From Modestobacter altitudinis (lineage in GTDB: Bacteria > Actinomycetota > Actinomycetes > Mycobacteriales > Geodermatophilaceae), in the NCBI RefSeq assembly GCF_005930475.1, contig NZ_SJEW01000012.1:16857-80856 (forward strand): 64,000 nucleotides of DNA, read 5' to 3'. Below are positions 1-64,000 of the stretch, piece after piece. The translations under genes were made by a program, and so were the position numbers. Numbering within the stretch: the first letter of the stretch is position 1; every line of letters begins with the position of its first letter. The notes beneath the pieces are model-generated. The model did no database searches, was not told the DNA's origin, and saw nothing but the letters and a program-made list of their open reading frames with translations.

Positions 1-461
1 CGCCACGGCCCCGTCAGCCAGCTGAGGCTGTGGGCGTAGAAGCCGTTGCGCAGCGAGGTCCACGGGACGCCGGACTCGGCGAGCAGCTGCTCGGTCGCGG
101 CGTGGTCGCGCCCCGCGGGGAACGGCGTGCCGGGTGCCGCACCCTGGTGGCTGGTGTAGAGGATGCGCCCGACACCCGCGGCGACGGCGGCCTCGATCGC
201 CGCCCGGTGCAAGGCCACCGCGTCTGCGGCCGGGTCGCTCGAGGAGACCAGCAGCAGCTGGTCGGCGTCGGCGAAGGCGCCGGGCAGCGAGGTCGGGTCG
301 GCGTAGTCGCCGCGCCGGACCTCCACCCCGCGATCGGCGAACCGCTGGGCGCGGCCCAGGTCGCGCACGGCGACGGCGAGCTCGCTCGCGGGCAGGCGCT
401 GCAGCAGGTGGTCGACGGTCGCGCCGTTCAGGGCGCCGGTCGCTCCGGTGATGACGATCAT
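1..461 (-). CDS. NmrA-family NAD(P)-binding oxidoreductase, partial (3' end outside window)
   Basis: Reading leftward from the ATG at 461, the product begins MIVITGATGALNGATVDHLL, a Rossmann G-x-x-G-x-x-G start with an N-terminal beta strand. It continues with an NmrA/QorB-like body (RRGDYADPTSL, VSSSD, YTSHQGA, about residues 55-115). The family contains NAD(P)H:quinone oxidoreductases and redox-sensing regulators. The C-terminal part lies beyond base 1, so length and substrate cannot be judged. It is divergent from the TetR gene at 549, and the 87-bp gap holds an inverted repeat, so it is the likely target of that regulator. That regulatory link is inference. Confidence 0.8.
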   Translation of the reverse strand, partial: MIVITGATGALNGATVDHLLQRLPASELAVAVRDLGRAQRFADRGVEVRRGDYADPTSLPGAFADADQLLLVSSSDPAADAVALHRAAIEAAVAAGVGRILYTSHQGAAPGTPFPAGRDHAATEQLLAESGVPWTSLRNGFYAHSLSWLTGPW

Positions 462-516
462 GGTCAGCTCGCTTCCGTATCGGTGGAAACACCTCAAGGC
501 TAACCATGATAAACAC

Positions 517-542
517 AACGATAGCAACACTGCGTTATCGTT
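517..542. promoter_or_regulatory. Candidate TetR operator between divergent genes
   Basis: AACGATA (517-523) and TATCGTT (536-542) form perfect 7-bp inverted arms separated by 12 bp, in an AT-rich stretch that is unusual for this genome. The repeat ends six bases before the TetR start at 549 and lies in the shared promoter region of the NmrA-type gene. TetR regulators usually bind such palindromes and repress both themselves and the divergent gene. Binding itself is inferred. Confidence 0.45.
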
Positions 543-548
543 GGAACC

Positions 549-1307
549 ATGGTCGATGCGCCCAGCCGCCGGAGCGACACGCGGTCCAAGATCGTCGACG
601 TCGCGGCGCGGCTCCTCCAGGAGCACGGCCCGGCAGCGGTGACCACCCGCGGGGTCGCCGAGGCGGCCGGGGTGCAGGCGCCGGCGATCTACCGCATCTT
701 CGGTGACAAGGACGGCTTGCTGGACGCCGTCGCCGAGCACGTGATGTCCACCCAGGTGTCCGGCAAGGCCGCGGTCGTGCAGGCAGCCTCGGCGGACGGC
801 GTCGACCCGCTCGAGGACCTGCGCGCCGGCTGGGAGACGCAGATCGACTTCGGCGTCGCGAACCCTGGTCTGTTCCGGCTCCTCAGCGACCCCGACCGGG
901 TGGTGAACTCGCCGGCGGCGCAGGCCGGACGGCAGGTGCTGGCGTCGCGGGTCCACCGGGTGGCCGAGACCGGGCGGCTCCGGGTCAGCGAGCGGCGGGC
1001 CGTCGACGTCATCCAGGCCGCCGGGATCGGCACCATCCTCACGCTGCTGGCGACTCCGGTGGAGCAGCGCGACCCGGGCCTCGCCGACGCCATGTACGAG
1101 GCCGTCCTCACCCAGGTCCTCACCGACGTGCCCCCACCGGCCGACGACGGGCCGATGGCCACCGCAGTCGCCTTCCGGGCGCTCGCGCCCCGGTTCGACG
1201 TGCTGAGCGACGGGGAGCAGCGACTCCTCGCCGAGTGGCTCGACCGCGTCGTCGAGGCCCCGCGCCCGACCGCCGGTGACCAGGGGCGGACGCCCTCGAC
1301 GGCGTGA
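549..1307 (+). CDS. TetR/AcrR family transcriptional regulator
   Basis: The 252-residue protein has the TetR N-terminal DNA-binding domain at about residues 10-60, with the helix-turn-helix TTRGVAEAAGVQAPAIYRIF near 32-51. A helical ligand-binding domain follows, with a TetR_C-type composition. The divergent NmrA-family oxidoreductase and the inverted repeat at 517-542 suggest autoregulation and control of that enzyme, a common arrangement in which the inducer is a toxic or redox-active small molecule. The ligand cannot be predicted. The C-terminal 20 residues are proline-rich and probably disordered. Confidence 0.88.
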   Translation: MVDAPSRRSDTRSKIVDVAARLLQEHGPAAVTTRGVAEAAGVQAPAIYRIFGDKDGLLDAVAEHVMSTQVSGKAAVVQAASADGVDPLEDLRAGWETQIDFGVANPGLFRLLSDPDRVVNSPAAQAGRQVLASRVHRVAETGRLRVSERRAVDVIQAAGIGTILTLLATPVEQRDPGLADAMYEAVLTQVLTDVPPPADDGPMATAVAFRALAPRFDVLSDGEQRLLAEWLDRVVEAPRPTAGDQGRTPSTA

Positions 1308-1526
1308 ACCTCGTCTCGGGTGGACGAGGCGGCCCCGTCGGCCGTTGGTTGGACCGACGGAGCCTGGCCTGCACGATCTCCCGGGATCGACCGCGTGGCC
1401 TCCACCCAGTGTTCCCCTCGGAGCGGCGACCGGGCCACCCGGACGGCACCCGGGTCCTCACCCGTAAGGGTCCGGTGTGGAACGGTTGTGCCCCAGCATC
1501 TGCGGACGCCTGCCGATCCAGTGGGC

Positions 1527-2567
1527 ATGCGGATCCCCCGGACCATGAGGGCACGAGACCCTCAGGCAGCAGCCAGGACGGCGGTCCTGGTGCTGCTCGT
1601 CTGCGCCGTCACGCTGATGGTCTTCTCGCTCTTCGGACCCAACGCCGTGTCGTCGATCGGGATCACGGCGTCCTGGATCAGCGCGGGCGTGCTGGTGGCC
1701 CTCGCCGTGGCCTTCCAGTTCACGCCGCCGGAGCGGATCGACAGCCGCGGCGGCTACGTGCTGATCGCGGTCATCGGCGTCACCCTCTGCTGCGGGATGA
1801 ACTGGATCACCAGCGACCCCTCGGCCGGCGCCCAGGCGTTCCTCGCCTTCCCCGTGCTGTGGGCCGGGGTGCACCTGTGCCGGGGCGCCGTCGCCCTCGT
1901 CACCGTCCTGGCTATCGGGGGCGACGGGATCGTGCTGTTCCACCTCGAGCCGGTCGGCAACGCCGTCACCGACCTCAGCTTCTTCGGCGCCGTGCTCGCC
2001 GTCATGGCGTTCATGCTGGCCCGCGCGGGGGAGACCCAGGACCGGCTGGTCGCGAGGCTCGAGCAGCAGGCCAGCGTCGACTCGCTCACCGGGCTGGTGA
2101 ACCGCCGGGTGCTCGACGAGGCGCTGTCCCTCGCGCTCAGCACCCGGCCGACCGGGCACGGGACCGCGCTGGTGATCGTCGACGTCGACTCGTTCAAGTC
2201 GATCAACGACCAGCACGGCCACCCGGTCGGGGACGACGCCCTGGCGCACATCGCCGGGGTGCTCCGCTCGGTGGTGCGCGCCGGCGACGGGGTGCTCAGC
2301 CGGATGGGCGGCGACGAGCTGGCCGTGCTGCTGCCCGACTGCCCCGCCGACGTCGCGGTCCGGCGGGCCACGGACGTGCTGGACGCCGTCCGGGCCAGCC
2401 CGCTGGTCCTCCCGGACGGCGAGCTGCTCGCGATCTCGGTCAGCCTCGGCGTCGCCCACGCCCCCTCGCACGCCCTCGCCCTGGAGGAGCTGTACGCGGC
2501 TGCCGACGCGGCGCTGTACGCAGCCAAGCGCGGGGGGCGCGGCCGGGTCGCGGTCGCCGGCGCCTAG
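1527..2567 (+). CDS. Membrane-anchored GGDEF-domain protein (putative diguanylate cyclase)
   Basis: The 346-residue product starts at an ATG just before the first hydrophobic segment. About five to six transmembrane helices fill residues 15-160, followed by a GGDEF domain (DSLTGLVNRRVLDEAL, VDVDSFKSIND). The signature reads GGDEL at residues 261-265, so the usual Phe is Leu and catalysis is plausible but not certain. An RAGD sequence upstream could be an inhibitory site, but its spacing to the signature is one residue longer than usual. The stop codon is TAG, and it overlaps the convergent flavoprotein stop at a shared CTAG. It probably makes c-di-GMP at the membrane. Confidence 0.85.
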   Translation: MRIPRTMRARDPQAAARTAVLVLLVCAVTLMVFSLFGPNAVSSIGITASWISAGVLVALAVAFQFTPPERIDSRGGYVLIAVIGVTLCCGMNWITSDPSAGAQAFLAFPVLWAGVHLCRGAVALVTVLAIGGDGIVLFHLEPVGNAVTDLSFFGAVLAVMAFMLARAGETQDRLVARLEQQASVDSLTGLVNRRVLDEALSLALSTRPTGHGTALVIVDVDSFKSINDQHGHPVGDDALAHIAGVLRSVVRAGDGVLSRMGGDELAVLLPDCPADVAVRRATDVLDAVRASPLVLPDGELLAISVSLGVAHAPSHALALEELYAAADAALYAAKRGGRGRVAVAGA

Positions 2568-3679
2568 CAGAGCCGGCGGAGCGTGGCGGCGAGCGACCGC
2601 GCGGTCAGCCGGCCGTCGGCCAGGCCCAGGGCGACGACGTCGTCGAACACCCGCTGCTCCGCCACGGCCGCCCGCACCGCGGCGTCCATGAGCACCGGCC
2701 ACCGGCTCAGCTGCGACGCGGTGCCCGACGACCGCAGGTGTGCTCCCAGCCGCTGGTCCAGCGCCCGCTGCAGCACCTGCCCGGCCTGCGCGCCGGCCGC
2801 CGACGCCGCCCCGGCGAGCGCCCCGGACAGCACCGCGTAGAAGATCCCCTCACCGGTCAGCGGGTTGATCAGCGACTGTGCGTCCCCGGCCAGCAGCACC
2901 CGCCCGCCCGGCAGCCGGGGCCGGCCGGTCGACAGCGGCAGCCGGTGCGCCCGCAGCCCGGTCGGCTCGACCCCCGGCAGCATCCGGTGCAGCCCGGCGA
3001 CGAGCTCCGCCCGGGTCACCCCACCGGAGACGAGCTCGCCGTACCCCACGTTGGCCCGCCCGTCGCCGAGCGGGAACGACCAGGCGTAGGCCGGCCAGCG
3101 CTGCTTCGTCGTCGTCACCACCTGGACGCCGTCCATCCCGGGCAGCACGGGCGCGTAGCCGCGGATCGCGACCGCCAGCCGGTCCGGCCGGTTCGGCGGC
3201 ACGCCCAGCGCCCTGCGGACGACCGACTCCGCGCCGTCGGCGCCGACCAGCACCGGCGCCCGGAACCGGCCGTCGACCTCGACGTGCGTGGGGTGGACGG
3301 CGACCGACCGCACCGTGTGCCGCTGGAACCGGGCGCCGCCGGCCAGCACTTGCTCGAGCAGCCGCCCGTCCAGCACCGCCCGGGGGACGACGACCGACGG
3401 GCGCGCCGTCTCCCGCTCGACCGTCGTCCCGCGCGGGCCGCGCAGCCGGAGCCGGGGGACGGCGGGGAAGCCGTCGGTCAGCGCGGCGACGTCGATGCCG
3501 AGGACGGCCAGCACGTCCAGCGCCTCGGGGGCGATCCCGTCGCCGCAGACCTTGTCCCGCGGGAAGGCGGCGCGGTCGAGCACCAGCACGTCGGCGTCCG
3601 GGCGGGTCCGGCGGACGGCGGCGGCGCACGCGGCGCCGGCCGGTCCACCGCCGATGACGAGGACGTCCGCGTGCTCCAT
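2564..3679 (-). CDS. Geranylgeranyl reductase family FAD-dependent oxidoreductase
   Basis: The 371-residue flavoprotein has the N-terminal FAD-binding motif VIGGGPAGAACA (residues 7-18), the DKVCGDG motif typical of geranylgeranyl reductases near residue 45, and the second FAD motif GDAQSLINPLTGEGI near residue 275. Family members reduce prenyl double bonds (menaquinone or lipid side chains) or act as p-hydroxybenzoate-hydroxylase-fold monooxygenases. The start ATG lies two bases after the stop of the LOG-like gene, so the two are probably cotranscribed. The 3' end overlaps the convergent GGDEF gene by four bases. The substrate is unknown; saturation of the menaquinone tail is a reasonable guess because menB is also in the window. 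Confidence 0.82.
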   Translation of the reverse strand: MEHADVLVIGGGPAGAACAAAVRRTRPDADVLVLDRAAFPRDKVCGDGIAPEALDVLAVLGIDVAALTDGFPAVPRLRLRGPRGTTVERETARPSVVVPRAVLDGRLLEQVLAGGARFQRHTVRSVAVHPTHVEVDGRFRAPVLVGADGAESVVRRALGVPPNRPDRLAVAIRGYAPVLPGMDGVQVVTTTKQRWPAYAWSFPLGDGRANVGYGELVSGGVTRAELVAGLHRMLPGVEPTGLRAHRLPLSTGRPRLPGGRVLLAGDAQSLINPLTGEGIFYAVLSGALAGAASAAGAQAGQVLQRALDQRLGAHLRSSGTASQLSRWPVLMDAAVRAAVAEQRVFDDVVALGLADGRLTARSLAATLRRLC

Positions 3680-3681
3680 GC

Positions 3682-4251
3682 TCAGGCGGCCGGCGGGGTC
3701 CACTTGCGGGCCGGGTGCTCGTAGTCCTCGAGGAAGGCGAGCAGCTCGGCGGCGTCGTGCACCACGCCGAGTGCCTCGAGCCGGTGGGCGGCCAGGTAGC
3801 CGTCGTCGACCATGCGGCGCAGCTGGGTCAGCTGCGGCTGCCAGAACCCGTCGACGTCCAGGAACGCCGTCGGCTTGGCGTGCAGGCCGAGCATCCCCCA
3901 GGTCCAGGCCTCGAACAGCTCCTCGAGCGTGCCGGCGGCGCCGGGGAGCGCGACGAAGGCGTCGGCGAGCTCGGCCATCCGGGCCTTGCGCTCGTGCATC
4001 GTCTGCACGACCTCCATCCGGGGCACTCCCGGGTGCGCGAGCTCGTCGTCCACCAGGTGCTGCGGGATGACCCCGACCACCTCGCCGCCGGCGGCCAGCG
4101 CGGCGTCGGCGACCACGCCCATCAGCCCGACGTGCCCGCCGCCGTAGACGATGCCGACGCCGGCCCGGGCCAGCTCGGTGGCGAAGGTCGCGGCGGCCTG
4201 CTGGTGGGACGCCGGCCCCGCCTGGGACCCGGTGAAGACGGCGATGCGCAC
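3682..4251 (-). CDS. LOG-family (TIGR00730) Rossmann-fold protein
   Basis: The 189-residue protein starts at GTG 4251. It contains the Rossmann motif YGGGHVGLMG (about residues 36-45) and a LOG phosphate-binding motif that reads PGAAGTLEE instead of the canonical PGGxGTxxE. Family members hydrolyse cytokinin riboside or purine nucleoside 5'-monophosphates to the free base. The Gly-to-Ala change in the motif may alter or weaken activity. The gene is followed within two bases by the flavoprotein gene, suggesting one transcript. A long hairpin separates it from the upstream MaoC gene. Confidence 0.83.
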   Translation of the reverse strand: MRIAVFTGSQAGPASHQQAAATFATELARAGVGIVYGGGHVGLMGVVADAALAAGGEVVGVIPQHLVDDELAHPGVPRMEVVQTMHERKARMAELADAFVALPGAAGTLEELFEAWTWGMLGLHAKPTAFLDVDGFWQPQLTQLRRMVDDGYLAAHRLEALGVVHDAAELLAFLEDYEHPARKWTPPAA

Positions 4252-4266
4252 GCCGCCGACGCTAGT

Positions 4267-4304
4267 GGAGTGCCAGGGACGCGGATTCCGCGCCCTGGCA
4301 CTCC
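4267..4304. repeat. 38-nt palindromic repeat, copy A
   Basis: GGAGTGCCAGGG (4267-4278) pairs perfectly with CCCTGGCACTCC (4293-4304), and an inner CGCGG/CCGCG stem closes an ATT loop. It lies between the stop of the MaoC gene and the start of the LOG gene, so it could end the upstream transcript, but it lacks a T-tract. A second copy of identical length and plan occurs at 17321-17358. Confidence 0.75.
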
Positions 4305-4311
4305 GCTCACC

Positions 4312-4767
4312 TCAGGCGTAGGCGCGGGTGACCCACTCGGCGATGCAGACCGGCTTGTCGCCGCCCTCGCGCTCGATGGTGACGGCGAAGACGATCTGCA
4401 GCCCGCCGGCGACCTCGTCGACCTCCTTGAGGGTGACCCGCGCCCGGACCTTCGAGCCGACCGGCACGGGTGCGGGGAACCGGACCTTGTTCAGGCCGTA
4501 GTTCACGCCCATCTTCTGGTCGGTCACCGTGTAGGTCTGGGAGACCAGCGGCACGAGCAGCGACAGGGTCAGGTAGCCGTGCGCGATCGGGCCGCCGAAC
4601 GGGCTCTCCGCCTTGGCCCGCTCGACGTCGACGTGGATCCACTGGTGGTCACCGGTGGCGTCGGCGAAGAGGTTGACCGCTTCCTGGGTCACCTCGTACC
4701 AGTCGCTGGTGCCGAGCTCCTGGCCCTTCAGCGAGGGCAGTTCGGCGAGAGTCGTGGTGGTGGTCAT
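4312..4767 (-). CDS. MaoC-like (R)-specific enoyl-CoA hydratase
   Basis: The 151-residue single hot-dog protein carries the MaoC catalytic segment FADATGDHQWIHVD (about residues 34-47) with the conserved Asp and His, followed by SPFGGPIAHGYLTLSLL. Family members hydrate trans-2-enoyl-CoA thioesters. The ATG overlaps the stop of the upstream acyl-CoA ligase by four bases, so it is the last gene of a translationally coupled four-gene operon (SDR, amidohydrolase, ligase, hydratase). Its position suggests that it acts on a CoA-activated intermediate made by the ligase. The true substrate is not evident. Confidence 0.88.
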   Translation of the reverse strand: MTTTTTLAELPSLKGQELGTSDWYEVTQEAVNLFADATGDHQWIHVDVERAKAESPFGGPIAHGYLTLSLLVPLVSQTYTVTDQKMGVNYGLNKVRFPAPVPVGSKVRARVTLKEVDEVAGGLQIVFAVTIEREGGDKPVCIAEWVTRAYA

Positions 4768-6308
4768 GCGTCCTCCTCGGTGAGCACGTACGTGTGTCGT
4801 AGCGCTGGCTTGCGGATCTTGCCGGTCGCGGTCTTGGGCAGCTCGTCCACGTACCGGACCTGCTTGGGCACCTTGAACCCGGCGAGGCGTTGCCGCAGCG
4901 TGGCGCGCAGCGCGTCGCCGTCCTGGGGAGCGCCGGGGGCGGGGACGACGACGGCCAGGCCGACCTCGCCCCAGTGCGGATCGGGCACGCCGATGACCGC
5001 GACCTCCTGCACCTCCGGGAGCTCGAGCATCACGGACTCGACCTCGGCCGGGTACACGTTCTCGCCGCCGGAGATGATCATGTCCTTGTAGCGGTCCCGG
5101 ATGTAGAGGTAACCCTCCTCGTCGGTCGAGCCGGCGTCCCCGGAGTGGTACCAGCCGTCGACGATCGCGGCCGCGGTGGCCTCGGGGGAGTTCCAGTAGC
5201 CGGCCATGATGTTGGGGCCGGACAGCACGATCTCCCCGACCTCGCCGGGCGGGCACTCCGTCCCGTCCGGCCGGACGACCTTGACGTCGGTGAAGAACTG
5301 CGGCTTGCCGGCCGACCCCACGTGGCTCACCGCGTCCGCGCTGTCCAGCGACGTACCGGCCGGTGCCGACTCGGTCATCCCGTAGGCCTGCTGCACGGTG
5401 ACCCCGCGGTCGAGCCAGGTCCGCAGCAGCGGCAGCGGCAGCGGTGCTCCGGCCGCGCCGATGGTGCGCAGCGCGGACAGGTCCAGGGTCTGGAAGCCGG
5501 GCTGGCGGCTGAGCGCGTCGAGCATCGTGGGGACGGCGAAGAACGACGTCACCCGCTGCTCGGCGATCACCGCGAGCGTGGCCGGCGGGTCGAAGCCGCG
5601 GACCAGCACCCCGCAGCCGCCGCGCATCAGGGTCGGGTTGAGCGTCCCGTTCAGCCCGCCGATGTGGAACAGCGGCGCCAGCGCGAGGGTCCGCTCGTCC
5701 GGGGCGAAGTCGAACCCCAGCACCTGGCTCATGCACGACCAGGTCATGTTGCCGTGGGTCAGCACCGCGCCCTTGGGCCGGCCGGTGGTCCCGGACGTGT
5801 ACATGATCAGGCAGACGTCGTCGAGGGTGACCGCCTCGTCGCGCTGCACCGGGTCGGCGTCGGCGAGCAGCTGCTGCCAGTCCAGCGAGCCGGCGCCGCC
5901 GGCCAGTGGCGGCTCGGCCGCGATCCACGCGCGGACGGCGGGCAGGGCGCTGCGCAGCGCGTCGGCCGTCGTCCCGTGCTCCCGGCCGTGCAGCACCAGC
6001 GAGGCACCGGAGTGGTCGAGCACGTACTCCGCCTCCGGCGCGGTGAGCCGGGCGTTGACCGGCACCCAGATCGCGCCGAGCTGGCCGCAGGCGTAGAGCA
6101 TCTCCAGTCCGGCGGGGTGGTTGGCGCCGAACCAGGCGACCCGGTCACCGCGCTGCACCCCGAGCCCCGCGAGCGCTGCCGCGGCGCACCGGACCCGCAG
6201 CGCGAACTCGCCGTGGGTCGTCGTCGTCCCCTCGAACCACAGCGCCGGCTTGTGCGGCGAGCTGCGCAGGTGCCGCTCGGGCCAGGAGCCCAGGCCGGCG
6301 TTCCTCAC
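4764..6308 (-). CDS. AMP-dependent acyl-CoA synthetase/ligase
   Basis: The 514-residue ANL-superfamily enzyme has the AMP-binding P-loop YTSGTTGRPKG (about residues 168-178), the motif YGMTE near 306, GWYHSGD and DRYKDMIISGGENVYP in the hinge region, and the C-terminal catalytic lysine motif TATGKIRKPALR. It forms acyl-CoA thioesters from ATP, CoA and a carboxylic acid. The GTG start overlaps the preceding amidohydrolase stop (GTGA), and its own stop overlaps the MaoC start. Context points to activation of an organic acid for degradation; chain length or aromaticity cannot be told from sequence alone. Confidence 0.92.
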   Translation of the reverse strand: MRNAGLGSWPERHLRSSPHKPALWFEGTTTTHGEFALRVRCAAAALAGLGVQRGDRVAWFGANHPAGLEMLYACGQLGAIWVPVNARLTAPEAEYVLDHSGASLVLHGREHGTTADALRSALPAVRAWIAAEPPLAGGAGSLDWQQLLADADPVQRDEAVTLDDVCLIMYTSGTTGRPKGAVLTHGNMTWSCMSQVLGFDFAPDERTLALAPLFHIGGLNGTLNPTLMRGGCGVLVRGFDPPATLAVIAEQRVTSFFAVPTMLDALSRQPGFQTLDLSALRTIGAAGAPLPLPLLRTWLDRGVTVQQAYGMTESAPAGTSLDSADAVSHVGSAGKPQFFTDVKVVRPDGTECPPGEVGEIVLSGPNIMAGYWNSPEATAAAIVDGWYHSGDAGSTDEEGYLYIRDRYKDMIISGGENVYPAEVESVMLELPEVQEVAVIGVPDPHWGEVGLAVVVPAPGAPQDGDALRATLRQRLAGFKVPKQVRYVDELPKTATGKIRKPALRHTYVLTEEDA

Positions 6309-7180
6309 CGCAGCCCCAGGGCCCGGATCGCGTTCTCCTTCATGATCAGCGGCTTGACCTCGGGCTTGATGTCGAGGAGCTCGAAGTCGGAGATCCACCG
6401 CTCGGGGCGCAGCAGCGGGTAGTCCGAGCCGAAGAGCACCTTGTGCTTCAGCAGTCCGTTGGCGGCCTTGACCAGCTGCGGCGGGAAGTACTTCGGCGAC
6501 CAGCCGGACAGGTCGATGTAGACGTTGGCCTTGTGGGTGGCCACCGAGATCGCCGCGTCCTGCCAGGGCACCGAGGGGTGCGCCATGATGATCGTCAAGC
6601 CCGGGAAGTCGGCGGCGACGTCGTCGAGCAGCATCGGGTCGGAGAAGCGCAGCTTGATCCCGCGGCCACCCGGCAGGCCCGCGCCGATGCCGGTCTGACC
6701 GGTGTGGAACAGCGCCGGGACGCCGAGGTCCTGCAGCTCCTCGTAGAGCGGGTAGACGGCCGGGTCGTTCGGCTCGAACCCCTGCAGCGAGGGGTGGAAC
6801 TTGAACCCGCGGACGCCGTGCGACTCCACCAGCTTGCGGGCCAGCCGGATGCCGGCCACCCCCCGGGCGGGGTCGACCGAGCCGAACGGGATGAGCACGT
6901 CGGGGTGCTCGGCGGCCAGGTCGGCGATCTCCTCGTTGGACAGCGCCGGCTGACCGGTGGCCATCTCGGTGTCGACGGTGAAGACGACGGCGGCCATGTT
7001 CTTCGCCCGGTAGTCCGCGGCGATGTCCGGGACGGTCGGGTCGTAGGGGTCGCCCTTGAAGTACTTCGCGGCCGCGGCGTTGAGCTCGTCGTCGAGGGCC
7101 AGGTGGCCGTGGGTGTCGGCGTGCACGTGGGTGTGCACGTCGATGGCGACCAGCCCGTCCAGGTCCAGCTGCAGGCTCAC
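6305..7180 (-). CDS. Amidohydrolase family 2 (TIM-barrel metal-dependent hydrolase/decarboxylase)
   Basis: The 291-residue protein has the N-terminal metal-binding pair IDVHTHVH (about residues 13-20), the barrel motifs RGFKFHPS and LFHTGQTG, the strand IIMAHPS, and the late aspartate motif LFGSDYPLL. This is the ACMSD/2-pyrone-dicarboxylate hydrolase-like amidohydrolase_2 family, which contains decarboxylases and ring hydrolases of aromatic catabolism. It starts at GTG 7180 overlapping the SDR stop and ends overlapping the ligase start. An activity on a cyclic or aromatic acid intermediate is inferred from its operon partners. Confidence 0.87.
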   Translation of the reverse strand: MSLQLDLDGLVAIDVHTHVHADTHGHLALDDELNAAAAKYFKGDPYDPTVPDIAADYRAKNMAAVVFTVDTEMATGQPALSNEEIADLAAEHPDVLIPFGSVDPARGVAGIRLARKLVESHGVRGFKFHPSLQGFEPNDPAVYPLYEELQDLGVPALFHTGQTGIGAGLPGGRGIKLRFSDPMLLDDVAADFPGLTIIMAHPSVPWQDAAISVATHKANVYIDLSGWSPKYFPPQLVKAANGLLKHKVLFGSDYPLLRPERWISDFELLDIKPEVKPLIMKENAIRALGLR

Positions 7181-8085
7181 TTGGGGGGCTCCGGCAGCTG
7201 CTGCCCGACCGTCTGCAGGGAGCCCTCGAAGGACTTCGGCCAGACCTCGGCGATGGCGTCGGCGGACCACCCGGTGCCGTCGGCGAACTCGACGACGACC
7301 TCGCTGGGGTGCGACCACAGGGCCAGCCGGTCGCCACCGATGCCGACCGCCTGGCCGGTGATCCCGGCGGCGGCGTCGGAGGCGAGGAAGGCGACCAGCC
7401 CGGCGGCGTCCTCGGGGGAGCCGAAGCCGAGCTCCTGCCGGGCGAACGGCGGCAGCGGCTCCCCGGCCTGCAGGGCGTCGACGTAGGGCTTGAGGAACGG
7501 CACCGTCTCGGTCATCGCGGTGGCCGCGACCGGGACGATCGCGTTCACGGTGATCTGAGCGCGGGCCAGCTCCATCGCCCAGGTGCGGACCATGCCGACG
7601 ATGCCGGCCTTGGCCGCGGCGTAGTTGGTCTGGCCGAAGTTGCCGACCTGACCGGTGGGGGAGCCGACGCAGATGACCCGCCCGCCCTCGCCCTGCTCCC
7701 GCATCCGGACGACGGCCGCCCGGGTGCAGGTGAACGTCCCGCGCAGGTGGGTGGTGATGACCGCGTCGAACTGCTCGTCGGTCATCTTCCACACCGTGGT
7801 GTCCCGGAGGATGCCGGCGTTGTTGACCAGCACGTCGAGCCGGCCGAACTCGCTCACCGCCCGGTCGACCAACGCCTGGGCGGCCTCGCTCGTGCCGACG
7901 GGCACGACCTCGGCCACGGCGGTGCCGCCCGCCTGCGTGATCGAGGCGACCGCGGCCTCGGCGACCGCCGCCTCGACGTCGTTGACCACGACCGCGGCGC
8001 CGCGGCGGGCCAGCTCAGTGGCGTAGGCGAGGCCGAGGCCCCGCCCGGATCCGGTGACGACGGCGACCTTGCCGGTCAGGTCCAC
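7177..8085 (-). CDS. Short-chain dehydrogenase/reductase (3-oxoacyl/3-hydroxyacyl-CoA type)
   Basis: The 302-residue SDR has the cofactor motif TGSGRGLGLAYA (residues 11-22), NNAG near residue 89, and the catalytic S...Y-x3-K set (VGSPTGQVGNFGQTNYAAAKAG). It resembles the long, MFE-type SDRs that act on hydroxyacyl-CoA substrates and carry a roughly 50-residue C-terminal extension. It is the first gene of the leftward operon, starts at GTG 8085, and is divergent from a MarR gene 79 bp away. That regulator is the most likely controller of the operon. Confidence 0.9.
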   Translation of the reverse strand: MDLTGKVAVVTGSGRGLGLAYATELARRGAAVVVNDVEAAVAEAAVASITQAGGTAVAEVVPVGTSEAAQALVDRAVSEFGRLDVLVNNAGILRDTTVWKMTDEQFDAVITTHLRGTFTCTRAAVVRMREQGEGGRVICVGSPTGQVGNFGQTNYAAAKAGIVGMVRTWAMELARAQITVNAIVPVAATAMTETVPFLKPYVDALQAGEPLPPFARQELGFGSPEDAAGLVAFLASDAAAGITGQAVGIGGDRLALWSHPSEVVVEFADGTGWSADAIAEVWPKSFEGSLQTVGQQLPEPPK

Positions 8086-8133
8086 GGGTGCTCCTCATCG
8101 AGACAGGGGGTGGTCCGGGCAACGTAAGTGCGT

Positions 8134-8154
8134 ATCGTGGAGATTGTCAACGAT
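8134..8154. promoter_or_regulatory. Candidate MarR operator
   Basis: ATCGT (8134-8138) and ACGAT (8150-8154) form a short inverted repeat in the 79-bp divergent region between the SDR operon and the MarR gene, just upstream of the ribosome-binding site. MarR proteins usually bind palindromes in such a position. The arms are only five bases long, so the assignment is weak. Confidence 0.25.
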
Positions 8155-8164
8155 GGAGGTGTGC

Positions 8165-8593
8165 ATGGGTAAGCCTCTGGCCGACGACCTGGGCTTCCTG
8201 CTCTCCCGCGCCAGCGGGCAGGTCGTGCGGGCGACGAACGCCGCCCTGGCCGAGCACGGGCTGCGGGTGCGGTCGTACTCGGTGCTGGTGCTCGCCTGCG
8301 AGGCCGCCGACGGGCTCAGCCAGCGCGAGCTGGCCACCGTGCTCGGCCTGGACCCCTCGCAGGTGGTGCTGCTGGTCGACGAGCTGGTCGCCGCCGGGCT
8401 GGTGGAGCGGCAGGCGGCCGAGGCGGACCGGCGCACCCGGCTGGTCGTGCCGACGTCCGAGGGCCGGCGGGTCCGCGACGCCGCCGGCCGGGACGCCGAC
8501 ACCGCCGTCGAGACCCCGCTCGGCCTGCTCGGGGACGCCGAGCGCGACCGGCTCCGGGACATGCTCACCCGCATCTGGACCGCCACCGGCTGA
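8165..8593 (+). CDS. MarR family transcriptional regulator
   Basis: The 142-residue winged-helix protein has MarR hallmarks: the recognition region LSQRELATVLGLDPSQVVLLVDELVAAGLVER (about residues 49-80) and the wing DRRTRLVVPTSEGRR. The ATG at 8165 is preceded by GGAGGT at 8155-8160, which decides it over the in-frame ATG at 8153. It is divergent from the SDR-amidohydrolase-ligase-MaoC operon and probably represses it until an aromatic or acyl-CoA ligand is present; this role is inferred from position. Confidence 0.88.
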   Translation: MGKPLADDLGFLLSRASGQVVRATNAALAEHGLRVRSYSVLVLACEAADGLSQRELATVLGLDPSQVVLLVDELVAAGLVERQAAEADRRTRLVVPTSEGRRVRDAAGRDADTAVETPLGLLGDAERDRLRDMLTRIWTATG

Positions 8594-8648
8594 AGGAGGA
8601 CCCCGCTGCCCCCCACGCTCGGCGCGGGCCCCTGCAGCGGGCCGCACG
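8594..8648. repeat. GGACCCC-type dispersed palindromic repeat, copy A
   Basis: Just after the MarR stop lies AGGACCCCGCTGCCCCCCAC followed by a GC-rich spacer and GCAGCGGGCC. CCGCTGC (8603-8609) pairs with GCAGCGG (8634-8640). The same plan, including the central CCCCCCAC, recurs after menB at 22014-22075. It may be a dispersed repeat doubling as a terminator. Confidence 0.5.
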
Positions 8649-8657
8649 GGCCGGTTG

Positions 8658-9518
8658 CTAGCGGCCGTGGGCGCGGAGGCTGCGATCCAGGGCTGCCCGG
8701 GCGGCCGGGGCGAGGCCGTCGAAGACGCGCCGGTAGACCGCGCTGCTGGCCGCGGCGGGCCAGGCCGGGCCCAGCTGGGTGGCGGGCAGGCCGGGGTCGG
8801 TGCGCAGCAGGGACAACCAGTCCGCGCCGAGCAGCGTGAGCTGGGCCAGCGACCCGGCGACCCGGGGCGGACGGCTCCAGGTGTCGATGAACCAGGTGTG
8901 CGCCGTGCGCACGGCCGGCACGTCCCAGGCCCGGTGCACCAGCCGGTGCACGTCGGTCCCCGGCAGCGGCCGGCCGGCGAACGCGTCGGCCAGGCCGGCG
9001 ACGTCGGCCAGGTCGGAACGGCCCAGGACGGCGACGACGTCGACCGTCCCGGGGGCGATCCACAGCCCGTCCCGCAGGCCACCGAAGCCGGCCCAGGTCA
9101 ACCGTGAGCGCACCCGGTGCCGCAGGTCGCGGCGGCTCTCCGGCACCGAGTAGCTGAGCAGCGTCCACTCGCCGTCGGGGTGCTCGAACGGCGCCGCGGA
9201 GGCCACCCGGTCGGTGGCCCGGCGCAGCACGTCCTCGGCGAGCGGGGTGAGGGCGTACTCCGCCGTCCGGCCGACCTGCCCGCGGGTGAGCAGCCCGCGC
9301 TGGGTCATCCGCTTCAGGGTGGCGCGCGCCGCGGCCTCGGTGACGCCGAGGTCGGCCAGCAGGTCGAGCAGGGTGGCCGAGGGCAGCGGCGGCAGGTCGG
9401 CGTCCACGACCAGGGCGCCGAAGAAGCTGAGCAGCAGCGACTGGGGCCGGTGCGCGGCGCCGGAGGCCGACGGTTCCTCGCCCTCGGGCCCGTCCTCGAC
9501 GGCCGGCAGTGCGCTCAT
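8658..9518 (-). CDS. PaaX family transcriptional regulator
   Basis: The 286-residue protein shows the PaaX plan: an N-terminal helical region with SLLLSFFGALVV (about residues 26-37), a winged helix (VTEAAARATLKRMTQRGLLTR, about 60-80), the PaaX_C-type segment EWTLLSYSVPESRRDLRHRVRSRL and a C-terminal domain ending in the LAPAARAALDR region. PaaX repressors respond to phenylacetyl-CoA or other aryl-CoA effectors. It is divergent from the LivFG-LivHMK-ligase operon, and the gap holds a 9-bp inverted repeat. The ATG is preceded by GGGAGGT. The stop is TAG, showing that UAG terminates normally here. Confidence 0.85.
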   Translation of the reverse strand: MSALPAVEDGPEGEEPSASGAAHRPQSLLLSFFGALVVDADLPPLPSATLLDLLADLGVTEAAARATLKRMTQRGLLTRGQVGRTAEYALTPLAEDVLRRATDRVASAAPFEHPDGEWTLLSYSVPESRRDLRHRVRSRLTWAGFGGLRDGLWIAPGTVDVVAVLGRSDLADVAGLADAFAGRPLPGTDVHRLVHRAWDVPAVRTAHTWFIDTWSRPPRVAGSLAQLTLLGADWLSLLRTDPGLPATQLGPAWPAAASSAVYRRVFDGLAPAARAALDRSLRAHGR

Positions 9519-9569
9519 GGGACCTCCCCGCTCCTGTCGCTGATCCCAGCACAGCGGCTCAGGTGCATC

Positions 9570-9615
9570 AAAGCTAGACACTCTCTTGACGCACGTCGAT
9601 ACGTTCTCTAGCTTT
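9570..9615. promoter_or_regulatory. Candidate PaaX operator/promoter region
   Basis: AAAGCTAGA (9570-9578) and TCTAGCTTT (9607-9615) are perfect 9-bp inverted arms 28 bp apart in the divergent gap between the PaaX-type gene and the transporter operon. A TTGACG (9586-9591) between them resembles a -35 box for the rightward operon. The spacing would suit two repressor dimers or a loop. Function is inferred from symmetry and position. Confidence 0.45.
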
Positions 9616-9676
9616 TGCGTGACCTGGACCACGATGACGCGTGATCGGGTCCTGCCGCCGAACCAGGAGGACGTCG

Positions 9677-11242
9677 ATGTCCCCGCCCCTGCTGACCGTC
9701 GAGCACCTCGACGTCGTCTACGACGGCACCATCAGCGCCCTGTCCGACGTCTCGCTGACCGTGGACGAGGGCCAGGTCGTCGCCGTCCTCGGTTCCAACG
9801 GTGCCGGCAAGACCTCGTTGCTGCGCGCGATCTCCCGGGCGCTGGACCCCTACGGCGGCACGGTCACCGGGGGCACCGTCCGGTTCGCCGGCGAGGACCT
9901 CGCCGGGCTCGACACCGCCGCCGTCGTCGGCCGCGGGCTGGTGCAGGTGCCCGAGGGGCGCCGGGTGTTCCGCGACCTGACGGTGGAGGAGAACCTGCGG
10001 GCCGGTGGCTACACGGTGCGCGACACCAAGGCCCGGGCCGAGGCCCGCGACCGGGTGTTCGACCTCTTCCCGATCCTGGCCGAGCGGCGGGACCAGCCCG
10101 GCGGCCTGCTGTCGGGTGGCCAGCAGCAGATGCTGGCGATGGGCCGGGCGCTGATGGTCTCGCCCCGGCTGCTGCTGCTCGACGAGCCCTCGCTCGGCCT
10201 GGCGCCGCTGCTCGTCGACCAGATCGGCGAGATCGTCACCGAGATCAACCGGCAGGGCACCGCGGTGCTGCTGATCGAGCAGAACGCGGTGATGGGCCTG
10301 CGGGTCGCCGACGCCGCCTCGGTGCTGGAGGTCGGCCGGGTCACCGCCGCCGGGTCGGCCGCGGAGCTCGCGGCCAGCGACGAGGTGCAGGAGCGGTACC
10401 TGGGGGTCGCCGTCCCGGTGGTGGCCACCGAGCCCGTGGTCGTCGAGGAGCCCGAGATCCCGAACGCCGAGCCGCCGCGGCAGCTGCGCGTCGAGGGGCT
10501 GACCGTCCGGTTCGGCGGCATCACCGCCCTGTCCGACGTCAGCTTCACCGTCGAGCCGGGCACCGTGCACGCCCTCATCGGTCCCAACGGGGCCGGCAAG
10601 TCCACCCTGGTCAACGTCCTGGGCGGCGCCTACCGGGCCACCGAGGGCACCGTCCACTACGGCGACGAGGAGCTCACCGCGCTGCCGGCCCACCGGGTGG
10701 CCGGGCTCGGCGTCGCCCGGACGTTCCAGAACATCTCCCTCGCCCTCGAGGACACCGTCGAGGACAACCTGCTCGTCGGCCGGCACCGGTTGATGCGGGC
10801 CGGTGTCGTGTCCGGGGCCTGGCGGACCCCGCGGGTCCGCCGGGAGGAGCGCCAGAACCGGGAGACCGTCGCCGGCATCGCCGAGCTGCTCGGCATCGGT
10901 CACCTGCTGCGGACGCCGGTGCACACGCTGGCCTACGGCGACCGCAAGCGCGTGGAGATGGGCCGGGCGCTGGCCGCCCGCCCCTCGCTGCTGCTGCTCG
11001 ACGAGCCGGTCGCCGGGATGACCCACGGGGAGTCGCAGGACATGGCCGACACCATCCGCCAGGTCCGCCGGGACCTGGGCCTGTCGATCGTGCTGGTCGA
11101 GCACGACATGCCCTTCGTGATGGGGCTGGCCGAGCAGGTCACCGTCCTCGACTTCGGCAAGAAGATCGCCGAGGGCACGCCCGCCGAGGTGCAGCGCGAT
11201 CCTGAGGTCGTCCGGGCCTACCTGGGGGCGGCTGCGGCATGA
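9677..11242 (+). CDS. Fused LivF-LivG branched-chain-amino-acid-type ABC transporter ATPase
   Basis: One 521-residue polypeptide carries two complete ABC domains. The first (about residues 6-245) is LivF-like, with Walker A GSNGAGKTS, signature LLSGGQQQM and Walker B LLLLDEPSLGLAP. The second (about 275-515) is LivG-like, with Walker A GPNGAGKST, GVARTFQNISL, the degenerate signature LAYGDRKR and LLLLDEPVAGM. Normally these are separate genes. The two are joined by a proline/valine/glutamate-rich linker. The ATG has AGGAGG at 9665-9670. It energises the LivH/LivM permeases downstream, and the operon imports an organic acid or amino-acid-like substrate. Confidence 0.92.
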   Translation: MSPPLLTVEHLDVVYDGTISALSDVSLTVDEGQVVAVLGSNGAGKTSLLRAISRALDPYGGTVTGGTVRFAGEDLAGLDTAAVVGRGLVQVPEGRRVFRDLTVEENLRAGGYTVRDTKARAEARDRVFDLFPILAERRDQPGGLLSGGQQQMLAMGRALMVSPRLLLLDEPSLGLAPLLVDQIGEIVTEINRQGTAVLLIEQNAVMGLRVADAASVLEVGRVTAAGSAAELAASDEVQERYLGVAVPVVATEPVVVEEPEIPNAEPPRQLRVEGLTVRFGGITALSDVSFTVEPGTVHALIGPNGAGKSTLVNVLGGAYRATEGTVHYGDEELTALPAHRVAGLGVARTFQNISLALEDTVEDNLLVGRHRLMRAGVVSGAWRTPRVRREERQNRETVAGIAELLGIGHLLRTPVHTLAYGDRKRVEMGRALAARPSLLLLDEPVAGMTHGESQDMADTIRQVRRDLGLSIVLVEHDMPFVMGLAEQVTVLDFGKKIAEGTPAEVQRDPEVVRAYLGAAAA

Positions 11243-11315
11243 GCGACGAGCGAGCGAGCATCGCAGCGAGCCCTGCGAGCGAGGAGCGGAACGAGCGCGG
11301 AGCGGGGGACTGGGC
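11243..11315. repeat. AGCGAG-rich intergenic repeat
   Basis: The 73-bp gap between the LivFG and LivH genes is a run of degenerate GCGAGCGAGC / GAGCGGAACGAGCGCGGAGC units and contains no recognisable gene. It begins ATGAGCGACGAGCGAGCG, so a short reading frame crosses it, but this is probably fortuitous. Similar AGCGAG-rich spacers are common in actinobacterial genomes. It may be a dispersed repeat or a processing or stalling element within the operon. Confidence 0.55.
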
Positions 11316-12209
11316 ATGAGCTACTTCCTGGAGCAGGTGCTCAACGGGCTGTCGTACGGCCTCGTGCTGAGCCTGATCGCCGCCGGCTTCGCCATCGTCT
11401 TCACCTCCACCGGGGTGCTGAACTTCGCGCACGGCTCGGTGGTGCTCCTCGGCGCCTACCTGGTCGCCGTGCTGCACGACACCATCGGGTTCTGGCCGGC
11501 GCTGCTGGTCGCGATGGCGGGGGCCGCGGTGGCCGGGGTGCTGATCAACGCCCTGCTGGTGCGCCACCTGGCCGACAAGAACGCTGGTACGGCGGCGATC
11601 CTGATGCTCGGCGTGGACATCGTGCTGCTCACCGAGCTCACCCGGCGGATCGGCAACCAGGTGCTGACCCTCGGCGCTCCGTGGGGGGCCTCGGTGGTCC
11701 GGTTCGGCGACGTGTCGCTGCCCACCGGCCGGGTGGTCGCCGCCGGCGTGACCGTGGTGGCCTTCGCCGGGCTCTGGTACCTCTTCTCCCGCACCGACCT
11801 GGGTGTCGGCATGCGCGCGGCGGCCGCCGACGGGCCGACCGCCTCGCTGATGGGCATCCGGCTCTCCCGAACCGCGGCGACCGGCTGGGCGCTGGCCGGG
11901 GTGCTGGCCGCCGTCGCCGGCGTCTTCCTCACCTCCTTCCCCGCTCCCGGGGTGGCCCCGACCGTCGCGCTCAGCGCCTTCGCGGCGATCCCCGCCTGGG
12001 TGCTCGGCGGCTTCGACTCCGTCCCCGGCGCCGTCGTCGGGGGCCTGGTCATCGGGCTCACCAGCGCGCTGGTCACCGGCTACGAGAGCGACCTCGAGCA
12101 GTTCGTCGGCACCGGCTTCGGCGAGGTCGCGCCGTACGTCGTCATGATCGTCGTCCTGCTCGTGCGGCCCTCGGGCCTGCTGGGCAGCAAGGAGGCCGTC
12201 CGTGTCTGA
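11316..12209 (+). CDS. livH: Branched-chain amino acid ABC transporter permease, LivH type
   Basis: The 297-residue membrane protein has about eight hydrophobic segments and the LivH N-terminal pattern LNGLSYGLVLSLIAAGFAIVFTSTGVLNFAHGS. The late motif LGGFDSVPGAVVGGLVIGL is the conserved EAA-like loop of this permease class. With LivM it forms the transmembrane channel driven by the LivFG ATPase. It is separated from LivFG by an AGCGAG-rich repeat and overlaps LivM by eight bases. The substrate set of such systems includes aromatic acids and amides as well as amino acids. Confidence 0.92.
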   Translation: MSYFLEQVLNGLSYGLVLSLIAAGFAIVFTSTGVLNFAHGSVVLLGAYLVAVLHDTIGFWPALLVAMAGAAVAGVLINALLVRHLADKNAGTAAILMLGVDIVLLTELTRRIGNQVLTLGAPWGASVVRFGDVSLPTGRVVAAGVTVVAFAGLWYLFSRTDLGVGMRAAAADGPTASLMGIRLSRTAATGWALAGVLAAVAGVFLTSFPAPGVAPTVALSAFAAIPAWVLGGFDSVPGAVVGGLVIGLTSALVTGYESDLEQFVGTGFGEVAPYVVMIVVLLVRPSGLLGSKEAVRV

Positions 12210-13371
12210 GCTCCATGGAACTCGGTGGCGCAGCCGGATCGGCGGGCTGGTGCTCGTGCTGGTCGCCCTCACGCTGCCCCTGGTGCTGTCGGACTTCTGG
12301 CTGCAGACCGGCCTGTTCGTGATGGCCACGGCCATCGGTGCGGTCGGGCTGACCCTGCTGGTCGGGGTCGCCGGACAGCTGTCGCTGGGGCACGCGGCGT
12401 TCGCCGCGATCGGCGCCTACGTCTACGCCTGGTCCACCGGCGAGTCGACGACGACCGTCAGCGGCGCCGGTCTGCCCCCGCTCGCCGGACTGGTCCTGGC
12501 CGCGGTGGTCAGCGCGCTGGTCGGTGCGGCCTTCTCCCCGGTGGCCGGCCGGCTGCGTGGCATCTACCTGGGGCTGGCCACGCTCGGCCTGGTCTTCATC
12601 GTCCGGCACCTGCTGGTCAACCTCGACCAGTGGACCGGCGGGTTCACCGGCCGCTCGGTGGAGTCCTTCGCCCTCGGCGGCTTCAGCTTCAGCAACTCCG
12701 ACCCGGACTACCTCGCCGTCGCGGGCGTGGAGTTCGAGGGGCTGCACCGGCTCTGGTACCTCTTCCTCGTCCTGGCCCTGGTCGCCTGCTGGCTGGCCGG
12801 GAACCTGCGGTCCGGCCGCACCGGCCGGGCCTGGGCGAACGTCCGGGACTCCGAGACGGCGGCAGCGGCGATGGGCATCGGCGTGGCCCGGGCCAAGGCG
12901 TCGGTGTTCGTCGTCTCCTCGGCCTACGCCGGGCTCGCCGGCGCCATGCTCGCGCTGGCCTACGGCCGGGTGGCCCCCGACGTCTTCAGCCTCACCGCGT
13001 CCGTGGACTTCCTGGTGATGATCGTGCTCGGCGGGCTGGGCTCGGTCGGCGGCGCCGTCGTCGGGGCGCTGTTCGTCACCGCCCTGCCGCTGGTGCTGGC
13101 CGAGTACAGCGGGTCGCTGCCGTTCCTGGCCGCGCCCGGCTCCGGCGGGCTGGACCCCTCGACGGCGTCCCGGATCGTCTACGGGCTGGCCATCATCGCC
13201 GTCCTGCTGTTCCTCCGCGGTGGGCTGGCCGGCGCCGCTCGCCGGCTCCGGCACCGCAGCTCCCGCAGCTCGCCCCCGGCGGGTCCCGCACCGCACGACC
13301 CGATCAGCACCGATGACGTCGGCCGCCCGGCCGCGGTCACTCCATCACGGTCGAAGGAGACCACCCGATGA
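12202..13371 (+). CDS. livM: Branched-chain amino acid ABC transporter permease, LivM type
   Basis: The 389-residue polytopic protein has LivM hallmarks: GLTLLVGVAGQLSLGHAAFAAIGAY (about residues 46-70), LRGIYLGLATLGLVFI and the cytoplasmic loop motif VMIVLGGLGSVGGAVVGALF. It starts at GTG 12202 inside the end of livH, and its stop overlaps the ATG of the binding-protein gene (ATGA). The final 40 residues are a basic, serine/proline-rich tail of unknown role. It pairs with LivH in the import complex. Confidence 0.92.
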   Translation: MSELHGTRWRSRIGGLVLVLVALTLPLVLSDFWLQTGLFVMATAIGAVGLTLLVGVAGQLSLGHAAFAAIGAYVYAWSTGESTTTVSGAGLPPLAGLVLAAVVSALVGAAFSPVAGRLRGIYLGLATLGLVFIVRHLLVNLDQWTGGFTGRSVESFALGGFSFSNSDPDYLAVAGVEFEGLHRLWYLFLVLALVACWLAGNLRSGRTGRAWANVRDSETAAAAMGIGVARAKASVFVVSSAYAGLAGAMLALAYGRVAPDVFSLTASVDFLVMIVLGGLGSVGGAVVGALFVTALPLVLAEYSGSLPFLAAPGSGGLDPSTASRIVYGLAIIAVLLFLRGGLAGAARRLRHRSSRSSPPAGPAPHDPISTDDVGRPAAVTPSRSKETTR

Positions 13372-14636
13372 AGCACCTGCCCCGCGCCCGCGCCCTGACG
13401 CTGGCGGCCGCCACCGCGCTGGCGCTGGCCGCCTGCAGCACCACCGACCCGGGCGAGTCCAGCAGTGCGGGGGGCTCCGGCTCGGACGAGGTGGAGACCG
13501 GCAACGGGGTCACCGACAGCGAGATCCACGTCGGCATGCTCACCGACCTGTCCGGGCCGTTCGCCGCGGGCGCCGCGGTGCAGGTCACCGAGACCAAGGC
13601 CTACTGGGACCAGGTGAACGCCGACGGCGGGATCTGCGACCGCGACGTCGTCGTCGACGTGCAGGACCACGGCTACGACCCGCAGAAGGCGGTGACGCTG
13701 TACCGCAGCATGGCGCCCGACGTCATCGCACTGCAGCAGGTGCTGGGTGGCCCGACCAGTGCCGCGGTGCTCCCGCTGGCCGAGCAGGACGACGTGTACG
13801 TCGGCGGCGTCGGCTGGGCGGGCACGGCGCTGCAGTACGAGAACAACCAGCTCCCCGGCGCCTCGAACGCGATCGAGGCGGCGAACGCCATCGACTACAT
13901 GGTCGACGAGCTCGGCATGGCCGAGGGCTCGAAGGTCGGCGTCGTCTACTTCGCCGGGGACTACGGCGGCGACGCGCTGGCCGGTGCCGAGCACGCCGCC
14001 GACGAGCGCGGCGTGGAGATCGTCGCGCAGGAGATCACCTCCGCGACGACGGACCTGTCCGCGCAGGCCTCCGCGCTGGCCCAGGCCGGCGTCGCCGGCG
14101 TCGTGCTGGCCGCCGCGCCGACCCAGTTCGCCTCGCTGGCCGGCGTGCTCGTCTCCCAGGGGGCGAACGTCCCGATCATCGGGATGAACCCGACCTTCAA
14201 CCCCTCGCTGCTGACGACGCCGGCGGCCGACGCGCTGCTGGCCAACGCCTACAGCATCACCAGCATCGCGCCGTACGCCTCGGACTCCGAGGGGGTCAAG
14301 GCGGCCAACGACCTGTACGCCAAGGCCGACCCCGACGGCGCGATCGGCTGGGAGGTGCCGCTGGCCTACGTGCAGGCCGAGCTGCTCAAGCAGTCGCTGG
14401 ACGGCGCCTGCGAGTCGGGCAACCTGACGCCGGAGGGCGTGGTCGCGGCGCTGCGGGAGAGCTCCTCGGTCGACACCAAGGGCCTGCTGCCCGACGGGCT
14501 GGACTACTCGCAGGTGGGCCAGTCGCCGACCACGACCGTCTACCTGTCCAAGGTCGACGCGAACGCCCCGGCCGGGCTCGCGCTGGTGGACGAGCTCAGC
14601 GGTCCCAGCGCGGAGTCCTTCTCCTACGGGGGCTGA
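13368..14636 (+). CDS. livK: ABC transporter substrate-binding lipoprotein, LivK/LivJ type
   Basis: The 422-residue protein has a type II signal peptide: a basic start (MKHLPRARA), a hydrophobic stretch and the lipobox LAAC (Cys about residue 24), followed by a Ser/Gly-rich linker. The mature part is a Peripla_BP_6 (branched-chain amino-acid-binding) fold, with IHVGMLTDLSGPFAAGA and GVVYFAGDYGGDALAGAEHAA. It is anchored outside the membrane and delivers the ligand to LivHM. GAAGGAGA precedes the ATG. Neighbouring acyl-CoA ligase genes suggest a carboxylic-acid ligand, which is inference. Confidence 0.92.
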   Translation: MKHLPRARALTLAAATALALAACSTTDPGESSSAGGSGSDEVETGNGVTDSEIHVGMLTDLSGPFAAGAAVQVTETKAYWDQVNADGGICDRDVVVDVQDHGYDPQKAVTLYRSMAPDVIALQQVLGGPTSAAVLPLAEQDDVYVGGVGWAGTALQYENNQLPGASNAIEAANAIDYMVDELGMAEGSKVGVVYFAGDYGGDALAGAEHAADERGVEIVAQEITSATTDLSAQASALAQAGVAGVVLAAAPTQFASLAGVLVSQGANVPIIGMNPTFNPSLLTTPAADALLANAYSITSIAPYASDSEGVKAANDLYAKADPDGAIGWEVPLAYVQAELLKQSLDGACESGNLTPEGVVAALRESSSVDTKGLLPDGLDYSQVGQSPTTTVYLSKVDANAPAGLALVDELSGPSAESFSYGG

Positions 14637-14639
14637 CCG

Positions 14640-16193
14640 GTGCCCGCACTCGTGCTGAGCGAGCTGCGGGCGCCGGCCGCCGGCCCGGCCGACGGCGTCC
14701 TCGGGGACGTCCTCCGCCGGGCCGTCGGGCGTGGGCCCGCCGACCTGCTGCTGTCCACCCCGGACACCGGGGAGTCCTGGACGGCGACCGAGCTGCTGGC
14801 CGACGCCGAGGCGGTCGCCGCCGGGCTGCTCACCCGGCAGGCCCCCGGCGCCCGGGTCGCCACCTGCCTGGGCAACGGGCCCGCGCCCGTGCTGGTCCAG
14901 CTCGGGGTCGCGCTGGCCGGGATGACCCTGGTCCCGGTCAACCCGCGGTCCCGGCCGGCCGAGGTCGAGCACGCGCTGCGGCTCTCCGGCGCCGTGCTGG
15001 CGCTGGCCGCCGAGGAGGTGGCGGGCAACCCGGTGGCCGACCTGTGCGCCGCCGTCGACGGCGTCGAGGTCGTGCGGGTCGGCACCGACTGGCGGGCCGC
15101 GCTGCCCTGGGCGACCCCGGGTGAGCTGCCCGTCGTCGACCCGAAGTCGCTGGCCCAGGTGCAGTTCACCTCCGGGACCACCGGGCGGGCCAAGGGCGTG
15201 CGGATCACCCACGCCGCGATGGTCGCGACCGGGACGGCGTTCGCCGAGCGGCTCGGCCCGGCCGCCGGGCGGGTGTGGTGCAACCCGATGCCGCTGTTCC
15301 ACACCGCCGGCAACGTGCTCGGCGTGGTCGGGGCGCTCAGCGCGGGCGCCGAGCACGTCGTCCTGCCCTTCGCGCCGGAGCCGGTGCTGCGGGCGCTCGG
15401 GGAGCGCCGGGTGAGCATGCTGTCGGCGGCGCCGACGCTGCTGGACCTGCTGGCCGCGGCCGGCCCGCCGGAGCTCCCCGACCTGCGGGTGCTGTTCACC
15501 GGCGGGATGACGGTGACGCCGGCGTTCGTCGACCGGGTGGAGCAGGTGTTCGGCGCCCGGCTGTCGATCACCTTCGGCATGACCGAGACCTGCGGCGCGG
15601 TCCTGCAGACCTCCCCGGAGGACCCCGACCCGGTGCGCCGGGAGACCGTCGGCGCGCCGCTGGCCGGCACCGAGGTCCGGATCGCCGGCCCCGACGGCGC
15701 CGCCGTCCCGCCGGGGACGCCGGGGGAGCTGTGGGTGCGGGGCGCGCGGATCACCCGGGGGTACCTCGACGACCCGGTCGCCACCGCCGAGGCGATCGAC
15801 CCCGACGGCTGGCTGCACACCGGCGACCTGGCCGAGATGTCCGCGGCCGGTGCCTGCCGGGTGGTCGGCCGGCTCAAGGACATGATCAAAACCGGTGGTG
15901 AGAACGTCTCCCCGGTGGAGGTCGAGGAGGTGCTGGTCGAGCACCCGGACGTCGCCCGGGCCGCGGTGGTCGGGGTGCCGGACCCGCGGTGGGGTGAGCT
16001 GGTGGTGGCGTTCGTCGTCCCGGCGGGGGACCGGGACCCGAGCCCGGCGGAGCTGACCGGGTACTGCCGGGACCGGTTGTCGCCGTTCAAGGTGCCCCGG
16101 TCCTGGCGGGTCGTCGACGAGCTGCCGATGACGGCCTCGGCGAAGGTCCAGCGCGCGGAGCTGCGCCGGATGGCCGCGGCGGCGCTCGGGTGA
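14640..16193 (+). CDS. AMP-dependent acyl-CoA synthetase/ligase (second)
   Basis: The 517-residue ANL enzyme has FTSGTTGRAKGVRITH (about residues 176-191), FGMTETCGAV near 315, GWLHTGD and GRLKDMIKTGGENVSP in the hinge, and the catalytic lysine motif TASAKVQRAELRR, in which the usual TGK is SAK. It starts at GTG 14640, three bases after the binding-protein stop, so it is cotranscribed with the transporter. It probably converts the imported acid to its CoA ester immediately after uptake. It is distinct from the ligase at 4764-6308, so the locus encodes two activation steps. Confidence 0.9.
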   Translation: MPALVLSELRAPAAGPADGVLGDVLRRAVGRGPADLLLSTPDTGESWTATELLADAEAVAAGLLTRQAPGARVATCLGNGPAPVLVQLGVALAGMTLVPVNPRSRPAEVEHALRLSGAVLALAAEEVAGNPVADLCAAVDGVEVVRVGTDWRAALPWATPGELPVVDPKSLAQVQFTSGTTGRAKGVRITHAAMVATGTAFAERLGPAAGRVWCNPMPLFHTAGNVLGVVGALSAGAEHVVLPFAPEPVLRALGERRVSMLSAAPTLLDLLAAAGPPELPDLRVLFTGGMTVTPAFVDRVEQVFGARLSITFGMTETCGAVLQTSPEDPDPVRRETVGAPLAGTEVRIAGPDGAAVPPGTPGELWVRGARITRGYLDDPVATAEAIDPDGWLHTGDLAEMSAAGACRVVGRLKDMIKTGGENVSPVEVEEVLVEHPDVARAAVVGVPDPRWGELVVAFVVPAGDRDPSPAELTGYCRDRLSPFKVPRSWRVVDELPMTASAKVQRAELRRMAAAALG

Positions 16194-16969
16194 TCGAGGG
16201 ACTGCTGGCCGACCTGGAAGCCGAGGGCGCGGCGCTGGAGGAGCTGCTGGGAGCCCTCGGCCCGGGCGACTGGACCCGGCCCACCCCGGCCGCCGGGTGG
16301 ACCGTCGCCGCGCAGGTGGCGCACCTGGCCTGGACCGACGAGGTGGCCCTGCTCGCGGCCACCGACCCGGACGCGTTCACCGCCCGGGCCGCGGCCGACC
16401 CCTCCGACGGCGGTGACCGCGGTGCCTCCGCGGCGGTCGGCGTCCGCCCCGCGGAGCTGCTGGAGCGGTGGCGGGCCGGCCGCCACCGGCTGGCCGACGC
16501 CCTGGTCGCCGTGCCCTCCGGGGTCCGGTTGCCGTGGTTCGGTCCGCCGATGAGCACCGCGTCGATGGCGACCGCCCGGCTGATGGAGACCTGGGCGCAC
16601 GGGGTCGACGTCCGGGACGCGCTGGGTGTGCCGGTCAGGGAGTCCCGGCGGCTGGACCACGTCGCCCACCTCGGCGTCCGCACCCGGGACTTCGCGTTCG
16701 CCGCGCACGGGCTGCCCGCCCCGGGAGCGCCGGTCCGGGTGGAGCTGACCCGCGCCGACGGCTCACGCTGGTCGGCCGGCCCGGCGGACGCCGAGCAGCA
16801 GGTGAGCGGACCGCTGCTGGACTTCTGCCTCCGCGTGGTCCAGCGCCGCCCGCGCGCCGCCCTGCAGCTGGTCGCCGTCGGCCCGGACGCCGACCGGTGG
16901 CTGGACGTCGCGCAGGCCTTCGCCGGCGCCCCGGGCCGCGGCAGCGAGGGCCCACCCCCACCCGGCTGA
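16190..16969 (+). CDS. TIGR03084-like / mycothiol-dependent maleylpyruvate isomerase N-terminal (DinB-like) protein
   Basis: The 259-residue protein has a DinB/MDMPI four-helix N-terminal domain: DWTRPTPAAGWTVAAQVAHLAWTDEVALL (about residues 26-54) with a likely metal-ligand His, and METWAHGVDVRDALGV (about 129-144) with a second His and an Asp. The pattern matches the actinobacterial TIGR03084 group, whose enzymatic role is unclear. Metal binding and thiol-dependent chemistry are known for relatives. The GTG start overlaps the ligase stop, so it closes the transporter-ligase operon and probably belongs to the same pathway. Confidence 0.75.
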   Translation: MIEGLLADLEAEGAALEELLGALGPGDWTRPTPAAGWTVAAQVAHLAWTDEVALLAATDPDAFTARAAADPSDGGDRGASAAVGVRPAELLERWRAGRHRLADALVAVPSGVRLPWFGPPMSTASMATARLMETWAHGVDVRDALGVPVRESRRLDHVAHLGVRTRDFAFAAHGLPAPGAPVRVELTRADGSRWSAGPADAEQQVSGPLLDFCLRVVQRRPRAALQLVAVGPDADRWLDVAQAFAGAPGRGSEGPPPPG

Positions 16970-16992
16970 GCAGCCCCTTCGCCGGAGGCTGC
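16970..16992. terminator. Possible bidirectional terminator hairpin
   Basis: GCAGCC (16970-16975) pairs with GGCTGC (16987-16992) around a short CC..GG extension and a TTCG-containing loop. It lies in the 37-bp gap between two convergent genes. There is no T-tract, as is usual in high-GC actinobacteria. Confidence 0.35.
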
Positions 16993-17006
16993 CTGTGGTG
17001 GAGGCG

Positions 17007-17303
17007 TCAGACGGCGGGGGAGGCGAAGCCGATCTCCATGGACGCGATGCCGGCCGGGAAGGTCTCGAACACCTGCGCCCGCTCGGGGCTGCTCAGGTAG
17101 GTCTCCTCGGCGGCCCGGAACGCCGCCTCGTCGCCGTCGTGCGCGACGGCCCAGGTGAAGGTCTGGTGCTCGTGCTCGGCCAGCGCGAACAGCACCCGGA
17201 AGCCGTACTGCTGACGGGTCGGGAGCAGGGTCGGGAACCAGGCCAGGAAGTCGGCCATCCGGCCGGGCTCCAGGACGTAGCGGCGCAGCTGCACGGTCTC
17301 CAT
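17007..17303 (-). CDS. NIPSNAP-like small dimeric alpha/beta-barrel protein
   Basis: The 98-residue protein begins METVQLRRYVLEPGRMADFL and continues WFPTLLPTRQQYGFRVLFAL, TWAVAHDGDEAAFRAAEETYLSSPE. This pattern (Y-x-L-x-P-G-x3-F at the start, W..A.DG near residue 60, aromatic helix thereafter) is typical of NIPSNAP/antibiotic-monooxygenase-like ferredoxin folds. Function is unknown. The ATG at 17303 is chosen because the fold starts there. It stands alone between the catabolic operon and the VOC gene. Confidence 0.68.
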   Translation of the reverse strand: METVQLRRYVLEPGRMADFLAWFPTLLPTRQQYGFRVLFALAEHEHQTFTWAVAHDGDEAAFRAAEETYLSSPERAQVFETFPAGIASMEIGFASPAV

Positions 17304-17320
17304 GCCGCCATTGTGCTGAT

Positions 17321-17358
17321 GGAGTGCCACGGACGCGTTCTCCGCGCCGTGGCACTCC
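17321..17358. repeat. 38-nt palindromic repeat, copy B
   Basis: GGAGTGCCACGG (17321-17332) pairs with CCGTGGCACTCC (17347-17358), with an inner CGCG/CGCG stem. It has the same length and plan as 4267-4304. The one stem difference (G-C versus C-G at the tenth pair) is compensated on the other arm, which indicates that the hairpin itself is conserved. It lies between the VOC gene stop and the NIPSNAP-like start. Confidence 0.75.
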
Positions 17359-17372
17359 ACCGAGCGGTCAGG

Positions 17373-17723
17373 TCAAGACGGCGGCGCGTAGAACTGCAGG
17401 TCGTTGCCCTCGGAGTCCTTGAACGGCGCGATCCGGCCCCACGGGTGGTCGCTGATCCCGCCGGAGAACTCCACGCCCTTGCCCTTCAGCTCCTCCACCT
17501 CGGCCTCGATGTCGCCGTCGGGCTGGAAGGTGATGACGGCCCCGCCGTGCGAGTGGCCGGTGCCCTCGCGGGCGTTGAGCCCGATCATCAGGCCGTTGGC
17601 GTCGAACTCGCTCCAGTCCTCGGTGGTCTTCTGCTCGCTCAGGCCCAGGGTGTCCCGGTAGAACGCCCGCGCCCGGTCCATGTCGTCGACCGGGACCCAC
17701 ACACTCGCCACACCACTCGCCAC
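17373..17723 (-). CDS. VOC (glyoxalase/bleomycin resistance) family protein
   Basis: The 116-residue protein has the paired beta-alpha-beta-beta-beta modules of VOC proteins: VASVWVPVDDMDRARAFYRDTLGL at the N-terminus and FKDSEGNDLQFYAPPS at the C-terminus, where the Glu-containing or Asn-containing end usually supplies a metal ligand (here N-D-L-Q). The GTG at 17723 gives the usual family length. Substrate is unknown. It is divergent from metY, 111 bp away. Confidence 0.85.
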   Translation of the reverse strand: MASGVASVWVPVDDMDRARAFYRDTLGLSEQKTTEDWSEFDANGLMIGLNAREGTGHSHGGAVITFQPDGDIEAEVEELKGKGVEFSGGISDHPWGRIAPFKDSEGNDLQFYAPPS

Positions 17724-17834
17724 GTCAAGCTCCTCGTCCGTCGTCGGTTGTGTACGACCGGGTGCCCACCTCCCCCCTCCGGCAACCACCCGCCGCAGGG
17801 GGCAGACTCGGCACGAGCCGACGAGAGGACGACG

Positions 17835-19127
17835 ATGGCCGACCGCACCTGGGGGTTCCGCACGCGTGCCCTGCACGCCGGCGGGGCGCCCGACCCCACC
17901 ACCGGCGCTCGCGCCGTGCCGATCTACCAGACGACGTCGTTCGTGTTCGACTCCGCCGACGACGCGGCCAACCTCTTCGCGTTGCAGAAGTACGGCAACG
18001 TCTACAGCCGGATCGCCAACCCGACGGTCGCGGCCCTCGAGGAGCGGATCGCCTCGCTGGAGGGCGGGCTCGGCGCGGTGGCGACGTCGTCCGGGCAGGC
18101 CGCGGAGTTCCTCACCTTCGCCGCGCTCGCCGGGATGGGCGACCACATCGTGGCCTCGGCGTCGTTGTACGGCGGCACGATCACCCAGCTCGACGTCACG
18201 CTGCGCCGGTTCGGGGTGGAGACGACGTTCGTGCGCGGCAACGACCCGGCCGACTACGCCGCGGCCATCACCGACCGCACCAAGTGCGTCTTCGCCGAGG
18301 TGGTGGGCAACCCGGGCAGCGACGTCGCCGACGTCCGCGGCCTCGCCGACGTGGCGCACGCCGCCGGCGTCCCGCTGGTGGTCGACGCGACCACGGCCAC
18401 GCCGTACCTCTGCCGGCCGATCGAGCACGGCGCCGACATCGTCATCCACTCCGCGACCAAGTTCCTCGGCGGCCACGGGACGACGCTCGGCGGGCTGGTC
18501 GTGGACGCCGGCACCTTCGACTGGGGCAACGGCCGGTTCCCCGCGATGACCGAGCCGAGCGACAGCTACGGCGGCATCCGCTGGTGGGACAACTTCGGCG
18601 AGTACGGCTTCCTCACCAAGCTGCGCAGCGAGCAGCTGCGCGACGTGGGCGCCACCCTCGCCCCGCACAGCGCCTTCCTGCTGCTGCTGGGCATCGAGAC
18701 GCTGCCGCAGCGGATGCGCGAGCACGTCGCCAACGCCCAGCGGGTCGCCGAGTGGCTGGACGCCGACGAGCGGGTGGCCTGGGTGCGGTACTCGGGGCTG
18801 CCCGGGCACCCCGACCACGCCCTCGCCCAGCGGTACCTGCCCGAGGGGCCCGGAGCGGTGTTCAGCTTCGGCGTCGTCGGCGGCCGGGACGCCGGGCGCC
18901 GGTTCATCGAGTCCGTCGAGCTGTGCAGCCACCTGGCCAACATTGGCGACGCCCGCACGCTGGTCATCCACCCCGGGTCGACCACGCACGGCCAGCTGTC
19001 GGTCGAGCAGCTGGAGACCGGCGGGGTGTCGCCGGACCTGATCCGTATCTCGGTCGGGCTGGAGGACGTCGAGGACGTGCTGTGGGACCTCGACCAGGCG
19101 CTGGCCGCGGCGGTGAAGGATGTCTGA
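17835..19127 (+). CDS. metY: O-acetylhomoserine sulfhydrylase (O-acetylhomoserine aminocarboxypropyltransferase)
   Basis: The 430-residue PLP enzyme of the Cys/Met metabolism family has [17 protein letters not shown] and [22 protein letters not shown] near the start, the PLP-lysine motif [11 protein letters not shown] (about residues 207-217) and the MetY-specific insert [15 protein letters not shown]. The end [10 protein letters not shown]...[12 protein letters not shown] is diagnostic. It makes homocysteine or methionine precursors from O-acetylhomoserine and sulfide. ATG 17835 follows GAGAGGACG. It overlaps the CoA-binding-protein gene by eight bases, a frequent partner of metY in actinobacteria. 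Confidence 0.93.
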
Positions 19128-19620
19128 CGTGCGCACCTGGGAGGGCCCCAGCGCCCGCGAGCGGCAGGCGATCCTGGCCCGGACGACGACGGTGGCGATC
19201 GTCGGCGCCTCGGACAACCCGTCGCGGGCCAGCTACTTCGTCGCCACCTACCTGCTGTCGACGGCGCCGTACGAGATCTGGTTCGTCAACCCGCGGGCGA
19301 AGGAGATCCTCGGCCGACCGGTCTACCCGTCGCTGGCCGACGTCCCCGGCACCCCCGACGTCGTCGACGTCTTCCGCAAGCCCAGCGACCTGCCCGAGGT
19401 GCTGGACGAGACCCTCGCGGCCGGGGCCCGCACGCTGTGGCTCCAGCTCGGGCTGTGGGACGACGACGTCGCCGCCCGCGCGGAGGACGCCGGGCTCGAG
19501 GTGGTCATGGACCGCTGCCTGAAGATCGAGCACGCCCGGTTCGCCGGCGGACTGCACTGGGCCGGGTTCGACACCGGGGTGATCAGCTCACGCCGCAGCC
19601 GCGGCCTGCCCACCGCCTGA
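19120..19620 (+). CDS. CoA-binding domain protein
   Basis: The 166-residue Rossmann-like protein has the CoA-binding motifs TTTVAIVGASDNPSRASYFVATYLL (about residues 22-46) and EIWFVNPRAKEILGRPVYPSLADVP, then WLQLGLWDDDVAARAEDAGLEVVMDRCLKIEH. This is the YccU-type stand-alone CoA_binding family, like the N-terminal domain of acetate-CoA ligase (ADP-forming). It is translationally coupled to metY and to the NUDIX gene. It is probably a regulator or chaperone linked to sulfur or CoA metabolism; its exact role is unknown. Confidence 0.88.
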   Translation: MSDVRTWEGPSARERQAILARTTTVAIVGASDNPSRASYFVATYLLSTAPYEIWFVNPRAKEILGRPVYPSLADVPGTPDVVDVFRKPSDLPEVLDETLAAGARTLWLQLGLWDDDVAARAEDAGLEVVMDRCLKIEHARFAGGLHWAGFDTGVISSRRSRGLPTA

Positions 19621-20084
19621 TGCTGCACCGCTCGCCGACGGACGGCTGGACGACCTGCGCGCTGGGTCACCGGCACTGGGGGCTGGCCGGCGCCGCGGGC
19701 CTGCTGCTGCACCGGGTCGGTGCGTCCGGCGTCGAGGTGCTGCTGCAGCTGCGGGTCGGCTGGTCGCACCACGGCGGCACCTGGGGCACGCCGGGTGGCG
19801 CGCTGCACCCCGCCGAGTCCGCCGTCGACGGCGCGCTGCGGGAGGCGGGGGAGGAGCTCGGCCTGCGCCGCGCCGACGTCGTCCTGGGGACCGAGTCCGT
19901 CGACGACCACGGCGGCTGGAGCTACACGACCGTGCTCGCCACCCCGGCCGGCGACCTGGAGCCGGGCGCCCTGGCGCTGAACGAGGAGAGCGTCGGGGTC
20001 GACTGGTGGCCGCTGGCCGCGCTGCCCGTGCTGCACCCGGGCTTCTCCGCCTCGCTGCCGACCCTCCGACCGCTGCTGTCCTGA
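19620..20084 (+). CDS. NUDIX hydrolase
   Basis: The 154-residue protein contains a complete Nudix box, G-x5-E-x7-R-E-x2-E-E-x-G-L, in GGALHPAESAVDGALREAGE and the following ELGL (about residues 60-83). Such enzymes cleave nucleoside diphosphates linked to another moiety. The ATG overlaps the stop of the CoA-binding gene (TGATG), suggesting coupling. Substrate is unknown; the adjacent CoA-binding protein makes a CoA- or nucleotide-linked substrate possible. The gene is followed directly by a 24-bp repeat array. Confidence 0.88.
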   Translation: MLHRSPTDGWTTCALGHRHWGLAGAAGLLLHRVGASGVEVLLQLRVGWSHHGGTWGTPGGALHPAESAVDGALREAGEELGLRRADVVLGTESVDDHGGWSYTTVLATPAGDLEPGALALNEESVGVDWWPLAALPVLHPGFSASLPTLRPLLS

Positions 20085-20092
20085 CGTCCCCT

Positions 20093-20212
20093 CCCGGATT
20101 CGGCGCCGAACCCCGGCCCGGTTTCGGCGCCGAACCCCGGCCCGGTTTCGGCGCCCAACCCCGGCCCGGTTTCGGCGCCGAACCCTGACCCGGTTTCGGC
20201 GCCTGACCCCGT
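20093..20212. repeat. Five-unit tandem array of a 24-bp palindromic repeat
   Basis: Five consecutive 24-bp units start at 20093, 20117, 20141, 20165 and 20189, each a variant of CCCGGTTTCGGCGCCGAACC plus CCGG. The core TTCGGCGCCGAA is self-complementary. The array fills the gap between the NUDIX stop and the stop of the convergent EEP gene. Three more units lie inside a coding region at 32122-32193. There are no spacers, so this is not CRISPR. It could act as a terminator or be a dispersed mobile repeat. Confidence 0.88.
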
Positions 20213-21006
20213 CAGGGGGTGGTGACCGTCACGGTGGCCAGCCGGTGGTCACCGATCGCGAGCGGCCGGACCTCGGGGCGGGTGGCGTGCACCGTCGCCG
20301 GACCCAGCACGTGGTCGAACTGCACCCGTGGCGCGGCCGCGGGGTAGGTCGGCTCGCTGACCAGCCGCTGCCCGCCGAAGACCCGCGCCGGCACGGGGCC
20401 GACGAGGTTGAGGTCGCCGGCCAGCAGCACCGGTCCGGGCAGGGTGCCGGCCCAGCGCCGCAGCCGGACCAGCTGCCGGAGCGCGGTGTGCGGGGCGAAG
20501 GACAGGTGCGTGGCGATCACGGTGCACCCGTCGAGCTCCGCGGCGATCGCCAGCCGCGGCTCGTCGGGGAACCACCACCAGCGGGTCTTCCCGGTCCGCG
20601 GGTCCGGCGCCTGCAGCGGCAGCCGGGCCCGGCCGGCGCCCAGCGCGAGCACCGACCAGTGCCGCACCGGCACGCGGCTGACCAGCGCGATCCCGTAGTG
20701 CGGGCCGGCGAGCGTCTCCCAGGACCCGCGCAGCACCGGCGGGTCGACCGGCGTCCAGCTGCGGAACGGGCTGGGGGTGCCGGCGACGGCCGCGGCGAAG
20801 CGCCACTCGGCCGCACCGAGCGCGGCGGCCACGGCGGCGGGCTGGTCGACACCGCCGGAGCGGGGCTGGCCGACGTCGACCTCCTGGACGGCGAGCACGT
20901 CGGCGTCGACGTCGGCGAGGGCGGCGGCCAGCGAGGCGGCGTCACCGGAGCGGCCCACCCCGTCCCGGCCGGAAGCGAGGTTGAAGGTCCCGACCCGCAG
21001 TTCCAC
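20212..21006 (-). CDS. Endonuclease/exonuclease/phosphatase (EEP) family protein
   Basis: The 264-residue protein has the EEP core: VGTFNLASG at the N-terminus (catalytic Asn), VLAVQEVD near residue 53 (metal-binding Glu), VIATHLSFAPH, LLAGDLNLVG near 190 (Asp-x-Asn) and the terminal IGDHRL (Asp-His). Bacterial relatives are DNases, sphingomyelinase-like or inositol phosphatases. There is no signal peptide, so it is probably cytoplasmic. The GTG at 21006 begins directly at the fold. It is divergent from menB across a 41-nt palindrome. Confidence 0.87.
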   Translation of the reverse strand: MELRVGTFNLASGRDGVGRSGDAASLAAALADVDADVLAVQEVDVGQPRSGGVDQPAAVAAALGAAEWRFAAAVAGTPSPFRSWTPVDPPVLRGSWETLAGPHYGIALVSRVPVRHWSVLALGAGRARLPLQAPDPRTGKTRWWWFPDEPRLAIAAELDGCTVIATHLSFAPHTALRQLVRLRRWAGTLPGPVLLAGDLNLVGPVPARVFGGQRLVSEPTYPAAAPRVQFDHVLGPATVHATRPEVRPLAIGDHRLATVTVTTP

Positions 21007-21030
21007 GCCGCCATCAGACCAGTCCGGCGA

Positions 21031-21071
21031 CGATCGTGCTCTGCTGCCCGGCAGGCAGCAGAGCACGATCG
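21031..21071. repeat. Long perfect palindrome between EEP gene and menB
   Basis: An 18-bp arm (21031-21048, starting CGATCGTGCTCTGCTG) is perfectly inverted at 21054-21071 around the loop CGGCA. The location between divergent start codons makes an operator, attenuator or dispersed repeat more likely than a terminator. Confidence 0.65.
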
Positions 21072-21121
21072 ACCCGGGAGCGGGTCGGCGGGAGGCGACC
21101 GCGGCGGCTAGGTTTCGGGCC

Positions 21122-22012
21122 GTGAGCGCACGCGCGGACGTCTCGGAGATCTTCGACGCATCGGTGTGGGAGCCCGTCCCCGGCCTCGAGGGGCTCACCG
21201 ACATCACCTACCACCGCGCCGTGGACGCCGGGGTCGTGCGGATCGCCCTGGACCGGCCCGAGGTGCGCAACGCCTTCCGGCCGCAGACGGTCGACCAGCT
21301 GCTGGCCGTGTTCGAGCACGCCCGGCTGAGCACCGACGTCGGCTGCGTGCTGCTCACCGGCAACGGCCCGAGCGAGTCCGACGGCGGCTGGGCGTTCTGC
21401 TCCGGCGGCGACCAGCGGGTGCGGGGGAGGTACGGCTACGAGGCCGGTGACGGCGCGAACGGCAGGCTGCACATCCTGGAGGTGCAGCGGCTGATCCGGT
21501 TCATGCCGAAGGTCGTCGTCTGCGTCGTCCCCGGCTGGGCGGCCGGGGGCGGGCACAGCCTGCACGTCGTCGCCGACCTCACCCTGGCCAGCGCTGAGCA
21601 CGCCCGGTTCAAGCAGACCGACGCCGACGTCGGCAGCTTCGACGGCGGCTTCGGCTCGGCCTACCTCGCCCGCCAGGTCGGCCAGAAGTTCGCCCGCGAG
21701 ATCTTCTTCCTCGGCGAGGAGTACTCCGCCGAGGACGCGCACCGGATGGGCATGGTGAACCGGGTCGTGCCGCACGCCGAGCTGGAGGCGACCGCGTTGG
21801 ACTGGGGTCGGCGGATCGTGGCCAAGAGCCCGACCGCGCAGCGGATGCTCAAGTACTCGTTCAACCTGATCGACGACGGTCTGGTCGGCCAGCAGCTCTT
21901 CGCGGGGGAGACGACCCGGCTGGCCTACATGGCCGAGGAGGCCGTCGAGGGGCGCGACTCGTTCCTGGAGAAGCGTCCCGCCGACTTCTCCCGCTTTCCC
22001 TGGCACACGTAG
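21122..22012 (+). CDS. menB: 1,4-dihydroxy-2-naphthoyl-CoA synthase
   Basis: The 296-residue crotonase-fold enzyme has the MenB-specific signature WAFCSGGDQRVRGRYGYEAG (about residues 94-113), the oxyanion-hole strand VVVCVVPGWAAGGGHSLHVV, FKQTDADVGSFDGGFGSAYLARQVG and the C-terminal FLEKRPADFSRFPW. It closes the second ring in menaquinone synthesis from O-succinylbenzoyl-CoA. Other men genes are not in this window. The GTG at 21122 gives the normal length. The stop codon is TAG; menB is normally needed for respiration, so UAG must terminate efficiently here. Confidence 0.96.
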   Translation: MSARADVSEIFDASVWEPVPGLEGLTDITYHRAVDAGVVRIALDRPEVRNAFRPQTVDQLLAVFEHARLSTDVGCVLLTGNGPSESDGGWAFCSGGDQRVRGRYGYEAGDGANGRLHILEVQRLIRFMPKVVVCVVPGWAAGGGHSLHVVADLTLASAEHARFKQTDADVGSFDGGFGSAYLARQVGQKFAREIFFLGEEYSAEDAHRMGMVNRVVPHAELEATALDWGRRIVAKSPTAQRMLKYSFNLIDDGLVGQQLFAGETTRLAYMAEEAVEGRDSFLEKRPADFSRFPWHT

Positions 22013-22013
22013 G

Positions 22014-22075
22014 GGAAGGACCCCCTCGCCCCCCACTGCTCGCGGGCTCGCAGCGGGCCCTGCGAGGGGGCCGTT
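22014..22075. repeat. GGACCCC-type dispersed palindromic repeat, copy B
   Basis: After menB, CCCCCTCGC (22021-22029) pairs perfectly with GCGAGGGGG (22062-22070), with an inner GCTCGCGGGC-rich loop and the central CCCCCCAC also seen at 8594-8648. It could serve as the menB terminator. Confidence 0.6.
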
Positions 22076-22117
22076 CCAGGAGCGTCCAGGAGCCTGCACT
22101 CACGAGAGGAGACACAG

Positions 22118-22450
22118 ATGATCGTCGAGGTGATGGGTGGCACCGACGAGGTGCCGGAGGTGCGGGTCGTGGACGTGGACGAGCTGACCAGGCTGCACCT
22201 GGCCGTCGGGGCGGTGACCGACGACGAGGCGGACCAGGCGCTGCGGACCGCCGGGCTCGGCCGGCTGGTCGACGGGGACACCGGCGTGCTCGACGTCGCC
22301 GCCCTGCGCGCTGCGGCGGAGCCGCAGGCGACCGCCGCCGACTGGGGCGCGCAGTTCGACCGGATGGTCGCCGCCGCCGCCGACAAGGGGTGGACGGCGG
22401 ACGACGGGGCCGGTCTGCAGGTGCACGTTGAGCCCGCGGCATCTGCCTGA
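22118..22450 (+). CDS. Conserved-looking hypothetical protein, 110 aa
   Basis: The ATG at 22118 follows GAGAGGAGA at a good distance. The 110-residue product is acidic and Ala/Val/Asp-rich, with two regions: a beta-rich N-terminus (MIVEVMGGTDEVPEVRVVDV) and a helical part ending DWGAQFDRMVAAAADKGWTADDGAGLQVHVE. I do not recognise a family. There are no membrane segments and no Cys. It sits between menB and a TetR gene in the same direction. Confidence 0.6.
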   Translation: MIVEVMGGTDEVPEVRVVDVDELTRLHLAVGAVTDDEADQALRTAGLGRLVDGDTGVLDVAALRAAAEPQATAADWGAQFDRMVAAAADKGWTADDGAGLQVHVEPAASA

Positions 22451-22552
22451 TCTGTTCCGAAACGCCGATGAAACGGTACCGGCGAGCTGTGAAAGCGATG
22501 TGGATGCGCGCCCTTGTTGTGGTCGCTCCACTTTCTAGGGAACGATTGCACG

Positions 22553-23179
22553 GTGACCACCACGGACGTGCCGCAGCGAACCTCCGGTGCCCGCCCCCCG
22601 GGTCGGCCGCTGTCCACCGAGCTGTCCGGGCAGCTGGTCGCTGTCGCGATGGACATCCTGGCCGACGAGGGCTGGGGTCGGCTCAACAGCGACCGGGTCG
22701 CTGCGCGCGCCCGGGCGGGCAAGGCCGGCATCTACCGCCGCTGGCCCACGATGGCCGCGCTCGCCCGGCACGCCCTGAGCACGACGACCCTGGTCGCCGT
22801 CCCGGAGGACGCCGGGTCGCTGCGTGCGGACCTGTGCGCGCTGCTCGGGCCCTGGACCCAGCCGCTCAACCGCGAGGAGCGGGCCGCCGCCAGCCTCGTG
22901 GGTGCCGCCCGGCACGACGAGGAGCTGCGCGCCGGGCTCGACGAGGCCCTGGTGCACCCGCTGGCCGCCGGGGTGCGCGAGCTCGCCGACCGGGAGGCCA
23001 CCCGCGGGCGGGAGCTCCCCGACGAGCGGATCGCCCTGCTGGGGCAGGTGCTGCAGGCGCTGTGGTGGCAGCGCTACACCAGTTTCGGTGCCGCGCCGAT
23101 GACCGCAGCCCAGGTCGAGCACCTGGTCGAGGACGTCCTGCTGCCGATCACCGACCCGGCCGCCGCTCCCGGACGCTGA
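22553..23179 (+). CDS. TetR family transcriptional regulator
   Basis: The 208-residue protein has a TetR HTH at about residues 20-60 (AMDILADEGWGRLNSDRVAARARAGKAGIYRRWPTMAAL) and a TetR_C_16-like effector domain. Basic residues and prolines precede the HTH (SGARPPGRPLS), common in this subgroup. The GTG at 22553 is preferred because translation from upstream would begin in promoter-like sequence. Target genes are unclear; it is convergent with another TetR gene with a one-base gap. Confidence 0.87.
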   Translation: MTTTDVPQRTSGARPPGRPLSTELSGQLVAVAMDILADEGWGRLNSDRVAARARAGKAGIYRRWPTMAALARHALSTTTLVAVPEDAGSLRADLCALLGPWTQPLNREERAAASLVGAARHDEELRAGLDEALVHPLAAGVRELADREATRGRELPDERIALLGQVLQALWWQRYTSFGAAPMTAAQVEHLVEDVLLPITDPAAAPGR

Positions 23180-23180
23180 G

Positions 23181-23870
23181 TCAGCCGGCCGGGTCGAGCA
23201 GCCGACCGGCCAGCGCGCGCGCACAGCGCTCGACCTCGGTCAGCGTGTCCGCCGTCGCCTCCCGGGCGGCGGACGGGCGGCGACCGTCCGGCTCGGACGT
23301 CAGCACGAGCCGGCGGTTCTCCAGGACCAGCGCGCGGCCGGCGACGAGGAACAGGTCGGCGACGAGCCGGCTGAGCACGCGCGCCGTGGCCGGGTCGGTG
23401 GCCGGCGCCGCTGACCACTCGCCGTGCGCGATCGCCGTGGTGAGCGCCGCGGTGACCCGCTCGCCGGTCTGCTCGACCAGGGTCCGCTCGCGGGTCCGCA
23501 GTGACGTCGAGGCCTCCAGCGCCTCGACGTAGCCGCGGTTCTCCGGCCGCGACTCCCGCTCCAGCACGTTGACGAGGTCGCTCTCCAGGTAGGCCCGCAG
23601 GGCCGACACCGGGTCGGCGCCCGCAGCGCGCCCGGTGACGGCCGCGGCCGACAGCTCGACCCACGGGGTGCGCTCGTCGAAGAAGAGCGCCTCCTTGGTC
23701 TCGAAGTGGTTGAACACCGTCTGGACGGCGACGTCCGCGGCAGCGGCGACATCGGCGATGGTGACCGCGTCGAACCCGCGCTCGGCGAACAGCCGCTGCG
23801 CCGTCTCGCGCACGGCTGCCCGGGTCTGCGCCTTGCGGCGCTCCCGGCGGCCGCCGATGTCCGCAGTCAC
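23181..23870 (-). CDS. TetR family transcriptional regulator
   Basis: The 229-residue protein has a classic TetR N-terminus: RRERRKAQTRAAVRETAQRLFAERGFDAVTIADVAAAADVAVQTVFNHFETKEALFF (about residues 8-64), with the recognition helix around VAVQTVFNHF. The C-terminal domain is helical and of unknown ligand. GTG 23870 is the start nearest to the conserved domain. The upstream gap is AT-richer than average (ACAATCTAGATGAAACCG) and may hold its promoter. It is convergent with the other TetR gene. Confidence 0.87.
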   Translation of the reverse strand: MTADIGGRRERRKAQTRAAVRETAQRLFAERGFDAVTIADVAAAADVAVQTVFNHFETKEALFFDERTPWVELSAAAVTGRAAGADPVSALRAYLESDLVNVLERESRPENRGYVEALEASTSLRTRERTLVEQTGERVTAALTTAIAHGEWSAAPATDPATARVLSRLVADLFLVAGRALVLENRRLVLTSEPDGRRPSAAREATADTLTEVERCARALAGRLLDPAG

Positions 23871-23901
23871 GCCGCACAATCTAGATGAAACCGTCCGTAA
23901 C

Positions 23902-24462
23902 TCATCGCGCTGCGTCCGGGCTGGGCAGTGCGGCATCCGCCGCAGCCCGGACGGCGGGGTGCGCCGCTCCCCAGTCGGTCCACACCGCGTCGGCCCAGGA
24001 ACGGACCAGCGCGGGCAGGTCCACGACGTCGAGGTCGGCGGCCAGGTCGGCCACCGTCGTCGTCCAGCGGACCGGCCGGAACGGCAGCCGGGGTGCGGCG
24101 TCGTCCACCCGTCCGGCCAGCTCAGCGGCCCGCAGCGGGTCGGTGCCGCGCTCCAGCCACAGGCACAGCCGCACCGCGGCCGCGGCCGGTTCGCCGTCCA
24201 CCGGGTGCTGGGCGGCGTACCCGTCAGTGGCCAGCTGCAGCAGGGCCGCGGTCGGCACGTCCTGCGCCGCGTCCTCCTGGAGCCCGCGGACGGTCACCTC
24301 GAACAGGCCCGCGCAGCTCGCCGAGGCACCGGGGGAACGGTTCCCCAGCCCGGGGACGGCGGCGGTCACCGCACCACACCCCGGACAGACCTCGGTCTCC
24401 GGCCACCCCGAGCCGGCGGGGTCGGCGGTCGCGGTGTCGGCACGGGTGTCGGCGTCGCTCAC
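23902..24462 (-). CDS. Putative DUF5946-type protein with CxxC motif
   Basis: The 186-residue protein has an N-terminal CPGCGA motif (about residue 26) and a nearby lone Cys (SASCAGLFEV), then LQEDAAQDVPTAALLQLATDGYAAQHP and a tryptophan-rich end. This order resembles the DUF5946 family of unknown function, whose members have the CPGCGA start and a conserved YAxQHP segment. Zinc binding is plausible. The identification is from motif memory and is not certain. It is divergent from the alcohol dehydrogenase gene. Confidence 0.6.
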   Translation of the reverse strand: MSDADTRADTATADPAGSGWPETEVCPGCGAVTAAVPGLGNRSPGASASCAGLFEVTVRGLQEDAAQDVPTAALLQLATDGYAAQHPVDGEPAAAAVRLCLWLERGTDPLRAAELAGRVDDAAPRLPFRPVRWTTTVADLAADLDVVDLPALVRSWADAVWTDWGAAHPAVRAAADAALPSPDAAR

Positions 24463-24598
24463 GGTGGTCGATCGTGCCGCACCCGGCCGTCCGGTGCGCC
24501 GCGGCCGCCGTCAGGGCGGGGTCTGGCACCGGGTGTCAGGTGGGCGGGCGCAGCGCCTAGCGTGGTCCGGGTCACCCCTGCGGACCCGGAGACGATCG

Positions 24599-25705
24599 AT
24601 GAAGACGCACGGAGCTGTGCTGCGCGGGCCCGGCGACTGGGAGGTCGTCGAGCTGGAGGTCCTGGACCCGGCGCCGGGCCAGGTGCTGGTCGAGATGGCC
24701 TACGCCGGCCTGTGCCACTCCGACGAGCACCTGCGCTTCGAGAGCCAGCGGTACCCGATCGTCGGCGGTCACGAGGGGGCCGGCACGGTGCTCGCGGTCG
24801 GCGAGGGGGTGCGGACGGTGCAGCCCGGCGACCACGTCGTCACCTCCTTCCTGCCCGCGTGCGGGCACTGCCGGTGGTGCGCGTCGGGCCGGTCGAACCT
24901 CTGCGACCTGGGCGCGACGATCGGCACCGGGCAGCTCCCCGACGGCACCTGGCCGTTCCGGCTGGACGGCGCGGAGGTCGGTGGCTTCTGCATGGTCGGT
25001 GCCTTCGCCCAGCACTCGCTGCTGTCGGAGTTCTCCTGCGTCAGGATCGAGCCCCACCTGCCGCTGGACGTCGCCGCGCTGATGGCCTGCAGCGTGCCGA
25101 CCGGCTGGGGCTCGGCGGTGAACGCCGGCCCGGTGCGGCAGGGGGACGTCGTGGTCGTCGTCGGCACCGGCGGGGTGGGCTGCAACGCGGTGCAGGGCGC
25201 GGCGATGGCCGGTGCCGCGCAGGTCATCGCCGTCGACCCGGTCGAGTTCCGCCGCGAGTTCGCCCGCACGGTGGGTGCCACCCACGCGGTGGCCGGCACC
25301 GGGGAGGCCGCGGCGCTGGCCAAGGAGCTGTCCCGGGGCACCGGCGCGGACGTCGTCGTCCTGGCCACCGGCACCACCAGCCCGGAGGTGACCGGCGGCG
25401 CGTACCGCTGCCTGGGCAAGGGCGGCACGCTGGTGCTCACCGGACTGGCCGACCACACGATGGACACCACGGTCGCGCTGCCGGGCAACATCACCACCGT
25501 CTTCGAGCAGCGGGTGCAGGGCGCGCTCTACGGGATGTGCAACGCCTACCGCGACATCCCGCGGCTGCTCCGGCTCTACGAGCAGGGGACGCTCAAGGTC
25601 TCCGAGCTCATCACCCGCCGGTACGCCCTCGACGAGGTCAACCAGGGCTACCAGGACCAGCGCGACGGCACGATCATCCGCGGGGTCCTGCAGCACGAGC
25701 ACTGA
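24599..25705 (+). CDS. Zinc-dependent, NDMA-type alcohol dehydrogenase
   Basis: The 368-residue MDR enzyme has the catalytic zinc ligands in AGLCHSDEH (Cys about residue 38) and GGHEGAG, the structural zinc site CGHCRWCASGRSNLC (about residues 88-102) and the nucleotide motif GTGGVGCNAVQGA (about 191-203). The long insert (GTGQLPDGTWPFRLDGAEVGGFCMVGAFAQH) and the end (RDGTIIRGVLQHEH) match the actinobacterial NDMA-dependent methanol/alcohol dehydrogenase group, in which NAD is tightly bound and re-oxidised by another carrier. Mycofactocin dependence is known for this group; no mycofactocin genes are in the window. Confidence 0.88.
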   Translation: MKTHGAVLRGPGDWEVVELEVLDPAPGQVLVEMAYAGLCHSDEHLRFESQRYPIVGGHEGAGTVLAVGEGVRTVQPGDHVVTSFLPACGHCRWCASGRSNLCDLGATIGTGQLPDGTWPFRLDGAEVGGFCMVGAFAQHSLLSEFSCVRIEPHLPLDVAALMACSVPTGWGSAVNAGPVRQGDVVVVVGTGGVGCNAVQGAAMAGAAQVIAVDPVEFRREFARTVGATHAVAGTGEAAALAKELSRGTGADVVVLATGTTSPEVTGGAYRCLGKGGTLVLTGLADHTMDTTVALPGNITTVFEQRVQGALYGMCNAYRDIPRLLRLYEQGTLKVSELITRRYALDEVNQGYQDQRDGTIIRGVLQHEH

Positions 25706-25709
25706 CAGC

Positions 25710-25752
25710 CGCCCGCGAGGGGCCATGTTGGCCAACATGGCCCCTGCGGGCG
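25710..25752. terminator. Strong hairpin terminator after alcohol dehydrogenase
   Basis: CGCCCGC (25710-25716) pairs with GCGGGCG (25746-25752), enclosing an uninterrupted self-complementary core around ATGTTGGCCAACAT. The whole 43-nt element forms a very stable hairpin four bases after the adh stop. No T-tract follows. It probably ends the adh transcript before the HAD gene. Confidence 0.75.
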
Positions 25753-25784
25753 TGAGGTGGTGGTCGGTTGGGCACCTCACGGGC

Positions 25785-26450
25785 ATGACTGAACCGACCA
25801 TCGCCGTCCTGGACGTCGATGGCACCCTCGTCGACTCCAACTACCAGCACGCCCTCGCCTGGTACCGCGCCCTGCGCGCGATGGGCGAGACGTTCCCGAT
25901 CTGGCGGCTGCACCGGCTGATCGGCATGGGCGGCGACCAGGTCATCCTGAGCCTGGGCGGCGAGGAGCTCGAGGAGCGGATCGGTGAGGAGGCGCGCAAG
26001 CGCCAGGGCGAGGAGGTCGACGCGCTGATCGGCGAGGTCGCGCCGCTCCCCGGTGCCCGGGACCTGCTGCTCGCCATCAAGGAGCGCGGCCACCGGCTGG
26101 TGCTGGCCAGCTCCGGTCAGCCGCGGCACGTCGACATCGCGGTCGGCCTGCTGGACGCCCGGGAGATCGCCGACGCGATCACCTCCAGCGAGGACGCCGA
26201 GGCGACCAAGCCGGCGCCGGACCTGCTGCAGGTGGCGCGGCAGAAGCTCGGCGCCTCCGCGGAGACCCACAGCGTGATGATCGGCGACTCGGTGTGGGAC
26301 ATCGAGGCGGCGAAGAACGCCGGCATGCCGGCGATCGCCGTCCGCTCCGGCGGGTTCGGGGACGACGAACTGCGCAACGCCGGCGCGATCTCCATCCACG
26401 ACACCCCGGCCGACCTGATGGCCGCGCTGGACGACTCCCCGCTGGCCTGA
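25785..26450 (+). CDS. HAD-superfamily hydrolase, phosphoglycolate-phosphatase-like (subfamily IA)
   Basis: The 221-residue protein has all HAD motifs: motif I VLDVDGTLVDSN (nucleophile Asp about residue 10), motif II VLASSGQ, motif III lysine in EATKPAPD and motif IV MIGDSVWDIEAAKNAG. A helical cap lies between motifs I and II. Such enzymes dephosphorylate small sugar phosphates such as phosphoglycolate. ATG 25785 is chosen because the hairpin terminator occupies the region around the upstream in-frame ATG at 25725. Confidence 0.9.
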   Translation: MTEPTIAVLDVDGTLVDSNYQHALAWYRALRAMGETFPIWRLHRLIGMGGDQVILSLGGEELEERIGEEARKRQGEEVDALIGEVAPLPGARDLLLAIKERGHRLVLASSGQPRHVDIAVGLLDAREIADAITSSEDAEATKPAPDLLQVARQKLGASAETHSVMIGDSVWDIEAAKNAGMPAIAVRSGGFGDDELRNAGAISIHDTPADLMAALDDSPLA

Positions 26451-26459
26451 CGCTGGGCC

Positions 26460-27179
26460 TCAGGCCGGCTGCGGGGCCAGCCGTGCGGCGGCCTCGGCGG
26501 CGGTGAGGCCGCTGGGCAGCAGCGGGCCGGTCATCGCCCGCAGGCCCAGTGTGCCGACCCGGGTCGGCAGGTCCGGCGTCTCGACGTCAGCCGGGACCGT
26601 GGCGACCCAGCCCCCGACCTCGGCCGCGGAGGTGCCGCGCAGCACGCGCAGGGCGTGGTCCGGCCCGCCGGTCGCGCCCAACGACACGACGACGGCGTCG
26701 AGCGGCACCTCGGTGGGCAGCCCGCCGAGGTGCGTCCCCGGGCCGGGGTCGGTCAGCACCAGGCGGACCCCGGCGTCGTGCACCGCCCGCAGGACGGGCG
26801 CGTGCCGCAGCAGCTGCTCGGGGAAGCAGAGCGCCAACCGCTCGGGGGAGAGCCCGCCGGCGGCCAGCGCGTCGGCCACGTCCTCGGCGAGGGTCTCGGC
26901 CACCGTGAGGTCGCCGGGCAGCCGGACGCCAACGCCCACCGTGGCCGGGAACGCGGCGGCGTCCCGGCAGGCCTGCGTCAGCAGCCAGCGGCGCAGCACG
27001 CCCTGCACCCCGGCCCGCTCGGCGGCGGACCAGGCGTCGTCGGCCGGGAGGTCACCCCAGGTGGGGTGCACCCAGACGACGTCGGCCAGCAGCACGACCA
27101 GCCGGCCGGTGCCGACGTCGCGGAGCGCGTCGTAGCGGAGCTGGACCTGGTGGAGCACGGGTGCGGACAGGAGCCTCAT
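26460..27179 (-). CDS. Stand-alone degenerate EAL-domain protein
   Basis: The 239-residue protein aligns by eye with the C-terminal domain of the GGDEF protein at 33655-36261: VQLRYDAL, VWVHPTWGDLPADDAWSAAERAG, LRRWLLTQACRDAA, LALCFPEQLL, VRLVLTDPGPGTHLGGLPTEVPLDAV and the ending MTGPLLPSGLTAAEAAARL. These match EAL landmarks, but the E-x-L motif, the catalytic Asn, the metal-binding Asp pair (DDFG-x-G) and the terminal Glu are gone. It therefore cannot be an ordinary c-di-GMP phosphodiesterase and may be a c-di-GMP or protein-binding module. The ATG at 27179 follows GGAGC. Confidence 0.72.
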   Translation of the reverse strand: MRLLSAPVLHQVQLRYDALRDVGTGRLVVLLADVVWVHPTWGDLPADDAWSAAERAGVQGVLRRWLLTQACRDAAAFPATVGVGVRLPGDLTVAETLAEDVADALAAGGLSPERLALCFPEQLLRHAPVLRAVHDAGVRLVLTDPGPGTHLGGLPTEVPLDAVVVSLGATGGPDHALRVLRGTSAAEVGGWVATVPADVETPDLPTRVGTLGLRAMTGPLLPSGLTAAEAAARLAPQPA

Positions 27180-27281
27180 GTCCGCTCCATCGACCGGCAC
27201 CCGGGCCGTCCTGAGACCCGGCGCACCGGGTTCACCCGCCTGCGCACGCCGGTCACCTGTTAGGGGTCACCCCCGGCGGCA

Positions 27282-28271
27282 TCAGCCGACGATGCCCTCC
27301 TGGAGCAGGGTGTACTCCGCCACCGTCGCCATCGGCGGCCGCTGGTCGACGGCGACCGCGGTGCTCGTCGGGACGAACCGGTCGCCGTCGTGGCTGAACT
27401 GCGTGAGCAGGCCGCCGGGCTCCAGCCGGCGGCCGTGCCGGCCCCGCTCGGCCCGGGCCAGCAGGGTGTTCACGATCTGCCCGGCCATCGTGCCCAGCGC
27501 CTGATCGGTCTGGTGCGAGTGGGTGCGGGTGCCCAGGTCGACCTGGGCCAGCCCGGACAGGCCGCAGACCTGCAGCAGGTCGATCAGCAGCCCCACCTCG
27601 ACGCCGTAGGAGGACACGAACGGCACCTGCTCCAGGGCCGACCGGCGCCCGGCGTACTCCCCGCCGAGCGGCTGCACGAAGCCGGCGAGCTCCGGCCACA
27701 GCGCGTTGAGCAGCGGACGGGCGGTGAGCTCGGTGACCCGGCCGCCACCGGCCGGCCGGTGCTCGCCGTCGATGCTCAGCGGACGGGTGTAGCAGCCCTT
27801 GACGTAGTCGACCCGGGGGTCGGTCAGCAGCGGGGTGAGCAGCCCGGGTACGTAGTGGCCGACGTGGCCGAGCAGGTCGGAGTCCATGAAGACGACGAGG
27901 TCGCCGGTGGTGGCGGCCAGTGACTTCCACAACGCCTCGCCCTTGCCGCGGCGGTCGCCGTGGGAGGGCAGGACGTCGGCCGCGGCGACGACGTCGGCCC
28001 CGGCCGCCCGGGCCACCTCCGCCGTCCGGTCGCTGGAGTTCGAGTCGATGACGACCACCTCGTCGACCAGGGGGACGCCCTGCACCCAGCGTTCGACGAG
28101 ATCTCGGACGAGGACGCCGACGGTCGCCTCCTCGTCCCGGGCGGGCAGGACGACGCTGATCCGGTGCCCGCCGCGGCGCTTGGCCGACAGCAGGGCGGGG
28201 ACGTCGATCTCGGCCAGGGAGGTGGCCGACGTGGTGCGGTGCTCGAACCATGCGCGGGCGTCAGGTCGCAT
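27282..28271 (-). CDS. gpgS: Glucosyl-3-phosphoglycerate synthase
   Basis: The 329-residue GT-A glycosyltransferase (GT81) has ISVVLPARDEEATVG (about residues 38-52), the donor-binding MDSD (about 129-132), YVKGCYTRPL and the acceptor region GGGRVTELTARPLLNALWPELAGFVQPLGGEYAGRR, which is diagnostic for GpgS. It transfers glucose from NDP-glucose to 3-phosphoglycerate, the first step to glucosylglycerate, a compatible solute and methylglucose-lipopolysaccharide precursor in actinobacteria. No phosphatase partner is adjacent; the HAD gene 830 bp away is only a conceivable one. It is divergent from the LGFP-transpeptidase gene. Confidence 0.93.
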   Translation of the reverse strand: MRPDARAWFEHRTTSATSLAEIDVPALLSAKRRGGHRISVVLPARDEEATVGVLVRDLVERWVQGVPLVDEVVVIDSNSSDRTAEVARAAGADVVAAADVLPSHGDRRGKGEALWKSLAATTGDLVVFMDSDLLGHVGHYVPGLLTPLLTDPRVDYVKGCYTRPLSIDGEHRPAGGGRVTELTARPLLNALWPELAGFVQPLGGEYAGRRSALEQVPFVSSYGVEVGLLIDLLQVCGLSGLAQVDLGTRTHSHQTDQALGTMAGQIVNTLLARAERGRHGRRLEPGGLLTQFSHDGDRFVPTSTAVAVDQRPPMATVAEYTLLQEGIVG

Positions 28272-28520
28272 CCGCCCACTGTCGGGCACGTCGGCCGCCC
28301 TCCGCGCGTCGCCGGGGCGTCGTTCACATGAACTTCACGCGCCCTCGCGGTCGGGGTGGCAGGTCCGGCCCGACCGCAGCCGACCACCCGCGCGGTGGAC
28401 GGCTGCGGTGGGTGGGGCCGGTGGTTGCGGTGGGGCGCGACCGGGGCGCCCCTGCCGGGCCGGCCGGTCCCACCGTCCTAGGTTCCTGCCGACCGGACCG
28501 GACGACGCGGGAGCGACCAG

Positions 28521-29909
28521 ATGAGCACGACCTCTCCGGCCCGCCGCGCGCGGGCCCGGCTGGGCCGGTTGACCGCGCTGCTGGCCGTCGTGCTGGTCAC
28601 CGTGGTCGGCCTCGGCGCGCCGAGCGCCTCGGCGACCGCGTACCCCTCGCCGGCCGGCGGGACGCGCCAGGTGATCGGCTCGATCCTCACCCACTACCAG
28701 GCCCTCGGGGGCCCCGGTGGCGTGCTGGGCGGGCCGCTCACCGACGAGCTGGCGACGCCGTCGCGGTACGGCCGGTACAACCACTTCGCCGCAGGGTCGG
28801 TGTACTGGTCGCCGGCCACGGGTGCGTGGTCGGTCGTCGGCGCCATCCGCGACCGGTGGGCATGGCTCGGCTGGGAGGCCGGGCCGCTGGGCTACCCGAT
28901 CACCGACGAGGGCATGACGCAGGGCGGCCGCGGGCGGTACGAGCTGTTCCAGGGCGGGGCCGTCTACTGGTCGCCCGGCACCGGCGCACACCAGGTCGGT
29001 GGCTCGATCTTCGGTCGGTACGACGCGCTGGGCCGGGAGGGCTCGGTCCTCGGCCTGCCGACCACCGACGAACTGAGCACCCCCAACGGGCTCGGCCGGT
29101 ACAACCACTTCCAGGGCGGCTCGGTCTACTGGTCGCCGGCCAGCGGGGCACACGGCGTGTACGGCGCCATCCGCGACCGCTGGGCCGCGGCAGGCTGGGA
29201 GAGCTCGGCTCTCGGGTTCCCGGTCAGCGACGAGTACGCCGTCCCCGGGGGGCGGGCGCAGGACTTCCAGCGCGGTTCGATCAGCTGGACCCCGACGGGC
29301 GGCACCGTCGTCGGCGGCGCGACGCTGCCGCTGGGCGTCACGCCGCCCGGCAACCAGGTGATCACCGTGGTGGCGCCCTCGGCCGGCTCCAGCACCGCCA
29401 CGGTCACCGCGTGGCAGCGCGGCCCGGGTGGCTGGTCCGCCGTCCTCGGCCCGGTGCCGGCCCGGGTCGGCAGTGCCGGGGTGGGCGCGGCCAGCGAGTC
29501 GTCGACCCGGACCCCGGCCGGCACGTTCTCCCTCACCACGGCGTTCGGGCGGGCCGGCAACCCGGGGACGGCGCTGCCCTACCGGGTGGTCGACCGGTCC
29601 GACTGGTGGGTGTCCGACACCGGCAGCCCGCTGTACAACGCCCCTGCGCGGTGCGCGCCGGGCACCTGCCCGTTCGACGAGCGGGCGGGGGAGAACCTGT
29701 ACGCGGCCGGCGCCGTCTACGACAACGCGGTGGTCATCGACTACAACCGCGCCCCGGTCGTCCGCGGCGCCGGGTCGGCGTTCTTCCTGCACATCTCCAA
29801 CGGCGGGGCCACCGCCGGCTGCGTGGCCGTCGACCGCGGCGTCCTGCAGCAGCTGATGCGCTGGCTGGACCCGAACGCCGCCCCGGTGATCAGCATCGGC
29901 GTCGGCTGA
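28521..29909 (+). CDS. Secreted LGFP-repeat protein fused to an L,D-transpeptidase (YkuD) domain
   Basis: The 462-residue protein has a signal peptide (basic start, hydrophobic residues 15-37, ASA-T cleavage region). About four to five LGFP repeats follow (LGGPLTDEL, LGYPITDEG, LGLPTTDEL, LGFPVSDEY), each followed by an F-x-x-G-S-x-Y/I-W-S/T element, filling residues 45-265. The C-terminal domain (about 275-460) ends with FFLHISNGGATAGCVAVD, the H-x(n)-GC catalytic motif of L,D-transpeptidases. LGFP repeats bind the envelope, and the enzyme would cross-link or anchor to peptidoglycan. ATG 28521 gives the signal peptide. Confidence 0.87.
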   Translation: MSTTSPARRARARLGRLTALLAVVLVTVVGLGAPSASATAYPSPAGGTRQVIGSILTHYQALGGPGGVLGGPLTDELATPSRYGRYNHFAAGSVYWSPATGAWSVVGAIRDRWAWLGWEAGPLGYPITDEGMTQGGRGRYELFQGGAVYWSPGTGAHQVGGSIFGRYDALGREGSVLGLPTTDELSTPNGLGRYNHFQGGSVYWSPASGAHGVYGAIRDRWAAAGWESSALGFPVSDEYAVPGGRAQDFQRGSISWTPTGGTVVGGATLPLGVTPPGNQVITVVAPSAGSSTATVTAWQRGPGGWSAVLGPVPARVGSAGVGAASESSTRTPAGTFSLTTAFGRAGNPGTALPYRVVDRSDWWVSDTGSPLYNAPARCAPGTCPFDERAGENLYAAGAVYDNAVVIDYNRAPVVRGAGSAFFLHISNGGATAGCVAVDRGVLQQLMRWLDPNAAPVISIGVG

Positions 29910-29918
29910 CGCCCCGGC

Positions 29919-32063
29919 TCAGCCGTTCGGGGTGAGGACGCCGACCTCGGCCGGCGTCCCGAGGGGCGCGGGGTGGCCCAGGCCGGTCAGCCAGCTTCGC
30001 AGCACCCGGTGCAGCTGCTCGGCGCCGACCACCTCGCCCGGGTCGCCGAACTCCCGCGGGTGCACCAGGAACCCGTGCTGCTGCGGGCCGCCCAGCGCAC
30101 CGTGCGAGCCGACGTGCGGCTCGAACGGCGAGGCCTCGTCGGTGACCGGGTCGTAGCGGCTGTTGACCACGACGTCGGGGCAGGTCCGGAACGACGACAC
30201 CCGGGCGACCAGGGTGGCAGCGTGCTCGCCGTAGGCGGCCAGCGGGTCCTCGCCGATCACCACCCCGGTGCGCAGCCGGTGCAGCCCGTCCCGGCCGAGC
30301 ACCACCGGGCCGAACTCCTCGGACTGCACGAGCAGGAACCCGATGCCGGCGTGGTCGACGAGCGTGGGGAGCAGGTGCGGCCAGCGCCGCTCGATCGTCT
30401 CCAGCGGCACCCGGCCGGGCAGGTCGGCGAAGCAGACCTGCGCCATGTGCCCGGACACGCTGACGACGACGCCGGGAGCGACCCGGGTGACCGCGCCGGC
30501 TACGCCCACCGGCGTGACCTCCTCGGCCGCACCGCCCGGGGAGACCCGGTCGCGCAGCCGCCGGGCGATGAACCCGCTGCTCTCGGCGAGGGCGGAGGTC
30601 ACCTGCCAGGACTCGGCCGGCCGCCGGCTGTCGCTCACCGGGGCGGGCGGGAGCAGGCCGAGCAGCCGGCGCCGCGGCTCCGGGGGAACGGCGCCGCACA
30701 GCCGCCCGACCAGCTGCTCGACGGTCTCACCGAACCGGTCGGCGAAGGTCTGGCCCTGGGTCTGCCCGTGGTCGGACAGGCACACCAGGTGGTAGGGGCG
30801 GGGGGCCAGCTGGGCCGCGCGGGCGAGCCGGCCGATCTGCTGGTCGATGTGGCGCAGCACCTCGAGGGTGTCGAACCGCTCGATCCCGGAGTGGTGGGCC
30901 ACCTCGTCGTAGCCCACGAAGTCGGCGTAGACGACCGGCCGGCCGGCGAGCATGTCCTCCAGGACGGCGTTGACCACGACGTCCCGGATGAGCACCGTCG
31001 ACCCGACCCGGGCCAGGGGGTAGATGCCGCCGCGCTTCACCCGCGGCCGGACGTCGGCCCGGCGCTGCCGGGCGGCGGCGGCCAGCTCGCGGTAGACCTC
31101 GACCAGCGCGACGCCGAGGGTGCGCAGCGCGTTGACCGGGTTGGCGAAGTAGGCGTAGTACCCGGCGCCGATCCGGTCCCGGCTGCGCCGCTCCCGCCGC
31201 GACCCCCGGCCGACGACGACCGCCAGCGAGCTCATCGTCAGCGAGACGTGCGCGGCGTCGCCGGTGAAGAGGTTGCCGCGCCCCGCGCCGTCCCCGGCCA
31301 GCAGCCCGCTGCCGTCGGAGTGCCGGCGTTCGATCTCGGCGGCGTCCTCGGGGTGGGAGACCGAGACGACCCGGTCGCGCTCCTTGTCGTACCAGCGGAA
31401 CCCGACGATGCCGGAGTTCGAGCCCTGCAGGATGCCGGCCTGGCTGGCGCCGGTCTGCGAGCTCCAGTCGGTGTGCCAGGTGCGCAGCACGTGGGTGTCG
31501 GCGCGCAGCCAGGCCGCCAGGGTGGGCATCGAGCCGTCCCGGACCGCGCGCCGGGCGACCGCGTGCCCCAGCCCGTCGATCTGCAGGAAGACCACGCCGT
31601 GCGGGAGCTCGCCGCTGCCGGCGCCGGCGCCGGCGCCGCGGCGGCGGGCGCGGCGGAAGAAGACCTCGTCCTCGTTGACCGCCAGCACGCTGCTGATCAC
31701 CCCGGCGATGGCGGCCATGACCACCGCGACGACGACGCTGGTGGAGAACGAGTGCACCCGGACGCCGGGGATCGCGTAGAAGATCGCCAGCACACCCGCG
31801 CCCATGATCAGGAAGCTGCCCAGGCCGAGGGTGAAGAAGGCGATCGGCAGCGCCACCCGCATGACCAGCGGCCAGCCGACCGCGGCGAGCACCCCGAGCA
31901 GCAGCGCGGCGACGGGGGGCTGCCACCACGAGGTCATCGCGAACCCGGACAGCCAGTCGTCGAGGACGACCAGCGCGCCGGTGACGAAGGCCCACACCAG
32001 CACCACCCGGGCCAGCGTCCGGCCGGTCCGCAGCACCCGGCCGGGGGAGCGGGCCTCGCTCAC
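29919..32063 (-). CDS. Membrane-anchored alkaline-phosphatase-superfamily / phage-holin-family protein
   Basis: The 714-residue protein has four hydrophobic segments in residues 20-155 (the region databases label phage holin family). A large alkaline-phosphatase-fold domain follows: VVFLQIDGLGHAVARRAV (metal-binding Asp), TGASQAGILQGSNSGIVGFRW (nucleophile-type Thr/Ser region), VYADFVGYDEVAHHSG and CLSDHGQTQGQ (metal-binding Asp-His). Despite the database name there is no phage context here. The GTG start overlaps the VTT gene stop, so it is the last gene of the MBL-VTT operon. A phosphodiesterase or phosphatase acting on envelope components is likely. Confidence 0.8.
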   Translation of the reverse strand: MSEARSPGRVLRTGRTLARVVLVWAFVTGALVVLDDWLSGFAMTSWWQPPVAALLLGVLAAVGWPLVMRVALPIAFFTLGLGSFLIMGAGVLAIFYAIPGVRVHSFSTSVVVAVVMAAIAGVISSVLAVNEDEVFFRRARRRGAGAGAGSGELPHGVVFLQIDGLGHAVARRAVRDGSMPTLAAWLRADTHVLRTWHTDWSSQTGASQAGILQGSNSGIVGFRWYDKERDRVVSVSHPEDAAEIERRHSDGSGLLAGDGAGRGNLFTGDAAHVSLTMSSLAVVVGRGSRRERRSRDRIGAGYYAYFANPVNALRTLGVALVEVYRELAAAARQRRADVRPRVKRGGIYPLARVGSTVLIRDVVVNAVLEDMLAGRPVVYADFVGYDEVAHHSGIERFDTLEVLRHIDQQIGRLARAAQLAPRPYHLVCLSDHGQTQGQTFADRFGETVEQLVGRLCGAVPPEPRRRLLGLLPPAPVSDSRRPAESWQVTSALAESSGFIARRLRDRVSPGGAAEEVTPVGVAGAVTRVAPGVVVSVSGHMAQVCFADLPGRVPLETIERRWPHLLPTLVDHAGIGFLLVQSEEFGPVVLGRDGLHRLRTGVVIGEDPLAAYGEHAATLVARVSSFRTCPDVVVNSRYDPVTDEASPFEPHVGSHGALGGPQQHGFLVHPREFGDPGEVVGAEQLHRVLRSWLTGLGHPAPLGTPAEVGVLTPNG

Positions 32064-32788
32064 GGCCGCTCGCAGCGCGCGTCGTCCCCGTGCACCTTCG
32101 CCTGCGAGAGCGCGTCGTCCTCCGGTTTCGGCGCCGAAACCGCAGCCGGGTTCGGCGCCGAAACCGCAGCCGGGTTCGGCGCCGGGACCGGGGCGGTCTT
32201 CTTCCTGCGGTGGGCGGAGACCAGGTTCAGCACGATGCCGACCAGCAGCACGAGCAGCGTCGCGATCAGCGTGGCGAGCAGCGGGGAGTCGAAGATGCCG
32301 CCGCTGACCACGCCGAGCAGCGCGTAGGCGACCGCCCAGACCAGCGCCGCGGCGAAGGACGCCGGCAGCAGCCGCCGCCACGGGTAGGCCAGCGCCCCGG
32401 CGGCCAGCAGCACCGGGATCCGGCCGGCGGGCAGCAGCCGGCCGACGACGACGATCTGCCAGCCGTGCCGGCGGAACTGCTCGCGCACCTCGTCGATCCG
32501 GTCGGCGTGCTGGCCGCGGGCGACCCAGCGGACCGCTGCCGGGCCGCCGAACCGGCAGATGCTGAAGGTGATGACGTCGCCGGCGAAGGCGCCGAGCGTG
32601 GCCAGCAGGACGACGAGCGGCAGCGACAGGTGGTCGGTGGTCAGCGCGACCGCCGCCGCAGCGCCGACGACCGCCCCGGTGGGCACCACCGGGACGACGG
32701 AACCCAGCAGCACCCCGCCGAGGAGGACCGGGTAGCCCAGCGAGCTGCCGTCGGTCCAGCTCGCGGCCAGCACGGCCGGCGTGCTCAC
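32060..32788 (-). CDS. DedA/VTT-domain membrane protein with repeat-derived C-terminus
   Basis: The 242-residue protein has about five hydrophobic segments and the VTT signature: PVVPTGAVVGAAAAVAL, FAGDVITFSICRFGG, WQIVVVGRLLPAGRIPVLLAAGALAYPWRRLLPASFAAA (with the conserved R and G-x-x-R-x-P). Family members are lipid (undecaprenyl-phosphate or phospholipid) flippases or scramblases. The cytoplasmic tail contains three 8-residue repeats of AVSAPNPA type, encoded by 24-bp palindromic repeat units at 32122-32193. It is coupled by GTGA overlaps to both neighbours. Confidence 0.85.
   Translation of the reverse strand: MSTPAVLAASWTDGSSLGYPVLLGGVLLGSVVPVVPTGAVVGAAAAVALTTDHLSLPLVVLLATLGAFAGDVITFSICRFGGPAAVRWVARGQHADRIDEVREQFRRHGWQIVVVGRLLPAGRIPVLLAAGALAYPWRRLLPASFAAALVWAVAYALLGVVSGGIFDSPLLATLIATLLVLLVGIVLNLVSAHRRKKTAPVPAPNPAAVSAPNPAAVSAPKPEDDALSQAKVHGDDARCERP
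32122..32193. repeat. Three 24-bp palindromic repeat units inside the VTT coding region
   Basis: Units start at 32122, 32146 and 32170, each a variant of CCGGGTTCGGCGCCGAAACC plus GCAG. They are the same family as the intergenic array at 20093-20212. Because the period is 24 bp the reading frame is kept, and the units add a Pro/Ala/Ser/Asn tail to the protein. Confidence 0.85.
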
Positions 32789-33606
32789 GCGGCGCCCCCG
32801 GAGTCCACCGGCGCCGGCAGCACCACCGCCGACCCGGGCGCGGTGAGCGCCACGTGCGTCGCCGGCGCGGCGGCGGTGACCGCGGCAGAGAACCGGCGCG
32901 GCGGCTCGGTCAGCAGCGCGCGCATCCGCGCCCGCCACGGGCTGGGCAGCGAGGTCAGCCCGGCGACGGCGAAGGTGCCCCAGTGCACCGGGACGGCGAC
33001 CTCCGGGCGGAGCCGCTGCACCGCCGCGGCCGCCCCGGCGGGGTCCAGGTGCCCGGGGCCCAGCGAGGGACCCCAGCCCCACACCGGCAGCAGCGCGACG
33101 TCGATGCCCTCGGCGCCCAGGTCGGTCATGCCCGCGAAGAGGTCGGTGTCGCCGGCGGCGTACACGGTCGTCCCGTCGCCGGAGAGCAGGTGCCCGACCG
33201 CCGGGGCGTGCGGGCCGTGGGTGAGCCGCGGACCCCAGCGGTGTGCGGCGTGGTCGGCGTGGGTGGCGGCCACGGTGAGCCCGCCGTCGGTGAGGCTCTC
33301 GCCCGGAGCCAGCTCCTCCACCGCGGTGAAGCCGTGCCGGGTCAGCCACCGGCCGGCACCGCGCGGGACGACGACCGGGGTGCTCCGGCCGAGCAGCCGC
33401 AGCGAGCGCAGGTGCAGGTGGTCGTTGTGCAGGTGGGAGATGAGCACCAGGTCCACCCCGGCCCACGACGACGGGGTCAGCGGTGTCACCACCCGGCGCA
33501 GCGGGCCCAGCCGGACGGTGAGCAGCGGGTCGGTGAGCACGGTCTTCCCGGCCAGCTCCGCCCGCACCGTCGAGTGACCGAGGAAGTGCAGGCGCGGAGG
33601 GGTCAC
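32785..33606 (-). CDS. MBL-fold (UlaG-like) metal-dependent hydrolase
   Basis: The roughly 273-residue protein starts PRLHFLGHSTVRAEL and has LISHLHNDHLHLRSL (metal-binding HxHxDH variant H-L-H-N-D-H, about residues 56-61), VAATHADHAAH, YAAGDTDLF and VPVHWGTF (late His). This is the UlaG/NAPE-PLD-like lactonase or phosphodiesterase group. The GTG at 33606 starts at the fold; an in-frame GTG at 33645 would add 13 residues. It overlaps the VTT gene by four bases. A lipid-related substrate is possible because of its membrane-protein partners, but is unproven. Confidence 0.85.
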   Translation of the reverse strand: MTPPRLHFLGHSTVRAELAGKTVLTDPLLTVRLGPLRRVVTPLTPSSWAGVDLVLISHLHNDHLHLRSLRLLGRSTPVVVPRGAGRWLTRHGFTAVEELAPGESLTDGGLTVAATHADHAAHRWGPRLTHGPHAPAVGHLLSGDGTTVYAAGDTDLFAGMTDLGAEGIDVALLPVWGWGPSLGPGHLDPAGAAAAVQRLRPEVAVPVHWGTFAVAGLTSLPSPWRARMRALLTEPPRRFSAAVTAAAPATHVALTAPGSAVVLPAPVDSGGAA

Positions 33607-33654
33607 CGGCCCAGTATCGGCGCTGATCACGACCCTGGTCACCACTCGTCCGGC

Positions 33655-36261
33655 TCACACCTCGGCGCGGGGGCGCGGCACCGGGGACGCCGCGATCACG
33701 ACCGCCGAGGGGTGCCGGAGCAGCGCGGCGACCTGGGCCGCGGTGAGCCCGCTGGGCAGCACCGGCCCGGTCACGGCCATCCGGCACTGCGCGCGGATCC
33801 GGTCGTAGAGCTCCGGGCTGCCCACCTCGCCGGCGAGGGTGTACACGTCGAAGGCGGCGGCGCTGGACTCGATGGCGGTCAGCACCTTCATCGTCCGCTC
33901 GTGGTCGTCGGGGGCCGCCAGCCCGCGCACGTCCACCCGCACGGTGTCCAGCGGGACCCGGGCCAGCTGGGACCACAGCGTGGAACCCATCCCGAAGTCG
34001 TTGAGGCACAGGTGCACGCCGGCGGCGCGCACCACGTGCAGCGCCGGGATCAGCCCGGCCGAGGAGGTCTGCAGCACCTCCTCGTCGAAGGCCAGCACCA
34101 GCTGGCGCGGGGCCATGCCGCTGACGGCCAGCGCGGCGGCGACCTCCCCGGCCAGCTCGTCGGCGCGTAGCTGGCGCGGCGGCAGGTCGAACCCGACCTG
34201 CAGCTCGCCGCCCAGCGCGGCCACCTCGGCGCAGGCCTGGCGCAGCAGCCACTGCTGCAGCGCGCCGTCCTGCCCCTGCCGCTCGGCGGCGGCCCACAGC
34301 TCCGGTGCCGGCAGCAGGCCCAGCTCGGGGTGCGCCCACACCGGTGCGGCGTGCACCCCGGTGATGAGCCCGGTGTCGCTGGTGGCGACGACGTCGTAGC
34401 GGAGCTGCACCTCCCCGTCGGCGAGCGCGGTGGCGACGTCGCTGGTGGCCGCGGCCTGGCCGCCCCGGTCCTCGCTGTGCACCCGCCAGCAGCCCTTGCC
34501 GGCCTGCTTCGCGGCGCGCAGCGCGGTGTCGGCCAGCCGGAACGCCAGCTGACCACCGCCGGGGTGCACCCGGCACAGTCCGACGCTGGCGCCGACGGAG
34601 AACGTCCGGCCATCGACGCGGTAGGGCTGGCCGAGCACGTCGACGACCCGCTGGGCGGCCTCGGTCCCGGCCTCCTCGTCCCCGGTGATGAGCACGGCGA
34701 ACTCGTCACCGCCGAGGCGGGCGACCAGGTCGTCGGTGCGCAGCAGGCTCTGCAGCCGCCGGGCGACCTCGACCAGCAGCAGGTCACCGAACTCGTGCCC
34801 GGCGGTGTCGTTGACCGCCTTGAAGCCGTCGAGGTCGAGCACCAGCAGCCGCCGCTCGGCGGCGGACGGCGCAGCCATCTCCTGGAACAGCATCGCCCGG
34901 TTCGGCAGCCGGGTCAGGTGGTCGGTGAAGGCCATCCGCTCCAGCTCGCGCTCGCGGCGGCGGCTGGTGGTGACGTCGCGCAGGTGCAGCACCCGGCGGC
35001 CGCTGCCGGGCCGCTCGTGGTGGGTGACCTCCAGCTCGCGGGCGTCGCCGTCGGCGTGCGGGACGCGCAGCTGCAGGGTGGGGGTGACCGCGCCGACCGC
35101 GCCGGTCAGCTCGAGCCGGACCCGCGGGCGGTCCTCCTCGTGCAGCAGGTCCAGCAGCAGCGGGTGCGGGTCGGGGTCGGCGACGCCGAGCAGCGTGCGG
35201 GCGGCGGGCGAGGTGAACTCCAGCCGCAGGTCGGCGTCGATGATCGCGACGCCGTCGGAGCTGGCCTCGACCAGCCCGCGGAAGTCCTGCTCGCTGCGCA
35301 CCAGGTCCTCGCGGACCCGGCCGGTGTCCCGGATCCGGACCACCACGCGCAGCAGCAGCAGGGCGATGACGATCGCCGTCCCGGCGACCGCGCCGGCGTC
35401 CAGCGGCATGTCCCGGACCAGCGCGGTCACCAGCATGACGGGCACACCGACCAGCGCGACGACGACGATCACGGCGCCGGCCGGGTTGACCGCGACGGCC
35501 GCGTCGGCCGCCGACGGCGCGGTGCTGCCGGCGGCGAGCTGGACCACCCGCACGCCGGCGGCGAGGGCCAGCACGACGGCGACGTCGGCCGCCGCGGCCC
35601 AACCCGGCTCGGGCCGTGCGATGGCGGCGGCGAGCAACCCGGAGGCCAGGCTGAACAGGCCGGTCACCAGCACCATGCCGGTGGCCGAGCGGGTCACCGC
35701 CGTGGTCGTGACGGTGCACAGGGCACCGACGACGCCCATCACGACGGCCGGGTAGAGGCCGTAGGCCAGCAGCAGCGGCTCCTGGTCGTCGGCGAGCGCG
35801 CCCGGGGCGAGCGCGGGGGAGAGCACCAGGACGTCGGCGACGACGACCAGCGCCACGGTGGCCAGCAGCCCGTCGATCACCAGGATCGGCCAGCGGGCGC
35901 CGGACACCCGGCCGCCGAGCAGCGCCGAGCTGACCGTGGGGCCGAGCGAGGCCACCATGACCAGCGCGTCGCCGAGGCCCAGCCCGCCGAGCTGGCCACC
36001 GAGGCCCACGCCGGTGACCAGGCTGCCCGCGGCGAACACCAGCGCGCCGGTGCCCAGGACCTGGAAGGGCAGCCGGTCCCGACGGCGCATAGACCGGGTC
36101 AGCGTGCTGCAGCGCCAGGCCGCCCACGCCGCCGTCGCGGCCAGCACCAGGTCGTCCCACTGCGGCCGGGTGCCCACCGGGCCGACCGGCAGGGTGAGGA
36201 GGACGGTGGTCAGCACGGCCAGGGCGGTCAGCGCCGGCGCGGAGCGGCGCACGCCGGTCAC
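33655..36261 (-). CDS. Membrane PAS-GGDEF protein with degenerate EAL domain (putative diguanylate cyclase)
   Basis: The 868-residue protein has about nine transmembrane segments (residues 8-310), a PAS domain (FRGLVEASSDGVAIIDADLRLEFTS, about 330-440) and a GGDEF domain with the intact signature RLGGDEF near residue 516. An RTDD inhibitory-site motif lies five residues before it. The C-terminal EAL-like domain (about 625-850) has lost the E-x-L, Asn and DDFG-x-G catalytic residues (VHAAPVWAHP, CLNDFGMG remain). It should therefore synthesise c-di-GMP. The GTG start overlaps the stop of the upstream EAL gene, and the pair is translated together. Confidence 0.88.
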   Translation of the reverse strand: MTGVRRSAPALTALAVLTTVLLTLPVGPVGTRPQWDDLVLAATAAWAAWRCSTLTRSMRRRDRLPFQVLGTGALVFAAGSLVTGVGLGGQLGGLGLGDALVMVASLGPTVSSALLGGRVSGARWPILVIDGLLATVALVVVADVLVLSPALAPGALADDQEPLLLAYGLYPAVVMGVVGALCTVTTTAVTRSATGMVLVTGLFSLASGLLAAAIARPEPGWAAAADVAVVLALAAGVRVVQLAAGSTAPSAADAAVAVNPAGAVIVVVALVGVPVMLVTALVRDMPLDAGAVAGTAIVIALLLLRVVVRIRDTGRVREDLVRSEQDFRGLVEASSDGVAIIDADLRLEFTSPAARTLLGVADPDPHPLLLDLLHEEDRPRVRLELTGAVGAVTPTLQLRVPHADGDARELEVTHHERPGSGRRVLHLRDVTTSRRRERELERMAFTDHLTRLPNRAMLFQEMAAPSAAERRLLVLDLDGFKAVNDTAGHEFGDLLLVEVARRLQSLLRTDDLVARLGGDEFAVLITGDEEAGTEAAQRVVDVLGQPYRVDGRTFSVGASVGLCRVHPGGGQLAFRLADTALRAAKQAGKGCWRVHSEDRGGQAAATSDVATALADGEVQLRYDVVATSDTGLITGVHAAPVWAHPELGLLPAPELWAAAERQGQDGALQQWLLRQACAEVAALGGELQVGFDLPPRQLRADELAGEVAAALAVSGMAPRQLVLAFDEEVLQTSSAGLIPALHVVRAAGVHLCLNDFGMGSTLWSQLARVPLDTVRVDVRGLAAPDDHERTMKVLTAIESSAAAFDVYTLAGEVGSPELYDRIRAQCRMAVTGPVLPSGLTAAQVAALLRHPSAVVIAASPVPRPRAEV

Positions 36262-38951
36262 CGCGTGGGCCGGGGGAAGCGCGCGCCCACCGGGTGGGCG
36301 GGGTCGCCATTGGGCAGGTCGGCGCAGGGGGTCGGAGCGCCGTCGGCACCGATGCCGGGCAGCCGCGTCCCGAGCGCGGCGACGTCCATCGGGCGGGCGA
36401 GCAGGAAGCCCTGGATGAAGCGGTGCCCCATGTCACGCAGCAGCTGCAGCTCGGCCTGGGTCTCCACGCCCTCGACCACGACGGCCAGGCCCAGGCTGGT
36501 GCCCAGGTGCAGCACCGAGGCGCACAGCGCCCGGCGCTGCGGGTCGGTCTCGACGTCGGCGAGGAACTGGCGGTCCATCTTCAGCACGTCGATCGGCAGG
36601 CCCACCAGGTAGGCCAGCGAGGACCAGCCGGTGCCGAAGTCGTCGACCGCGATGCGGACGCCGAGCCGGCGCAGCAGCTGCAGGTCGGCGACCACGTGAC
36701 CGTCGTCCAGCAGCACGGACTCGGTGATCTCCAGGACCAGCCGGGAGGCAGGCAGCCCGCTGGCGTCCAGGGCGGCCAGGACGTCGTCGACCAGCGCACC
36801 GCTGCGCACGTGCCGGGCGGAGACGTTGACCGCGACGCCGAGGTCGGGGTGCGGCAGCGCGACGACGGCCGCGGTGGCGCGGGAGAGCACCCAGCGGCCG
36901 ATGTCGGTGATGAGCGAGGACTCCTCGGCCAGCGGGATGAACTCGGCGGGGGAGACGGCGCCGTAGACCGGGTGCTGCCAGCGGAGCAGCGCCTCGACCG
37001 ACACCGTGCGGCGCAGGGCCAGGTCGACGACCGGCTGGTAGACCAGGTGCAGGCGGTCCGCGTGCAGGGCGTCGGCCAGGTCGGCCCGCAGCGCCTCCTG
37101 GCGGTCCTGGGTGATCCGCAGGGCGTCGGAGTGCCGGCGCACCTGGCCGGGTCCGGCGCCGCGCGCGCTGCGCAGCGCCAGGTCGCCCCAGCCCAGCACC
37201 TCACCGGCGTCGACGTCGGTGGAGAGCCCGCTGACGCCGGCCGCGGCGGTGAGCCGCAGCGTCGCCCCCGGGCCGCTGGCGACCGGCTCGACCGCGGCGA
37301 CCAGCCGCGCGGCGACGGTCTCGGCGTCGGCGATGCCGCCGTCGACGACCACGGCGAACTCGCTGACCCCGGAGCGGGCGAGCCAGTCGTCCCCGCGCAG
37401 CGCCCGGCTGAACCGGGTGGTCAGCTCGCGGAGCATCGCGGCGTCGTCGCCGTCGGCGAGACCGTCGACCCCCAGCACCACCAGCGAGGTGGCGGACACC
37501 CAGGGGGCGCGCAGCACGGTGGCCAGCCGCTGGGTGAGGGCGGACCGGTTCGGCAGCCCGGTGGCCGGGTCGGTGGTGGCGAAGGCGAGGTCGGTCACCA
37601 CCGGCAGCGGGGCGGTGGCGGTGACGTCACGGCAGTACAGCACCAGGGCGCCCACGTCGGGGTCGCTGCGCAGGTCGCGCACCTGGGCCTGGAGGAGCCG
37701 CCAGGTGCCGTCGCAGTGGCGGACCCGGGCGCTGCGGGTCCGGACCTCCTCGTCGTGCGGAGCGGCCAGCGCCGCCACCAGGCCGGCGGCGTCGTCCGGG
37801 TGCACCGCCTCGGCGACGGGGCGCCCGGCGATGCGCTGCGGCTCGACGCCGAGCAGGCCGGTGATGGCCGGTGACACCCAGCTGACGGTCAGCTGGTCGT
37901 CGAGGATCACCACCGGGTCGGCGCTGCCGCGCACGAGGGTGCGGAAGTAGGCCTCGCTGCGCTGCAGGTCCCGGGTGAGCCGCCCCTGGGTGCGCCAGGA
38001 CACCGCCTGGTGGGCGAACAGGGCGCCGAGGGCCAGCACGCCCAGCGTCGTGCCGAAGACGGTGAGCGTGCCGGTGACCGGGACGCTGAGCAGCAGCAGC
38101 GAGCCGCCGGTCATCGCGGTGGCGTGCGGCAGCAGCGCGCCCAGCGTGGAGCCGTCCGCGGACCGCCGGTCGGGAGCCGGGCGGGACCGGTCGGTCGCGC
38201 AGGCCACGGCGAGCAGGGTGAGCCCCAGGATGCTGGTGGCGCAGGCGAGGTACTGGACGACCCCGGGGCCGGTCGCGATCGAGGACCAGGCGCCGGCCTG
38301 CGCGGTGGCCACCTGGGAGGCGAACAGCAGCCAGCCGACGCGGCGCTGCTCGGCGGCGCAGACCGCGATGAGGACGAGGGAGAACCCGGTGCCGATCGCG
38401 ATGCTGAACAGCAGGGCGAACAGCGCGATCGTCTGGTCCAGCGACAGGACGCCGGACCGGGCGATGGTGAGGTGGTAGAGCGTGTGCACGGTCAGCAGGT
38501 CGGCGACCACGAACAGCACGAGCATCGAGGTGATCCGGGCCCGGGCACCCCGCAGGGACGAGCGGTCGAGCATGCGCACGATGGCCACGACCACCAGCAG
38601 CTGACCGGGGACGCTGCCCAGCGCCGTCTGCCCCCAGGGCAGCCAGGCGCCGGCCACCAGGGCACCGGCGGCGCTCGTGGCCACCGAGATCGCGTACCAG
38701 CGCCACCCGGCCGGGTGGGCGCTGCGCCGTCCGGAGCGGACCAGCAGCGCGAGCACGACCACGACGGCCAGGAAGTTGACGGTCACCGCCACGCCGACCG
38801 ACCAGCTGTCGGGCAGCAGGGCGGCGGCCAGCGGGAGGAACGCGGCGAGGACGGCGAGGAGCAGGTGCCGACGCAGGGCGGGGGCGGCCGAGCCGCCTGG
38901 GGAGGAGGCGGACACGGCCGGCGTCGGAGCGGCGAGGGGTCCGGTGGTCAC
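36258..38951 (-). CDS. Membrane PAS-degenerate GGDEF-EAL protein (putative c-di-GMP phosphodiesterase)
   Basis: The 897-residue protein has about ten transmembrane segments, a PAS domain (YFRTLVRGSADPVVILDDQLTVSWVSPAI, about residues 340-460) and a GGDEF domain whose signature has decayed to SGVSEF (near 525). The EAL domain is intact: EALLRWQHP (near 653), AVNVSARH, LEITESVL, VDDFGTGWSSL, KMDRQF and VVEGVET. It should hydrolyse c-di-GMP. It is the first gene of the pair with the cyclase at 33655-36261, with start-stop overlap, so opposite activities are made in fixed ratio. The start is GTG 38951. Confidence 0.88.
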   Translation of the reverse strand: MTTGPLAAPTPAVSASSPGGSAAPALRRHLLLAVLAAFLPLAAALLPDSWSVGVAVTVNFLAVVVVLALLVRSGRRSAHPAGWRWYAISVATSAAGALVAGAWLPWGQTALGSVPGQLLVVVAIVRMLDRSSLRGARARITSMLVLFVVADLLTVHTLYHLTIARSGVLSLDQTIALFALLFSIAIGTGFSLVLIAVCAAEQRRVGWLLFASQVATAQAGAWSSIATGPGVVQYLACATSILGLTLLAVACATDRSRPAPDRRSADGSTLGALLPHATAMTGGSLLLLSVPVTGTLTVFGTTLGVLALGALFAHQAVSWRTQGRLTRDLQRSEAYFRTLVRGSADPVVILDDQLTVSWVSPAITGLLGVEPQRIAGRPVAEAVHPDDAAGLVAALAAPHDEEVRTRSARVRHCDGTWRLLQAQVRDLRSDPDVGALVLYCRDVTATAPLPVVTDLAFATTDPATGLPNRSALTQRLATVLRAPWVSATSLVVLGVDGLADGDDAAMLRELTTRFSRALRGDDWLARSGVSEFAVVVDGGIADAETVAARLVAAVEPVASGPGATLRLTAAAGVSGLSTDVDAGEVLGWGDLALRSARGAGPGQVRRHSDALRITQDRQEALRADLADALHADRLHLVYQPVVDLALRRTVSVEALLRWQHPVYGAVSPAEFIPLAEESSLITDIGRWVLSRATAAVVALPHPDLGVAVNVSARHVRSGALVDDVLAALDASGLPASRLVLEITESVLLDDGHVVADLQLLRRLGVRIAVDDFGTGWSSLAYLVGLPIDVLKMDRQFLADVETDPQRRALCASVLHLGTSLGLAVVVEGVETQAELQLLRDMGHRFIQGFLLARPMDVAALGTRLPGIGADGAPTPCADLPNGDPAHPVGARFPRPTR

Positions 38952-39027
38952 CCCAGGGTTGTCGGGACCGGCCCGGCCGCTCTGCAGACCAGCGGCGCAG
39001 CCCTCACCCCAAGGAGGGCGGGCAGCC

Positions 39028-40665
39028 GTGGCAGCATCCCGTCTCGTGCAGCGGGGGCCGGACGGCGTGGTCGGCCCGCGCGCGGCCGACCGGGTGGTGG
39101 TCGTGGGGCTGGTGCTCGGCTTCGCCGCGGCGTCCGCGGCGCTCGCCGCCGGGACCGGCGCCTGGGGGCTCCCGCACAACGACGACTGGGCGATGCTGCG
39201 GATCGCGCAGCGGCTGGCCGACACCGGCGAGGTCCGGCTGGTCGGCTGGAACCGGATGTCCCTGGTCGGACAGAGCGTCCTGGGGGCCGGGGCCCTCCGG
39301 CTGACCGGCGGCGGTGTGGCGACCCTGCAGGCCCTGGACGTGGGAGCGGCCGCACTGCTGCCCGCGGTGGCCTACGCGCTGCTGCGCCGGTTCTCACCGC
39401 CCGGCCGGGCCGTGCTGGGTGCGCTGACCCTGGTCGGCACGTGCGAGCTGTGGCTGCTGTCCACCTCGTTCATGACCGACGTCCTGGCTGCCCTGCTGGT
39501 GCTCGGGTCGGTGCTGCTCGGCGTGGCCGCCGTGCGGGCGCCGGGTCGCCGCGCCGCTCGGCTGCTGCTGATCGGGGCCGTGGGGGTGGGGCTGTGGGCC
39601 TTCACCGTCCGCGAGGGTGCGCTGGCCGCGCCGGCCGCGGTGCTGATCGCCGCCGTGGCGACCCGCCGCGACCTGCGGGCACCGGCCTGGGCGTCGGCGG
39701 CGGTCGGCGTGGTGGCCGTGGTGGCGTTCGAGTGGTGGCGGCGGTCGCTGGCCGGTGACGACCCGCCGGTCCTCGCCGTCGACCTGGTGGCCACCGCCGC
39801 GCACGGAGCCGAGGCGCTGTTCTGGACCGGCCTCGTGCTGAGCCCGCTGACGCTGTTCCTCGGCCGCTGGTGGCGGCGGGGCCGGTCCTGGCTCGCCGTC
39901 GGCCTCGCCGGGTGCGGAGCCGTCGCGGTCTCGCAGGGTCTGGACCGGCCGCTCTTCCCGGCCAACTACCTGAGCCAGCGCGGCGGCTACTCGACCGCGG
40001 AGCTGGGCAGCCGCGCGGTGCTGGTGCCCGACGCCGTCTGGGCGGGGGTGTGCGGGGTCGCCGTGGTGTCGGCCGGGGTGCTGGTCGAGCGGCTGGCCGA
40101 CCGGCGGAGCCGGCCGCTGGCGGCGCGCGCCGACCCGGCCGCGCGGGTGCTGAGCTGGTTCCTGGCGCTGACCGTCGCCGGGCTGCTGGTGCAGGACCTG
40201 GTGGGCCAGACGACGTACTCCCGGTACCTGCTGGCGCTGCCGCCGGTGCTCGCCGTCCTGGTGCTGCAGTCGGTGCCCCCGGCCGGGACCGCTGCCGCGC
40301 CGCCCCGTCTGGCGTGGCTCGGGTCGGGGGCGCTGCTCGCGGCGTGCTGTGCCGTCGCAGTCGTGCTGACCGCCGGCACCCTGCGGTCGGACACCGCCCG
40401 GTGGACCGCCGCCCAGGACCTGTTCGACGCCGGGGTGGACCCGATGTCGATCGCCGCCGGGCAGGAGTGGTCGGGCTGGCACACCGCCGTGGCCGCGGCG
40501 CACGCCGGCCGGGACGCCCCGGGCGACCAGGGCTGGTGGACCGGGATGTTCAGCGACGCGTCGGAGTGCTGGCTGGTGGCCGTGGACGACCGCGAGCGGG
40601 AGGGATACCGCCTGGTGGAGGCGGGGTCCGGCGTCTGGGTGTCCCGCGCCGAGACGGCCTGCTGA
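39028..40665 (+). CDS. Polytopic membrane protein, GT-C (GT39/ArnT-like) glycosyltransferase candidate
   Basis: The 545-residue protein has about eleven hydrophobic segments. The first extracytoplasmic loop has LPHNDDWAMLRIAQRLADTG, with the acidic Asp pair expected of GT-C enzymes that use polyprenyl-phosphate sugars, and LVGWNRMSLVGQ follows. The C-terminus forms a soluble domain of about 90 residues ending SGVWVSRAETAC. AAGGAGGG at 39011-39018 supports the GTG at 39028. No close family is recognised with certainty; a mannosyl- or arabinosyl-type transferase is the best guess. Confidence 0.7.
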   Translation: MAASRLVQRGPDGVVGPRAADRVVVVGLVLGFAAASAALAAGTGAWGLPHNDDWAMLRIAQRLADTGEVRLVGWNRMSLVGQSVLGAGALRLTGGGVATLQALDVGAAALLPAVAYALLRRFSPPGRAVLGALTLVGTCELWLLSTSFMTDVLAALLVLGSVLLGVAAVRAPGRRAARLLLIGAVGVGLWAFTVREGALAAPAAVLIAAVATRRDLRAPAWASAAVGVVAVVAFEWWRRSLAGDDPPVLAVDLVATAAHGAEALFWTGLVLSPLTLFLGRWWRRGRSWLAVGLAGCGAVAVSQGLDRPLFPANYLSQRGGYSTAELGSRAVLVPDAVWAGVCGVAVVSAGVLVERLADRRSRPLAARADPAARVLSWFLALTVAGLLVQDLVGQTTYSRYLLALPPVLAVLVLQSVPPAGTAAAPPRLAWLGSGALLAACCAVAVVLTAGTLRSDTARWTAAQDLFDAGVDPMSIAAGQEWSGWHTAVAAAHAGRDAPGDQGWWTGMFSDASECWLVAVDDREREGYRLVEAGSGVWVSRAETAC

Positions 40666-40682
40666 CCGTCAGCGGCGCGGGG

Positions 40683-40895
40683 TCACCAGCGCAGCGGGCT
40701 CTTCGAGCGGGAGTCCGCGGTGCGGCAGGCCCGGCAGTGGCCCCAGGTCGCGATCCGCTGCGGGCTGCTGGGCTCCCCGCACTCGGGGCAGTCGACGGTC
40801 GACTCCGACGTGGGTCGAGCAGTCGGGACCTGTGGCGCGTGGTCTCCGTCCTGCGGACGGCCGTGGGTGGGATCGGTGCTGCCTGCGATGTCCAT
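40683..40895 (-). CDS. Small zinc-ribbon-like protein, 70 aa
   Basis: From ATG 40895 the product has a disordered first half and a C-terminal two-knuckle Cys motif, VDCPECGEPSSPQR...GHCRACR (CxxC-x14-CxxC), typical of small zinc ribbons, ending in a basic tail SKSPLRW. I do not recognise the family. It lies in the gap between the GT-C-like gene and the formate dehydrogenase operon, convergent with the former. Confidence 0.55.
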   Translation of the reverse strand: MDIAGSTDPTHGRPQDGDHAPQVPTARPTSESTVDCPECGEPSSPQRIATWGHCRACRTADSRSKSPLRW

Positions 40896-40961
40896 GGGGA
40901 TGGCGTGCCTCCTGAGGTGTTGCCGAGAACGCTACTCAGCAGCACCAGGGCCCGCCGGTCG

Positions 40962-41135
40962 TCAGCTGCTGCGGGGGAGCCGGTGGTAGCCCAGGACATC
41001 CCGGGACGGCGCGGGGTCGACCCACTGGAAGCTCGAGCACCGGCAGGCGTCGTAGGCCACGCACGCCGGGGCGTGCTCGTGGTAGCTGTGCCCGCAGCGG
41101 TGACACGAGACGGCCTCGGCCTGGTCCTCGCGCAC
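40962..41135 (-). CDS. Small Cys/His-rich protein, 57 aa
   Basis: The GTG at 41135 is preceded by GAGGAGGA, a strong ribosome-binding site. The product begins VREDQAEAVSCHRCGHSYHE and continues HAPACVAYDACRCSSFQW, giving C-x2-C-G-H-x2-H-E-H-x3-C-x5-C-x-C. It is short and probably binds metal. The order CGH...HEH...C...CxC resembles the small-protein family at 47862, 48286 and 50588, so it may be a distant member. It is divergent from the formate dehydrogenase operon, and its promoter lies in the same 321-bp gap. Confidence 0.6.
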   Translation of the reverse strand: MREDQAEAVSCHRCGHSYHEHAPACVAYDACRCSSFQWVDPAPSRDVLGYHRLPRSS

Positions 41136-41456
41136 GGGTCCTCCTCGCGGCCTCCGGCAGCAGGGCGCTGCGCGGGCGGTGCAGCGCAGGACCAGGAGCA
41201 GGGTGGCCCGGCGGCGGCTCCCCCGGTCGACCGACCGACGGGGGGACCCTGACCGCGCCGACCCGGGGGATCGGACGCAGGCTGCGCACATGGTGGCCGA
41301 ACGGTCCCCGCTCGGCCAGCCGACCCAGCGGACCGGCCGCTCGCGAGCAGCGCACCGCCGGGATCGGTCGTCCGCGCTCACGCCTGCGGGCACCGCGCCG
41401 CGACGCGGCGCGGGGTGGACGCGCGTGGCGGGCGATCGGGTGGCAAGCTCCCGATC
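41136..41456. promoter_or_regulatory. Divergent intergenic region upstream of the formate dehydrogenase operon
   Basis: This 321-bp stretch separates the small Cys/His gene from fdhA and must hold the promoters of both. It is very GC-rich with no clear -10/-35 pair, no tRNA-like fold and no selC gene. I see no convincing operator. Read as protein it gives only low-complexity shadow frames. Confidence 0.4.
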
Positions 41457-44400
41457 GTGAAGACGTGGCTCGACTCCTGGCCGGTGTTCCGGCAGCTCAC
41501 CGGCGCGGACCCGCTCGGCCGGGGGGTGGCTGCGCGCAGCAAGGCCACCGAGCAGGTGGTCAGCCGGACGGCGACCGCCGACCGGGTCGTGAAGTCCGTC
41601 TGCCCGTACTGCGCGGTCGGCTGCGCCCAGCGCGTGTTCGTCAAGGACGAGAAGATCGTCCAGATCGAGGGCGACCCGGACTCACCGATCAGCCGCGGCC
41701 GGCTCTGCCCCAAGGGCAGCGCGAGCAAGCAGTTGGTCACCAGCCCGACCCGGGTCACCACGGTCAGGTACCGCCGTCCGTACGCCACGGACTGGGAGGA
41801 CCTGGACCTCGACACGGCGATGGAGATGATCGCCGACCGCGTCCTGGAGGCCCGCGAGAAGGGCTGGCAGGTCGAGGACGAGGGCAAGCGGGTCAACCGC
41901 ACCATGGGCCTGGCCAGCCTGGGCGGCGCGACGCTGGACAACGAAGAGAACTACCTGATGAAGAAGCTGTACAGCGCCCTGGGCGCGATACAGATCGAGA
42001 ACCAGGCCCGCATATAGCACTCTTCGACGGTCCCCGGTCTGGGGACCTCGTTCGGCCGTGGTGGCGCGACCAACTTCCAGGAAGACCTGGCGAACTCCGA
42101 CTGCATCGTCATCGAGGGTTCGAACATGGCCGAGTGCCATCCGGTGGGCTTCCAGTGGGTGATGGAGGCCAAGGCCCGGGGGGCCAAGGTCATCCACATC
42201 GACCCGCGGTTCACCCGGACCAGCGCGGTCGCCGACCTGCACGTCCCGCTGCGCATGGGCACCGACATCGCGTTCCTCGGTGGGCTGATCCGGTACGTCC
42301 TGGACAACGACCTGTACTTCAAGGAGTACGTGGTCGCCTACACCAACGCCGCGGCGCTGGTCGGCGAGGAGTTCGTCGACACCGAGGACCTCGGCGGCCT
42401 GTTCTCCGGCTTCGACCCTGAGCACGGCCACTACGACACCGGCAGCTGGGCGTATGAGTTCGCCGACGAGCCGCACTCCGGCGCCGACGACCCGCAGGGG
42501 TCCGCCGAGCAGGAGGCCGTCGGCGACGACCACGACGTCAAGTCCGCCGACCAGGCGCAGTCGCTGGGCAGCGGTGGGGCGTCCATCCCGGCCAAGCCCC
42601 TGCGGGACGAGACGCTGCAGCACCCGCGCAGCGTGTTCCAGGTGCTCAAGCGGCACTTCGCCCGCTACACCCCGGAGATGGTGGCCGAGGTCTGCGGCAT
42701 CGAGCCGGAGGTCTTCGAGCAGGTCGCGAAGTGGGTCACCAGCAACAGCGGCCGCGAGCGGACGACGGCGTGGGTCTACTCCGTGGGCTGGACGCAGCAC
42801 AGCGTCGGCGCGCAGTACATCCGCAGCTGCTCGATCCTGCAGACGCTGCTGGGCAACATCGGCCGGCCCGGTGGCGGGATCCTGGCGCTGCGCGGGCACG
42901 CCAGCATCCAGGGCTCGACCGACGTCCCGACGCTGTACAACCTGCTGCCCGGCTACCTGCCGATGCCGCACGCCGCCCAGCACTCCACGGTCGACGAGTA
43001 CGTGGCCGACGCCGCCGGCAAGGCGGGCTTCTGGGGCAACAAACGCGCGTACACCGTCAGCCTGCTCAAGGCCTGGTTCGGCGATGCGGCGAGTGCGGAG
43101 AACGACTTCCGGTTCGACTGGATCCCCAAGATCAACGGCGACCACAGCTCCTACCGGACGATCGCGGACATGATCGCCGGGAAGGTGCACGGCTACTTCC
43201 TGGTCGGCGAGAACCCCTCGGTCGGGCACCCCAACGGCAAGATGAACCGGTTCGGGCTGGCCAACCTGGACTGGCTGGTCGTCCGTGACCTGCAGATGAT
43301 CGAGTCGGCGACCTTCTGGAAGGAGGGCCCGGAGATCGAGTCCGGCGAGATGGCGCCGGAGACGATCGGCACCGAGGTCTTCTTCATGCCGGCGGCGACG
43401 CACACGGAGAAGGAAGGCACCTTCACCCAGACGCAGCGGGTGCTGCAGTGGCGGCACAAGGCGGTCGAGCCGCCGGCCGACGCCCGCAGCGACCTGTGGT
43501 TCTACTTCCACCTGGGCCGCATCCTGCGGAAGCGGCTGGCCGGGTCAACGGACCCACGCGACCAGGCGCTGCTGAACCTGACCTGGGACTACCCGACGAT
43601 CGGGGAGACCGCCGACCCCGACGCGGCGGCGGTGCTGCGCGAGATCAACGGCGTGGGTCCCGACGGCAGGGCGGTCAACGGGTACCTCGAGCTCAAGGAC
43701 GACGGGTCGACCAGCAGCGGGTGCTGGATCTACTCCGGTGTCTACGCCGACGAGGTCAACCAGGCCGCGCGGCGCAAGCCGCGTCGCGAGCAGGGCCCGG
43801 TCGCGCTGGAGTGGGGCTGGGCCTGGCCGCTCAACCGCCGCATCCTCTACAACCGTGCCTCCGCCGACCCCGACGGCAAGCCGTGGAGCGAGCGCAAGAA
43901 GTACGTGTACTGGGACGAGGCCGCCGGGAAGTGGACCGGTGACGACGTGCCGGACTTCGAGGCGGACAAGCGGCCGGACTACGTGCCGCCGGAGGGTGCC
44001 CGGGCGCAGGCCGCGATCGGCGGGGCGGACCCGTTCATCATGCAGATGGACGGCAAGGCCTGGCTGTACGCACCGTCCGGTCTGGTCGACGGTCCGATGC
44101 CGACGCACTACGAGCCGGCCGAGTCGGTCGTGGAGAACTTCCTCTACGACCAGCAGTCCAGCCCGACGATCGAGCGCATCGCCGGGCCGTGGAACCGGGA
44201 GAACCCCTCGCTCAGCGAGGTCTTCCCGTTCCAGGTGACCACCTACCGGCTCACCGAGCACCACACCGCCGGTGGGATGAGCCGCACGCTGCCCTACCTG
44301 TCCGAGCTCCAGCCGGAGTTCTTCGTCGAGGTCAGCCCGGAGCTGGCGCAGCTGCGCGGTCTGGTCAACGGCGAGTTCGCCACGCTGGTCAGCGCCCGGA

Positions 44401-44750
44401 CGGCGATCGAGGCGAAGGTGCTGGTCACCGAGCGGATCCGGCCGGTCAAGCTGCGCGGCGGGCAGGTGGTGCACCAGATCGGCATGCCCTACCACTGGTC
44501 CTACAGCGGGCTGTCCACCGGCGACAACGCCAACGACCTGCTGGGCATCGTGCTGGACGCGAACACCCACATCCAGGAGGACAAGGTCAGCACCGCCGAC
44601 ATCGTCCCCGGACGCCGTCCGCGCGGGCCGGAGCTGCTGGAGTTCGTCGAGTCCTACCGGACCCGAGCCGGGGTCGGGTCGGGGAAGGTCGGCGTCAACG
44701 GCCGGGCACCGGACCAGGACCCGAGCGCGATCGAGGAGACCGGCGCATGA
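41457..44750 (+). CDS. fdhA: Formate dehydrogenase major (alpha) subunit, selenoprotein with UAG-encoded selenocysteine
   Basis: The gene is one frame of 1098 codons from GTG 41457, interrupted only by TAG at 42015-42017 (codon 187). Before it are the [4Fe-4S] cysteines C-P-Y-C-A-V-G-C (49-56), the CPKG motif and ENQARI; after it come HSSTVPGLGTSFGRGGATNF and a complete molybdopterin oxidoreductase body. In FdnG/FdhF relatives the residue between ARI and H is Sec or Cys, the molybdenum ligand, so the TAG codes for selenocysteine. A SECIS-like hairpin follows. The enzyme oxidises formate to CO2 with a bis-MGD cofactor. No Tat motif is seen, so the site should face the cytoplasm. It is coupled to fdhB by ATGA overlap. 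Conceptual translations that stop at TAG will wrongly split it in two. Confidence 0.95.
42015..42017 (+). other. In-frame UAG decoded as selenocysteine
   Basis: TAG sits in frame between codons for Ile and His in N-Q-A-R-I-[TAG]-H-S-S-T-V, exactly where formate dehydrogenases carry the catalytic Sec or Cys. No other frame disturbance exists in the 1098-codon gene. UAG-reading tRNASec has been reported for Geodermatophilus and Blastococcus; I infer the same here. Confidence 0.92.
42018..42050 (+). promoter_or_regulatory. Bacterial SECIS element downstream of the UAG codon
   Basis: A stem GGUCCCC (42029-42035) pairs perfectly with GGGGACC (42041-42047) around a GGUCU loop (42036-42040). Below it, a bulged C42028 and a three-pair CGA/UCG lower stem extend the helix. 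The E. coli fdhF SECIS has the same GGUCU in its apical loop, starting 19 nt after UGA, and a bulged base on the 5' side; here GGUCU also starts 19 nt after the codon. SelB would bind this loop. The stem also encodes the conserved T-V-P-G-L-G-T. Confidence 0.88.
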
Positions 44751-45820
44751 CCACTGTCAGCTCAGCGAGCCCGGGTCTCAGCAAGGACACCGGCGTCGTC
44801 TCGGGGAACCGGCTGTACGGGCCACTGCCCGACGTCCAGGGTGAGGCGGGGTACGAGACCGACCACCCGGCGCGGGTCGGGTTCTTCACCGACACGTCGG
44901 TCTGCATCGGGTGCAAGGCCTGCGAGGTGGCCTGCAAGGAGTGGAACACGCTCCCGATGGACGACTCGCACGGCACGAAGGACGCCATGGGGCTGTCCGG
45001 CATGTCCTACGACAACACCGGCCAGCTCGGCGCGAACTCGTGGCGGCACGTGGCGTTCATCGAGCAGAGCCGCGCCGTCGACCTCCCGATGCCGGTGTTC
45101 GGCCGGCCGGGCGATGACCGGCAGGACATCGGGCAGCCGGTCAACCCGATCACCCCGACGGCCGACAGCACGCTGAACGCGCAGACCAGCGTGCTCAACG
45201 CCGAAGCGCTGAGCGAGTTCGACCCGCAGACCGGGCAGAGCGGCAGCGACAAGCAGATCCGCTGGCTGATGTCCTCCGACGTCTGCAAGCACTGCACGCA
45301 CGCCGGCTGCCTGGACGTCTGCCCGACCGGTGCGCTGTTCCGCACCGAGTTCGGCACCGTCGTCGTCCAGGGCGACATCTGCAACGGCTGCGGCTACTGC
45401 GTGCCCGCCTGCCCCTACGGCGTCATCGACAAGCGCGAGGACGACGGCCGGGTCTTCAAGTGCACGATGTGCTACGACCGGCTGACCGACGGGCTGCAGC
45501 CGGCCTGCGCCACCGCCTGCCCGACCCAGTCGATCCAGTTCGGCGACCTCGACGAGCTGCAGGCCCGGGCCGACGCCCGGCTCGCGACGCTCAAGGGGCA
45601 GGGCGTGGAGACGGCGCGGCTCTACGGCCGGGACGAGGCCGACGGCGTCGGTGGCGTCGGCGCCTTCTTCCTGCTGCTCGACGAGCCCGAGGTCTACGGC
45701 TTCCCGCCGGACCCGATCGTCACCACCCGCGACCTGCCGTCGATGTGGAGGGCCGCGGCGACCGGCGCGGCGGTCATCGTCGGCGTCGTCGCCTCGGCCT
45801 TCGTGGGGCGCAAGCGATGA
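44747..45820 (+). CDS. fdhB: Formate dehydrogenase iron-sulfur (beta) subunit
   Basis: The 357-residue protein has four [4Fe-4S] cysteine clusters: CIGCKACEVACKEW (from residue 53), CKHCTHAGCLDVCPTG, CNGCGYCVPACPYG and CTMCYDR...CATACPTQ. The C-terminus has one transmembrane helix (MWRAAATGAAVIVGVVASAF) followed by basic residues, as in FdnH-type subunits. It passes electrons from FdhA to the membrane subunit. The ATG overlaps the fdhA stop. An insert between clusters one and two (about residues 75-165) contains the conserved SWRHVAFIEQ region. Confidence 0.95.
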   Translation: MTTVSSASPGLSKDTGVVSGNRLYGPLPDVQGEAGYETDHPARVGFFTDTSVCIGCKACEVACKEWNTLPMDDSHGTKDAMGLSGMSYDNTGQLGANSWRHVAFIEQSRAVDLPMPVFGRPGDDRQDIGQPVNPITPTADSTLNAQTSVLNAEALSEFDPQTGQSGSDKQIRWLMSSDVCKHCTHAGCLDVCPTGALFRTEFGTVVVQGDICNGCGYCVPACPYGVIDKREDDGRVFKCTMCYDRLTDGLQPACATACPTQSIQFGDLDELQARADARLATLKGQGVETARLYGRDEADGVGGVGAFFLLLDEPEVYGFPPDPIVTTRDLPSMWRAAATGAAVIVGVVASAFVGRKR

Positions 45821-45906
45821 GCCACGACCACTCGCCAAAAGCACGCCTTTGGCGACCGGAGCCCTCGCCGAAGGCGTGCTCCTGGCGACAGGAGGTGGCG
45901 GCGTGA
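45817..45906 (+). CDS. Possible 29-residue reading frame across an intergenic palindrome
   Basis: An ATG at 45817 overlaps the fdhB stop (ATGA), and the frame runs to a TGA at 45904-45906, overlapping the GTG of the next gene. It reads MSHDHSPKARLWRPEPSPKA then CSWRQEVAA, with an internal SPKA-x-x-WR repeat produced by the palindrome. The double start-stop overlap would suit translational coupling across the gap, but the peptide may have no function of its own. Confidence 0.3.
   Translation: MSHDHSPKARLWRPEPSPKACSWRQEVAA
45840..45880. repeat. Palindromic repeat between fdhB and the NrfD-type gene
   Basis: AGCACGCCTTTGGCGA (45840-45855) pairs with TCGCCGAAGGCGTGCT (45865-45880) with a single G-U wobble and a 9-nt loop. 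It lies inside the operon, so it may stabilise or trim the mRNA and set the ratio of subunits rather than terminate. The sequence style (CGCC-AAAAGCACGCC-TTTGGCG) suggests a dispersed repeat. Confidence 0.7.
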
Positions 45907-47075
45907 GCGAGCAGCCGACGAGCGGGAACGAGCCGGCCGGTGAGGCGCCGCTGACACCCGGCGCCGGCTGGCACCGGGCCGGCGGGGAGGACCTCACCAA
46001 GCCGCGGCGCAAGCGCCGCCGCGGTGGTGGCGGCTGGGGAAGTGGTAACCGCGAGGCGGCCATGGTGCCGGACGCGGAGTTCAGCTCCTACTACGGCCGG
46101 CAGATCATCAAGTCGCCGACCTGGAAGAACCCCGAGGTCCCGATCTACTTCTTTATGGGGGGCGCGGCCGGCACCTCGTCGGTGATCGCCGCGCTGGCGG
46201 AGTTCACCGGCCGGCCGAAGCTCGCCCGCAACGCTGAGTACGCCGCGGGGGTCGGTGCGCTGGCCTCGGTCGTGCTGCTGATCGACGACCTCGGCCGGCC
46301 GGAGCGGTTCCTGCACATGCTGCGGGTGTTCAAGCCGACGTCGCCGCTGTCGGTGGGCTCCTACATCCTGTCGCCGTTCAGCGCGCTGGCCTCCGCGGCG
46401 GCCGCGGTGCGGCTGCTGGACCTGAAGCCGGTGTACGGCCTGGCCACCCGGGTGCTGCCGTTCCTGCCGTCGATCTCGGGTGCGTTCCCGGTGCTGCGCA
46501 AGGCCTCGGCGGTGGGCGCGGCTGCGTTCGGCGGGCCGATGGCGACCTACACCGCGGTGCTGATCGCGAACACCGCCGTCCCGTCGTGGCACGCGCCGTA
46601 CGACGAGCTGCCGTTCGTGTTCGCCGGGTCGGCGATGGCCGCCGGCGGTGGCGTCACCATGGCGCTGACCCCGGTCGACGAGGCCGGGCCGTCGCGCAAG
46701 GTGGCGCTGACCGGCGTGGCCCTCGAGCTCGCGGCGATGCACCGGGTCGAGCACGGGCACGGCATCGTCAGTGAGCCGTACTCCATCGGCAAGGCCGGGA
46801 AGCTGCTCCGGGCGGCCAAGACGGCGACCGTGAGCGGGGCCGGGGTGACCGCGCTGCTCGGCCGGACCCGGGCCGGCTCGGTGGTCGGCGGCGTGCTGCT
46901 GGCGACCGGTTCGCTGCTGACCCGGATGGGCGTGTTCGAGGCCGGCATGGCCAGCGCCAAGGACCCGAAGTACACGGTGATCCCGCAGCGTGCGCGGCTC
47001 GAGGCCCGTCAGGCCGAGGCCGCTGCCCGGGCCGGCACCGACGACCCGCACGAGGCGAAGTCCGTCGTCCGCTGA
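45903..47075 (+). CDS. NrfD/PsrC-type membrane subunit of formate dehydrogenase
   Basis: The 390-residue protein has a basic, glycine-rich cytoplasmic N-terminus (about 80 residues, KPRRKRRRGGGG) and then about eight to nine hydrophobic segments with the NrfD motif YFFMGGAAGTSSVIAALAEF and LLIDDLGRPERFLHMLRVFKPTSPLSVGSYIL. NrfD proteins bind quinone and replace the cytochrome-b subunit of E. coli FdnI, so the complex should reduce menaquinone. GTG 45903 follows AGGAGG at 45890-45895. It is the last gene of the fdh operon. Confidence 0.9.
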   Translation: MSEQPTSGNEPAGEAPLTPGAGWHRAGGEDLTKPRRKRRRGGGGWGSGNREAAMVPDAEFSSYYGRQIIKSPTWKNPEVPIYFFMGGAAGTSSVIAALAEFTGRPKLARNAEYAAGVGALASVVLLIDDLGRPERFLHMLRVFKPTSPLSVGSYILSPFSALASAAAAVRLLDLKPVYGLATRVLPFLPSISGAFPVLRKASAVGAAAFGGPMATYTAVLIANTAVPSWHAPYDELPFVFAGSAMAAGGGVTMALTPVDEAGPSRKVALTGVALELAAMHRVEHGHGIVSEPYSIGKAGKLLRAAKTATVSGAGVTALLGRTRAGSVVGGVLLATGSLLTRMGVFEAGMASAKDPKYTVIPQRARLEARQAEAAARAGTDDPHEAKSVVR

Positions 47076-47107
47076 CGTCGGGCGCCAGGTCAGCGGCGCG
47101 CGCCGCC

Positions 47108-47578
47108 CTACCGGATGACCCGGCCGCCGCCGACGCTGAGCGCGGTGGTCAGGCAGAGGGTGGCGCGGCGGTGGACCTCGGTGGCCGAGGCGTCGGGGGA
47201 GAGGGCCGCGATGCGAGCGCACGCGGTCAGCCCGGGCACCCCGGCGCCGACGACCACCTGCAGCAGCCGCTCGGTCGCCGTCTCGGCGTCGCCAGCGGCG
47301 CTGCCGAGCAGCACCGCGAACTCGGTGGGGCCGGAGCGGGCGAGCCAGTCGTCGGCCCGCACGGCCGCCGACAGAGCGGCAGCCACCAGGCCGAGGTGGC
47401 TGCCCGGCAGCGGCCAGCGGGTGTCGCGGGGGAGCAGCCCGACCAGCACCAGCGCGGCGGGGTCGTCCGCGGAGGACGGCGCCCGCTCGGCCAGGCGCTC
47501 GATCAGCGCGGCCCGGGAGGGCAGCAGGGTGACGGCGTCGGTGGCCACGGAGGTCATCGGGTCGGTGGCGATCGGCAT
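47108..47578 (-). CDS. Stand-alone degenerate GGDEF-domain protein
   Basis: The 156-residue protein has GGDEF landmarks (TLLPSRAALIERLAER, LVLVGLLPRDTRW, LSAAVRADDWLARSGPTEFAVLLG), but the signature is SGPTEF. It closely resembles the decayed SGVSEF domain of the EAL protein at 36258-38951 (ALRGDDWLARSGVSEFAVVV). It lacks catalytic residues. It could bind GTP or partner proteins. The start ATG 47578 is the most likely, though a longer N-terminus is possible. It is convergent with the fdh operon. Confidence 0.7.
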   Translation of the reverse strand: MPIATDPMTSVATDAVTLLPSRAALIERLAERAPSSADDPAALVLVGLLPRDTRWPLPGSHLGLVAAALSAAVRADDWLARSGPTEFAVLLGSAAGDAETATERLLQVVVGAGVPGLTACARIAALSPDASATEVHRRATLCLTTALSVGGGRVIR

Positions 47579-47861
47579 GCAGCAGTCGTCGTCGGAGACC
47601 AGTCGCGGATTGAGCGCGGCATGCGTCAACTCCCTCCGTGTGGGGACCTGCCGACGTCGCGGGAGATGCCGGCGCACGCGGCGAGGGAGGTCCACGGACG
47701 GCGACGCCCGGGGTGCCCTGACGACGACCGGCGACTCGGCGCACAGTCGGCCGCACTCGCCTCCGCGCGCTCACCTGCAGGTCCATGCACCGTTGGAGTG
47801 CTCCAGCGGCTCCTGTGCCGTACCGTTCCGTCCCACGGCGACCTGAGGAACGGAGGCCGGG

Positions 47862-48098
47862 ATGCCCTTCGACGCTGAGGCTGCGAGTTCTCCCGGCGAT
47901 TACCGGCTCCACTCCGTTCCACCACCGCTGGCGATGGCGAACACCCCACCGCCACCGGAGCCCGCCGGTGCGCCGTGTTCGTGCGGGCACCGGAAGCAGG
48001 CTCACGAGCACTACCGCGCCGGCAGCGACTGCGCTCTGTGCGACTGCGGACGCTTCCACCGCTCGCTGCGCGCCCGGTTCCGCCGCTCACCACCCTGA
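47862..48098 (+). CDS. Small Cys/His-cluster protein, paralogue 1 (78 aa)
   Basis: ATG 47862 is preceded by CGGAGG. The 78-residue product has a disordered Pro/Ala N-terminus, the core CSCGHRKQAHEHYRAGSDCA then LCDCGRF (about residues 39-65), and a basic C-terminal tail. The core is C-x-C-G-H-x3-A-H-E-H-Y-R-x-G-S-D-C-x2-C-x-C, with five Cys and three His, surely a metal site. Two further copies lie at 48286 and 50588. I do not recognise a named family. Confidence 0.8.
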   Translation: MPFDAEAASSPGDYRLHSVPPPLAMANTPPPPEPAGAPCSCGHRKQAHEHYRAGSDCALCDCGRFHRSLRARFRRSPP

Positions 48099-48285
48099 TC
48101 ACGGTGCGCGAGCACCCGGTCGCCCTTCCCTTGCTAGGGGCTCAGCTCGGCTGGTGGCGGCACGGCATTCCTGAGTTCCTGCTGTGGATTTGTGCGAGGT
48201 CTTCGCAGCGAGCCGTTCATCTGGTTTGGTTGGCCAGTCCCATGGACAGTTGACCAAGATGACGGCCTGCGGAGGGGGTCCCACC

Positions 48286-48522
48286 ATGCGCGTGAGCACC
48301 GACATCGCCCCTGCCCGCCACCTGCACGCGGTCCCCGATCTCGTCCCCGACCCGGTGCAGCCGGTCCAACGTCGGAAGGCGTCCCGGAAGTGCCGGACCC
48401 AGCTGTGCACCTGCGCGCACTCTCGCGAGGCCCACGACCACTACCGCAGCGGCTCGGACTGCGGGATGTGCGACTGCTTCCGGTTCGACCGGTCCGGCCC
48501 CCGATTCCTGCTCCGCGCCTGA
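48286..48522 (+). CDS. Small Cys/His-cluster protein, paralogue 2 (78 aa)
   Basis: ATG 48286 follows GGAGGGGG with a seven-base gap. The 78-residue product has exactly the length of paralogue 1 and the core CTCAHSREAHDHYRSGSDCG then MCDCFRF, with a variable N-terminus (VQRRKASRKCRTQL) and a basic end. Conserved positions are C-x-C-x-H-x3-A-H-x-H-Y-R-x-G-S-D-C-x2-C-x-C. The N-terminal halves are unrelated between paralogues, so the selected unit is the metal-binding core. No partner gene is obvious. Confidence 0.82.
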   Translation: MRVSTDIAPARHLHAVPDLVPDPVQPVQRRKASRKCRTQLCTCAHSREAHDHYRSGSDCGMCDCFRFDRSGPRFLLRA

Positions 48523-48558
48523 GCGCCGGCGGCTGACGGCACCCACCCCGGAGATGCC

Positions 48559-48605
48559 GAAGACCCCTTGAGCTCGTCGCACCGCGACGAGCCCGAGGGG
48601 TCTTC
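48559..48605. terminator. Long hairpin terminator of the GT2 gene
   Basis: GAAGACCCC (48559-48567) pairs with GGGGTCTTC (48597-48605), and CTCGTCGC with GCGACGAG closes an ACC loop inside it. It lies just past the stop of the leftward glycosyltransferase at 48613 and also downstream of paralogue 2, so it may end both convergent transcripts. Confidence 0.75.
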
Positions 48606-48612
48606 AGACCGA

Positions 48613-49479
48613 TCAGGCGGACTGCGCGTCGGCCGTCTCGAGGTCGGCGACGGTGGTCGCGACCAACCGGGCGGCCGGGGTGGTGGTGGCCTGCAGCGAC
48701 CGGTCCCGGTCGAGCTTGCCCTTGCTGTTCAGCCGCTCGATGACCAGGGCGCGCAGGACGCGCATGCCGTCGCGCCAGGTGTTGAGGTTGCTGGTGCCGT
48801 GCAGCCGCTCGTACTCGAAGCTCGGCACCTCGACGATGCGCAGCTTGCCCTTGGCGACCCGGGTGTTGATCAGGGTCTCGATCTCGAAGCCGTCGCCCCA
48901 GGTGCGCTCGGTCTGCCCGTTGTCGCTGGCGTTGAGCTCCAGGACCGGGAGGCAGTGCGCCCAGAAGGCGTTGTAGCCGTAGCAGAGGTCGGTGTAGCTG
49001 GTACCGAACAGCACGTTGGCCGAGCGGTTGAGCCACCGGTTGCCCCAGGCGCGGACCCGGGTGATGTCCGAGCTGCCGCCGCCGTTGGCGAAGCGGGTGC
49101 CCTTGGCGAAGTCGGCGCCGGCGGTGAGGGCGGCGACGTAGAGCGGGATCTCGCGCGGGTCGGCGGAGCCGTCGGCGTCGAGCATGACGATGATGTCGCC
49201 GGTCACGGCCTCAAAGCCGCATGCCATGGCGTTGCCCTTGCCCAGGCGGTTCTGCAGCACGATCTTCACGTCGGGGCGCAGCGACTTCGCGACCTCGATG
49301 GTGTCGTCGACGCTGCGGCCGTCGACGACGATGATCTCGTGGACGTCGTCGGGCATCAGCGAGAACACATGGGGGAGGTTCTTGGCCTCGTTGTACGTCG
49401 GGACGACCACGCTCACCTTGGGGGTGTGGGTGTCGTTCGTGCGCGAGGCCTTCGTCTCGACCACGGTGTTACGGCGCAT
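48613..49479 (-). CDS. Family 2 glycosyltransferase (polyprenyl-phosphate-sugar synthase-like)
   Basis: The 288-residue GT-A enzyme has KVSVVVPTYNEAKNLP (about residues 21-36), EIIVVDGRSVDDT, the nucleotide/metal-binding VMLDADGSADPREIP (about 99-113) and the acceptor region TRVRAWGNRWLNRSANVLFGTSYTDLCYGYNAFW. It matches dolichol-phosphate-mannose-synthase-like proteins common in actinobacterial polysaccharide loci. No membrane helix is seen. ATG 49479 follows AGGAGGA. Its upstream region is the long gene-poor stretch to 50587. Confidence 0.9.
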   Translation of the reverse strand: MRRNTVVETKASRTNDTHTPKVSVVVPTYNEAKNLPHVFSLMPDDVHEIIVVDGRSVDDTIEVAKSLRPDVKIVLQNRLGKGNAMACGFEAVTGDIIVMLDADGSADPREIPLYVAALTAGADFAKGTRFANGGGSSDITRVRAWGNRWLNRSANVLFGTSYTDLCYGYNAFWAHCLPVLELNASDNGQTERTWGDGFEIETLINTRVAKGKLRIVEVPSFEYERLHGTSNLNTWRDGMRVLRALVIERLNSKGKLDRDRSLQATTTPAARLVATTVADLETADAQSA

Positions 49480-50587
49480 GAGCCGGACTCCTCCTGTGAA
49501 AGGAACGGGCCGGTTTCGCCTCTGCTCACCGCCGGGCTAAGGCGACCAATTGCGCCCGGCGGGTCATCGCTTCCCCGTTGTGCAGGTACTGATGGACGGC
49601 GCGGAGTCGGTGACGATGTGCCACCAGCCCCTGCCCGGGTGCCACCCGGTCGGCTGACCGAAGACCCCCGCGACGACCCGCCATCACTCAGCGTGTTCAT
49701 CACTCAGGGACTTTTGTACCGGAGAGGGCCAGTTCTGTAAACCGGATCTTGGTGCGTTCACTCGCACCGGTGGTGATGTTCACGCCGCCTTGACACTGGT
49801 CACAACGCTGCTTTTGAGGCGGGGCGAACGCATTCCGTACTGACACCAAGCCATAACGTCACCACTGATCGCGACGGCCTGCCATCGCTCAGGTGATCAA
49901 CAATGACGCTACGGACAGTGCTGATCACACTTCGTGACTGCGAACGGCGGGTTCCCCGACAACTGGCGGTCACGGCTCGCGGACGTGAACCGCATGCGGA
50001 GTCGGATACGTAGCCGCGAGCGGTATTCCCGCACTGCGGCAGCCGGTGGGGCGATGAAGAGCACGCCGGGCGTCAGGGCATGACCGAGGTCACGCCCTGG
50101 CGGTGGCCTTCCGGGCGCGCAGTCGCCTGACGAGGCAGCCCGATGCGGTGAGGTCCGCGCCCCGACGATGGCCCAGGCCTTGTCGATGCCGGCGCGGCCG
50201 CTGGGGCGCAGGTGCCGCAGGATTCCCAGCGGCAGGGCGCGAGACACAGGTGCGCTCGCTGGAGCGCCGGGTCGCAAGGTGTACGCGCCGACGATGGCCG
50301 TGAACGTAGGCGGCCGGGGTGGAGGGGGCGACCGACATGCGGGCCAGGTTGCAAGGGCCGTTCCGGTTCCGCACGGCCTCGCAGCGGGCGCCACCATCCG
50401 GGCGACCTGGCCGGACGCCGTCCACAGGGGGGCGGTGCGGCTGGGTCGGCTGGGACGGGCGAGACGACGCGCCGTGACGGCTCAGTCACCTGACGGGTTG
50501 AGGGCGCCGTATCGCGTTAGCGTCCGCTCGCCCTCCTGCGAGAACGCTCGCGCCGCTGGGGGAGGGCCGCAGCGAAAGGCAGGGCCC
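49480..50587. other. Gene-poor 1.1-kb stretch
   Basis: No convincing coding sequence was found on either strand. The part at about 49720-49930 is clearly less GC-rich than its surroundings and contains CATCACTCAG at 49682-49691 and 49698-49707 and CATCGCTCAG at 49883-49892, possible regulator sites upstream of the GT2 gene. The rest (49930-50587) is GC-rich with only low-complexity shadow frames. It may contain promoters, a small RNA or degraded sequence. Confidence 0.5.
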
Positions 50588-50881
50588 GTGCGCGGTCTCC
50601 AGGTTGGTCTGTCTCCGTCGGTCGTTCCGGCGGGGGGCTCCGTCGTCATCGGGGGCAGCGTGCTGCTGTTTGCCCCGGCCGCCGACCGGGCCGCGGCCCG
50701 TCGCGCTGCTGCGTCGCGCACCTCGGTCCGGCAGGCGATGGCTCCTGCCGCCATGGCCAAGCCCTGCTCGTGCGGGCACGGCAAGCAGGCCCACGAGCAC
50801 TACCGCCGGGGCAGCGACTGCGCGATGTGCTCGTGCGCCAAGTACTCGCGGCCGTTCCTCAGCCGCTTCCTCGCGCGCTGA
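50588..50881 (+). CDS. Small Cys/His-cluster protein, paralogue 3
   Basis: The core CSCGHGKQAHEHYRRGSDCA then MCSCAKY is nearly identical to that of paralogue 1. From GTG 50588 the product is 97 residues, with a hydrophobic stretch VVIGGSVLLFAPAA that could be a signal or membrane segment; ATG 50738 or 50753 would give just the core. The start is therefore uncertain. Its last 23 bases overlap the end of a convergent membrane-protein gene. The three copies within 3 kb suggest local duplication. Confidence 0.75.
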   Translation: MRGLQVGLSPSVVPAGGSVVIGGSVLLFAPAADRAAARRAAASRTSVRQAMAPAAMAKPCSCGHGKQAHEHYRRGSDCAMCSCAKYSRPFLSRFLAR

Positions 50882-51464
50882 CCGACCGCGCGAGCCGCAC
50901 GGTGGCGACGACGGCCGCCACCGCCACCAGCGCGAGGTAACTGCGCTCGGACACCCGGACCCACGCCTCGGTCCACGGGAAGAGCAGTGGTGCGCCCGGC
51001 CCGGAGGCGAGGTCCCGGACCAGGTGCAGCAGGACGCCGGTGGCGAGGCCGACCAGCGGGATGCGCCAGCGCCGGACCGCCGCTGCGCCGGCGAGCAGCA
51101 CGGCCGCGGTGATCAGCGAGTGGGTGACCGGCCGGCCCCCGCCCTCGGCGGCGATGCCCGGCCAGAACGAGTAGAGCGGCACGTGGTCGATGTCCAGCAG
51201 GACCGACCCGGCCAGCGCCCACGGTGCGAGCGCGCAGGCGCGCCAGGGGAGCAGTGTCGCCAGCAGCAGCGCGGCGGTGACGAGGTGGCCGGGCTCGTCG
51301 ATCAGCCCGGCGAGGACGACCGGCCAGTGCCGGTAGGCCAGTGCGGCGTCCAGCGCGACCACGAACAGCAGGCCGCAGAAGGGCAGCAGCACGATCCAGC
51401 GCGACGAGCCGACGGCCTCGAGCCAACGCGGCGTCGCTCGTGGCGGCGCGGAGGGCCGGGTCAC
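50859..51464 (-). CDS. YdjM-like membrane-bound metal-dependent hydrolase
   Basis: The 201-residue protein has about five hydrophobic segments and the family motifs IDEPGHLVTAALLL, GSVLLDIDHVPLYSFWPG (Asp-x-Asp-His) and GGRPVTHSLITAAVLL, followed by LLHLVRDL. This is the YdjM/LexA-regulated membrane hydrolase type, whose substrate is unknown. The start is GTG 51464. It is convergent with and slightly overlaps paralogue 3 of the Cys/His proteins. Confidence 0.78.
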   Translation of the reverse strand: MTRPSAPPRATPRWLEAVGSSRWIVLLPFCGLLFVVALDAALAYRHWPVVLAGLIDEPGHLVTAALLLATLLPWRACALAPWALAGSVLLDIDHVPLYSFWPGIAAEGGGRPVTHSLITAAVLLAGAAAVRRWRIPLVGLATGVLLHLVRDLASGPGAPLLFPWTEAWVRVSERSYLALVAVAAVVATVRLARSVSARGSG

Positions 51465-51783
51465 CGGCAGCAGGGCATGGACGGGCTCGTCACGGGAGAA
51501 GCTCGGCGCACAGTTCCGGCACCGTACCTGGTCTCACCGGGGACCTGCTGTGGTCCGCCGGCTCGCGCGTGCGTCGCGGGATCCGCCTCGACGGCGCTCC
51601 CTCCTCGGGGTGACGGCAGTCGCCCGGACCTGTTCCGCGCAGCCCTCCGCGCCTGATCGTGAGGTTACTGCCGGGGAGCTACGTCGGCGGCCAGGTCCAT
51701 CACCTCGCGCAGTGTCGCGCCCGACCTCGGCTGGAGCCACGTCCGTGGTGCCCCTCCCCCGCGCATGTGCAAGGGGGAGCGTC

Positions 51784-52593
51784 GTGGGCGAAGTGCGGGG
51801 GCCTGTCCTGCTGGACGAGCGCAGATGGGCAGTGAACGTCGCCAGTCATCTCCGGGAGGCGCTCCTGACCGGCCGTGGTGCCCGGGTCACCTGGTACAAC
51901 CACGCCTCCGTCCTGCGGTCGATCGACGCGGACGTCGACGTGTCCCGGTTCGACCACGTCGGCATCGACGGCTTCTTCCTCCGGTGGCTGGCCGCTCCGG
52001 GTGCGCCCCGCACGAGCGCCGACCTGGTGCTCCCCGTGCTCCTGGGCTCCTTGCCGCCCGGTGCTCGGGTCGCGCTGATCGGCAGTCGCGCCGAGAACCT
52101 CGCCGCGGCCAAGGAGACCCTCGAGGCACTGCCCTCCGCTCCGGCCGTCGTCTTCACCTGCGACGGGTTCGAGGAGCTGCTCCCGCCGAACCAGATGGCG
52201 ACCCGACTCCGCGCCCTCGGGGTCGACGTGGTCGTCCTCGGGCTGGGTGCCCCGCGCCAGGACTCCTACCTCCTGGAACTGGTCGAACACGGGATGACCG
52301 AGCAGGTCCTCGTCACCGCAGGCGGTTGGCTCGACCAGGTCAGCGATCCGACCTACTACCCGCCGTGGGCCTACCGGCTCAAGCTGAACTGGCTGTTCCG
52401 TGTCCTGCGCGAGCCAGGCCGGCTGTGGCGTCGCTACACGGTCGAGGCAGTCCGCGGCATCCGCTCTGCCGATGTCGTCCGTGGCTACCTGCGCGAGCAG
52501 GGGCGCCGGCCCTACGAGGCCATGGTGGCGGCATCTCTCGCCGGCGCACCGACCCATCTGGCTCACGTGCCGTCGCACCCGGTGGCGATGTGA
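51784..52593 (+). CDS. WecG/TagA/CpsF family glycosyltransferase
   Basis: The 269-residue GT26 protein has TWYNHASVLRSI, FDHVGIDGFFLRWL, VALIGSRAENL, VVLGLGAPRQDSYLLE (about residues 155-170) and the C-terminal WAYRLKLNWLFRVLREPGRLWRRY, which matches the conserved W-x-x-R...P-x-R-L-x-R end. Relatives add N-acetylmannosamine or a similar sugar to a lipid-linked intermediate. GTG 51784 follows AAGGGGGAG. It is the first gene of the exopolysaccharide operon and overlaps the next gene by four bases. Confidence 0.88.
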   Translation: MGEVRGPVLLDERRWAVNVASHLREALLTGRGARVTWYNHASVLRSIDADVDVSRFDHVGIDGFFLRWLAAPGAPRTSADLVLPVLLGSLPPGARVALIGSRAENLAAAKETLEALPSAPAVVFTCDGFEELLPPNQMATRLRALGVDVVVLGLGAPRQDSYLLELVEHGMTEQVLVTAGGWLDQVSDPTYYPPWAYRLKLNWLFRVLREPGRLWRRYTVEAVRGIRSADVVRGYLREQGRRPYEAMVAASLAGAPTHLAHVPSHPVAM

Positions 52594-54851
52594 CGAGCAC
52601 GCGTGACCGCCCGGTCGGGAGCGACGGGGAGACGAGTCTCGCGGACGTCGTCATCGGCATCGTGACGTACCGCCGACCCGAACCGCTGCGGGCGCTGTTG
52701 CAGCGACTCGCCGAACTGGACTCCCCGGCGGACCGGACGCAGCAGGTGCTGCTGCTCGTCGTCGACAACTCGCCGGACTCGGAGGCGCGTCCCGTCGTTG
52801 CGACAGCGACCCTGCCCGACCGGTTCACCGTCCAGTACGTGCCGCACGGAGCGGGCAACATCGCCAGCGGTCGCAACGCCGTGCTGACGCACGCGGTCGG
52901 GCGCGCACCGTTCCTCGCGCTCATCGACGACGACGAACTGCCTGATGCCGACTGGCTGGACCGGCTGCTCGACGCCCAGCAGCGCACCTCAGCCGAGCTC
53001 GTCATCGGCCCTGTCCTGGCCGACTACCCGACCGAAGCGCCGCAGTGGGTGCGGCGACCGGTCTTCCACTCGGTGGCCGGCGACGGCCCTGGCTGGGTCG
53101 CGGAGGCCCACGCAGGCAACCTGCTGCTGTCCACCGGCCTGGTCGAGCGGCATGGCCTGCGCTTCGACGAGACGTTGGGGCGATCCGGTGGGGAGGACCA
53201 GTTGTTCTCCCGCCAGGCGGTGGCGGCCGGGGCACGCATCTGGTTCGAGCCGTCCGCCGTCGTCCACGAACCGGTTCCGTCCGATCGGCTGTCCGTGCGG
53301 TACCTGCTCCGCCGGGAGTACCGGAAGGGCGGGACGCTCGGGATCCTCGACCGGTCACGGCCCGGCTGGCCTGCGGGCCGGCCGGTGCGGCGTGTCCTGG
53401 TCGCCGGTTACTGGGCCGCCGCCGGGCTGACCGCCGTGGTGCGCGCCGTCGTGGCGCGTGACCGGGCCCGGACGGTCGAGGGGCTGATGAAGGTGACGCG
53501 CGCAGCGGGCATGGTCGATGGTCTGCGCGGACGCACCTACGACCTCTACGGGACAGCGCCGGCGCAGGAGACCGAGCGACCCCGCGTGGCCGTCGTCGCC
53601 GCCGAGGGGCCGGAGTACCAGCGAGCCGGTCACGGCCAGCACCTCCGCGGCATCCTCGCCCACCACCGCGACGTCGGCCACGACGTCGTCGTGCTGCTCA
53701 CCGGCTCGCGCGCGGGCTTCCTCGTCCGACGGGCAGGGCAGGACGGACTGACCTACCGCGCGCCGGGCCTGCTGACCGTCGGCGGCTGGCAGGTGGTCAC
53801 CAGCCCGGCAGCGGTCGCCGGACACGTGGCCTGGGCCGTCTTCCGGCGGTTGCCGCACCGTGTGCAGACGGCGGTGGACCGGGTCCGGACCGCGCGGCGG
53901 TCCCGCGCCGAGGTCGACCACGTCCTGGGGACGTGGCTCGATCCGGCGACGTCCCACTGGGTGGCCCGGGAACTGGCGACCGTGGCTCCGGAGGTGGTCC
54001 TGTTCAACACCGTCTTCTCCGTGCCCGACCCGTTGCTCCTCCCGCCCTCGGTCCGGGTGACGGGGGTGATCAGCCACGACGTGGTGCACGAACGCGCCAG
54101 CAGCTTCCGCGCTGCGGGGCACCGGGTCGACCCGGCTGGCTTCGCCGCCGAGCACGAGGCCGCTGTGCTCGCCCGGATGGACCTGGTCCTGGCCATCCAG
54201 TGGGACGACGTGGCGACCCTCGCCGCCCTCGCTCCTGGTGCGGCCGTCGTCGTGACGCCCGTCGTGGTGGACGTCGAACCGGTGGTGCGCGAGCGGGCCC
54301 GATCGGGGCGCTGCCTGTTCATCGGGAGCGGCTCGTTGCACAACGTCGAGGCCCTCCAGTGGTTCCTGCGCGCGATCTGGCCGGAGGTGCGCCGCCGCCG
54401 GCCGGACGCTGAGCTGCACGTCGTCGGCACCGTGTGCGCCCGGCTCGCGAGCGTCCCGGCCGGGGTGGTCCTGCGCGGAGAGGTGCGGTCGCTGGCCGAG
54501 GAGTACGAGCAGGCGTCGGTGGCTGTCGCGCCGCTGCGCGCAGGGAGCGGGCTGAAGGTGAAGGTCGTGGAGGCGCTCTGCCACGGCGTGCCGACCGTGA
54601 CCACGAGCGTCGGGGCGCAGGGCCTGGGCGGACTGCGGCCGGCTCCCTACCGGCTCGCCGACTCGGCCGGGGAGTTCACCGACGCCGTGGTCGAGCTGCT
54701 CGCCGACGGCCCGGCTCGCCGAGAGGTGGAGAGTGCTGCACGCGCGGCTGCCGGGCTCTTCTCCGCAGGTCAGGCGTACGCGGAACTGGACCGGTACCTG
54801 GCGCGGGTCGGGGTGGGCAGCGAGCCGGCAGGGGTTGTCCTGGCGACCTGA
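52590..54851 (+). CDS. Two-domain glycosyltransferase (GT2 fused to GT4)
   Basis: The 753-residue protein joins two enzymes. Residues about 15-330 are a GT2 domain (VVIGIVTYRRPEPLRALLQRL, VDNSPDS, LALIDDDELPDADWL, GGEDQLFSRQAVAAG). Residues about 340-750 are a GT4-type domain with a GT-B C-terminal half (RCLFIGSGSLHNVEALQWFL, ELHVVGTV, LRGEVRSLAEEYEQASVAVAPLRAGSGLKVKVVEALCHGVPTVTT, including the E-x7-E-type motif region). It could add two sugars in succession to the repeat unit. It starts at GTG 52590, coupled to the WecG-type gene. Confidence 0.88.
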   Translation: MTSTRDRPVGSDGETSLADVVIGIVTYRRPEPLRALLQRLAELDSPADRTQQVLLLVVDNSPDSEARPVVATATLPDRFTVQYVPHGAGNIASGRNAVLTHAVGRAPFLALIDDDELPDADWLDRLLDAQQRTSAELVIGPVLADYPTEAPQWVRRPVFHSVAGDGPGWVAEAHAGNLLLSTGLVERHGLRFDETLGRSGGEDQLFSRQAVAAGARIWFEPSAVVHEPVPSDRLSVRYLLRREYRKGGTLGILDRSRPGWPAGRPVRRVLVAGYWAAAGLTAVVRAVVARDRARTVEGLMKVTRAAGMVDGLRGRTYDLYGTAPAQETERPRVAVVAAEGPEYQRAGHGQHLRGILAHHRDVGHDVVVLLTGSRAGFLVRRAGQDGLTYRAPGLLTVGGWQVVTSPAAVAGHVAWAVFRRLPHRVQTAVDRVRTARRSRAEVDHVLGTWLDPATSHWVARELATVAPEVVLFNTVFSVPDPLLLPPSVRVTGVISHDVVHERASSFRAAGHRVDPAGFAAEHEAAVLARMDLVLAIQWDDVATLAALAPGAAVVVTPVVVDVEPVVRERARSGRCLFIGSGSLHNVEALQWFLRAIWPEVRRRRPDAELHVVGTVCARLASVPAGVVLRGEVRSLAEEYEQASVAVAPLRAGSGLKVKVVEALCHGVPTVTTSVGAQGLGGLRPAPYRLADSAGEFTDAVVELLADGPARREVESAARAAAGLFSAGQAYAELDRYLARVGVGSEPAGVVLAT

Positions 54852-54975
54852 TCGACCGCGCCGGCGCTCACTCCCCCGGGGCAGAGCCGACGCCGGAGTC
54901 GGCCGATCGAGAGCCGGCGCACCCATCCTTGACCGCGAGTCGGCGCCAGATCGGCGCACCTGAGAGAGGCATCTG

Positions 54976-56337
54976 GTGGAACTGCAACTGCTCGCGCAGG
55001 CCGTGCGGAGATCGTTCGTCCTGATCGTCACCTGCGTCGTGCTCGGGGCGGCGCTCGGGACGGCGGCCTGGCGCCTGCTGCCCGCCGGCTACGAGGCCTC
55101 CGCGGTGCTGGTCATGGACAGCACCGCGGTGACCGTGCCCGGGCAGGCGCCGTTCGCCGGCGACCCGGAGCGGTACGTGACCGGTGAGCTCGAGTCGCTG
55201 CAGAGCTTCTCGGCGGCAACCGCGGCCGCACAGCTGCTCGACCCGTCCCCGACCGCCCGGCAGGTGCTGAGCGACCTCCGGCTGTCGCACGTGACCGGCA
55301 GCGACGTGGTCACCGTGACGGCGGCGGCGGACTCACCGGCGGACGCGGTGGCCCTGGCCAACGCCGTGGTCGACTCCTACGTGGACCGTCGGGCGGAGGC
55401 CGCACAGTCCGCCCTGGACGGGCAGCGCGCCGCGCTGCAGGACCAGGCCGGGGAGCTGACCGACCGGCTCGCGGACGAGGCACTCTCGCCGTCGTTGGCA
55501 TCGGCGTTGCAGACCCAGTACGCACAGGTGGCGTCGGACCTCGCCGAGCTGTCCCTGCCGGGCGCGGTCCGCGACGCCACGCGGGTGGCCGACGGCGCTC
55601 GTGAGGCCGCCGCGGTGCGGCCGGTCAGCCTGCCGCTCAGCGTGCTGGGCGCGGCGGCCCTCTGCGGTCTCGTGGCGCTGCTCGTGGCGGTGACCCGGGC
55701 GGTCCGCCGCCCGCGGGTGGCGGGGGAGTGGCGGGTCGAGGAGTTGACCGGCCGCCCCGTCGAGGCCGTCTTCCGCCGGGCCGGCCGACGACCTGGTCGG
55801 GGGGTGGCACCGGCCACGCGGCTGGTCGCGCTGATGGAGCCCGTGGAGCCGGAGGACAGCCCCCTGGTGATCTCGGTCTGCGACGCGGGCGCCGCACGGG
55901 GTCGCTCCGCGGTCGTCAGCGCCCTGGCATCGCGGCTGGCAGCCGAAGGACGGCGGGTGGTCGCGGTGACCCCGCGGCGTCCGGGCGACCGGCCGCTGGT
56001 GCCGCAGGCGGAGTTGGCCGTCCACGGCGACCGCGGTTGGCAGTCAGGGACGGTCGGGACCGGCGTGACCGTCTTCTCACACCCGGAACCCGGTGAGCTC
56101 ACCGCTGAGGACTTCGTCAAGGCGCTCCCCGACTGGTCCAACGGGGCCGACGTGGTGCTCGTCGACGCCGGCTCGCTGCTGGACTCCACCTTCGCCGGTG
56201 CGGCGGTCCGGGCGAGCGGACGGGCGGTGCTCGTGGTCCCGGTCGGCGACCAGGTGGAGGCCGATCTGCGACTGGCCGTCGACGTCCTGGCGACGATGCC
56301 GGGCACCCGGCAGCACGTGGTCGTCACCACGCCGTGA
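54976..56337 (+). CDS. Wzz/CapA-like polysaccharide co-polymerase with inactive BY-kinase-like domain
   Basis: The 453-residue protein has a Wzz-type N-terminal transmembrane helix (FVLIVTCVVLGAALGTAAW), an extracytoplasmic helical region and a second helix (about residues 215-240). A cytoplasmic Rossmann-like domain follows in which the Walker A lysine is replaced (ARGRSAVVSALASRL) and Walker A' is lost, while the Walker-B-like VVLVDAGSLL remains. There is no tyrosine-rich tail. It should control chain length without kinase activity. GTG 54976 follows GAGAGAGG. Confidence 0.82.
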   Translation: MELQLLAQAVRRSFVLIVTCVVLGAALGTAAWRLLPAGYEASAVLVMDSTAVTVPGQAPFAGDPERYVTGELESLQSFSAATAAAQLLDPSPTARQVLSDLRLSHVTGSDVVTVTAAADSPADAVALANAVVDSYVDRRAEAAQSALDGQRAALQDQAGELTDRLADEALSPSLASALQTQYAQVASDLAELSLPGAVRDATRVADGAREAAAVRPVSLPLSVLGAAALCGLVALLVAVTRAVRRPRVAGEWRVEELTGRPVEAVFRRAGRRPGRGVAPATRLVALMEPVEPEDSPLVISVCDAGAARGRSAVVSALASRLAAEGRRVVAVTPRRPGDRPLVPQAELAVHGDRGWQSGTVGTGVTVFSHPEPGELTAEDFVKALPDWSNGADVVLVDAGSLLDSTFAGAAVRASGRAVLVVPVGDQVEADLRLAVDVLATMPGTRQHVVVTTP

Positions 56338-57578
56338 GCACCACCGAGGCGGTCGGGCTCACGCGGGCCGCGGGACGCGTTGAGCGCTCCGCCGCCCTGC
56401 TCCTCGCCAGCGCCTTCGTGCTGTCGCAGTGGTCGGAGTTCGTGGTTGCGCGCTGGATGGTCCGCGCCCTGCCGATCTGGGTGGTCCTGATCGTGCTGGC
56501 CCTGCCCCAGGCTCGACGCGCCCGGCTGCGCCTGTCCGTACCGCTCGCGGCCTTCGTGCTGTGGTGCCTGGTGTCCGCTACTTGGAGCGCGGATCCGACG
56601 ACCACCAGCCGCCGGCTGATCGACCTGGTCGCGCTGACCGCTGTGGGCTGGGTCGCCGGCCAGATCTGCGGTGCCTCGGTCGCGGCGAGCCTGGCCCGCA
56701 CCGTCCGCTACGTGCTGGTGGCCACGGTCGTGACGCTCCTGGTGGCCCCCGGCTGGGCGACGGCGGCGGGCGTCGACGGCGCTCCGGGCTGGCACGGGCT
56801 CTTCCCGCACAAGAACGACCTCGGGTTCTTCTGTGCCCTGGCCGCGGTCACGCTGTGGACACAGCTGCCCCGCGGCTGGCGGCGGCGGGCGTGGCTGGTC
56901 CTGACTCTCGTGCTGCTGCTCGGCAGTGCCTCGGCGAGTGCGCTGGGGGCGACCGTGGCGGCGATGGTGGTGGTGCTCTGGTCCCAGGCCCGTGACCGCC
57001 GCGCTGCAGGTGCCCGACTGATGGTGGACGTCACCGCGGCGGCAGGAGCCGGGGTGCTGACCGCAGTGGCCCTCGTCCTGCCGGACCTGTTCCTGGGCCT
57101 GCTCGGCCGGGACAGTTCACTGACCGGTCGGCGCGCCATCTGGACCGCCGTCCTGGACCAGGTGCAGCACCGGCCGCTCACCGGTCACGGGTTCGGCGGC
57201 GTGTGGGAGCTGACCTCCCCGGTGACGCTCGCCATCTGGCGGGAGTCGCGGTTCGACGCCTTCTACGCCCACAACGGGTGGCTGGACATCCGGCTGCAGG
57301 TCGGCTGGGTGGGCCTCGTGCTCCTCGTCGTCGTGCTCGCCGCGATCGCGGTCGGTGCCGTGCGGGGCGGCGGGGCGGTCGGCGCCTGGGCGCTCGGCGT
57401 GCTGGTGCTGCTGCTGCTGACGTCGATCACCGAGAGCTCCCCGTTCACCGGCAACGGCTTGCTGCTGATCGCCCTCCTGGCCGGTTGCCTCGGCCGCCCT
57501 GCCATGCGCCCCGCTACCGGACCGGGCACCGCCCACCCGGCCCTGGTGGACGAGCGACGTGAGGTGGTGACGGCGTGA
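56334..57578 (+). CDS. O-antigen ligase/polymerase (Wzy-like) membrane protein
   Basis: The 414-residue protein has about eleven hydrophobic segments and the Wzy_C motifs LFPHKNDLGFF (about residues 158-168), TGRRAIWTAVLDQVQHRPLTGHGFGGVW and FYAHNGWLDIRLQVGWVG, with the His and Arg residues typical of the large periplasmic loop. It polymerises or ligates lipid-linked repeat units. The GTG start overlaps the Wzz stop (GTGA), and the stop overlaps the Wzx start. Confidence 0.9.
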   Translation: MSTTEAVGLTRAAGRVERSAALLLASAFVLSQWSEFVVARWMVRALPIWVVLIVLALPQARRARLRLSVPLAAFVLWCLVSATWSADPTTTSRRLIDLVALTAVGWVAGQICGASVAASLARTVRYVLVATVVTLLVAPGWATAAGVDGAPGWHGLFPHKNDLGFFCALAAVTLWTQLPRGWRRRAWLVLTLVLLLGSASASALGATVAAMVVVLWSQARDRRAAGARLMVDVTAAAGAGVLTAVALVLPDLFLGLLGRDSSLTGRRAIWTAVLDQVQHRPLTGHGFGGVWELTSPVTLAIWRESRFDAFYAHNGWLDIRLQVGWVGLVLLVVVLAAIAVGAVRGGGAVGAWALGVLVLLLLTSITESSPFTGNGLLLIALLAGCLGRPAMRPATGPGTAHPALVDERREVVTA

Positions 57579-58900
57579 ACGCGCTCGGGACCGAGCAGCA
57601 CACCGACGCGCAGGACGAAGCCGCGGACCAACCCCGCGATGCGGGGGCTCGGCGACGCCGCTCTGGTCGGCTGGCCGGTGACACCGGCTGGGCCTTCGGC
57701 GCAGAGCTGCTGACGCTGGTCTCCAGCCTGCTGGCGATGTACCTGATCAGCACCCGGCTGGGCCCCGCGGACTACGGGCAGTTCGTCGGCGCGCAGGCCC
57801 TCGCGGCCACGTTGGGCATGTTCTCCTACGCGTCGGTGGGCCAGCTGCTGCTGCAGGGCGTCGTCCGCGACCGCCGGCCACCGGACGAGGTCCTCGCGCG
57901 GTGCCTCACGCTGCTCATCGGGAGCACGGCGATCGCCCTGGCGGCCGGGTTCCTGCTGCGGCCGCTGTTGTTCCCCCAGCTGGGGCTGCTGGTCTTCACG
58001 CTGCTGACGCTCGCGGAGCTGGTCGGCTCCGGTGTGGTCGCCCTCGCGGCGAGCCACCACCAGGCCCTCGACGCCTATCGCCTCTCCGTGGCGCTGCGGA
58101 TGCTGCCGCTCGTCCTGCGGGCTGCTGCCCTGCTGCTCCTGGCGACCGGGCAGGCGCTGTCCCTCCAGGCGGTGGCCTGGGCCTACGGCACGCTGGGCCT
58201 GCTCGCCGCAGTCGCCGTCCTGGTCCACCTCCGAGTGCACACCGGTCACCGGTTGCGGCTGGCGCGGCCCACGCGGCCCGACGTGCGGGACACCTTCTCG
58301 TTCTCGGCGGCGCTGCTGGCCTTCTCCGTCCACGAGGACGCAGACAAGATCCTCATGGTGCGGCTGGCAGACCCGGCGACGGCCGGGCTGTACGCGGCCG
58401 CCTACCGGGCGGTGCAGGTCGCGGTGGCCCCGCTCCGCGCGCTGCAGGCGGCGTCGCACCGGCGCTTCCTCGAGCACGACCCGGCCCGCCGAGGTGAGCA
58501 CCTCCAGCGGTCGGCCCGGTTCACTGCGGCCGGTGCTGGATACGGCTGCGTCGCTGCGGTCGCCGTGATCCTGGCGGCGCCACTCCTGCCGGTGGTGCTG
58601 GGATCGGCCTACGCCGGCTCCGTCGAGATGGTCCGCCTGCTCGCGGTCCTCGTGCTGCTGCGCGGGCTGGGCATGTTCTGCTTCAACGGGCTGATGGGGT
58701 TGCGGGCCCACGGCACGCGCCTGCTGGCCGTCGGGTCCGCGGCTGCGGTCGCGGCCGTGATGTGTGGCGTCCTCATCCCGCTGTGGTCCTGGCGTGGGGC
58801 AGTGACAGCGACGCTGGTCGCCGAGGTCGTGTTCGTGGTGCTGTCCTGGACGGCGCTGGTCCGGCTGCAGCGCCGTCATGACGCCGGGATCCCACGGTGA
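57575..58900 (+). CDS. Polysaccharide flippase (Wzx-like, MOP superfamily)
   Basis: The 441-residue protein has about twelve to fourteen hydrophobic segments with the family opening GWAFGAELLTLVSSLLAMYLISTRLGPADYGQF (about residues 38-70) and DADKILMVRLADPATAGLYAAAYRAVQVA. It exports lipid-linked repeat units across the membrane for Wzy. It has a charged N-terminal tail of about 35 residues. The gene is coupled at both ends by GTGA overlaps. Confidence 0.9.
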   Translation: MNALGTEQHTDAQDEAADQPRDAGARRRRSGRLAGDTGWAFGAELLTLVSSLLAMYLISTRLGPADYGQFVGAQALAATLGMFSYASVGQLLLQGVVRDRRPPDEVLARCLTLLIGSTAIALAAGFLLRPLLFPQLGLLVFTLLTLAELVGSGVVALAASHHQALDAYRLSVALRMLPLVLRAAALLLLATGQALSLQAVAWAYGTLGLLAAVAVLVHLRVHTGHRLRLARPTRPDVRDTFSFSAALLAFSVHEDADKILMVRLADPATAGLYAAAYRAVQVAVAPLRALQAASHRRFLEHDPARRGEHLQRSARFTAAGAGYGCVAAVAVILAAPLLPVVLGSAYAGSVEMVRLLAVLVLLRGLGMFCFNGLMGLRAHGTRLLAVGSAAAVAAVMCGVLIPLWSWRGAVTATLVAEVVFVVLSWTALVRLQRRHDAGIPR

Positions 58901-60165
58901 GGGCCGACCGCGCCGGCTCGACCGCCGGCATCTCGGTGAGCGGGCAGGCCCCGCTGGGCATCCACCATGAGGGTGACGGCGTCGGTGGCGAGGCCTCCGA
59001 ACCCGCGTCCAACCTGCAGGCTGCTGGGGTGCAGGCACTGACGGGCGACGGCGAGCCCCTCTCCACGCGAGGCTCGACCCGGCCGCTGCGTCGTGACGCA
59101 GCCACGCCGCCGCCACGACTGGACTCCCTGACGGGTCTCCGCTTCGTCGCGGCGCTGGCGGTGTTCGGGCTGCACGCGCTGAACTACGGCGGGGGTGCTC
59201 CGGGTGAGGCACTGCTCATCGCCGGCACGACCGGGGTCTCGTTCTTCTTCATCGTCAGCGGCTTCGTGATGAGCTGGACGGCCCGCGACGACGACACCGC
59301 CGTCCTCTTCTACCGCCGGCGGTTTGCGCGCATCTACCCAGCGTACGCGGTCACCTGGGTGCTCTCGCTCGTCGCCACCATGGCCGCAGGTCGACAGGTC
59401 AGCCTCCTCGATGGAGTGCCGCTGACCCTGCTGCAGTCGTGGGTCCCGTCGGAGAACGTGTACTGGGCCACCAACGCCGTCTTCTGGACGCTGTCCTGCG
59501 AAGCGTTCTTCTACATCGCGTTCCCGTGGATGTATCGGGTCGTCCGGTCGTGGACCGCGCGGCAGGCACTGCTGGGCATCGTCGTCCTCGTGGTGGCTGT
59601 GGAGCTGCTCGCCTTGGCCGTCTGGGGAGCCGGCGGCGGACCGGTCCTGCACTGGCTCGCGGTGGTCTTCCCGGTCACCAGGGCCGCGGAATTCGCCGTC
59701 GGCGTGCTGCTCGGGGTGCTGGCCGCCCGTGGAGTTCGCTGGTCACCCCAGCTCGGCGCTGCGGTCGCCGTGGCCGGCGGCGCCTTCCTCCTGGCTGACC
59801 ACGTCCCGGCAGCCTTCCGGGACGTCGCCGTGACGCTGGTGCCCTTCGCGCTGCTCATCTGGTCTGCTGCCCACGCGGACCTGACCAGCCGGCGCTCGGT
59901 GTTCCGGGCACGCCCGTTCGCGGCCCTGGGCACCTGGTCCTACGCCTTCTACCTGGTGCACTCGCTTGTCATGATGGCCGGCTTCGAGGCGCTCCACCGC
60001 TCGGGAATCGTCTTGTCGAGTCCCAGCGGCAGCCAGTGGCTGCTCGCGGTCTGCGGGATCCTGGGCTGTGCGGTGGCTGCGGCCTGGTGTCTGCACACCT
60101 TCGTGGAGGTGCCGATGGAGAAGCGCCTCCGGCCTCGGCGCATGACGGCGCCGGCCAAGACCTAA
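58897..60165 (+). CDS. Acyltransferase family 3 (OafA-like) membrane protein
   Basis: The 422-residue protein has an unusual disordered leader of about 75 residues and then the acyltransferase_3 fold: RLDSLTGLRFVAALAVFGLHAL (conserved R and H), YRRRFARIYPAYAVTWVLSL, NAVFWTLSCEAFFYIAFPWMY (conserved W-x-L/S-x-E) and AFYLVHSLVMM. About ten membrane segments are present. It O-acetylates or otherwise acylates the exopolysaccharide. The start could be further downstream than GTG 58897, but coupling to the Wzx stop favours it. Confidence 0.88.
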   Translation: MRADRAGSTAGISVSGQAPLGIHHEGDGVGGEASEPASNLQAAGVQALTGDGEPLSTRGSTRPLRRDAATPPPRLDSLTGLRFVAALAVFGLHALNYGGGAPGEALLIAGTTGVSFFFIVSGFVMSWTARDDDTAVLFYRRRFARIYPAYAVTWVLSLVATMAAGRQVSLLDGVPLTLLQSWVPSENVYWATNAVFWTLSCEAFFYIAFPWMYRVVRSWTARQALLGIVVLVVAVELLALAVWGAGGGPVLHWLAVVFPVTRAAEFAVGVLLGVLAARGVRWSPQLGAAVAVAGGAFLLADHVPAAFRDVAVTLVPFALLIWSAAHADLTSRRSVFRARPFAALGTWSYAFYLVHSLVMMAGFEALHRSGIVLSSPSGSQWLLAVCGILGCAVAAAWCLHTFVEVPMEKRLRPRRMTAPAKT

Positions 60166-60196
60166 GGAGTGCGACGGGATCATTCGGTCGCACTCC
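60166..60196. terminator. Hairpin terminator after the acyltransferase
   Basis: GGAGTGCGAC (60166-60175) pairs perfectly with GTCGCACTCC (60187-60196) around an 11-nt loop, starting directly after the TAA stop. The arm start GGAGTGC also begins the repeats at 4267 and 17321, but the rest differs. Confidence 0.7.
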
Positions 60197-60289
60197 CCAG
60201 TCCTGCTCGTGGTGCTGCTGATGGCCGTAGGAGGGTTGGCTGGCGAACGGGTGGGATTGACGAGGCGATATGATCAAAGCGATCGTGCT

Positions 60290-60915
60290 GACTTGGTCGA
60301 GCAGCAGCCGATCACCCGGTAGCCGCGGTCAGTGGCCCACTGCAGCTGCTCGTCGAGCGCGGCCACCGCGCGCCGATGGCCGACCAGGAGCGTCGTCTGC
60401 TGGTATTGCCGTGCCGGCGCTGGCGGTAGAGCCAGTTCCGATGATCGAAGCGTGCCGCAGGGTCAGCAGCGTCGCGCCGGGCAGCGCCAGGACCACGAAG
60501 CCCCGGGCCAGCCGGAGGTCGATGGCAGAGGAGACAAACCCGACCGCGGCCAGCAGCCCCACCGCCGCAGCGACCACCCGGCGGTACTCCTCGACCCTCA
60601 CCCACAGGAACCGCTTCTCGTAGGTGCGCGAGACCACCATGGCGGGCAGCCAGAGCACCGGCAGCAGCACCACCTCCCAGTAGGGGGGGCCGTCCGTCGC
60701 TCGCCGCCCCCCCAGTCGAACCAGAGGTGGTAGCCGGCGAAGGCGGCGATGAACGCGCACAGCGCGTCGAGCGCGACGGTCCGCCGCACGTAGCTCACTG
60801 CCAGGCGCGCCGGGCCGTCGTCCCCGCACCGTGATGTTGAGGGCGAAGCGGAACCAGCCGTCGCCCGTCGAGTCGGGCAGGGCGGCGGAACCGGCGATGA
60901 TGTCTGTCGAGCTCA
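60290..60915 (-). pseudogene. Relic of the initiating polyprenyl-phosphate sugar-1-phosphate transferase
   Basis: Reading leftward, recognisable pieces occur in different frames: MSSTDIIAGSAALPDSTGDG near 60915, SYVRRTVALDALCAFIAAFA near 60795, PYWEVVLLPVLWLPAMVVSR and EEYRRVVAAAVGLLAAVGFV near 60690-60530, FDHRNWLYRQRR near 60430 and VGHRRAVAALDEQLQWATDR ending at about 60300. In order these match the N-terminal membrane and CoA_binding_3-like part of WcaJ/EpsE-type transferases. At least four frame changes, two near G/C runs (60683-60689 and 60707-60713), break it. The catalytic Bac_transf domain is absent, as the relic stops by the acyltransferase gene. Confidence 0.8.
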
Positions 60916-61070
60916 TGCCCCGATCCCCCTGGACGACGGGCGGGGAGCAGGGTCGGGCGGCGTCCACCTGGACGCGGTCCGGTACGCCATCCCACGCGAT
61001 GGCTCGCAGGTAAGATCACATCGGTGGGACTCTCCGCGACGGCTGCGTAGCAGTCAGCCAGCAGAACAGG

Positions 61071-62204
61071 TCAGCGGGGGACCTCGGGAAGCGTCTCGTC
61101 GCCGAACTCGTCGGCGTTCTGCCCCAGCGAGTCGGTCTGTAGGTAGCCCCACATGCGGGCGCCGGTCGTGGCGTCGAGGTACACCACGCTGGCCGACCCC
61201 TCGGTGCCCGTGCCCAGCACCGGCGCGGTGAAGAACTCGACGTCGCTGGGGGTGAGGCCCCGTAGCGAGTTGGCGATCGACAGCAGGTCGCCGTTGCTGA
61301 GCGCGTCGTCCACGGCGACGGCATCGGTGACCGCCAGCAGGGTCGAGTCGAGCCTGCCGGGGGAGGTGAACACGCCCTGGGCGGCCAGCTTGCCGAACAT
61401 CGCCCGCAGGTAGTTCTGCTGACGCTTCACCCGGTCGAAGTCGCCGCCAGCCAGGTCGTAGCGCTGCCCGACGTACCAGCGGGCCTGGTCGCCGTCGAGG
61501 TGGTTGAAGCCGGCGGTGAACGTGTACGGGCCGTTGCTGGTGGTGTCCTGCACGACGACGTCCACGCCGCCCAGGTCGTCGGTCACCTGGATCAGGCCGT
61601 CGAAGTCGATCGCCGCGTAGTGGTCGATCCGGACGCCGGTCAGCTGCTCGACGGTCTGGATCAGCAGCGTGGGCCCGCCGTAGGCGTACGCCGCATTGAT
61701 CTTGTTCCTGCCGTGGCCGGGGATCTCGACCCAGGAGTCGCGGGGGATAGAGACGATCTGGGCGTGCTGCCGGTCGGCCGAGAAGCGGGCGATCATGATC
61801 GCGTCCGAGCGGGCGTCGGGCAGGTCGCCGGGCGCGATCTCCTCGCGGGTGTCCGAGCCGACCAGCAGGAAGGTGATCGGGTCGGCAGTCGCGGCTGCCG
61901 TGCTGGTGTGAGAGGACGCCGCCGGTCGGGCGCTCTGGTCCAGGTCGGCGAAGACGTCACCGACCCGCTCGACGTTGCCGGCGTAACGGTTGGTCAGGAA
62001 CCAGATGCCGCCACCCACCGCCAGCGCGAGCACGAGCGCGAGGACGCCGATCGCGACCAGCGTGCGCCGCAGCCGGTGACCCCGGCGCTCCTGGCGCGGA
62101 GGAGGAGTGGAGTTTATCGAGGCGTCGGCGAGGAGCGAACCGCTTGCAACCGACTCAGGCGCCGCGCGGCGACCACGACGACCGCCGTCATCAACCTCGC
62201 GCAT
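61071..62204 (-). CDS. LytR-CpsA-Psr (LCP) family protein
   Basis: The 377-residue protein has a cytoplasmic N-terminus, one transmembrane helix (about residues 48-70, VAIGVLALVLALAVGGGIWF) and an LCP domain: ITFLLVGSDTR (about 116-126), ARSDAIMIARF, VSIPRDSWVEIPGHGRNKINAAYAYGG and RYDLAGGDFDRVKRQQNYLRAM. The conserved Asp and Arg residues of the pyrophosphate site are present. LCP enzymes attach polysaccharides from lipid carriers to peptidoglycan. ATG 62204 is chosen; it is divergent from ugd. It probably anchors the polymer made by this locus. Confidence 0.92.
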   Translation of the reverse strand: MREVDDGGRRGRRAAPESVASGSLLADASINSTPPPRQERRGHRLRRTLVAIGVLALVLALAVGGGIWFLTNRYAGNVERVGDVFADLDQSARPAASSHTSTAAATADPITFLLVGSDTREEIAPGDLPDARSDAIMIARFSADRQHAQIVSIPRDSWVEIPGHGRNKINAAYAYGGPTLLIQTVEQLTGVRIDHYAAIDFDGLIQVTDDLGGVDVVVQDTTSNGPYTFTAGFNHLDGDQARWYVGQRYDLAGGDFDRVKRQQNYLRAMFGKLAAQGVFTSPGRLDSTLLAVTDAVAVDDALSNGDLLSIANSLRGLTPSDVEFFTAPVLGTGTEGSASVVYLDATTGARMWGYLQTDSLGQNADEFGDETLPEVPR

Positions 62205-62404
62205 GCGGTGCCCCCGTGTTCTGCCTGGCCAACTGCACGAACGGTAACGGCTCGCCGCGGTGCGGCCCACGGTCGTGCAGCGGTTCTCACCCGTTGGAGG
62301 GTCGGGCCGGACCGGACGCGGCTGGCGCCCGGCTGACCGCGTCTCCTACCGTTCGGGCGGAACGGGGCGTCCGCCCGACTGTGCGTGGAGAGGGAACGAC
62401 GTCC

Positions 62405-63724
62405 ATGAAGATCTCGGTCATCGGCTGTGGCTACCTGGGTGCGGTGCACGCCGCCTCGATGGCGGAACTCGGGCACGACGTCGTGGGCATCGACGTCGAC
62501 CGGCCGAAGATCGAGCTGCTCCAGCAGGCGAAGGCGCCGTTCTACGAGCCCGGTTTCGAGGACCTGCTGAGCTCCTCGCTCGCCTCCGGGCGGCTGCGGT
62601 TCAGCACCGACATCGCCGACGCCCGCGATGCCGTCGTCCACTTCGTCTGCGTCGGGACGCCGCAGAAGCGCGGGGAGTACGCCGCCGACCTGCGCTACGT
62701 CGAGGCCGCGGTCGAGTCGCTGCTGGAGGCGCTCAAGCCTGGTGATCTGGTGGCCGGGAAGTCGACGGTGCCGGTGGGCACGGCGGCGCGGCTGGCGGAG
62801 ATCGTGTCGGGGAAGGTGCCCGGAGCGATGCTCGCTTGGAACCCGGAGTTCCTCCGCGAGGGCTTCGCCGTGCAGGACACCCTGCACCCCGACCGGCTGG
62901 TCTACGGGCTGTCGACCGGTCCCGACGCCGACACGGCCCGTGCACTGCTCGACGAGGTGTATGCCGCGATCGTCGCGGCCGGTACGCCGCAGGTGGTCAC
63001 GGACTACGCCACGGCGGAGATGGTGAAGACGGCAGCCAACTCCTTCCTGGCCACCAAGATTTCCTTCATCAACGCGATGGCCGAGCTGTGCGAGGCCACC
63101 GGCGCCGACGTCAAGCTGCTCGCCGACGCCATCGGTTACGACGACCGGATCGGCCGGAAGTTCCTCAACGCCGGGCTCGGCTTCGGTGGCGGCTGCCTGC
63201 CCAAGGACATCCGCGCCTTCATGGCCCGTGCCGGCGAGTTGGGCGCCGACCAGGCGCTGACCTTCCTGCGCGAGGTCGACAACATCAACATGCGCCGCCG
63301 GATCCGGATGGTCGACCTCGCTCGCGAGGTCTGCGACGGCTCGCTGCTCGGCAAGCGCGTGGCTGTGCTGGGTGCGGCGTTCAAGCCCGACAGCGACGAC
63401 ATCCGGGACTCCCCGGCGCTCAACGTCGCCGCGCAGCTGCAGCTGCAGGGCGCGGTCGTGCGGGTCACCGACCCCGCGGCGGGGGACAACATCCGGCGCT
63501 CGTGGGCTCAGCTGGACGTCGTGGACACCGCCGAGGAAGCGGCCGAGCGCGCCGACGCGGTCCTCGTGCTCACCGAGTGGAAGCAGTTCTGCGAGCTGGA
63601 CCCGGTCGCCTTCGGCAAGGTGGTCAAGCAAAAGCGGGTGCTCGACGGCCGCAACGCTCTCGACCGTGAGGCGTGGACCGCCGCCGGCTGGAGCTACCGC
63701 GCGCTGGGCCGCCGCGCGGGCTGA
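62405..63724 (+). CDS. ugd: UDP-glucose 6-dehydrogenase
   Basis: The 439-residue enzyme has the NAD motif ISVIGCGYLGAVHAASMA (residues 3-20), VCVGTPQKRGEYAADLRYV, GKSTVPVGTA, WNPEFLREGFAVQD, a central helix with SFLATKISFINAMAELCE and the catalytic cysteine in LGFGGGCLPKDI (about residue 263). The C-terminal domain has LGAAFKPDSDDIRDSPA. It oxidises UDP-glucose to UDP-glucuronate for the exopolysaccharide. ATG 62405 begins exactly at the Rossmann strand. Confidence 0.95.
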   Translation: MKISVIGCGYLGAVHAASMAELGHDVVGIDVDRPKIELLQQAKAPFYEPGFEDLLSSSLASGRLRFSTDIADARDAVVHFVCVGTPQKRGEYAADLRYVEAAVESLLEALKPGDLVAGKSTVPVGTAARLAEIVSGKVPGAMLAWNPEFLREGFAVQDTLHPDRLVYGLSTGPDADTARALLDEVYAAIVAAGTPQVVTDYATAEMVKTAANSFLATKISFINAMAELCEATGADVKLLADAIGYDDRIGRKFLNAGLGFGGGCLPKDIRAFMARAGELGADQALTFLREVDNINMRRRIRMVDLAREVCDGSLLGKRVAVLGAAFKPDSDDIRDSPALNVAAQLQLQGAVVRVTDPAAGDNIRRSWAQLDVVDTAEEAAERADAVLVLTEWKQFCELDPVAFGKVVKQKRVLDGRNALDREAWTAAGWSYRALGRRAG

Positions 63725-63811
63725 CGCGCGTCGCGCTCGACACCCCGGCGGGTCACCGGGTCGTCAGCAGTCGCTCGCGGGCGCGCAACACCCGGGCTAC
63801 ACACTGGGGTT

Positions 63812-63997
63812 GTGGAACAGATACGCTCGGTTCTGGAGCGGGCTTGTTGGCCCTGTCTGCTCTGCGGGAGTGCGGACGTCGTGCGGGTCGAGTCGCGTCG
63901 GCGGCGACGTGGACTGGACCGGCTGAACCCGCGCTGGGACGAGCACGTGCGCGCGTACGACGAGTGCCGGACGTGCGGAGCGCAGCGCCGCGAGTAG
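63812..63997 (+). CDS. Small CxxC...CxxC protein, 61 aa
   Basis: From GTG 63812 the product reads as a 61-residue protein with CWPCLLCGSADVVRVESRRR at residues 12-31 and ECRTCGAQRRE at the end, giving paired CxxC knuckles that could form a zinc ribbon around a basic stretch. The stop is TAG. I see no clear ribosome-binding site, and the GC-rich setting makes chance frames common, so this is tentative. Confidence 0.42.
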   Translation: MEQIRSVLERACWPCLLCGSADVVRVESRRRRRGLDRLNPRWDEHVRAYDECRTCGAQRRE

Positions 63998-64000
63998 TGG

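Follow-up and report, generated by a model that had tools for sequence, protein, structure and literature searches.

A TAG-interrupted formate dehydrogenase gene of Modestobacter altitudinis and its predicted UAG-coded selenocysteine

The fdhA locus and its SECIS hairpin

The window, a stretch of 64,000 nucleotides, contains on its forward strand a gene for the catalytic subunit of formate dehydrogenase (fdhA, 41457..44750). The gene starts with GTG (an alternative in-frame GTG start lies at 41415) and its frame comprises 1097 residues followed by the terminal stop. This frame contains a single internal stop, a TAG at residue 187 (42015..42017, forward strand), which is the predicted selenocysteine (Sec) codon and is immediately preceded by an ATA isoleucine codon (42012..42014, forward strand) that is invariant among the TAG-containing fdhA genes of the family. 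The read-through protein matches the NCBIfam formate dehydrogenase model NF041513 with 1901 bits (cut-off 1400) over residues 4-1069 of 1097, and contains Fe4S4, molybdopterin and dinucleotide-binding domains. Two further genes follow on the same strand: an fdhB-like 4Fe-4S subunit (44747..45820), whose ATG overlaps the fdhA stop and whose best model, TIGR01582, scores below its cut-off; and an NrfD-like membrane subunit (45903..47075; PF03916; start as given by a mechanical ORF call), which is likely the third subunit of the complex.

At the interrupted position, TGA is found in all 70 of the aligned homologues from other families (26 chosen among the survey rows listed, and 44 named loci). 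This confirms the original prediction that a single in-frame TAG interrupts an otherwise intact fdhA at the Sec position.

Downstream of the TAG is a SECIS hairpin (42029..42047, forward strand; nucleotides 15-33, with the T of TAG as nucleotide 1) with the stem GGTCCCC/GGGGACC and the apical loop GGTCT (42036..42040, forward strand; nucleotides 22-26). The loop includes G23 and U24, which we take to be the SelB contacts and which are invariant (G23 and T24 in the DNA) in 118 TAG and 26 TGA fdhA genes. The pairing was followed in 104 TAG and 70 TGA rows, a set in which unnamed and named loci are mixed, some of them very probably from the same genomes, and from which one locus (L243) was dropped. 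Pair 18-30, which joins two third codon positions, is kept in 174 of these 174 rows as C-G, T-A, G-C, G-T or T-G; in shuffled rows the mean is 85 and the most is 109 of 174. Pair 21-27, also between third positions, is G-C in one locus (L138) instead of the usual C-G. The hairpin is therefore retained, with its GGTCT loop and third-position covariation, across the change between TGA and TAG. Pair 15-33 is formed in 99 of the 104 TAG rows versus 27 of the 70 TGA rows, which gives the UAG lineage a stem with one additional pair. A hairpin is placed likewise in 22 TAG-coded UGSC loci of the family with a different loop sequence, AGTGT in 21 of them and AGTCT in one (L187). GGTCT is also part of the SECIS that PMC3834832 prints for E. 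coli.

Selenocysteine machinery and the predicted reading of UAG

The genome to which the window belongs was searched for selC with a CUA anticodon and for selA, selB and selD, as had been proposed together with the idea that UAG is the Sec codon of fdhA; all of them were found, which supports that idea. The tRNASec gene, with anticodon CTA, lies at G000:C128:104909-105000 and scores 66.9 bits against the Rfam model RF01852, above its cut-off, and a tRNASec pattern that leaves the anticodon open finds a single gene in this genome, the one with CTA, and none with UCA. It immediately precedes selA and selB and is divergent from selD. These three genes are present and intact (profile scores 417 bits for selA, 280 for selB and 378 for selD), and selD is of the Cys type, with cysteines in its N-terminal HGGGCACK. 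RF01852 alone lacks specificity: it has matches in 14 of 14 control genomes, above the cut-off in 5, and a second above-cut-off match in the Modestobacter genome (48.7 bits) is a tRNA-Ser according to ARAGORN. The tRNASec assignment therefore also rests on the score, the 96-nt form and the neighbouring genes.

UAG is still used as a stop codon in this genome. A mechanical ORF call over 98 kb gives 74 ORFs, which end in TGA (64), TAG (9) or TAA (1); one of the nine TAG-ending ORFs is the N-terminal piece of fdhA, and the other eight all match Pfam models, one of them weakly. The RF1 gene prfA is also present and intact, without an internal stop. Since UAG is still a stop in ordinary genes, the recoding must be local, and a global reassignment of UAG was rejected on the evidence of these ORFs and of prfA. 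No second TAG selenoprotein was found in the genome among the two families searched, UGSC giving no match at E 1e-10 and AhpC/TSA giving eight matches, all eight without a stop. A scan of the 98 kb for other TAG-interrupted frames with high GC3 produced a long list, apparently made up mostly of wrong frames.

The pairing of TAG in fdhA with a CUA tRNASec extends across the Geodermatophilaceae. Among 112 genomes of the family, counted by eye, an fdhA match at E 1e-50 is present in 101, and the tRNASec anticodon is CTA in 101, TCA in seven and without a match in four. The fdhA Sec codon is TAG in 98 of the 112 genomes and was seen as TGA in none; the other 14 have no fdhA match, or only pieces without the Sec codon (G034, G080 and G096). 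The sequences of all 118 TAG matches from the 98 genomes were read, and each has its TAG at the same codon. CTA tRNASec is found in 96 of these 98 genomes, and the two without a tRNA match are incomplete (72% and 80%). The original prediction had placed the gene in a UAG-decoding lineage, which is right at the level of the family, and the closest named fdhA is that of Modestobacter excelsi 1G6 (96%).

The seven genomes with TCA tRNASec (G067, G069, G070, G071 and G073-G075; L170-L176) belong to three genera (g6, g7 and g8). selA is present in them and fdhA gave no match in any of the seven, while the UGSC genes found among these genera (in G067 and G073) contain no stop. A tree of 35 SelA rows places the TCA group on one side of a branch with support of 100/100; the group has 8 rows and includes G068, a genome without a tRNA match that was assigned to it by genus. 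In a survey of 397 genomes of the order, one TGA is present in 68 of 68 fdhA rows of other families among those listed, and the tRNASec of other families has TCA in 74 of 75 rows among those listed. The exception, a CTA tRNASec at G230:C194:815-849, is on a contig of a metagenome-assembled genome (MAG) that also has a TCA copy; contamination from Geodermatophilaceae is likely because the TCA gene is in the same MAG.

The survey also provided several observations on individual genes. The pair that closes the selC anticodon loop is C-G in the CUA tRNASec; in the three genera with UCA, and in most of the other-family rows listed, it is T-A. C-G is also found in three UCA tRNASec of other families (G126, G211 and G420). 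In G080, which is 99% complete, both fdhA copies (L148 on C4 and L149 on C12) are without the stretch that holds the Sec codon and the SECIS, with a change of frame. The likeness of the two deletions suggests that a repeat or hairpin common to both copies was misassembled, and a real loss is possible. One TGA-containing fdhA of another family (L117, G209:C295) carries a further TAG, 23 codons upstream, as well as a leucine in place of the conserved histidine after Sec, and may be a decaying gene or a MAG error.

Our analysis suggests that the fdhA TAG, which occupies the UGA Sec position of the homologues in other families, is very likely decoded as Sec by SelA and SelB with the tRNASec(CUA) of the genome. 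This is a prediction from sequence, to which we give a probability of about 0.93. SerRS would charge the tRNASec(CUA), SelA would convert the seryl-charged tRNA to its Sec form, and SelB would deliver the Sec-tRNA to a UAG that has a hairpin with a GGUCU loop at a fixed distance downstream. At the fdhA UAG the tRNASec(CUA) would compete with RF1 instead of RF2, and UAG codons that lack the hairpin would still terminate translation.

Readthrough of UAG occurs in bacteria, and an ordinary suppressor or near-cognate tRNA might read this codon without SECIS or SelB; this is highly improbable, as hairpin and loop alike have been retained despite the change of codon and other genes still end at TAG. 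We give even less credence to a nonsense mutation or a sequencing error, by which fdhA would be a pseudogene or would be made as two pieces. ORF finding does split fdhA into two ORFs, and the relatives in the databases are C-terminal pieces: a search with the C-terminal ORF gave, among the best 120 of 7996 matches, 119 relatives besides its own entry, all of 816-923 amino acids and each with two precomputed Pfam domains and no Fe4S4 domain. This agrees with the expectation that standard gene callers would split the gene. However, a TAG at the same codon in every TAG match of the family with no TGA there, the conservation of both flanks, the covariation in the SECIS and the CUA tRNASec in most family genomes all argue against a chance lesion. 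The formate dehydrogenases of the Geodermatophilaceae are misannotated because their genes are split in the databases. The chance that UAG is read as pyrrolysine through a tRNAPyl is negligible, for although ARAGORN labels the CTA tRNA gene tRNA-Pyl, apparently from its anticodon only, the tRNA scores as tRNASec in Rfam and adjoins selA, selB and selD, PylS has no match in the genome at E 0.001 (the set of 14 control genomes, with Methanosarcina acetivorans among them, has one genome above the cut-off, not named by the tool), and the homologues of other families have UGA at the TAG position.

Proposed codon switches and the codon before TAG

A second fdhA copy is found in some genomes of the family; in most cases it shares 66-76% identity with the gene in the window. 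The relationships of these genes were analysed in an unrooted tree of 96 proteins, drawn from 175 aligned rows by leaving out by hand the named family loci, near-copies and some named outgroups; another tree has 73 rows. In the 96-protein tree the TAG genes form five clades, and the best tree needs 5 codon changes, with a 5-95% bootstrap range of 5-5. None of 200 bootstrap trees contains a single TAG group, and forcing a single TAG clade costs 693 log-likelihood units and is rejected (p-AU 3e-5); the starred branches of the tree alone force at least four codon changes. When all 118 TAG genes are placed in a larger, quickly built tree, the TAG clades have 109, 5, 2, 1 and 1 genes, and the small clades fall among TGA genes of other families. 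Contamination is unlikely for six of the nine genes in the small clades, because they are on contigs of at least 140 kb, one of which (G001:C11) also carries a CTA tRNASec.

The tree points to about five separate codon switches in fdhA, which probably reflect repeated transfer of the gene from UGA-decoding relatives and conversion of its Sec codon in the recipient. As the trees suggest, the tRNASec anticodon would have changed from UCA to CUA within the Geodermatophilaceae, and fdhA would later have been acquired from UGA-decoding actinobacteria, its Sec codon then being converted to UAG. The five clades would also be explained by a single switch to TAG and several later returns to TGA, and the direction of codon change is not readable from an unrooted tree alone, but we consider this account improbable in view of the TGA in every aligned gene of other families and of the small TAG clades that sit among them, with the number of changes that the starred branches force. 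The change from TGA to TAG needs two base changes. In E. coli, wobble allows UGG to be read as Sec (PMC3834832), and one may speculate that UGG was a bridge during the original switch from UGA to UAG.

The codon before TAG is ATA in all 118 TAG fdhA genes, which represent 73 distinct 63-nt contexts, and the codon before TGA in 26 fdhA genes of other families is ATT in 20, ATA in 5 and ATC in 1 (the 118 and the 26 are loci of the survey genomes only). ATA is otherwise rare in the TAG genes, the other isoleucine codons in 104 rows being ATC (3256), ATA (68) and ATT (9), that is, ATA in 68 of 3333, or 2%. Codon columns were compared in a set that mixes unnamed and named loci, some very probably of the same genomes, and from which L117 and L243 were dropped. 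Among 934 well-filled columns, A or T is the third base in every row only at the codon before TAG and at the SECIS loop codon, the column mean being 3%. In 69 TGA rows the preceding codon is ATT (57), ATA (8), ATC (2) or GTT (2), so that A or T is favoured and is mostly T. The TAG-coded UGSC genes have an aspartate codon before TAG, which is GAT in 13 of 22 loci versus 8 of 214 nearby aspartate codons. RNA structure is not favoured as the cause of the ATA: in ensemble predictions, with L243 dropped, the nucleotide that precedes the Sec codon seldom pairs (mean pairing of 0.07 for the TAG set and 0.14 for the TGA set). A test of TAG against ATA in independent pairs gave on average 2.3 of 4 pairs changing the same way, 0 the opposite way and 1.7 without a difference, which is far too few for significance; because the independent switches are too few for a correlation test, the case for ATA rests on its invariance at a synonymous site.

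These observations suggest that AUA before UAG is a P-site decoding context tuned to the stop codon and its release factor. From its invariance, the P-site AUA would be part of the signal, perhaps by weakening RF1 or by slowing the ribosome. We regard as evenly balanced a more general proposal, in which the Sec codon would form one recoding signal with the codon that precedes it, the two being retuned together, as AUU-UGA in most UGA-decoding actinobacteria and as AUA-UAG in the Geodermatophilaceae. An fdhA that crosses the family boundary (about five times in the tree) would gain the host's Sec codon and the AUA with its SECIS unchanged, and the P-site codon would be a third cis element of bacterial Sec insertion, matched to RF1 or RF2. 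In the literature examined, from which most subscription journals are absent so that the result is weak, nothing was found on whether the codon that precedes Sec has an effect in bacteria.

Alternatively, the ATA may have no function and may have been inherited by descent, or copied together with TAG by gene conversion. The nearest TGA relative of the single gene L142 already has ATA, as does one of the two nearest to L144-L147, and in such cases no switch need be assumed. Gene conversion from the resident TAG copy was also considered as the route of the codon change itself; the local identity in six same-genome fdhA pairs shows no clear pattern in either direction, and no clear excess toward the resident TAG copy. 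We consider this explanation possible but rather unlikely, since it is opposed by the rarity of ATA among the other isoleucine codons, by the two columns that alone end in A or T in every row, and by the preference for GAT before TAG in the UGSC genes.

Comparison with known systems

UAG-coded Sec is a rare natural case of an extra amino acid that has been moved to another codon. The survey brackets this switch, in that three genera have UCA, the others have CUA and one SelA branch divides them. The gene tree suggests that the difference in code is no bar to the transfer of fdhA between families, the codon being converted each time, and the constancy of ATA before TAG points towards a cis signal on the 5' side of the Sec codon.

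UAG-coded selenocysteine in the Geodermatophilaceae is already known, reportedly from Mukai et al. in 2016, and the window adds a further member. The UGA-coded formate dehydrogenases of other Actinomycetota have the homologous enzyme, Sec position, hairpin geometry and loop in common with the gene described here, but they combine UGA with a UCA tRNASec and their preceding codon is mostly ATT. Pyrrolysine coding likewise uses UAG and a CUA tRNA, whereas here PylS has no match and the tRNA and its neighbours are those of a Sec system. In the engineered E. coli system (PMC3834832), UAG, a SECIS and tRNASec(CUA), acting with SelB, give a selenoprotein in competition with RF1, as we propose here; that system is engineered and overexpressed, whereas the present one is natural.

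The closest comparison is with the UAG-decoding system of the Geodermatophilaceae itself. PMC5330540 describes CUA tRNASec in three genomes of the family, together with TAG-coded formate dehydrogenase and UGSC proteins and a TAG-coded AhpC; the CUA tRNASec, the TAG at the formate dehydrogenase Sec codon and the family are common to that system and to ours. Our analysis differs in that it concerns another species and includes a map of 112 genomes, the genera with UCA, several TAG clades of fdhA and the ATA-TAG rule. In the portions of the earlier literature that we examined there is no such family-wide map, and the genera with UCA, the ATA rule and the division of the TAG genes into five clades are likewise absent from them.
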